Shown: positions 1 through 24,117 of the stretch, one piece after another
How the letters are laid out: the number at the start of each line of letters is the position of its first letter
How positions within the stretch are numbered: position 1 is the stretch's first letter
Virus record (IMG/VR): IMGVR_UViG_3300025759_000676
Coordinates: 1-24,117 of that record
Direction: 5' to 3' (one strand)
DNA from: a virus
DNA length: 24,117 nucleotides
Translations under genes and position numbers: made by a program
The notes under the pieces: generated by a model
Told to the model about the DNA's origin: nothing
The model's input: the letters and a program-made list of their open reading frames with translations, nothing else
Database searches by the model: none

Positions 1-109
1 TGCAGCGAGATCCGGGGGCACCGGTCAGTGCGTATACTTTGCCTTCTTCAGGTTTGTCAATTGTTGCGGGACCAGCTGCAGGTCCAGTTGAATGTGTTCT
101 TTTGTTCAT
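1..109 (-). CDS. Hypothetical protein, N-terminal part only (runs off the left edge)
   Basis: A minus-strand reading frame starts with ATG at 109 and stays open to the window edge, giving 36 codons. The visible N-terminus begins MNKRTHSTGPAAGPATID and continues with EEGKVYALTGAPG. A strong Shine-Dalgarno (AAAGGAGA) sits just before the ATG and a sigma70-like promoter lies at 188-216, so this is a real gene start. The start is Ala/Gly/Pro-rich and probably flexible. I do not recognise the family. It follows the terminase small-subunit and VRR-NUC genes in the direction of transcription, which fits a packaging or head gene, but that is only position. The base composition here is more GC-rich than the replication genes. 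Confidence 0.75.
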   Translation of the reverse strand, partial: MNKRTHSTGPAAGPATIDKPEEGKVYALTGAPGSRC

Positions 110-187
110 AGTTCTCCTTTGGTTAACCGATGCCATCAACCGTAGTTAATGCGAGTGGCAGTCATGGTAACCCACACCGGCTTCGTA

Positions 188-216
188 CATATAAGATACG
201 ATGGGATATATGTCAA
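188..216 (-). promoter_or_regulatory. Sigma70-like promoter with TATCCCAT element (promoter A)
   Basis: On the minus strand a consensus -35 TTGACA (211-216) is followed after 17 nt by TATATG (188-193). The spacer begins TATATCCCAT. It overlaps the stop codon of the 213-407 gene and would drive the gene starting at 109, leaving a leader of about 70 nt that includes a strong Shine-Dalgarno. The TTGACA-nn-TATCCCAT block is shared with the promoter at 430-458. Confidence 0.6.
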
Positions 217-407
217 GGCCTTTCTTTTATTTTTTTTAATCTTTCTTCAAACGACCATTTCTTTTCCACGGGAAGTTCTTTTACCATCTGAGTTACCAGC
301 TCCTGAAGGTCAGTCACCTGCTGCTGGAGCTCATCCATTCTCTTGTTATAAGAACGAGCTTTGTTCTCTCCTCGAACGAGATCGAGGGCATCGAAATCTA
401 TTGCCAT
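213..407 (-). CDS. Small coiled-coil protein, 64 aa
   Basis: The ATG at 407 is chosen because AAAGGAGA lies just upstream; an in-frame start nine codons earlier has no comparable site and falls in the -10 region. The product begins MAIDFDALDLVRGENKARSY and then has a heptad-like helical stretch (MDELQQQVTDLQELVTQMV) before a charged Lys/Glu-rich tail. That pattern suggests a dimeric coiled coil. No signal peptide, membrane segment or known catalytic motif is visible. A good promoter (430-458) lies immediately upstream, so the gene is transcribed as its own short unit after the GC-rich repeat tract. I do not recognise a function; a structural or assembly role is possible from its place beside packaging genes. 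Confidence 0.75.
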   Translation of the reverse strand: MAIDFDALDLVRGENKARSYNKRMDELQQQVTDLQELVTQMVKELPVEKKWSFEERLKKIKERP

Positions 408-429
408 ATATTCTCCTTTGTTTAGTCTG

Positions 430-458
430 ACCATACGACATCATGGGATACCTGTCAA
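430..458 (-). promoter_or_regulatory. Sigma70-like promoter with TATCCCAT element (promoter B)
   Basis: Minus strand: TTGACA at 453-458, 17-nt spacer beginning GGTATCCCAT, then TATGGT at 430-435. The expected start of transcription is near 423, giving about 16 nt of leader with AAAGGAGA before the ATG at 407. The -35 and TATCCCAT block match promoter A at 188-216. Confidence 0.6.
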
Positions 459-530
459 CCACGAAGTTCTCCTGATCCCAGTCTGCACCCCCTGAAGCTC
501 ACGCTGCGGGGACGTTACCAGTGACCAGTG

Positions 531-762
531 AACGAGAACGAGGTTTATCCAGAAACGAGAACGAGAAACGAGATCCAGCATCCTGAGCTGCAGGTCCCGT
601 CACCAGGCCACCGTAAACAAAGAGGAAAGAAACGGTGGCCAGGAAACGAGAACGAGGATTACGCTGCTTCCGAAGGAGATCCCAGCTCAGTTACCATCCT
701 GCGCTGGACCAGTGGCCATTGTAACGGGAACGAGAACGAGGCAAACGGGACGAGGGAACGAG
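531..762. repeat. GC-rich tract with repeated AACGAG hexamers
   Basis: Copies of AACGAG on the plus strand lie at 531-536/537-542, 554-559/560-565, 567-572, 645-650/651-656, 729-734/735-740 and 757-762, with AACGGG variants at 723-728 and 744-749. Four of the clusters contain the 12-mer AACGAGAACGAG. The surrounding 470-790 is clearly richer in G and C than the rest of the window. The right half also encodes the C-terminal residues of the VRR-NUC gene. A replication or packaging site, a translocation-orientation motif or a recent insertion are all possible; none is shown by the sequence alone. Confidence 0.75.
606..640. repeat. Inverted repeat, 9-bp arms
   Basis: GGCCACCGT (606-614) and ACGGTGGCC (632-640) are perfect inverted copies separated by 17 nt, inside the AACGAG tract and just downstream of the VRR-NUC stop codon. 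A minus-strand transcript could fold here. There is no T run after it, so it is not a standard intrinsic terminator. Confidence 0.5.
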
Positions 763-1066
763 GATCCGTGAAAACGGACACCGGTCTGTAGAGTTTAAGA
801 GACCTCTCCAAGAGGGTCTCTTTCAAGATAATTACTTTGCCTCCTGCGTTTATATACCTGTTGATCCAAACAATTTGCCATTTATTTAGCTTCGGATAAC
901 TTAATGAATCTGATTTTAATTCTATCCAAAATACTTCATTACACATCACTGCATGAATGTCTGGAATACCATTGATTGTGCTAGATTCTACGCGTGTTAG
1001 AAAGCAATTAGTCAGTCCTTTTTTTACCTTTTGCCATAACCTAGTTTCCCCATTTTTATTAGTCAT
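659..1066 (-). CDS. VRR-NUC domain nuclease, 135 aa
   Basis: The core matches the VRR-NUC branch of the PD-(D/E)XK nucleases: GIPDIHAVM (about residues 33-41) carries the metal-binding Asp, and VFWIELKSD (about 45-53) supplies the E-x-K pair, followed by a helix with the LNKWQIVWINRYINAGGK pattern (the Q-x3-W/I helix of the fold). Known members cut structured or branched DNA; phage members are usually stand-alone like this one. The gene lies downstream of the terminase small subunit rather than with the polymerase, so a role in resolving DNA during packaging is plausible. The last 40 or so residues (from PVSVFTDPRS) are encoded by the GC-rich AACGAG tract and look unlike the rest, as if the frame has run into the repeat. 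The ATG at 1066 has no clear Shine-Dalgarno. Confidence 0.82.
   Translation of the reverse strand: MTNKNGETRLWQKVKKGLTNCFLTRVESSTINGIPDIHAVMCNEVFWIELKSDSLSYPKLNKWQIVWINRYINAGGKVIILKETLLERSLKLYRPVSVFTDPRSLVPFASFSFPLQWPLVQRRMVTELGSPSEAA
797..822. repeat. Hairpin inside the VRR-NUC gene
   Basis: AAGAGACCTC (797-806) pairs with GAGG-G-TCTCTT (812-822) as a 10-bp stem with a single bulged G and a TCCAA loop. It falls in the VRR-NUC coding region exactly where the conserved domain ends and the unusual C-terminal extension begins. No T run follows on either strand. Confidence 0.45.
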
Positions 1067-1081
1067 GATTGAGTAAGTAAA

Positions 1082-1405
1082 TTATAATTTTATCTTCCTG
1101 ATTGATTTAATCACTGCTGTTGGAATAATAGTTGTATTACCAATATTGTCAAATGTAGGCTTATCTTTGGTCTTGATGTAATCACTAAAAATTCTTGTAA
1201 TTCCTTTTTTTTGGCTAAGCAAATACCCTTTCGATACACATACAGGTAGTTGTTCTTTATGCAAATCTTTTGTTGAAGACCAGCCAGCATCACCTTCGAT
1301 ATCCAGCCACTCTATTTCCACAAATGGATAATCATCAATTATGTTACCGAGATTTTTAAAATCAAAGTTTAGTATTTTAGATTGTTGTCGTTTCTTCTTA
1401 ATCAT
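1082..1405 (-). CDS. Conserved-looking small phage protein, 107 aa, unknown function
   Basis: The ATG at 1405 is preferred to the TTG one codon upstream. The protein starts with a basic run (MIKKKRQQSK) and then has the pattern FVEIEWLDIEGDAGW, followed by CVSKGYLLSQKKG and a C-terminal TTIIPTAVIKSIRKI. The alternation of short hydrophobic strands suggests a small beta-rich, SH3-like fold, and this layout (EWxD...GW...GYL...D...GNTTIIP..VI) is common in small phage proteins of unknown role. The start overlaps the stop of the 1398-1544 gene by 8 nt, indicating translational coupling in the terminase operon. No catalytic motif is visible. Confidence 0.78.
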   Translation of the reverse strand: MIKKKRQQSKILNFDFKNLGNIIDDYPFVEIEWLDIEGDAGWSSTKDLHKEQLPVCVSKGYLLSQKKGITRIFSDYIKTKDKPTFDNIGNTTIIPTAVIKSIRKIKL

Positions 1406-1544
1406 CAATCACTACCTTAATTTTACCAACTGAAGTAGTGATAGTAGAGTTATGTACTTGGTTAAAAACATCTAACCACTCAGACCAACTAACTTTCTTC
1501 AATTGCTGTAACGTCTTGGGATTCAATCGTAATCGTTTTGGCAT
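1398..1544 (-). CDS. Possible small protein, 48 aa, between terminase small subunit and next gene
   Basis: A frame ending at 1398 continues 91 nt beyond the terminase small-subunit stop and overlaps the start of the next gene by 8 nt, so it fills a gap that would otherwise be about 80 nt. The likely start is ATG at 1544 (or 1553), giving MPKRLRLNPKTLQQLKKVSW and then SEWLDVFNQVHNSTI. The N-terminus is basic, followed by a helical segment with Trp residues. The start lies inside the terminase small-subunit gene and neither ATG has a strong ribosome site, so the exact N-terminus is uncertain. The tight coupling with the downstream gene is the main support. Confidence 0.5.
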   Translation of the reverse strand: MPKRLRLNPKTLQQLKKVSWSEWLDVFNQVHNSTITTSVGKIKVVIDD

Positions 1545-2019
1545 TGTAGCCATCGATCTTGTTTGATAGTTCCTCAAGCTTTTTTTCAAGTTGCTCACGT
1601 GACATACCCTCCAAACCACTGACTGTTACTTCTTTTCTATCAACATAAGCTCCAGCCAATTGACCAGATCTATACTCAGCATTAATAGCAGCAGCAAATT
1701 GTTTTTCTTTCTCTGCTTTGTCAGCAATTCTTTCTAACCTTTTATATCTTCTAAGGTTGTCACTCTCGTATTTTTTTACTTCACGCTCAAATAATTTATC
1801 AAAGTATTTAGCTATATGAGGACTGTGTTTTCTAGATAACATTCTAGATGCAACAGATCCATAATCTTTTTCATTAGTGCACACATAACCTGCACGCTTC
1901 AACGCTTCAGCTTGTGTAATAGAACCCCAATCTTTTACATAGATTTCAACAAACATCTTTTGTTTAGGAGTTAAATCTAATTCAGTTCTTAATGATTTCT
2001 TTTTAAGTCCACCAGGCAT
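1489..2019 (-). CDS. terS: Terminase small subunit, 176 aa
   Basis: The N-terminal part reads LTPKQKMFVEIYVKDWGSITQ then AEALKRAGY, the characteristic opening of the Terminase_2 small-subunit family (a helix-turn-helix that recognises the packaging site). It continues with SVASRMLSRKHSPHIAKYFD, the second conserved helix of that family. The C-terminal half is charged and strongly helical, fitting the oligomerisation region that forms the ring and contacts the large subunit. The length is normal for the family. Its ATG overlaps the preceding stop as TAATG. Repeats that could be its DNA target lie about 330 nt upstream (2353-2456). The large subunit is not in the window and should lie further left. 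Confidence 0.85.
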   Translation of the reverse strand: MPGGLKKKSLRTELDLTPKQKMFVEIYVKDWGSITQAEALKRAGYVCTNEKDYGSVASRMLSRKHSPHIAKYFDKLFEREVKKYESDNLRRYKRLERIADKAEKEKQFAAAINAEYRSGQLAGAYVDRKEVTVSGLEGMSREQLEKKLEELSNKIDGYNAKTITIESQDVTAIEES

Positions 2020-2279
2020 TATTTTAATTTGTTTAAACCTCTAATAATAGAACGTCTTTTAGTTTTATCTTTTTCAAATTTTAATTTGCTTTTTAATTCT
2101 TGACTAATTCCAGACTTAACATCTGCTTTAGCAACAGATCTTGTTACATTACTATCTTTTACAATATCAGCAGTTTTTTTACCTTTTGGTGCACTAGTTC
2201 TATAAGACTTATAAGCATCTCTAATTTCTTTAGTAAGGAACTTTCCTGTATCTGTCAAAAACTTCAATTTCTTATACAT
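2019..2279 (-). CDS. Lysine-rich basic protein, 86 aa, unknown
   Basis: Starts at ATG 2279 and ends in a TAATG overlap with the terminase small-subunit start, so the two are translationally coupled. The product is very rich in Lys and Arg (for example KLKSKLK-type runs and a KDKTKRRSIIRGLNKLK end) with no hydrophobic segment, which would suit nucleic-acid binding. No Shine-Dalgarno is visible. A TATATA hexamer lies 10 nt before the ATG and could act as a -10 box, which would make the transcript nearly leaderless. I do not recognise the family; position argues for a packaging accessory. Confidence 0.7.
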   Translation of the reverse strand: MYKKLKFLTDTGKFLTKEIRDAYKSYRTSAPKGKKTADIVKDSNVTRSVAKADVKSGISQELKSKLKFEKDKTKRRSIIRGLNKLK

Positions 2280-2352
2280 AATTTTTTACTATATAGATAT
2301 TTCAGAGTAATGACTAGTTCCTATTAACCAACTGTTTGCGTTCCCGCAAGAG

Positions 2353-2456
2353 TGGTGTCCCTGAGGGACACCATAGGGACACCATAGGGACACCATTAAA
2401 TCGTCTATAATTGTTGTATATAGCCAATAATAGTCTTTAGGGACACCAGGGACACC
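2353..2456. repeat. Cluster of GGGACACC repeats with a central palindrome
   Basis: GGGACACC occurs on the plus strand at 2365-2372, 2376-2383, 2387-2394 (an 11-bp period, about one helical turn), and again at 2440-2447 and 2449-2456 (9-bp period). An inverted copy at 2354-2361 forms the palindrome TGGTGTCCC-tga-GGGACACCA (2353-2373). Iterons on one face of the helix beside a terminase small-subunit operon fit a packaging-recognition site; a replication origin or repressor operator are alternatives. Confidence 0.85.
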
Positions 2457-2590
2457 TCTTTTACCCCCTGGGCACTTTTCTTTTTCAATTACTCTAGATA
2501 ATCTATATAGTAGAATTTTTTCCATTGTCCGGTATCCGGTTTTCTGGTACATTTGTCTTGTGTTTAATTACACATATAAACATTGGTTAA

Positions 2591-2644
2591 TAACTCCTGG
2601 GGGTCTAACAATAATTGCTCTCTGGTTTTTCCCTCCAGGAGTTA
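2591..2644. repeat. Inverted repeat, perfect 10-bp arms
   Basis: TAACTCCTGG (2591-2600) and CCAGGAGTTA (2635-2644) are perfect inverted copies, and three further bases inside each arm (GGG versus CCT) can mostly pair. The loop is about 30 nt. It begins 21 nt after the stop of the 2665-3087 gene on the minus strand, where a terminator or an mRNA-end structure would sit, but no T run follows. Confidence 0.55.
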
Positions 2645-2664
2645 AATTCATTCGTCCCCCATGA

Positions 2665-3087
2665 CTACGCTAATCTCTTTAAATTTTCTTTTAAGATAAG
2701 TTTCTTAATAATTCTTCTCTCCTCCTTACTATTACATTCTCGATACCTCTTATATAAATCACGATACCGAATCCAGGACATCTGCAATTTAGTAAAATGT
2801 ATTTTTCCCTTATCAACTAATTTTAAGTATTCTCCTCTTACAAAATCTGGGTCCATATCTGCTCCCCAACAAACGTCTTGAAAATCTTTACTATTACTAA
2901 CAAACCATTTATGAGAATCATGTTTATGGTAAGTCTCCTTCTTAAATCCTGAAGGGTTTACTGCATCCTCTAACGCCTGCACCAGGATAGCCTGAAATAA
3001 TCTTTGTTCAGCGTAAGATTTAGGTTTTATAATCTCTAGGCTCAATTTAATGCCCAAAAATTTTAGTAAGCTCGGAGCACAGTTCAT
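2665..3087 (-). CDS. Small conserved phage protein, 140 aa, unknown function
   Basis: The central part reads YAEQRLFQAILVQALEDA, then HKWFVSNSKDFQDVCWGADMD followed by PDFVRGEY. The arrangement of an RLxQAxxxQAxxDA helix followed by a W-(F/L)-x-S-x-S-x-DF-x-x-(V/I)-C-x-x-A-x-x-(D/N)-PD-x-VR segment is one I recognise from small uncharacterised proteins of alphaproteobacterial phages and prophages. The C-terminus is Lys/Arg-rich. The ATG at 3087 overlaps the upstream gene by 41 nt; a TTG at 3045 placed right after the upstream stop is an alternative and would begin at the conserved region. No function is known to me. Confidence 0.75.
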   Translation of the reverse strand: MNCAPSLLKFLGIKLSLEIIKPKSYAEQRLFQAILVQALEDAVNPSGFKKETYHKHDSHKWFVSNSKDFQDVCWGADMDPDFVRGEYLKLVDKGKIHFTKLQMSWIRYRDLYKRYRECNSKEERRIIKKLILKENLKRLA

Positions 3088-3274
3088 AGGCTTTTTTCTG
3101 ATCTAATGGAGTATTTTTACGTTTACGTCCACGGCCACGTGCAGGAGTTCTAACATAGACATCAATATACAAATCCCACATACGCTGTAGGTAGAACATC
3201 CGATCTTCACCGGACATGATCTCCATCATAATTATTGATTGTTTTAATAGTCTAGGTGCTTTTTGCATTTGCAT
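3047..3274 (-). CDS. Hypothetical basic protein, 75 aa
   Basis: Begins MQMQKAPRLLKQSI from ATG 3274 (a GTG two codons upstream is less likely) and contains a helical central part and a strongly basic patch, ARGRGRKRKN, near residues 45-56, followed by LDQKKAYELCSELTKIFGH. The basic patch suggests nucleic-acid contact. It sits in a three-gene unit with the genes on either side, overlapping the next by 41 nt. An 8-bp inverted repeat (3277-3319) lies immediately before its start, where it could influence translation; no Shine-Dalgarno is visible. The family is unknown to me. Confidence 0.65.
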   Translation of the reverse strand: MQMQKAPRLLKQSIIMMEIMSGEDRMFYLQRMWDLYIDVYVRTPARGRGRKRKNTPLDQKKAYELCSELTKIFGH

Positions 3275-3276
3275 AA

Positions 3277-3319
3277 CCACGGTGCGGGAAAAGATATGGA
3301 TGTAATATGGACACCGTGG
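3277..3319. repeat. Inverted repeat between two small genes
   Basis: CCACGGTG (3277-3284) and CACCGTGG (3312-3319) are perfect inverted copies around a 27-nt loop. The structure exactly fills the gap between the stop of the 3320-3571 gene and the start of the 3047-3274 gene on the minus strand. Confidence 0.55.
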
Positions 3320-3571
3320 CTAAGCATTCGTTACGACCAGTTTTAAACCTTTAGCCTGAGCTGCAGCTTTACGTCCTGATCGCCATCGATCCTCGATTTT
3401 ATCAAGGAAAGAAAGACTGAAATTTCCTAAACCAAAGTCATTTCCACAATACAACTGAAACATCAAACTAGTTAACTCATCATAAGTTTTTTTATTTGGA
3501 CACACCATCACTAGCTTGTCCAACGCCTGGTTCAATGCTTCTTCACTACTTTTCTTAATAGCTTTACCCAC
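3320..3571 (-). CDS. Hypothetical protein, 83 aa, GTG start
   Basis: Starts with GTG at 3571, supported by AAAGGAT about eight bases upstream. The product begins MGKAIKKSSEEALNQALDKL and is predicted helical, with VCPNKKTYDELTSLMFQLYC and an Arg/Lys-rich RWRSGRKAAAQAKGLK near the end. No signal peptide, membrane segment or known motif is seen. It is the first gene behind the promoter at 3676-3704, and so heads a transcript running through the two genes to its left. I cannot assign a function. Confidence 0.75.
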   Translation of the reverse strand: MGKAIKKSSEEALNQALDKLVMVCPNKKTYDELTSLMFQLYCGNDFGLGNFSLSFLDKIEDRWRSGRKAAAQAKGLKLVVTNA

Positions 3572-3675
3572 AAAATATCCTTTTAATTAAAGTTAAATTG
3601 AGTGTTAATTGTTCGGTGAAAATAAAGTGTTTTAAAGCCCCACTTATTTCATTTAGGCTTAGGAATACATTTAAA

Positions 3676-3704
3676 TTAATAAGTTAATTCTATTTTGATT
3701 GCAA
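3676..3704 (-). promoter_or_regulatory. Likely sigma70-type promoter
   Basis: Minus strand TTGCAA (3699-3704), exactly 17 nt, then TATTAA (3676-3681). It lies directly after the intrinsic terminator at 3707-3736 and about 100 nt before the GTG start at 3571, so it would restart transcription for the 3571-2665 genes. Confidence 0.45.
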
Positions 3705-3706
3705 GT

Positions 3707-3736
3707 AAAAAAAAGGCCCACTCTCGCGGGCCCTTT
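3707..3736 (-). terminator. Rho-independent terminator (minus strand)
   Basis: Read on the minus strand, a GC-rich stem (GGGCCC...GGGCC, 3715-3733) with a loop of about 8 nt is followed by a run of eight T (3707-3714). It lies 37 nt after the stop of the ribbon-helix-helix-like gene, closing the 5147-3773 transcription unit. Confidence 0.85.
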
Positions 3737-3772
3737 CCAACACCAACCGATGCACATCTAAGTGTCTATCAC

Positions 3773-3982
3773 TTACTTCAAGAGTTTCTTTCCTTGGTTC
3801 AGTAAATTCTCTTTCATTTTAGTTTCAGCAACACCTTCTTTCTTAGCTATCTTTTTAATAGTGTCAGATACAAGTTTTTTAATCATGTTGCCTGGGTTTC
3901 TAAGGCCATTCTCCCCCATGGCCCTAATAATTGTGTATGATTCGATATCAACAGCAATTGATTTCCATTTGTTTACGTCCAT
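3773..3982 (-). CDS. Ribbon-helix-helix-like small protein, 69 aa
   Basis: A strong AGGAG lies just before the ATG at 3982, and only 8 nt separate it from the stop of the ParB-like gene, so the two are co-transcribed. Residues 4-45 read as a short strand (WKSIAVDIESYTII) followed by two helices (RAMGENGL; NPGNMIKKLVSDTI). The strand-helix-helix order with a conserved Gly/Asn turn resembles the ribbon-helix-helix DNA-binding fold of Arc/CopG-type repressors. The C-terminus is Lys-rich. Function as a transcriptional regulator, perhaps of its own operon or as a partner of the ParB-domain protein, is inference. It is the last gene before the terminator at 3707-3736. Confidence 0.72.
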   Translation of the reverse strand: MDVNKWKSIAVDIESYTIIRAMGENGLRNPGNMIKKLVSDTIKKIAKKEGVAETKMKENLLNQGKKLLK

Positions 3983-3990
3983 TGTTTCTC

Positions 3991-4779
3991 CTATTTGTCT
4001 TGATACTCTTTAGTTTTGTAAAACTCAACTAAATTTATTTTATTTTTTTGAGTTAGTCCTGCGTTATATATTCTCTCAATGATCGCAATATAATCTGCAG
4101 TTGATGTACCCGTTAAGAACCATGAAGACTTACTCTTGCAAGCAGTTTTAAATCTTCGGTGATCAAACTTAGGATGCTTGTCAGCTACAATATAAGACAC
4201 CACCATCGAACGTTTAAATCTTTTGTTCTTTGGAGACTCCATACCATAGAAGTATTTTTTAAGTTGCATCAATTGAGATCCAATACGATCTGTATGCTCA
4301 ATACCTCCTGCAGGAATTACAAACCGTCCTGTTTTAAAATCATTACTGATTCTTGACCACAGTGAAGTTTGTTTTAATAATAGAACTACCATCTCTGCAA
4401 CATTGATTCCGTACTGTTGCATTTTGTTTCTACAAATTCTGTAGTCCATTTTATTTCTTGCACAGTGTTGATCTAAATAATTTTCCATAGACCAGTTCTT
4501 ACGACCTGTGTTTAGTCTAGCCACATCTAATGGATCATCAGAGTCCATAATAATAAATGGAATTTTTAGATCTAATTGTTTTCTAGCTTCTAATGTATGT
4601 TGGCCATCAATGACTTCCATATTTTTATTTACACGAATTGGATCGTATAAATCTTTTTCTTGAATCAACTTTTTAAGTTGCTGCACGTGTGCTTCATCTA
4701 CAGGTCTGTTACCTCTAGTCTTTTTGAACTTACTGTAATCAGTAGTTTCAAAAAATTTGTTTTGTATTGCTTTGTTCAT
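3991..4779 (-). CDS. ParB/sulfiredoxin-like domain protein, 262 aa
   Basis: The first ~90 residues match the ParB/Srx fold: a N-terminal RPVDEAHVQQLKKLI helix, the strand DPIRVNKN, and the motif EVIDGQHTLEARKQL, equivalent to the GERRxxA box of ParB where CTP or nucleotide is bound, followed by a strand IPFIIMDSDD. The remaining ~170 residues are helical and contain no ParB helix-turn-helix I can identify. ParB-type domains in phages serve in partition, as regulators, or as nucleases or modifying enzymes. No ParA is visible nearby, so classical plasmid partition is unlikely from this window alone. A strong GGAGG precedes the ATG at 4779. The gene directly precedes the ribbon-helix-helix-like gene. 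Confidence 0.78.
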   Translation of the reverse strand: MNKAIQNKFFETTDYSKFKKTRGNRPVDEAHVQQLKKLIQEKDLYDPIRVNKNMEVIDGQHTLEARKQLDLKIPFIIMDSDDPLDVARLNTGRKNWSMENYLDQHCARNKMDYRICRNKMQQYGINVAEMVVLLLKQTSLWSRISNDFKTGRFVIPAGGIEHTDRIGSQLMQLKKYFYGMESPKNKRFKRSMVVSYIVADKHPKFDHRRFKTACKSKSSWFLTGTSTADYIAIIERIYNAGLTQKNKINLVEFYKTKEYQDK

Positions 4780-4795
4780 ATCTTTTCCTCCTTGG

Positions 4796-4903
4796 TTAAT
4801 AGAACATTAAATATCCCAATGATGCAAAAATAAATAATAAAACTTTTGCAGGGATAATGGTTAGTAATGCAATAAACATCATACTAAATATCAGGTCTTT
4901 CAT
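4796..4903 (-). CDS. Single-span membrane peptide, 35 aa
   Basis: ATG at 4903 is preceded by AGAGGTG at good spacing. The product is MKDLIFSMMFIALLTIIPAK followed by VLLFIFASLGYLMFY, almost wholly hydrophobic apart from the first residues and one Lys near the middle, so it would insert in the inner membrane as one or two short spans. It overlaps the preceding gene by 20 nt and is followed after 16 nt by the ParB-like gene. Peptides like this in phages can act as holins, antiholins or inhibitors of host membrane functions; nothing here decides between them. Confidence 0.6.
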   Translation of the reverse strand: MKDLIFSMMFIALLTIIPAKVLLFIFASLGYLMFY

Positions 4904-5147
4904 CGGCACCTCTCTGTTGATCTTGTATAAGTTTATTAGCAATGGTTTCGTTAATTGGATAAATAGGCATGTCTTCAAAGTTCATTGAACACTGCTGCAA
5001 CATCTTCATAACTTCTTGGTACGCATCGTCTTGATACTCTAACGGCTCACCACTGATATCAGTTTTCGGTAGCCGTGATAAAATATCATCTACTTTTGTG
5101 CTCCAATCTTTAAACACCTGTGAGTCACATTTTGTTGTTGTTGCCAT
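4884..5147 (-). CDS. Acidic small protein, 87 aa, unknown
   Basis: First gene of the leftward unit, with GAGGAGG upstream of the ATG at 5147 and a promoter candidate at 5183-5211. It begins MATTTKCDSQVFKDWSTKVD and is rich in Asp, Glu and Gln. Helical character is likely through ILSRLPK and AYQEVMKMLQQ. No known motif is visible. It overlaps the membrane-peptide gene by 20 nt. As a first-transcribed gene next to a divergent promoter it could be an early host-interaction protein, but that is only positional. Confidence 0.75.
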   Translation of the reverse strand: MATTTKCDSQVFKDWSTKVDDILSRLPKTDISGEPLEYQDDAYQEVMKMLQQCSMNFEDMPIYPINETIANKLIQDQQRGADERPDI

Positions 5148-5182
5148 ATGGCCTCCTCTTTGTTACAATTATTACTGTATAT

Positions 5183-5211
5183 TTATATAAACATTTTAAT
5201 GGGATATGCAA
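5183..5211 (-). promoter_or_regulatory. Leftward promoter with TATCCCAT element (promoter C)
   Basis: Minus strand TTGCAT (5206-5211) runs directly into ATCCCAT and is followed 16-18 nt later by an AT-rich TATATAAA block (5182-5189). The expected start is near 5176, leaving a leader with GAGGAGG before the ATG at 5147. The TATCCCAT element also occurs in promoters at 188-216 and 430-458. Confidence 0.5.
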
Positions 5212-5235
5212 GTAAATAATAAGCTAGGATAATAT
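5206..5235 (+). promoter_or_regulatory. Rightward promoter overlapping the leftward one
   Basis: Plus strand ATGCAA (5206-5211), 16 nt, then GATAAT (5228-5233; TAATAT at 5230-5235 is an alternative). The start of transcription would be about 5240-5242, that is, at or beside the ATG at 5242. The -35 hexamer is the same DNA as the -35 of the divergent promoter. Confidence 0.45.
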
Positions 5236-5241
5236 AGGATT

Positions 5242-5472
5242 ATGAAGTTCATATTAGTTTTACATCTGTGCAGTATGATAACCAGCAAATGCATAGATCC
5301 ACACATTCCTGGTTATCAGTTCACAAATCATTACGATTGTGCAATAGCAGGTTACGCAATATCTCAAAAAACTCTTAAATTACTGGTAGAAGATGAAAAT
5401 TATGGTCTTGATCGTATTAATAATGAAAAATTAGCCATTAGATTTGAGTGTAGAAGTCTTAATTCTGCTTAG
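5242..5472 (+). CDS. Small, probably exported Cys-containing protein, 76 aa
   Basis: Begins MKFILVLHLCSMITSKCIDP, a short positively charged start followed by a hydrophobic stretch that resembles a signal peptide. Four or five Cys residues (about 10, 17, 33 and 70) could form disulfides or bind metal; the CxxxxxxC near the start and the later DC and EC pairs recur in small marine phage proteins that I cannot name. The gene runs against the main direction and has only AGGATT close to the ATG. The promoter at 5206-5235 would start the mRNA within a few bases of the ATG. The next gene on this strand begins 37 nt after the stop. Confidence 0.72.
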   Translation: MKFILVLHLCSMITSKCIDPHIPGYQFTNHYDCAIAGYAISQKTLKLLVEDENYGLDRINNEKLAIRFECRSLNSA

Positions 5473-5474
5473 TA

Positions 5475-5504
5475 TTGCAATCTTGTCACATTTTGATATA
5501 TAAT
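5475..5504 (+). promoter_or_regulatory. Strong sigma70-type promoter, nearly leaderless
   Basis: TTGCAA (5475-5480), 18 nt, then a consensus TATAAT (5499-5504). Transcription should begin about 5510-5512, the position of the ATG of the next gene (5510). No Shine-Dalgarno lies between. Confidence 0.65.
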
Positions 5505-5509
5505 ACCAC

Positions 5510-5773
5510 ATGAAGCTATATCGCGTCCAAGCAAACTATAAAAATATATATGTCGATGAGATGCTTGAGGCTAAGAACGATAAGGCCGTCCTTGAGGATT
5601 TTGTAAAGAAGGTTGACTCAGGAGACGTAACAGAGAGAGAAGGCCCTGGTTTCCATGATCCCAATGTCCTTTTCTTAACCTTTGAGGAGGTAGACCGAAA
5701 TGCTACAAAAGTTAATATCGGAAAAACTTCAATTGGAGTCAAAGTGGGCCAACCAAGCGTTAGCTCAGGGTAG
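5510..5773 (+). CDS. Small protein, 87 aa, probably translated from a leaderless mRNA
   Basis: Begins MKLYRVQANYKNIYVDEMLE, a beta-strand-like opening followed by a helix (DKAVLEDFVKKV) and then a polar stretch to FLTFEEVD. There is no ribosome-binding site, and the perfect TATAAT ends five bases before the ATG. The C-terminal 24 residues (from about NATKVN) are encoded by DNA that also encodes the start of the next gene in another frame, and they are Val/Ser/Gly-rich. No known motif is seen. Being a short gene in the rightward island with a strong promoter, it is a candidate early host-takeover protein; that is inference. Confidence 0.72.
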   Translation: MKLYRVQANYKNIYVDEMLEAKNDKAVLEDFVKKVDSGDVTEREGPGFHDPNVLFLTFEEVDRNATKVNIGKTSIGVKVGQPSVSSG

Positions 5774-5885
5774 AGTGACTACTGATATGAAGTGGATTGA
5801 TATAAAAATCAAAGATCTTAGAAAAAAGATCAATGATCAGAGTGTTGAAGACGCTAAAAAGGGTCTTCTAGATATAGCTAGTTAA
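5700..5885 (+). CDS. Small coiled-coil protein, 61 aa, overlapping the preceding gene by 74 nt
   Basis: The ATG at 5700 follows GAGGAGG nine bases upstream, a much stronger ribosome site than either other rightward small gene has, and that site lies inside the coding sequence of the preceding gene (its FEEVD codons). The product MLQKLISEKLQLESKWANQA then LAQGRVTTDMKWIDIKIKDL is nearly all helical with a Leu/Ile/Lys heptad pattern and a charged C-terminus. It resembles the short helical proteins often found in marine phages, without a known function. The long out-of-frame overlap is unusual for this genome, where most overlaps are under 45 nt. Confidence 0.7.
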   Translation: MLQKLISEKLQLESKWANQALAQGRVTTDMKWIDIKIKDLRKKINDQSVEDAKKGLLDIAS

Positions 5886-5909
5886 GTTTAAACCTAGCTA
5901 AAAAAAAAA
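5875..5909. repeat. Inverted repeat and A/T run between convergent genes
   Basis: TAGCTAG (5875-5881) and CTAGCTA (5894-5900) flank a 12-nt loop that is itself palindromic (GTTTAAAC), followed by ten A on the plus strand. The rightward island and the polymerase gene converge here. The T run falls on the minus strand before the stem instead of after it, so this is not a normal intrinsic terminator for either direction; a weak transcription block is possible. Confidence 0.4.
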
Positions 5910-5943
5910 TTAAACTTTTACCTTAAGACTTCTGCGCTCTAAA

Positions 5944-7812
5944 TTATTCTTTGGCCTCGCCCCAGGATTTTCCTAATGCAATATCTACTTTTGATGGGAC
6001 TTTTAAATTTTCTATTGCGTTTTCCATAATCTCTTTAACACCTGCAATATCTTTTTCTTCATTAATAGAAAAACATAATTCATCATGAATTTGTAATAGT
6101 GGTTTGTAACCTGCTTTGTAACAATTAATCATAGCCTGTTTAGTTTGGTCTGCTGCAGATCCTTGGATCAATCTATTCAAAGCTTTGTATGTAAAAGCCC
6201 TCCTGATGTTATTTCCATATATTGCCTTAGCCTCCTCGTACTGCATAGCTTTGTTCATTCCGAAGGTAGCGGGCTCCCACATGTCAAATCGGCATTTACG
6301 GCCCCCTATTGTCCGAATAAACCCATACTTTGAAGCACTGTTGGTTACTTCAGTAGCTAATCTCTTAACAAATGGAACTCTTTCTCCATATTGTCTTAAC
6401 AACGTTTCAGCTTGATCTTTATTAATACCTAATTCTTTACCTAATTTTGCTTTACCCATACCATAAAATAAACCTAAGTTAATAGTTTTGGCCTGTGATC
6501 GTGTAATCCCCGCCATGTCTGCTACGATCTGGTGAAAGTCAGCTGACTCATTTTTATAAGCTTCGATGAACTCCGCTGCACCTTCAAAGTTATCATTGAC
6601 CGATGCAGCGTAGTGAGCAACAAGCCTAGGCTCCTGTTGTGAGTAGTCGAAACTACCCCATTGCCTACCTTCTTCAGGTAGAAACAAGCTTCTAATTTTG
6701 TCACCAAACTCTTTGTTTCGAGCTGGAATTTGTTGTAAGTTCGGATTTGAATATGAAAGTCTTCCAGATACAGTACCACCTTGGTCAGATCTTAATTGAT
6801 TTATTTCAGAATGTATTCTACCCTTATGAACATAACGTTGAATGGAATCTATAAATGTTGAATGGAATTTATTTATTTCTCTTGCTTGTCTTATTAGTTG
6901 CGCTATCGGGTTATCACAGTTTACTAACCAGTTTTGGGTAAAACTTGGTTCATCAGTTTTCGCTGTCCGTGGATACTCAACACCTATTCTATCAAAGACT
7001 TGCGCTACACTTCTTGCTGCCCAGATGTCTACATCAAGTGTGGTCTGAGATTTTATACTTGATAAAACCTCAGACTCTTTTTGTTTGAATTCTTTTTTTA
7101 ACAGAGATGCCTTCTCTTCGTCAACTCTTATTCCTCTACGCCTAGTATCTATCAAAATAGGCAATAATTCCATCTCCATTTCCCACACATCGTGTAGAGA
7201 CTGCTTAGATAGCTCTGTTTTTAGCGTTTGCCATAAACGTAAGGTTAGCCCTGCATCTTGCTCAGCATAGAAGCCTACGTAGCCCGCAGGCAGCTTCCAC
7301 ATGTCAGCTTTTGGGTCAATTCCCCATTCTTTGGCTTTTTCGTTCAAAAACGTTTCATTTTTAATTTCACCTAAATAATCTTTTGCGCAGGCATTTAAAC
7401 TAAAACTAAATCTGTTTTCATTGATGATTGCAGCAGCAATCATGGTATCAACTATCTTACCTCTGATCTCAAATCCATTTACAAGTAACCAACCAACATC
7501 ATAACTTGCATTGTGAAATATTTTAGTTGCATCTGTTTTTAAAATGTCTTGCATCCATGCGCAGGTAATTGATAAATCCATATTCCCACCAGCATCATGA
7601 GCTATCGGGAAGTACCACTGTTGACCAAGTGCAGCCACAGCAAATCCTACAATATGACCATCAAATGTTGCCCACCCTGGTCCTTTTGTTTTTATGTTTG
7701 GATCTTTAGTCTCCAGGTCAATTGCAATCTCAGTTGCTTTTGATAAATCTGGATATTCACTTGGACAAATCCAATCCGAGTCATTGTAAATAAAATTTAA
7801 TTGGTGGGTCAT
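5944..7812 (-). CDS. polA: Family A DNA polymerase with 3'-5' exonuclease, 622 aa
   Basis: The replicative polymerase. The N-terminal proofreading domain has ExoI AIDLET (D32, E34), ExoII HNASYD (D105) and ExoIII YAEQD (Y182, D186). The polymerase domain has motif A SFDYSQQEPR (387-396, metal-binding D389), motif B RSQAKTINLGLFYG (438-451, K442), and motif C LQIHDEL (H576, D577, E578). No 5'-3' exonuclease domain is present, and the length is typical of phage PolA. Motif B has Leu (L446) where E. coli Pol I has Phe762; this position is known to vary among phages and to affect activity and fidelity. Motif A has QQEP instead of QIEL. The ATG at 7812 follows an AGGAA and overlaps the stop of the upstream zinc-finger-like gene as ATGA. 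Confidence 0.97.
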   Translation of the reverse strand: MTHQLNFIYNDSDWICPSEYPDLSKATEIAIDLETKDPNIKTKGPGWATFDGHIVGFAVAALGQQWYFPIAHDAGGNMDLSITCAWMQDILKTDATKIFHNASYDVGWLLVNGFEIRGKIVDTMIAAAIINENRFSFSLNACAKDYLGEIKNETFLNEKAKEWGIDPKADMWKLPAGYVGFYAEQDAGLTLRLWQTLKTELSKQSLHDVWEMEMELLPILIDTRRRGIRVDEEKASLLKKEFKQKESEVLSSIKSQTTLDVDIWAARSVAQVFDRIGVEYPRTAKTDEPSFTQNWLVNCDNPIAQLIRQAREINKFHSTFIDSIQRYVHKGRIHSEINQLRSDQGGTVSGRLSYSNPNLQQIPARNKEFGDKIRSLFLPEEGRQWGSFDYSQQEPRLVAHYAASVNDNFEGAAEFIEAYKNESADFHQIVADMAGITRSQAKTINLGLFYGMGKAKLGKELGINKDQAETLLRQYGERVPFVKRLATEVTNSASKYGFIRTIGGRKCRFDMWEPATFGMNKAMQYEEAKAIYGNNIRRAFTYKALNRLIQGSAADQTKQAMINCYKAGYKPLLQIHDELCFSINEEKDIAGVKEIMENAIENLKVPSKVDIALGKSWGEAKE

Positions 7813-7955
7813 TGTTTTTTCCTACTTAGGTTTGCATCTTCAATTGATATTGCTTTCTTATAAGGTATGTTTAATTCAAACAAAGCACATTCAGCACAGT
7901 AATAATTATATTCATGAACAATTACTGCAACTACTTCATCACAACGCTCACACAT
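7809..7955 (-). CDS. Zinc-finger-like small protein, 48 aa
   Basis: A complete frame from ATG 7955 to TGA 7809 fills the gap between the DUF3310 gene and the polymerase. It reads MCERCDEVVAVIVHEYNYYC then AECALFELNI, placing two CxxC pairs (C2/C5 and C20/C23) fifteen residues apart, the arrangement of a zinc ribbon. The C-terminal part is Ile/Lys-rich. Its stop overlaps the polymerase start as ATGA, and the upstream stop is only 7 nt away, so it is translated with the replication genes. A zinc-stabilised adaptor of the polymerase is possible but not shown. Confidence 0.75.
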   Translation of the reverse strand: MCERCDEVVAVIVHEYNYYCAECALFELNIPYKKAISIEDANLSRKKQ

Positions 7956-7962
7956 GACTAAT

Positions 7963-8214
7963 TTATTTTTTCTTTTTGGCATCTTTTAAATGTTCTATTT
8001 CTAAATCGCAATAATGTTTTATTTTTTCTAAATCTTCTATTGTCTTACCTTTGGTTAAATACCTACAAACATATTTTATTACATTTGCTTGAAAAGGGTT
8101 CAAACCATTTTTTCTTATAAATGTCCAGGGTTGAATTAAAAACTGTTGGTAATGGGATCCCCCAATTTGTTTGTCTTGTGGGAATGCTTCATCAAACATA
8201 TCTTTATCTGACAT
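7963..8214 (-). CDS. DUF3310 family protein, 83 aa
   Basis: The sequence has the DUF3310 signature: IGGSHYQQFLIQPWTFI (about 17-33), then NGLNPFQANVIKYVCRYLTK (36-55), and a C-terminal EDLEKIKHYCDLEIEHL (60-76). The family is very common in phages, often annotated as a nucleotide kinase without proof, and is usually found beside replication genes as here. The 11-nt overlap with the upstream helicase gene and 7-nt gap to the next gene show it belongs to the replication operon. All family landmarks are present and the length is normal. Confidence 0.93.
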   Translation of the reverse strand: MSDKDMFDEAFPQDKQIGGSHYQQFLIQPWTFIRKNGLNPFQANVIKYVCRYLTKGKTIEDLEKIKHYCDLEIEHLKDAKKKK

Positions 8215-9817
8215 AGTTAGCCTCGTATTGTTTAAAATATTTTCCTAATGGAAAATTATATTGATGATAAGTACCCAACAGATGGAGTGTGCTTTTAGAT
8301 CTTGTTGCACCTGTATACCAAACTCTAAGTTCTTTTACTTTTTCTGCTAGATTCTTTTTTTCAAAGTGTGAGGGGAAGTTACACTTGCTCGCCAGGACAA
8401 CATTGTCTGCTTCACCACCTTTAACTTGATGTATTGTATCAATAATTATTTTTGGTGGTTGACTTAGATCTACACCTTCACTCATAAGTTTCTGAAAATA
8501 TTGTTTATCTTTATCCTTAAATTTTCTTTTAAATACTTGATTCCATGGACCTTTTTCATCACGCATACCACATCTTAAATGTAATTCATCAAATGTAAAC
8601 ACTTGATTCGGATGTGCAAAACTCCATTTCTTACTGTCCTGTGACCGGTATCCGTGGTCTATGTTTAACAAAAACTCGTACATTGTTGTAGCTTCTTCTC
8701 TAGTAATACTACCCCCATCACAAATTTTCTTCCAATAATTAATTGCTGAAAATTGATTAGGATCAAATGATTTATTATTTTTTTGGTCTTGATAGTACAG
8801 GCCAAGATTCCTAGCCTCTTGTTGTAGTTCTTTTTTTACATCATTTATTCTAGCCAACACCATCCAACTACCGTCCATATCCCAAGGTACTTTCTTTAAC
8901 CCATTCCATCTATGAACAGATCCATCCTTACCATTAGAATAAAACTCTTTAGGTATTCTATTATCACCCATAGAATTCAATAAACATTTAGAAAAGAAAT
9001 GTATGTTCTTATTTAACCTAACAGATTTTTTTAACACCAATGATTTACCAGGAAAGGTTTGAAACAAATTAACATCAGCACCATTCCATTCGTAGATCGC
9101 CTGGTCATCGTCACCTGCAATATACACTCTCTCTACTGCTTGAGCCATTTTAACTACCATGTCCCACTGCAAAGGTGTCAGATCCTGAGCTTCATCTACC
9201 ATTAAAACTCTAAAAGGAACTACAAGGCCATCATCAACAAACTTCTGCACCATGTCGGTAAAATCTAATCTGTCCGCTGTCCGTTGGCCATTCTCCATTT
9301 CCATAGTTTTAAATTCTTCGTAACCTGCAATGATTGATTTGAATTGTTGTAGCCTAACTGATTTTCTTGTTTGCTGTTTGTAAAGCCACACAGGATCTAC
9401 CTTCATGTTTCTTGCTCGATCGTAGATTTGTAAGGACCAATTATTATATACTTTTTGATCATCCCAAGTGTCTTTGTAGCCTACCTTGACAGTGCCATAT
9501 TGTGTATGAAACATCAGCAGGTCTGCTTTAGGATCTAATACGGGAATTTCAGCAAACTGTTGTCTGGCCAAAGAATGTAGTGTTCTAAAATATGAAAAAG
9601 CATCTTCATCATAACCTTTAAACTTTTGTCTAACTCTTGCAACACATTCATTTACAGCTTTATTTGTAAAGGATACGTAACATATCTCATCTGGAGAATA
9701 ACCTTTTTCTAAATAACGTTTAACACGCTTTAAAAGGTTCTCTGTCTTACCTGTACCTGGTGGCCCGAATATCTTAATTGTCTTCCCACGCAGCTGTTGC
9801 TTTAACGAATTTGACAT
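8204..9817 (-). CDS. UvrD/Rep-like superfamily 1 helicase, 537 aa
   Basis: Superfamily 1 motifs appear in order: Walker A GPPGTGKT (18-25), motif Ia YVSFTNKA (47-54), Walker B LMVDEAQD (205-212), motif III GDDDQAIYEW (235-244), an Arg in LKKSVRLN (267), motif V TIHQVKGGEADNVVL (461-475) and motif VI VWYTGATRSK (499-508) with the arginine finger R506. These define a 3'-5' translocating UvrD/Rep-type DNA helicase. It lies between the PrimPol and DUF3310 genes and overlaps the former by 44 nt. In the absence of a DnaB or gp4-type helicase it may be the unwinding enzyme of replication; a recombination role is the alternative. The ATG at 9817 has only a weak ribosome site. Confidence 0.95.
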   Translation of the reverse strand: MSNSLKQQLRGKTIKIFGPPGTGKTENLLKRVKRYLEKGYSPDEICYVSFTNKAVNECVARVRQKFKGYDEDAFSYFRTLHSLARQQFAEIPVLDPKADLLMFHTQYGTVKVGYKDTWDDQKVYNNWSLQIYDRARNMKVDPVWLYKQQTRKSVRLQQFKSIIAGYEEFKTMEMENGQRTADRLDFTDMVQKFVDDGLVVPFRVLMVDEAQDLTPLQWDMVVKMAQAVERVYIAGDDDQAIYEWNGADVNLFQTFPGKSLVLKKSVRLNKNIHFFSKCLLNSMGDNRIPKEFYSNGKDGSVHRWNGLKKVPWDMDGSWMVLARINDVKKELQQEARNLGLYYQDQKNNKSFDPNQFSAINYWKKICDGGSITREEATTMYEFLLNIDHGYRSQDSKKWSFAHPNQVFTFDELHLRCGMRDEKGPWNQVFKRKFKDKDKQYFQKLMSEGVDLSQPPKIIIDTIHQVKGGEADNVVLASKCNFPSHFEKKNLAEKVKELRVWYTGATRSKSTLHLLGTYHQYNFPLGKYFKQYEANYVR

Positions 9818-11348
9818 CTTTATTTTTATGCTCTGTTTGTTTTGGTAATGCTACAACCCAATGCCTACTGCTAATGTTTTGAAATTTCTTTTTAGGTAAA
9901 GCTTTTCCTTGTTCTAAAAATCTCGTGCATTCTTTTTCATTCCAGTTGTAACCAACCTTTTTCATAAATGATCTAAATGTTTCTAATTTAAATCTCATTT
10001 CATTCTCATCTCTCCAGATATTACCAGAATCTATTTGATCAAACTCAGTAGTATCCTCAACATCTTCAAGAAACCTAGTCATCCTAGAATTGAATACATC
10101 TTCTCGCTCTTCACCTGCATCAAAACCTTCCATGTCTTGTTTGTTAGATACTAACTCTTCTAACCAATCTCTGTATGGATCTGGATCACGTTTAGTTGGT
10201 TTTAAAGATCTCCAAACTATATCATAATTTAATAGTTGTTCTCCCAACAGTTGCTGTTGGTATAATTGTTTTGTTGAAAGTCTAATTGATTTACCTTGTA
10301 TAGGTAAAATCCAATAAGGTTCTGGATAAGAGTTTACTTTTAAAAGCTTACCAACCTCAGGCAAAGCTTCATTAGTTCCAATACCATGCTTACGTCTTAA
10401 ACATGTGCTTGATGAACAATGCATTCTAGCAATAGATGTTTTACATTTATAAGCATACTCTTTGTTCTCAACACCCTTAAATATATTATTTAACTCCTGC
10501 GGGTGTAGTGGTTCAGAACATACTTTAGTCATTAAATTTCTAGTCCAATCCTCGTACATAACTGGATCTGCATTAATTTTTTTTGCTAATACAGCTACGT
10601 TGAACATTGCATCATTACGACCTTCACCTTTTTGAACTTTGTTTTTCATAAAGTTAACTACGCAAGGTGGGTAGTCTTTTGTTTCATCGTCTTGAAATAT
10701 TTTAAGTTTATTAAACTCTTTAGGATTTAATCTATAGTCCGCTACAAACTTATATAAGTTCTCAAGCTTAATAGAATTACCATCATTATCCATAGCCACT
10801 CTTGTAGTTAAGTGTGCTTTTTGATATGGCAGATTTACAAAATTACCTTTTCTTTTTTTATTCCAATCTTCGGGTGTAAGATCTACTTCATCCTGTGCAG
10901 GATAAATATCTGTTGTTGTATCATTTACACCTAGATCGGATGCAAGTTCAATTAATTTTTTACGCATTGAAGATGCAGGAACTACACCATCAATAAATAA
11001 AACTAAATGGAGTCCGTTGGATTTTGATCTGAATGGGATGAGTGGGTATTTCCTTTTCCGTATAACCGATATAACGTCCTTATGCTGTATATTATAACGA
11101 TCAACATCGATGACCCCCCAACTGCATGTATTATCATCTCGAATGGGAACGCTTCCATAGTATTTTTCTCCTTTTAAATGTTCTAACCAATCTTCCCTGG
11201 TCATAGGCCTAGGTTCGACCCAATGTTTAAATTCTTGCTTACCATCACGACTTCTTGTTTGTCCTAATGGTCTGGAAGCACCAAAATATGTAGCAGAGCC
11301 CTGGAAGAGTTCTACAAACTCTTCCAGGGTGTTGTCAAGTATGTCCAT
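9774..11348 (-). CDS. Archaeo-eukaryotic-type primase (PrimPol), 524 aa
   Basis: The N-terminal half shows AEP primase landmarks: GVIDVDRY (78-85, with the metal-binding D81 and D83), SKSNGLHLVLF (108-118, including the S-x-H motif), and KGNFVNLPYQ (167-176). A PriCT-like helical region follows (about 241-300, starting GEGRNDAMFN), then CKTSIARMHCSSSTCLRRKH (302-321), whose three Cys and two His could bind zinc. The C-terminal 200 residues are helical and unrecognised, with no Walker A, so no helicase is fused on. It would make primers, perhaps also extend them, for the PolA downstream. A 13-bp hairpin lies just after the start codon. Confidence 0.85.
   Translation of the reverse strand: MDILDNTLEEFVELFQGSATYFGASRPLGQTRSRDGKQEFKHWVEPRPMTREDWLEHLKGEKYYGSVPIRDDNTCSWGVIDVDRYNIQHKDVISVIRKRKYPLIPFRSKSNGLHLVLFIDGVVPASSMRKKLIELASDLGVNDTTTDIYPAQDEVDLTPEDWNKKRKGNFVNLPYQKAHLTTRVAMDNDGNSIKLENLYKFVADYRLNPKEFNKLKIFQDDETKDYPPCVVNFMKNKVQKGEGRNDAMFNVAVLAKKINADPVMYEDWTRNLMTKVCSEPLHPQELNNIFKGVENKEYAYKCKTSIARMHCSSSTCLRRKHGIGTNEALPEVGKLLKVNSYPEPYWILPIQGKSIRLSTKQLYQQQLLGEQLLNYDIVWRSLKPTKRDPDPYRDWLEELVSNKQDMEGFDAGEEREDVFNSRMTRFLEDVEDTTEFDQIDSGNIWRDENEMRFKLETFRSFMKKVGYNWNEKECTRFLEQGKALPKKKFQNISSRHWVVALPKQTEHKNKDVKFVKATAAWEDN
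11299..11329. repeat. Perfect 13-bp hairpin in the primase gene start
   Basis: CCCTGGAAGAGTT (11299-11311) and AACTCTTCCAGGG (11317-11329) are perfectly inverted with a 5-nt loop. On the minus-strand mRNA the stem begins 19 nt after the start codon of the primase gene, within reach of an initiating ribosome. Confidence 0.85.
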
Positions 11349-11349
11349 A

Positions 11350-12141
11350 CTAGAATGGAGTTTTTTCTACTTGTTCTTCTTTACCGTGGTTAACTCTGAC
11401 AGCACCTTTTTTACATGATTCGTAAAACTCATAAGCTGCTTTGATTGTATCTTCGCTCTCCACTGTACCCAAGTGTTCTATCTCCCAACCGTACCAAGAA
11501 CCTAAATTGTTTTTTTCTAAAACAGTTTTAAGTGTGTACTGCTGAGTGAATGGTGCAGGTCTAAAGAAACCTTTACCGTCTTTTCTTTTCTGTCTCAAAG
11601 ACATCATCATTGAATTCCATTTTTTGGATTTCTTTCTTTGAGTAGATTTCATAGTAATCATAGCTGTAGAAGATTTGTCCTCTTGCACTATCATAACGTA
11701 GTGAGAAGCTGTCTCTTCAATGTAATTACCATTCTCAAGCCTATCCTTACCATCGTCACCTCTGGTAGTTTTAGTCATGATATCCGAATCAGATGCATAT
11801 ACATTTACAGGAGCAACAGCACCTTTTTCTCTGTCTCTCCACTCAATGTATTCTAATTTATAATAACAAGGGATAACTGTTATACCTCCTGCGCCATCAT
11901 AAAGTTCATCTGTTACGGTGTTGTAGATCATTCCAGGTCTTGCTTCAGGATTAAACTGACTATCACCTTGCGTTACTTGTGGTGACAACTGTCCTAGAAC
12001 TTTAAGAAATGGTAATGCTAAACTCTTGGAATCTACATTATCAAATCCAGCATCAGCAAATTGCTCTAAATCAATATTTGCAACTGCTCCTGCTTCTTTT
12101 TTAATCGCTACTTCGTTCGATTGTTCGTCTTTTATCTTCAT
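11350..12141 (-). CDS. Probable single-stranded DNA-binding protein, 263 aa
   Basis: Contains the conserved phage block LALPFLKVLGQLSPQV (about 41-56), then PGMIYNTVTDELYDG (69-83) and ITVIPCYYKLEYIEWRDRE (87-105), which I recognise from a widespread phage family sitting beside polymerase and primase genes and often taken as an SSB of the T7 gp2.5 sort. The last residues, EEQVEKTPF, are acidic with a terminal Pro-Phe, the end used by bacterial SSBs to dock partners. It lies directly before the primase gene, separated only by the stop. AGGT precedes the ATG at 12141. SSB is inference from position and tail; the family match itself is firmer. Confidence 0.75.
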   Translation of the reverse strand: MKIKDEQSNEVAIKKEAGAVANIDLEQFADAGFDNVDSKSLALPFLKVLGQLSPQVTQGDSQFNPEARPGMIYNTVTDELYDGAGGITVIPCYYKLEYIEWRDREKGAVAPVNVYASDSDIMTKTTRGDDGKDRLENGNYIEETASHYVMIVQEDKSSTAMITMKSTQRKKSKKWNSMMMSLRQKRKDGKGFFRPAPFTQQYTLKTVLEKNNLGSWYGWEIEHLGTVESEDTIKAAYEFYESCKKGAVRVNHGKEEQVEKTPF

Positions 12142-12152
12142 ATTATTACCTA

Positions 12153-12701
12153 TTATTTGTTAGTTATTTTCGTTTTATTTGCGATGTATACACCGAACAA
12201 ATCAAAGGGTAATTCCTTACCAGCTTCAACTTGCTCTTTAACAAAAGCCTTAAGAGTCATAGGTTCAACTTTTTCTTTTTTATTATAGTTGAATCCATGT
12301 TCTTCACAGACCTTTATCAATTCAGAGACTTGGTTGTCTTGACCTCTATTGAATGAAGCGGTGACAGTGTTCTTGATTATGTCTTCGAACCCCTTACCCC
12401 TTAACCAACTGAAAGCCTCATCAACACGTGACTCAGGAATTTTTGCTGCATAGAATGGTTTTACTTCAACAGTAGAACCATCACTTAATTTCAACAAAGA
12501 TACACCTGCTTCCTGCATCATCTCTGGAATTATTCTCTCTTCCATATCTCTAGCTTTATGCTTTAGAAGAGAAAGACTTTCCTCGTCTTTTTCAATTTGT
12601 TTTTTTAATTTATTGTAGTCGTTACACTTTTCTGAAATAGACTTAACACTATCTTGGCTAAGATCTATTTTAGACATCTTTTCAATATCTAATTTTTCCA
12701 T
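12153..12701 (-). CDS. Coiled-coil phage protein, 182 aa, conserved, unknown
   Basis: The ATG at 12701 is chosen because AGGAGGAAAA lies just upstream. A start further upstream would extend into the divergent promoter region. The N-terminal third is a coiled coil (NDYNKLKKQIEKDEESLSLL and onward), followed by IPEMMQEAGVSLLKLSDGST, IPESRVDEAFSWLRGKGFED, a FNRGQDN turn and a C-terminal MTLKAFVKEQVEAGKELP then FDLFGVY. This order (I-P-x-x-M-x-E-x-G, IPxxxxxxAxxWL, TLKAfVxE, FGVY) is one I know from coiled-coil proteins of T7-like and marine phages, function unknown. It is the first gene of the leftward SSB-primase-helicase-polymerase operon, 11 nt before the SSB-like gene. Confidence 0.85.
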   Translation of the reverse strand: MEKLDIEKMSKIDLSQDSVKSISEKCNDYNKLKKQIEKDEESLSLLKHKARDMEERIIPEMMQEAGVSLLKLSDGSTVEVKPFYAAKIPESRVDEAFSWLRGKGFEDIIKNTVTASFNRGQDNQVSELIKVCEEHGFNYNKKEKVEPMTLKAFVKEQVEAGKELPFDLFGVYIANKTKITNK

Positions 12702-12771
12702 ATTTTCCTCCTGATGGGGTCTTAAATTATTCATTTGATCTTTGCAAGAAAAAAATATAAAAACTTTCAAG
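12702..12771. promoter_or_regulatory. Divergent promoter region, 70 nt
   Basis: The leftward replication operon (ATG 12701, strong AGGAGG) and the rightward SNF2 gene (ATG 12772) diverge here. For the rightward gene TTGATC (12735-12740), 15 nt, and TATAAA (12756-12761) can be read; this would start the mRNA about 4 nt before the ATG, where no ribosome site is present. A TTGCAA palindrome lies at 12742-12747. No clear leftward -10 was found. Confidence 0.4.
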
Positions 12772-14199
12772 ATGTGGAAATACCCCTATAAGACCAAGCC
12801 GTATGAGCACCAACGGAATGCTCTAAACGATTCAGCTGAAAAAACTGAATGGGCTTATTTTATGGAAATGGGTACAGGCAAAACTAAAGTAACTATAGAT
12901 AATATTGCTTATCTTTATCTTCAAAGAAAAATAACTAGTGTTTTAATTATTGCACCTAAATCAGTTTATACAAACTGGGAGTCTGAGATAGAAACTCATA
13001 TGCCTGACGTTCTAAAATATAAAATTTATAAATGGAATATAGATAAACCAAAAGATTATTTTAAGATGGACGAATCACCAGACTTAAAAATATTTTTAAT
13101 TAATGTTGAAGCTTTATCTACTAAAAGAGGCTACCAAGCTTGTGTAGAATACTTACTTAAAAATAAATTAAATTTTGTAGCACTGGATGAATCAACCACA
13201 ATAAAAAACCGATCAGCAAAAAGAACAAAAAACATTTTATCACTATCCAAAGTATCCCATATAAAGCGTATACTAACAGGATCCCCAATAACAAAATCTC
13301 CATTAGATCTATTTACACAATGTGCGTTCTTAAGTCCAGAATTATTAGGTTTTCATAGTTATTTAGCATTTAGGAATAGGTATGCTGAGATGACCGATAT
13401 ACCGGTTGGTTCGGGTAGATATATTTCTATACCTAAATACTACAAAAGATTAGATGAGTTAGAAGAGAAGATGAAGTCTTTTGCGACCAGGATTCGTAAG
13501 GACCAATGTTTAGACCTTAAACCTAAAGTTAGATCTAAAAGGTACATAGAACTAGAAGGTGATGGTAAGAAAATCTATGAACGATTAAAACACCATGCCT
13601 TAGCTATTGTTGAAGACAGTACGATATCTTTCTCAAATAAACTTACTGAGATTATTAAACTCCACCAGGTGTGTAATGGTTTTACAAAAAATGATGATGG
13701 TGAGATCATGGAATTACATAAGTCTAAGTTAAATGCTTTAGATGAAATACTTGAAGAAACAGATGGTAAAGTAATTATCTGGGCTAACTATTTATATAAC
13801 ATTCATGAGATCAAAGACTTCTTAACTAAAAAATACGGAGAGGATTCAACCGTATGTATTTATGGTGCTGTTGATGTTGAAGATAGACAAGATGCTGTCA
13901 AAAGAATTCAAGAAGATGATAAAACAAGATTCCTAGTTGCTAACCCAACTACAGGAGGTTTTGGGCTTACGCTTACTGCCTGTAATACAGTGATATATTT
14001 TTCTAATAATTATAATTTAGAAGTCCGAATGCAATCAGAAGACCGTGCTCATAGATTGGGCCAAAAAGGCACTGTTGTTTATATTGATATTGTAGCCAGG
14101 GGTACATTAGATGAAGCTATAATGAAATCTCTTACTAGTAAAGGTCAAATCGCTGCTAAAACTTTAGGTGAAGAAGATCTTAAGAGCTGGTTGCTGTAA
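12772..14199 (+). CDS. SNF2-type superfamily 2 helicase, 475 aa
   Basis: Superfamily 2 motifs in order: Q-like region YEHQRNAL (11-18), Walker A MEMGTGKTK (31-39), motif Ia IIAPKS (59-64), Walker B VALDEST (136-142), motif III ILTGSPI (167-173), motif IV-like VIIWANY (334-340), motif V GGFGLTLTACN (395-405), and motif VI QSEDRAHRLGQ (421-431) with R425 and R428. The Q-x-x-DRAHRxGQ box is the SNF2/SWI2 signature, so it probably translocates on double-stranded DNA instead of opening forks. Only the plus strand carries it within the replication block; it overlaps the nuclease gene tail to tail by 20 nt. The ATG at 12772 has no Shine-Dalgarno. Roles in branch migration or fork remodelling are plausible. 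Confidence 0.93.
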   Translation: MWKYPYKTKPYEHQRNALNDSAEKTEWAYFMEMGTGKTKVTIDNIAYLYLQRKITSVLIIAPKSVYTNWESEIETHMPDVLKYKIYKWNIDKPKDYFKMDESPDLKIFLINVEALSTKRGYQACVEYLLKNKLNFVALDESTTIKNRSAKRTKNILSLSKVSHIKRILTGSPITKSPLDLFTQCAFLSPELLGFHSYLAFRNRYAEMTDIPVGSGRYISIPKYYKRLDELEEKMKSFATRIRKDQCLDLKPKVRSKRYIELEGDGKKIYERLKHHALAIVEDSTISFSNKLTEIIKLHQVCNGFTKNDDGEIMELHKSKLNALDEILEETDGKVIIWANYLYNIHEIKDFLTKKYGEDSTVCIYGAVDVEDRQDAVKRIQEDDKTRFLVANPTTGGFGLTLTACNTVIYFSNNYNLEVRMQSEDRAHRLGQKGTVVYIDIVARGTLDEAIMKSLTSKGQIAAKTLGEEDLKSWLL

Positions 14200-14848
14200 G
14201 TTTGTTAAACTGCTCTACTCTTTCTAAAAACTTATCTCCATACTCTTTTAAATCCGACTCATTTAATCGGAATTCTTGGTATTGAAGATCTCTTGTACAA
14301 ATAGATATTACTCCTTGTTCAATTGGTCCATAATTTTTTGTATGAGCTAGATAGTATGCACCTAGTTGATATTTATAATCTTCAACCCACTCTTCTTTTT
14401 TAGGTCTGTTTGATTGTTTCCAGTCTACGATGCTCGGTTTCCCGTAAGCAACACAAGATAAATCTGCTGTACCTGCAAATTTGTTTTCATATTCTAAACT
14501 TATTTCATTACCCCACACCTCATCTATTTTAATATTATCTAAAATAGTCTTGGCCATCATTCTAGGTTTAGTACCTTCTTCAGTAGCGTTGTAATAACCT
14601 TGACCAGTTAAATGATATTCAAGCACCTGGTGCATCTCAGTTCCGATTGCTGATGCTTGATTCATAATTCTATCGGCCTCTGCATCTCCAACTTTACGTC
14701 TCCAATTATCTAGAAAACGTTTATCTTTAGTAGCAGAAAGTATAGTTGTTACACTTGGTACTTTTATATTATCTACTAAATACTTACGTCCTGTTGTGTC
14801 TGAGAATCTATTGTAGTGTTTGTAAGGATATTTCCTAACTAATTTCAT
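14180..14848 (-). CDS. PD-(D/E)XK exonuclease (Cas4/RecB/MGME1-like), 222 aa
   Basis: After a conserved VPSVTTILSAT segment (30-40) comes SAIGTEMHQVLEYHL (66-80, with H73), then WGNEISLEYENKFAGTADL (112-130, catalytic Asp D129), SIVDWKQS (139-146, D142 and K144 as the D/E-x-K core) and DYKYQLGAYYLA (157-168, Q161). This is the RecB-family nuclease layout. Phage members supply 5'-3' resection or genome-maintenance exonuclease activity for recombination and packaging-substrate preparation. No Cas4-like Fe-S cysteine cluster is present. It meets the SNF2 gene tail to tail. The ATG at 14848 has no strong ribosome site, and the 58-aa membrane gene lies 12 nt upstream. Confidence 0.88.
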   Translation of the reverse strand: MKLVRKYPYKHYNRFSDTTGRKYLVDNIKVPSVTTILSATKDKRFLDNWRRKVGDAEADRIMNQASAIGTEMHQVLEYHLTGQGYYNATEEGTKPRMMAKTILDNIKIDEVWGNEISLEYENKFAGTADLSCVAYGKPSIVDWKQSNRPKKEEWVEDYKYQLGAYYLAHTKNYGPIEQGVISICTRDLQYQEFRLNESDLKEYGDKFLERVEQFNKLTATSS

Positions 14849-14860
14849 TTGTAGTTAATA

Positions 14861-15037
14861 CTACATGTGGTTTGAAAGTACAGCTAAAACTACTGCAACA
14901 CACCCACCTATTATCCATTTTTCCATTCTAGCTATTCTAGTTTCCATTCTGTCAATACGTTCGAATGTTTGTCTTTGCATTAATCTACAAATCTTTTCGT
15001 GATTATCTATTCGATCGATTGCAGATTTTCTAGCCAC
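14861..15037 (-). CDS. XhlA-like coiled-coil/membrane protein, 58 aa, GTG start
   Basis: A GTG at 15037 is preceded by AGAGGAG at good spacing, inside the last codons of the 1050-aa virion protein gene, with an 8-nt overlap. The product begins MARKSAIDRIDNHEKICRLM, continues with an amphipathic helix (RIDRMETRIARMEKW), and ends in one hydrophobic span (IIGGCVAVVLAVLSN). An N-terminal coiled coil followed by a single C-terminal membrane anchor is the plan of XhlA-type lysis accessory proteins. A Shine-Dalgarno, an overlap with the preceding gene, and a 12-nt gap before the nuclease gene all support that it is real. Its position after the virion genes fits lysis; the assignment is by architecture only. 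Confidence 0.72.
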   Translation of the reverse strand: MARKSAIDRIDNHEKICRLMQRQTFERIDRMETRIARMEKWIIGGCVAVVLAVLSNHM

Positions 15038-18000
15038 GTCTAACTCCTCTTTGTGCTATTGCAGCTCCTGTTGGATCGTTAGGAAACAGTGCTTGGAATT
15101 GTTGTGGATTTACTTGTCCGGTAGCCGGTGGTACTGGTGCTACAGGCGCTTGAGCTGTAGGATTTTCTAGTTGTAAGTCAGCCATAATCATTTTTTCCTC
15201 AGCTTCAACTGGTGCTTCTTCAGCATCAACCATAGCTTCATTCTGTGTAGCTGTAGATAACATTGTTACAGCGTTAGTGTCTGTTTGTAAGTTACCAGAG
15301 CTTCCTGAATAGTCTTGTGCAAACATAGTTTCAAAATTGTTTTTAGGAATTGTATCTTCGTTATAGTTAGGTGCTGGAACTTTTGCTTCTAGTTGTCCCA
15401 TTCTTTCAGTAATTTCTTCTGGTGTAACAGTTTTAGGATCTACTCTTGGAACATCAGCATCACTCTCATTTAAATAGTTAACTAATCTTGCAAAAGCTTC
15501 TCTTTTTTGTGTAAGACCTAATCTACCAACAACTCCTGGCGATTTTAAAATGTTAGCTGCTGTTTGAATATCTCTACCTTTAAAGTATCTTCTTCCAATA
15601 CCTAAAACTCCTGGTACACCATCACCAACTTTTTTACCCATTAATAATCTAATTTGTTCGTCAGGGTTTAATGCATCATTAAAAGCTCTCATAGCTATAG
15701 GGTCTGTAAGTATTTGACCTGCACGTCTCCCTAGTAAAATAAATAATGCTGGTGCAAATGGATTAACAGCTGCAGAACCTCCAAGAACTAACGCTCCTGT
15801 AAATGAATTAAGTCCACCTAATTGTAATCTTCTTTGCATGAAAGTAGATGTATCCGCAATAGGAGTATCTGATACTGCTTTCATATAAGTTAAAAACTTT
15901 TCAAATTCTTTTGCTTGTCCTCTACCACCAAGTATGGATATCATTTTTTCTTTTGCTACATCATCAGTTGGATCAGCAATTCCAAGCTCTCTCATAAATT
16001 TATTGATGTTAAATCCTGATGTATCTTTAGGACTAAATCTTATTTTTGTTGCATCAAATATATTATTACCTGTTTTAACTTTGTCTAAACTAAAATCTAC
16101 AACATCTCCTTTTTGAACCATTGATTCCATAACATCTACTGTTCCATTAATACCAGCTCTAACAGTAGACTCGTTCATAATTTCATCAATCATTGTTCTA
16201 CCTGCAGGAGATGAAGCTGAATCAAAACCTTTATAGAATGAATTAAACATCCATCTAGCTTTTGCAGCATTAAATAATCCTTCACCACCACCTTTTGTAA
16301 CTCCTATTGCTTTACCAGTTTTCTTAGATACTATTTTATCAGCACCTAATAATTGTCTAAATTGTTTGATTGCAGTAGGGTCTCCACGTGTAAATACATC
16401 ATTAGCTAAATCATTAAAGAATCTTTGTGATTTTTTCTTTTCCATTCCACCGATTCCAGCTAAAGCTTTGTTAGTAAATGTTGTTGCATTGTAATCTCTA
16501 AATACTTTTGTAGCATTAGCTCTTTGATAAAAGTTCATTAATGTAGAGAATGTATCATTCGCACCATAAAGTTTATCTCTTAAACCTTCAGAAGATTTTA
16601 TCTTAAGGGCCATATCTGCTTCTGCAGCAGCAGGATTTGTTTTCTTTAGTGTTTCATATGCCGCTTTGACTGTGTCATCTTTTAAAAAAGTCTCTTTTGT
16701 TATGTTTGCACCAAATGAATTTAAATCATTTTCTAACGCTTCCCTAATAGACCAAAGCGTAGGTCTTATGTTTTCATATCCTGTAGTTTGTATTGCTCTA
16801 TTTAAAGTTGTAATCATACCTTTATATTCTTTTGGAGTTACAAAATCATCAACTGCGTTCATGTATCTAAAAAATAATGCAAGTGGATCTCCTGTTCCCT
16901 GAAGTTTCTGTAAATCTTTTAAAGGTACGTCTCCTAATTTATCCTGAGCATATCCTCTTAAACCAGGAAATTGCATTGCTAATTCATCAACATAATCACC
17001 AGCCATTTTTTTAACATGTCCTGTAGGAATAACTTTAGGGTTACCTATCGTATCAGCTAAAGTATCAAAAGCTTTGTAACTAGCGTTAATTAAATTAGAA
17101 TTTTGTTTAAACGCTTCATCTGCTTGTTTCCAAATAGTAGCCGATAGCATACCTGTCTTTATAAGTGGCCCATAATTTAATACAGAGTTATTTAAATATT
17201 CTTTTCCTGCTGCTTGTTCAGCACCTTGTAAAGCCTCTTTACCAATACCATTAATAAAAGGCATGATACCAAGTACCTTAAAATACTTAGCTGCAAAACC
17301 ACCAAGAAGACCTGTACCTTCTTGTGCAGTCATTACCATAGGAAGTGGTAAACCTTTGTCTCTTGCAATGTTAACTAATTGTTTTGCATCTTTTGATTTA
17401 GCACCAATCATTAATCTTCCAACTTTACCTAAACCTTTTGTAATAACCGGTGTCAATGCTGCGGCACCAGCGTTCCATGCTAAAGCTGTAAACATAGAGT
17501 CTGCAGCGTTAGCCATCATATCTGTGTTGACTTCTTTTGGGCTCATGTTTTCCATGTCCGATGCTATTGCATCCATCGCAGCAACTCCAACAGTTTCATT
17601 CAACATGTCATAAGTAACTGAACCTGCGCCTGCTCCTGCAGTACCACCTAATACAGAGTATACTTCTGCTCTTCCAAGTGGACTTGCTAATACTCTACCA
17701 ACAGTTGGATCTGCTACCTTTGCAAGTAATTTTGTAAGGCCACCTAATAATTTAAATCGTCCTGGTAGTCTTGTTGTAAGTTTGTCTGCAAAGTTGCTAA
17801 ACATTTTAGTTCTAGCAAACAAACCTGTTGATTTATCTCCTGGTACTTTTGATTTAGCTGCACTAAATATTTTCTTTCTCATTGCAACATAAGGTGTAAT
17901 TGATCCTATAAGATCTCCAGCAAGCACTGCTTCTGATCTACCATCTAGAGAACTTCCTTCTTGTTGTAATCTAACACCAATAGGATTTTTAACTGCAGCA

Positions 18001-18182
18001 TCTATTGTTGCTACATCTTTTGCTGCACCTGCTCTTTGTGATTGTAATTCTGACATAGAAGGACCAGTGATTAGTCCTCTTTTTATAGCTTCATCAACTG
18101 CTTTTTTTTGTCTTGCGTTTAATTTATTAGGATCAAAAGTATTGTTGTTAATTTGATCTTGAATTTCTTTTAAGGAAGCCAT
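15030..18182 (-). CDS. Very large internal virion protein, 1050 aa
   Basis: Alanine- and glycine-rich with many helical segments (such as ALASPLGRAEVYSVLGG and SMFTALAWNAGAAALTP), which is the style of DNA-ejection or internal virion proteins of short-tailed phages. A hydrophobic block at about residues 785-820 (LNSFTGALVLGGSAAV through FAPALFILLGRR) could cross or enter a membrane. The C-terminal tail is acidic and Pro/Ala-rich and carries two related motifs, FETMFAQDYSG (950-960) and FQALFPNDPTG (1029-1039). No lytic transglycosylase or peptidase motif was recognised. Its start overlaps the 728-aa gene stop (TAATG), so the two proteins are made together. Identification as virion protein is from composition, size and place. 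Confidence 0.78.
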   Translation of the reverse strand: MASLKEIQDQINNNTFDPNKLNARQKKAVDEAIKRGLITGPSMSELQSQRAGAAKDVATIDAAVKNPIGVRLQQEGSSLDGRSEAVLAGDLIGSITPYVAMRKKIFSAAKSKVPGDKSTGLFARTKMFSNFADKLTTRLPGRFKLLGGLTKLLAKVADPTVGRVLASPLGRAEVYSVLGGTAGAGAGSVTYDMLNETVGVAAMDAIASDMENMSPKEVNTDMMANAADSMFTALAWNAGAAALTPVITKGLGKVGRLMIGAKSKDAKQLVNIARDKGLPLPMVMTAQEGTGLLGGFAAKYFKVLGIMPFINGIGKEALQGAEQAAGKEYLNNSVLNYGPLIKTGMLSATIWKQADEAFKQNSNLINASYKAFDTLADTIGNPKVIPTGHVKKMAGDYVDELAMQFPGLRGYAQDKLGDVPLKDLQKLQGTGDPLALFFRYMNAVDDFVTPKEYKGMITTLNRAIQTTGYENIRPTLWSIREALENDLNSFGANITKETFLKDDTVKAAYETLKKTNPAAAEADMALKIKSSEGLRDKLYGANDTFSTLMNFYQRANATKVFRDYNATTFTNKALAGIGGMEKKKSQRFFNDLANDVFTRGDPTAIKQFRQLLGADKIVSKKTGKAIGVTKGGGEGLFNAAKARWMFNSFYKGFDSASSPAGRTMIDEIMNESTVRAGINGTVDVMESMVQKGDVVDFSLDKVKTGNNIFDATKIRFSPKDTSGFNINKFMRELGIADPTDDVAKEKMISILGGRGQAKEFEKFLTYMKAVSDTPIADTSTFMQRRLQLGGLNSFTGALVLGGSAAVNPFAPALFILLGRRAGQILTDPIAMRAFNDALNPDEQIRLLMGKKVGDGVPGVLGIGRRYFKGRDIQTAANILKSPGVVGRLGLTQKREAFARLVNYLNESDADVPRVDPKTVTPEEITERMGQLEAKVPAPNYNEDTIPKNNFETMFAQDYSGSSGNLQTDTNAVTMLSTATQNEAMVDAEEAPVEAEEKMIMADLQLENPTAQAPVAPVPPATGQVNPQQFQALFPNDPTGAAIAQRGVRRG

Positions 18183-20368
18183 TAGTTTATCCCTTCAATA
18201 ATATTTTCTATTTCCTCTATACTTAAATCCTCTGCTAATTGAGAAGCAACTCCGCCTTCACCTTCAAATACTTCAAAGTTTTTTAGTCTTCTTAAATCTT
18301 TTAGAGTAGTTTCTAATCCACCTGCTACTGTATATAAACTTTCTTGTCTTCTAATATCTGATTCAAGCTGTCTTCCAATTGCTTGAATAGATGCTTTAAC
18401 GTCTTTAGAAGATCTACCAAGTGAAAATATATTTACAATTTCTTTAGCAGCGTTAACATCTCTTTGTGTTAATCTATCTTGATCTTTAAATGTATTTGCT
18501 AGTGCATAGGTTAGTGTAACTTCTTGTACTGCAAGTTTTTCTTGTTCTTCTCTCGATAGTCCAGAAAGCATTCCTCTCTTATTTAATCTAGCTTTAGCTT
18601 GTTTAATTAAATTTTTACTATCTAAATTTTTCTTAGCCGCCTCTTTACCTTCTTCACTTAAATCAGGATCTCTATCTATTGCAGCATATTCATCTGCTTG
18701 AAGTTCAGCTACTTTTTGCTCTAATGCATCTAAAGACAGTCCCGATACTTCAAATCCTAATACTTCTTTTGCAACACCACTTAACCTTCTAGTAAATTGA
18801 TCAATAGATAATGCAGCACCGGCTTTAACTTGTTCGCCAGACTCATCCATTTGGTTTAATGTTCTTAATACATCTCTTGTTACAGATAATGCATTATATC
18901 TATTTCCAAGTACATCTTGAATATCAAATAATCTTTTGTCTACGCTATTTTGTTCTAAGAAGTTTTCATACTGACCAATAAGTTGACCATTGCTATCAGC
19001 AATCGGTGCTCCTTGTGATACAGGTACAAACATTTCTCTACCATCTGGTCCAATGCCTGCTGCTATTTGTTTTGTTCCGTCTTTTAAAGTGTAACCTTTA
19101 TAATTTCTTAACCTACCATCAGCTCCTCTGATTTGAATTATTCCTCCTGTTCTATCAGGACTTTCTTCTACAGTATTTTCATTTACAAATTTCATATGAT
19201 CTACTGCAGCATTTAGTGATGCTTCTCTGTTTCGAGCTCTAAGCTCACCTTCTTTTAATTTTATTGTTGCGTAGTTATTAACTGCAGGGCCTAAAGCTTG
19301 ACCAAATACTTCAAGTGCTCCACCAATACCTGAATTTCTTGTAGTACCGGTTAATAATCCTGAAGCAAGATTAGCTAAAAATACTAATTTAGCTTGTGAA
19401 CCTTCACCTTTAAATACTTCTTCTTGGTATCTTTTAGCAAGTGCTATTGTTTTATTAAACTCTACATCGTCCGATGGACCACCTAAAGCAATTTCATTAT
19501 CGCCTTGTTTTTTATTTTCTGTTTCAATATTTTTCTTTTCAGCTTCAGGCATATCCTTATCTACTACTTTAGTAGGTAAAGTGTCTGTACTACCTGGAGG
19601 TCCTGGTGGCATTCCTGTACTGTCTATGTTTACAGCATTTTCTTGCACTGCATCTAAATCTGCTATGTCCTCTGAATTAGCTACGTTGTCCTGTAGCAGT
19701 GGGTCGCCTTCCGCTTTTAGTTCTTTTGATTTAACTCTCATACTGGGTCTTCCCGAACCTGGTCCTTCTTTAGGTGCAGCTGCTGACTTTTTTGTGTCAA
19801 TTGGTTCAGGTGCTTTTGGTACAAACTTACCAAATAATTCTTCGTCTGATACATTCATATAATCAGTGGCAGCGTTTCTTTGTTCTATTTCAAAGGCTTT
19901 TCTTTCTGCAGGACTCATAGCATTAATTCTTGCTCTTTCTTTTACACCTGCATCGTATAATTTTTTTCCTCCGTAAGCAGTTCCTAAGATAGCAAGGCTT
20001 GGTAAAGTACCTAAACCTGCTACAGCAGGTAACATCCTTGCTGCTGCATAACTTCCACCTAACCCAAATCCCATTCGTCCTACTGGACTTTCAATACCCA
20101 AACCTTGTGCAACTTTATCACCTGCATAATAACCACCAAGTATAGCAGGATTTACAGTTTGTCTTCCCAAACTTTTTATTCCTCTTACAGGTCCACTTAC
20201 TTTAAATCTTTCAAAAGCAGTAGGTGGTTTTCTAATTGCTGGAACTGGTGCTGAAGTGTACGGTTGGCCAACCATAACACCTGTATTTGCATTAATAGTT
20301 TTAAGCACACCTTTTCTAAGTGCCTCTTTTCTAAACATAGGTCTGTTTAAAACTTTATTAAGTGACAT
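18182..20368 (-). CDS. Large virion protein, 728 aa, probable ejection or internal protein
   Basis: AGGAG precedes the ATG at 20368. The N-terminus is basic and flexible, with a glycine-rich hydrophobic stretch at about 72-134 (AILGGYYAG to LPSLAILGTAYGG). A low-complexity Pro/Ser/Asp/Glu region follows (about 185-290), then a helical part with Ala/Leu/Glu-rich repeats to the end, which finishes EIENIIEGIN. It has the layout of an ejection protein that must unfold and pass through the tail. It is tightly coupled to the 1050-aa gene and together they resemble the paired internal proteins of T7-like phages (gp15 and gp16) in position, without visible sequence similarity to them. Confidence 0.75.
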   Translation of the reverse strand: MSLNKVLNRPMFRKEALRKGVLKTINANTGVMVGQPYTSAPVPAIRKPPTAFERFKVSGPVRGIKSLGRQTVNPAILGGYYAGDKVAQGLGIESPVGRMGFGLGGSYAAARMLPAVAGLGTLPSLAILGTAYGGKKLYDAGVKERARINAMSPAERKAFEIEQRNAATDYMNVSDEELFGKFVPKAPEPIDTKKSAAAPKEGPGSGRPSMRVKSKELKAEGDPLLQDNVANSEDIADLDAVQENAVNIDSTGMPPGPPGSTDTLPTKVVDKDMPEAEKKNIETENKKQGDNEIALGGPSDDVEFNKTIALAKRYQEEVFKGEGSQAKLVFLANLASGLLTGTTRNSGIGGALEVFGQALGPAVNNYATIKLKEGELRARNREASLNAAVDHMKFVNENTVEESPDRTGGIIQIRGADGRLRNYKGYTLKDGTKQIAAGIGPDGREMFVPVSQGAPIADSNGQLIGQYENFLEQNSVDKRLFDIQDVLGNRYNALSVTRDVLRTLNQMDESGEQVKAGAALSIDQFTRRLSGVAKEVLGFEVSGLSLDALEQKVAELQADEYAAIDRDPDLSEEGKEAAKKNLDSKNLIKQAKARLNKRGMLSGLSREEQEKLAVQEVTLTYALANTFKDQDRLTQRDVNAAKEIVNIFSLGRSSKDVKASIQAIGRQLESDIRRQESLYTVAGGLETTLKDLRRLKNFEVFEGEGGVASQLAEDLSIEEIENIIEGIN

Positions 20369-20376
20369 ATAAACTC

Positions 20377-21225
20377 CTATGCCTGTCCGGTTGGTTTAAC
20401 ACCTTGGAATGCTGTGAACGCTCCTATACCCGTACCTACAGCTTGGGCTAACGGACTTGTGCTTGGTGCAGTTCCCATAGTAATTCCTGATTGTGATTTA
20501 GGACCTGCAGCATATAAGTTAGCTAAGAATTCTGCTCTTTGATATGGTTCATACTGTTGTTGTAAAGTAGATTGTCTTTGCGCATCAAGTGCTGACTGAG
20601 CAAGTTGTCTTTGAACACCACCTGCAGCCATAAGTTGATTAACATCTGCTTGAGCCATCTGTTGTTGGCCTAAACCTAGTTGACCCATAAGTTGTCCACC
20701 TTGTAAACCAACTCTTTGTTGATTCTGTGCTGCTGATAAGGCTGTATTAAAACCTTGTTGCTGTGCTGTACCCATAGCAGTTAAAGCTCTACCTTGAAGT
20801 TCTGCTTGTTGAACACCTTCTCTTCCGCCACCAAAAGCTCCTGCTCCGATAGCTTTAGATCCAAGTTGATTCCCCATTATTTGTGCTTGTCTACCAATTT
20901 CGTTTGTCACATAACTTTGATATGGATTTAAATATTGATTTATTTGCGCTGCACCAATCGGAGCAGACGCTGCTTGTACTGAATTAATCCCGGCTTGTAC
21001 TGTTGGAGCACCTATTCCAGATTGAATATTACTCATACCTTGTTGTTCTAAAGAACCTAAACCAGCTACTTGATAGTCAGGTAAATTAATAGGTTGTTGT
21101 GCGACTTGTCTCGCAATGTCCATCAACTCTATCTTACGTTCTTCTATACCGGGTGCTTCTCTTACGTAATTAGTTGTTGTTGATGGTGGAGCTGATCCAC
21201 CTCCTCCTCCTCCGAAAAAACTCAT
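20377..21225 (-). CDS. Gly/Gln/Ala-rich virion protein, 282 aa
   Basis: Begins MSFFGGGGGGSAPPSTTTNY, with six consecutive Gly, and is extremely rich in Gln, Ala and Gly, with helical blocks such as YVTNEIGRQAQIMGNQ, AGAFGGGREGVQQAELQG and MGQLGLGQQQMAQAD. No charged catalytic motif or membrane span is visible. Proteins of this composition, with the NPYQ.YV and GAFGGxREG patterns, are a familiar unnamed structural family in marine phages; an internal or tail-ejection role is likely. Its stop lies 8 nt before the 728-aa gene. There is no strong Shine-Dalgarno, and the start is 1 nt after the upstream stop, suggesting coupling. Confidence 0.78.
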   Translation of the reverse strand: MSFFGGGGGGSAPPSTTTNYVREAPGIEERKIELMDIARQVAQQPINLPDYQVAGLGSLEQQGMSNIQSGIGAPTVQAGINSVQAASAPIGAAQINQYLNPYQSYVTNEIGRQAQIMGNQLGSKAIGAGAFGGGREGVQQAELQGRALTAMGTAQQQGFNTALSAAQNQQRVGLQGGQLMGQLGLGQQQMAQADVNQLMAAGGVQRQLAQSALDAQRQSTLQQQYEPYQRAEFLANLYAAGPKSQSGITMGTAPSTSPLAQAVGTGIGAFTAFQGVKPTGQA

Positions 21226-21226
21226 A

Positions 21227-21688
21227 TTATATCCATTTCTCTAGTTGCACATGTTTCTTTTGCCATCCCCATTTTTTGGAAACTTTTTCCCATCCAGGTC
21301 TGGCCATTATACTCATTCTTTTACATTTATTTATTTTTGCAAAATCTGTTACTGCTGTTATTAAATTATCTTCCCATAATTCTCTTCTTTTACCTGTGCA
21401 TATTACAATCTCATATTGATTATAGTTTGGCATAATACCAATTCTACCAACACAAATACCAAATACTTTATTTTCTTCTGACTCATCTGATCCAAACATT
21501 ATCCAACATTGCATTAAATCTTTTTTTAACTCATTCATTACCCAAGCTGAATCAGCATATTTACCTGAAAACGCTAAAGCTTCTGAAACCATAAACTCAG
21601 CTAATGGCCAAAATCTTTCTATATCCTTAGGCTCTAAAGGTAGAATACTAACTAAAGGTTTAATTTGTTTTTTGTTTGCTGTTGCCAT
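21227..21688 (-). CDS. GNAT-like protein, 153 aa, in the virion gene block
   Basis: ATG at 21688 is chosen because AGGA lies five bases upstream. The fold reads like a GNAT acetyltransferase: helix-strand N-terminus (IERFWPLAEFMVSEALAFSG), the strand pair WIMFG and KVFGICVGRIG, YEIVICTG, and a C-terminal MSIMARPGWEKVSKKWGWQK where the glycine-tryptophan turn precedes the last strand VQLEKWI. The acetyl-CoA-binding R/Q-x-x-G-x-G/A loop is not clear, so enzymatic activity is doubtful. T7 internal protein gp13 has a similar position and a GNAT-like fold has been proposed for such phage proteins, which would make this a virion component. It overlaps the upstream gene by 29 nt. Confidence 0.7.
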   Translation of the reverse strand: MATANKKQIKPLVSILPLEPKDIERFWPLAEFMVSEALAFSGKYADSAWVMNELKKDLMQCWIMFGSDESEENKVFGICVGRIGIMPNYNQYEIVICTGKRRELWEDNLITAVTDFAKINKCKRMSIMARPGWEKVSKKWGWQKKHVQLEKWI

Positions 21689-22631
21689 TTCCATCCTGTA
21701 ATAAATCAAATACACGCTTGTATCTTTTTTGTTGTTCATAGAAATATTGGGCACCTTTTTCTCGCATGTCTTTCATGCTACTTGGATTAGCTCCAGCTAT
21801 GATTCCAGCACCTAATACTCCATCTGCTCTTGTTACAAACTCACCGTCTGCTAATTGAGCTAACATTGTATCCTCGTCTTTGTCTCCTACGCCTGCTCCG
21901 TCTTCTACATAACCCGATGCTCTAACATAATTGTTTGCATCGTTTTCATCATGAGAAACTTTTGATGGAAGATAGTTAATACCACCTTCGTTAAATTTTT
22001 TTATTTCAGCTAAACCACCTGTTCTTAATCCTTGTTTGACTAATGAGTATGGGCCCATTCGTGGATCATCTTTACCTGCTTCTTCAGGTGCATAAACTTT
22101 TTCATAAGCTTTTTCTTCACCTGTAGTTGGATCGATGTAAGTGTATCCAGGTCTCTGATCTCTCATATTTAAATAATTCATATTGTAACCAGGCATATAA
22201 ATATCTGTAGGTTGTTGATCGAAAGCACCTAGACCGTAAGTAGCTGCAGCTATTGCAGCAGAAACTTTTCCTGGGCTGTATTCTAATGTACCTGCAGGAG
22301 CACCTTCTTTTTGTCTTTTTAAAATATCTAAAAGACTTCCACCTTGTTGTTCTCCTCCTGTTGGCATTTCTAAAGGATGGGGTGAACTAGTTGCTGGATT
22401 GTATGCTCCAGGCATGTTAGCTAAGAAAGCTGGTTGACTTGCTGCAAATTTTGTTGCTGCTGCTGAGTTAGGTGCCATGGATAATCCTGTAGAACCTAAA
22501 GTATAACCTGTGTAAGCTCCAGTAATACCACCAAGTATTCTTCCAAGTCCTGACGCTCCTGAATCTTTTGCTCCTTTATATCCTTTGTAACCACCGTAAG
22601 CGGCCATTGCGTAGGGTAAAAATTGTAGCAT
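21660..22631 (-). CDS. Virion protein with LAxGEFV motif, 323 aa
   Basis: GGAGA lies upstream of the ATG at 22631. The N-terminal 50 residues are Gly/Tyr/Ala-rich (AYGGYKGYKGAK, GGITGAYTGYTLGS), like a minor structural protein. The C-terminal third has the block GAGVGDKDEDTMLAQLADGE then FVTRADGVLGAG and a final REKGAQYFYEQQKRY. The GxGDxxDDxxxAxLADGEFVxxADxVxGxG..GAxxLY pattern is a conserved phage virion segment in T7-like cyanophages and relatives, function unknown. It heads the virion block, separated from the glycosyltransferase by 46 nt holding a 14-bp palindrome. No enzymatic motif is seen. Confidence 0.8.
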   Translation of the reverse strand: MLQFLPYAMAAYGGYKGYKGAKDSGASGLGRILGGITGAYTGYTLGSTGLSMAPNSAAATKFAASQPAFLANMPGAYNPATSSPHPLEMPTGGEQQGGSLLDILKRQKEGAPAGTLEYSPGKVSAAIAAATYGLGAFDQQPTDIYMPGYNMNYLNMRDQRPGYTYIDPTTGEEKAYEKVYAPEEAGKDDPRMGPYSLVKQGLRTGGLAEIKKFNEGGINYLPSKVSHDENDANNYVRASGYVEDGAGVGDKDEDTMLAQLADGEFVTRADGVLGAGIIAGANPSSMKDMREKGAQYFYEQQKRYKRVFDLLQDGNGNSKQKTN

Positions 22632-22646
22632 TAAATATATTCTCCT

Positions 22647-22660
22647 TTTAAGATCTTAAA
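22647..22660. promoter_or_regulatory. 14-bp perfect palindrome next to a ribosome site
   Basis: TTTAAGATCTTAAA is its own reverse complement. On the minus strand it directly precedes the GGAGA of the virion gene starting at 22631, and lies 18 nt after the glycosyltransferase stop. It could be an operator or an RNA fold that affects translation. Confidence 0.45.
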
Positions 22661-22677
22661 GTTAAGATAATACCATT

Positions 22678-23559
22678 TTACTTAGCTAGTTTCAACTCAT
22701 CAAGAAAACAACCTTCGTATTGGTGTTCTCCTACATGGATGATTGGGTCATTAACATATACATAGCATTTACCACCAATGTCTTTCCATAGCTTACAGAA
22801 TGAGAAATCTTCACCCATATAAGTCTTTGTTTCAGGGTCATGTATACAATCAAAAAAGTTCCATAGATTAGGTCTATCTACATACTCACCGTTTATTACT
22901 GTCTTTTGAACTATGTTTTTATCTGGATATTTTTCAATCATCTTGTCAAACACGCTTCTGTTGATCATCATACATCCCGTAGGACTATGTGTAACTTCCA
23001 TAACACCGTTATCTAGTTTTATATTCTCAGGGTTCTCTACTCTCATAGGGTAAGTATTTAACCATCTGTGTATATCTCCAGGGTTTTTTACTTCACCATC
23101 ATTCCATTTTTTATAAAGCTTATCCCACATCATTGTCTTAAGAGGATAAGGAATAGATATTAATTCTTTATCCAGATCTAACATTTTTATAATAGAGTCT
23201 GCTCTAAAATATATATCCGAATCTACAAATAACATGTGTGTACAACTAGATTCTAAAAAAGCCGAAGTACATAAGTTTCTTCCTTGTGTTACCAAAGATG
23301 ATTTTAATAAAGTAAATGTTATTTTAATTCCTTTTTTAATACAAAGTTGTTGTAATTCTAAAAGAGCTTGTGTGTAATGCATAGTCACATCACTATGACA
23401 AGGTGTGCAAATCATTAGGCTGTATTTTGATTTAACTACTTTCTTTGTTTCTTTTTGTCCGGTGTCCGGTTTCCACATAGGGATAGTGGCTTTTTCGTAT
23501 GAGGTTACCTCAACTTCTTTAAGTGTTTGGTAAGTATCCTCATTTATTGTTTCTTTCAT
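22678..23559 (-). CDS. Glycosyltransferase, GT-A type, 293 aa
   Basis: Residues 46-130 give a GT-A core: YSLMICTPCHSD, a variable helix, SSLVTQGRNL (88-97, Arg and Asn), then HMLFVDSDIYF (108-118), whose D-S-D is the metal- and nucleotide-sugar-binding DxD motif. Further conserved features are ISIPYP, SPTGCMMINRSVF and YMGEDFSFCKLWKDIGGK, the acceptor and catalytic helix region, ending with IIHVGEHQYEG. The family is found in phages and giant viruses. It would transfer a sugar to phage structural protein, DNA or host surface glycan; the substrate cannot be inferred. AAAGGAGC lies before the ATG at 23559, inside the preceding glycosyltransferase gene (20-nt overlap). Confidence 0.88.
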   Translation of the reverse strand: MKETINEDTYQTLKEVEVTSYEKATIPMWKPDTGQKETKKVVKSKYSLMICTPCHSDVTMHYTQALLELQQLCIKKGIKITFTLLKSSLVTQGRNLCTSAFLESSCTHMLFVDSDIYFRADSIIKMLDLDKELISIPYPLKTMMWDKLYKKWNDGEVKNPGDIHRWLNTYPMRVENPENIKLDNGVMEVTHSPTGCMMINRSVFDKMIEKYPDKNIVQKTVINGEYVDRPNLWNFFDCIHDPETKTYMGEDFSFCKLWKDIGGKCYVYVNDPIIHVGEHQYEGCFLDELKLAK

Positions 23560-24117
23560 TCAAAGCTCCTTTCAGAAAGTTTGTCCATTCCATACCCTTT
23601 TTTTGCCAATTATAAAATCTTTTATAAAACTTTTGTTGTTCCTCTAGGTGGTCTTGCATGAAACCCTCGTGTAAATAATCAGCAGCTATATTAATTGCTC
23701 CTGCAGTATCTTGTGCCATTTGTTCATAATTTGTTGAGTAATTAATGTATACAGGCCACTCTGCACATGTTTCATACAAAGCTCCAAAGTTATTAGTAAT
23801 AACATGTACACCAGAAGCTAATGCTTCAAGTGCTGACGCACATGATGTTTCTTCAAATATAGATGGATATACAAACATATCATAGCTAGGCATTACTTCT
23901 CTAATATATTCATTTGGTTTATAACCAATATAATTTACGTTGGGTAATTTTCTAGCTTGTTCGTATAGTGCTTCAAAATCTTTTTCAGTGTTTTTTTCAA
24001 ATTCAGATCCGTAAACTTTACATGAACTATAAACATCTAATTTTATATTAGGGTTTTCAATTTCTTGCATAGCACGTAATAAAACATTTAAACCTCTCCA
24101 AGGTGTACAATGATGTA
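23540..24117 (-). CDS. GT4-type glycosyltransferase, C-terminal part (runs off the right edge)
   Basis: The frame is open through the window edge, so its first residues are missing. The visible part starts HHCTPWRGLNVLLRAM, then has KLDVYSSCKVYG, VNYIGYKPNEYIREVMPSYD, MFVYPSIFEETSCASALEAL and ASGVHVITNNFGALYE. The S-x-F-E-E-T-x-x-x-x-x-x-E-A-x-A-x-G-x-P/H-V-I sequence is the glycosyltransferase group 1 (GT4) signature in the nucleotide-binding domain, so this is the C-terminal Rossmann half of a GT-B enzyme. A TPWRG block just before it is typical in phages. An internal ATG at 24070 should not be taken as the start. It is co-transcribed with the GT-A gene, and the pair probably builds or modifies one glycan. 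Confidence 0.88.
   Translation of the reverse strand, partial: HHCTPWRGLNVLLRAMQEIENPNIKLDVYSSCKVYGSEFEKNTEKDFEALYEQARKLPNVNYIGYKPNEYIREVMPSYDMFVYPSIFEETSCASALEALASGVHVITNNFGALYETCAEWPVYINYSTNYEQMAQDTAGAINIAADYLHEGFMQDHLEEQQKFYKRFYNWQKKGMEWTNFLKGALNERNNK

Follow-up and report, generated by a model that had tools for sequence, protein, structure and literature searches.

The window analyzed here is a stretch of 24,117 nucleotides from a viral genome (IMG/VR record IMGVR_UViG_3300025759_000676, positions 1 to 24,117). Beside its gene for the terminase small subunit (TerS) lies a non-coding element of ~230 bp that contains an array of short repeats (iterons). The array sits in a 385-bp gap between a 140-aa open reading frame (ORF; 2665-3087) and a small basic ORF that is followed by TerS. 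The genes and features are listed below, with close relatives referred to as window type.

1082-1408, minus strand: 108-aa protein (PHROG_25889), a constant presence next to TerS and the element in each of the four lineages described below
1489-2019, minus strand: TerS (PHROG_51, E=1.5e-11; Pfam Terminase_2, 29.7 bits)
2019-2279, minus strand: basic ORF of 86 aa, between the element and TerS
2284-2311, plus strand: TerS-side arm of the outer inverted repeat, with the core ACTATATAGAT
2336-2351, plus strand: G+C-rich segment TTGCGTTCCCGCAAGA on the TerS side, conserved among many contigs of the window type; putative site of cleavage or accessory site
2354-2361, minus strand: inverted iteron copy; inverted copies recur in most relatives
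2365-2372, plus strand: iteron 1 of the 11-bp trio, a copy of GGGACACC
2376-2383, plus strand: iteron 2 of the trio, a copy of GGGACACC
2387-2394, plus strand: iteron 3 of the trio, a copy of GGGACACC
2403-2423, minus strand: conserved spacer core, reading CTATATACAACAATTATAGAC on this strand; candidate bend or IHF-like site
2440-2447, plus strand: iteron 4, first of the distal pair, a copy of GGGACACC at a 9-bp period with iteron 5
2449-2456, plus strand: iteron 5, second of the distal pair, 62 bp (~6 turns) from iteron 3
2463-2474, no strand assigned: conserved quasi-palindromic segment ACCCCCTGGGCA, beyond the distal pair
2488-2515, minus strand: distal arm of the outer inverted repeat, pairing with 2284-2311

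The motif GGGACACC occurs six times in the whole window, always within 2354-2456; 100 dinucleotide shuffles of the window contained 0.26 copies on average and never more than one. The initial annotation had described five direct copies, a trio at an 11-bp and a pair at a 9-bp period, with an inverted copy forming a palindrome, all within 105 bp just upstream of the genes for a basic protein and TerS. This description proved accurate: the direct copies start at 2365, 2376, 2387, 2440, and 2449, the inverted copy (2354-2361) builds the palindrome TGGTGTCCCT-G-AGGGACACCA, and the neighbors (2019-2279 and 1489-2019, both on the minus strand) are those claimed. The outer arms, which are 82% complementary over 28 nt, enclose the array, exceed shuffled sequence (p=0.003), and recur in most relatives; the initial annotation had noted neither these arms nor the return of the layout, with other iteron words, in relatives. 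A scan of the window detected no second array comparable to this one.

The TerS assignment exceeds the Pfam Terminase_2 cut-off of 26.1 bits. Only 8 of the 117 sequences compared (a set that includes the window) contain a match to the 86-aa basic ORF, so it is not a constant part of the locus. Three other genes of the window deserve mention. A 73-aa ORF (1398-1619, minus strand) overlaps the TerS 3' end in another frame and has tblastn matches at ~33-100% identity in 106/117 related sequences; it may be a real overlapping gene, or the matches may reflect only conserved TerS DNA. In most window-type contigs, the gene for a ParB-like protein (PHROG_12305, E=3.7e-25; 3991-4779, minus strand) lies 1.5 kb from the element. 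The sole long plus-strand gene encodes an SNF2-type helicase (12742-14199) and is convergent with the other genes of the replication module.

Identical iterons were sought at the equivalent place in relatives and were found in more than 100 contigs. The 19-mer GGGACACCATAGGGACACC matches 116 IMG/VR stretches, nearly all with one architecture beside TerS, and a second scan, based on the distal pair, added members with a slightly different trio. TerS was found in 112 of the 117 sequences by tblastn with window proteins; among the matches listed it lies on one constant side of the element, at identities down to ~57%. Conservation over 31 dereplicated elements is highest in the iterons, in the outer arms, and in parts of the spacer. 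The array is single-copy in each of five long genomes (57-83 kb). Four sequences that matched the DNA patterns (L097, L247, L252, and L260) were set aside for lack of the architecture; L097, a GGGACACCATAGGGACACC match, is unrelated. The window element has no blastn match in annotated phages, and the isolates carry other iterons.

The nearest isolates and named genomes by polA and TerS are HTVC023P (MN698239), 023Pt_psg01, HTVC027P (MN698241), and DSL-LC04, with identities between the window and HTVC023P of 61% for polA and 48% for TerS. Pelagiphages of the HTVC023P and HTVC027P types have an element of like kind with different iterons. In the HTVC023P type the iteron is CTAGGAAA and the array lies ~60-190 bp upstream of TerS: a pair with a period of 8 bp, then a spacer and a pair with a period of 11 bp, followed by one inverted and one additional copy. 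A blind k-mer scan recovered TGGCACA as the iteron of the psg01 type, and TGTTACAA, TGCTACAA, TGTCTCAA, GTGTGACT, GTGAGACA, and CTGCTTCA as iterons of the HTVC027P type. Both of these types have an inverted TerS, with the array past the 3' end of that gene and adjoining the homologue of the 108-aa protein. Overall, the layout is constant in at least four lineages while the iteron word changes completely: a close pair (8-9 bp), a spacer, and two or three copies at a period of 10-11 bp (the psg01 type has 9-bp pairs), usually with one inverted copy and mostly with outer inverted repeats, within ~1.9 kb of the TerS start. G+C-rich segments also occur at the equivalent place in the HTVC027P and psg01 types.

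Several other repeats were noted in these relatives. HTVC023P has a 33-bp unit (CAAATCTTGAGAATACATACCGAAAATTTTTTG) repeated three times in tandem immediately downstream of TerS (L120:12469-12567). Apart from the element, the HTVC027P type has a dense CAAGC array, repeating every 7 bp, upstream of the inverted TerS (L122:15141-15277), and psg01-type loci have GCGAGC/CAAGC arrays ~450-580 bp upstream of the TerS start. Such CGAGC/CAAGC arrays (~500-700 bp upstream of TerS in the two types) score in the geometry search described below, but they are a different, simpler repeat and were rejected. L321 and L344 carry CTAGGAAACTAGGAAAA arrays in different flanks, close to a contig end, and these are possibly another lineage of the element.

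We searched gene-defined windows of 330-350 bp for the layout with free spacing, allowing 7-12 bp for the first pair, 25-90 for the gap, and 7-14 for the second pair. Scores were above all 25 shuffles in 25/37 HTVC023P-type, 25/56 HTVC027P-type, and 17/17 psg01-type sequences. The main solutions are (8,43-44,11), its other-strand reading (11,43,8), and (9,74-75,8-9). Distances from the first to the third copy cluster at 51-54, 64-67, 74-75, and 83-85 bp, or about 5, 6, 7, and 8 helical turns. Outer inverted repeats of type-specific sequence exceed shuffles in most of the window, HTVC023P, and HTVC027P-type elements tested; in a few, such as L060, L079, L441, and L447, they do not.

The spacer also retains a core. 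The HTVC023P type shares that of the window, as GATATACAACAATTCTAGAG, and matches to TATCAACACTTTTAG amount to 11.4-12.3 of 15 positions in three lineages and 10.8 in the psg01 type, versus 8.5-8.9 in shuffles. Spacers of the window and HTVC023P types have this core in forward orientation, and those of the HTVC027P type mostly have it reversed. The IHF consensus WATCAANNNNTTR is perfect in 26/46 HTVC027P-type and 12/85 window-type spacers, is hardly enriched in those of the HTVC023P type, and was not met in those of the psg01 type. The spacer thus likely contains a site for a bending protein in some lineages, and a merely putative one in the others.

The protein that would read these words is TerS. 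Its predicted structure has an N-terminal helix-turn-helix (HTH) and a long helical hairpin, and its profile matches Protein Data Bank entries 4zc3, 3zqp, and 2cmp (E ~1e-4), which we take, partly from a review (PMC9611059), to be the TerS of SF6 or SF6-like phages. A fold search with the model returned no significant match; the top, non-significant one is a small terminase. Mantel tests, which do not remove shared descent, were run on 38 HTVC027P-type phages. Iteron distance correlates with that of the TerS N-terminal half, both when corrected for the C-terminal half (r=0.30, p=0.005) and when corrected for the 108-aa neighbor (r=0.33, p=0.011); the reverse tests were not significant at 0.05. 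Within this type, iteron differences thus appear to follow the HTH-containing half of TerS, which we regard as support and not proof because shared descent weakens such tests.

Comparable sites are known from other phages. In lambda-type cosB (lambda, 21, N15/Monarch), TerS-binding repeats lie beside TerS in two groups around an IHF-bent spacer (in lambda, in the order R3-IHF-R2-R1), and related phages retain this plan while the repeats and TerS recognition change (PMC4669245, PMC4856287). In lambda, 21, and N15, a single scaffold can accommodate joint changes of the repeat sequence and of the helix by which TerS recognizes it (PMC4669245, PMC4856287). The element has the cosB-type grouping of repeats around a spacer, with the IHF consensus in the HTVC027P type and part of the window type but not in the psg01 type. 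In contrast to cosB, it has shorter iterons, most of them direct repeats at 10-11 bp, as well as outer inverted repeats, and its TerS is of the Terminase_2, SF6/SPP1-like kind rather than the gpNu1 type. The 161-bp P1 pac is similarly built of short repeats in two clusters (HEX4 and HEX3) with an IHF site, is cut between or beside them, and is tied to the TerS gene (PMC10028697). The P1 site, however, lies inside pacA and consists of TGATCA/G hexamers with Dam sites, whereas the element is intergenic, with GGGACACC iterons that contain no GATC (no Dam sites were found) and with outer inverted repeats. The pac of SPP1/SF6 (pacL-pacC-pacR) shares the Terminase_2/SF6-type TerS, as judged from the profile match to SF6 TerS, and its several TerS contacts flanking the cut, with DNA bending, would have a counterpart in the proposed reading of the element; pacL and pacR lack shared identity (PMC4856287), whereas the repeats here are identical or nearly so. 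The element would thus work like lambda cosB or P1 pac but belongs to neither, given its SF6/SPP1-kind TerS and other repeats. In the literature searches made, no pelagiphage site of this kind was found described, and the papers listed in a search for the motif were off-topic, mostly primer tables.

Given a packaging role, the first cut could lead to headful packaging from a pac site or to fixed cohesive ends at a cos site, a question we graded separately from the alternatives to packaging. Among contigs with the trio, 6/97 true ends on the distal side lie no more than 100 bp from it, versus 1/99 on the TerS side, compared with about one end per 100 bp further away. These small numbers hint weakly at the direction expected if packaging starts at the element and runs towards TerS, and assembly breakage could cause them. 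TerS-anchored HTVC023P and HTVC027P contigs also often end in the element zone, an informal impression from sets anchored on one side. A layout close to that of lambda cosB would suit a cos site, and the G+C-rich segment conserved towards TerS could represent a cosN-like site, although no cosN was identified in the element. Most contigs, however, run through the element, many relatives assemble as circles (PMC9599517), and the 023Pt_psg01 record is a circular assembly, so headful packaging fits better than fixed cohesive ends. The SF6/SPP1-like TerS, of a pac family, suggests the same. A packaging site here would therefore probably be of the pac kind, to judge from these features, and we consider a cos site unlikely.

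The main alternative to packaging is a phage replication origin, at which an initiator would bind the iterons and the AT-rich spacer would serve as the unwinding or start region. Iteron origins of plasmids and phages likewise place short direct repeats beside AT-rich DNA, and the element is present once per genome, where the replication and late modules meet, in a window with no other comparable array; the IHF-like site would fit an origin too. Unlike those origins, however, the element has two flanking clusters at whole helical turns and stays with TerS from lineage to lineage. Its constant neighbors in all four are TerS and the 108-aa protein, with polA, primase, and helicase several kb away, profile annotation of the neighbors revealed no initiator gene, and iteron change tracks the HTH half of TerS. 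GC and AT skew follow the one-sided coding strand and are uninformative here. Overall, an origin seems distinctly improbable. An autoregulatory operator or promoter of the TerS operon, as could be suggested by the window and HTVC023P types, in which the element lies upstream of TerS, is very improbable and was rejected, since TerS is inverted in the psg01 and HTVC027P types, with the array past its 3' end and hence off the TerS promoter, no single gene is constantly first downstream, and a two-cluster ~230-bp layout with outer repeats is unusual for an operator.

We therefore favor, with a probability of roughly 0.7, a packaging-initiation site of an HTVC023P-related pelagiphage that would be recognized by TerS. 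The array is single-copy, intergenic, and highly non-random, and its helical phasing and the IHF-consensus spacers of the HTVC027P and window types resemble known composite packaging sites (PMC4856287, PMC10028697). Relatives keep the layout near TerS while the word changes, which suggests an address label that is probably read by the packaging enzyme to select phage DNA. Against a packaging site, the more distant DSL-LC04 has a homologous TerS but no array detectable by k-mer and geometry scans, and the IHF consensus is patchy across lineages. The packaging role proposed in the initial annotation is thus partly supported by the recurrence of the layout beside TerS, with the same and other iterons, and by iteron change that follows the TerS N-terminal half; this change and the inverted TerS of two lineages favor a packaging site over an operator, and the contig-end counts lean weakly the expected way. 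In freshwater DSL-LC04 (L123), the 640-bp gap upstream of the TerS operon (10760-11420), which has no detectable iteron array, holds a 36-bp inverted repeat (11122-11157/11289-11324).

At such a packaging site, the HTH domains of an oligomeric TerS would bind the iterons, most of them on one helix face, and a host IHF/HU-like protein would bend the spacer so that both clusters contact one TerS assembly. TerS would then position the large subunit so that it cuts first within or next to the site, with packaging proceeding towards TerS. A bolder possibility, which we put forward tentatively and rate somewhat below even odds, is a modular packaging-specificity cassette. One nucleoprotein scaffold (helical phasing, bend core, and outer inverted repeats) would be retained while the word read by TerS is replaced repeatedly, giving at least eight packaging "languages" in one abundant pelagiphage clade and perhaps preventing cross-packaging in co-infected cells. 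If so, the outer inverted repeats would be a component undescribed for the cosB and pac sites compared.

Whether small terminases of the SF6/SPP1 class read sequence at all is unsettled (PMC9611059). The locus offers a natural experiment on this point, with a single scaffold on which iteron words are numerous and, among close relatives, variants of the TerS HTH change alongside them. Two relatives, HTVC023P and HTVC027P, are in culture. The family opens sequence recognition by TerS, the specificity of packaging, and cross-packaging to direct tests. The element also provides a sequence signature for typing and orienting the genomes of an abundant marine phage group.
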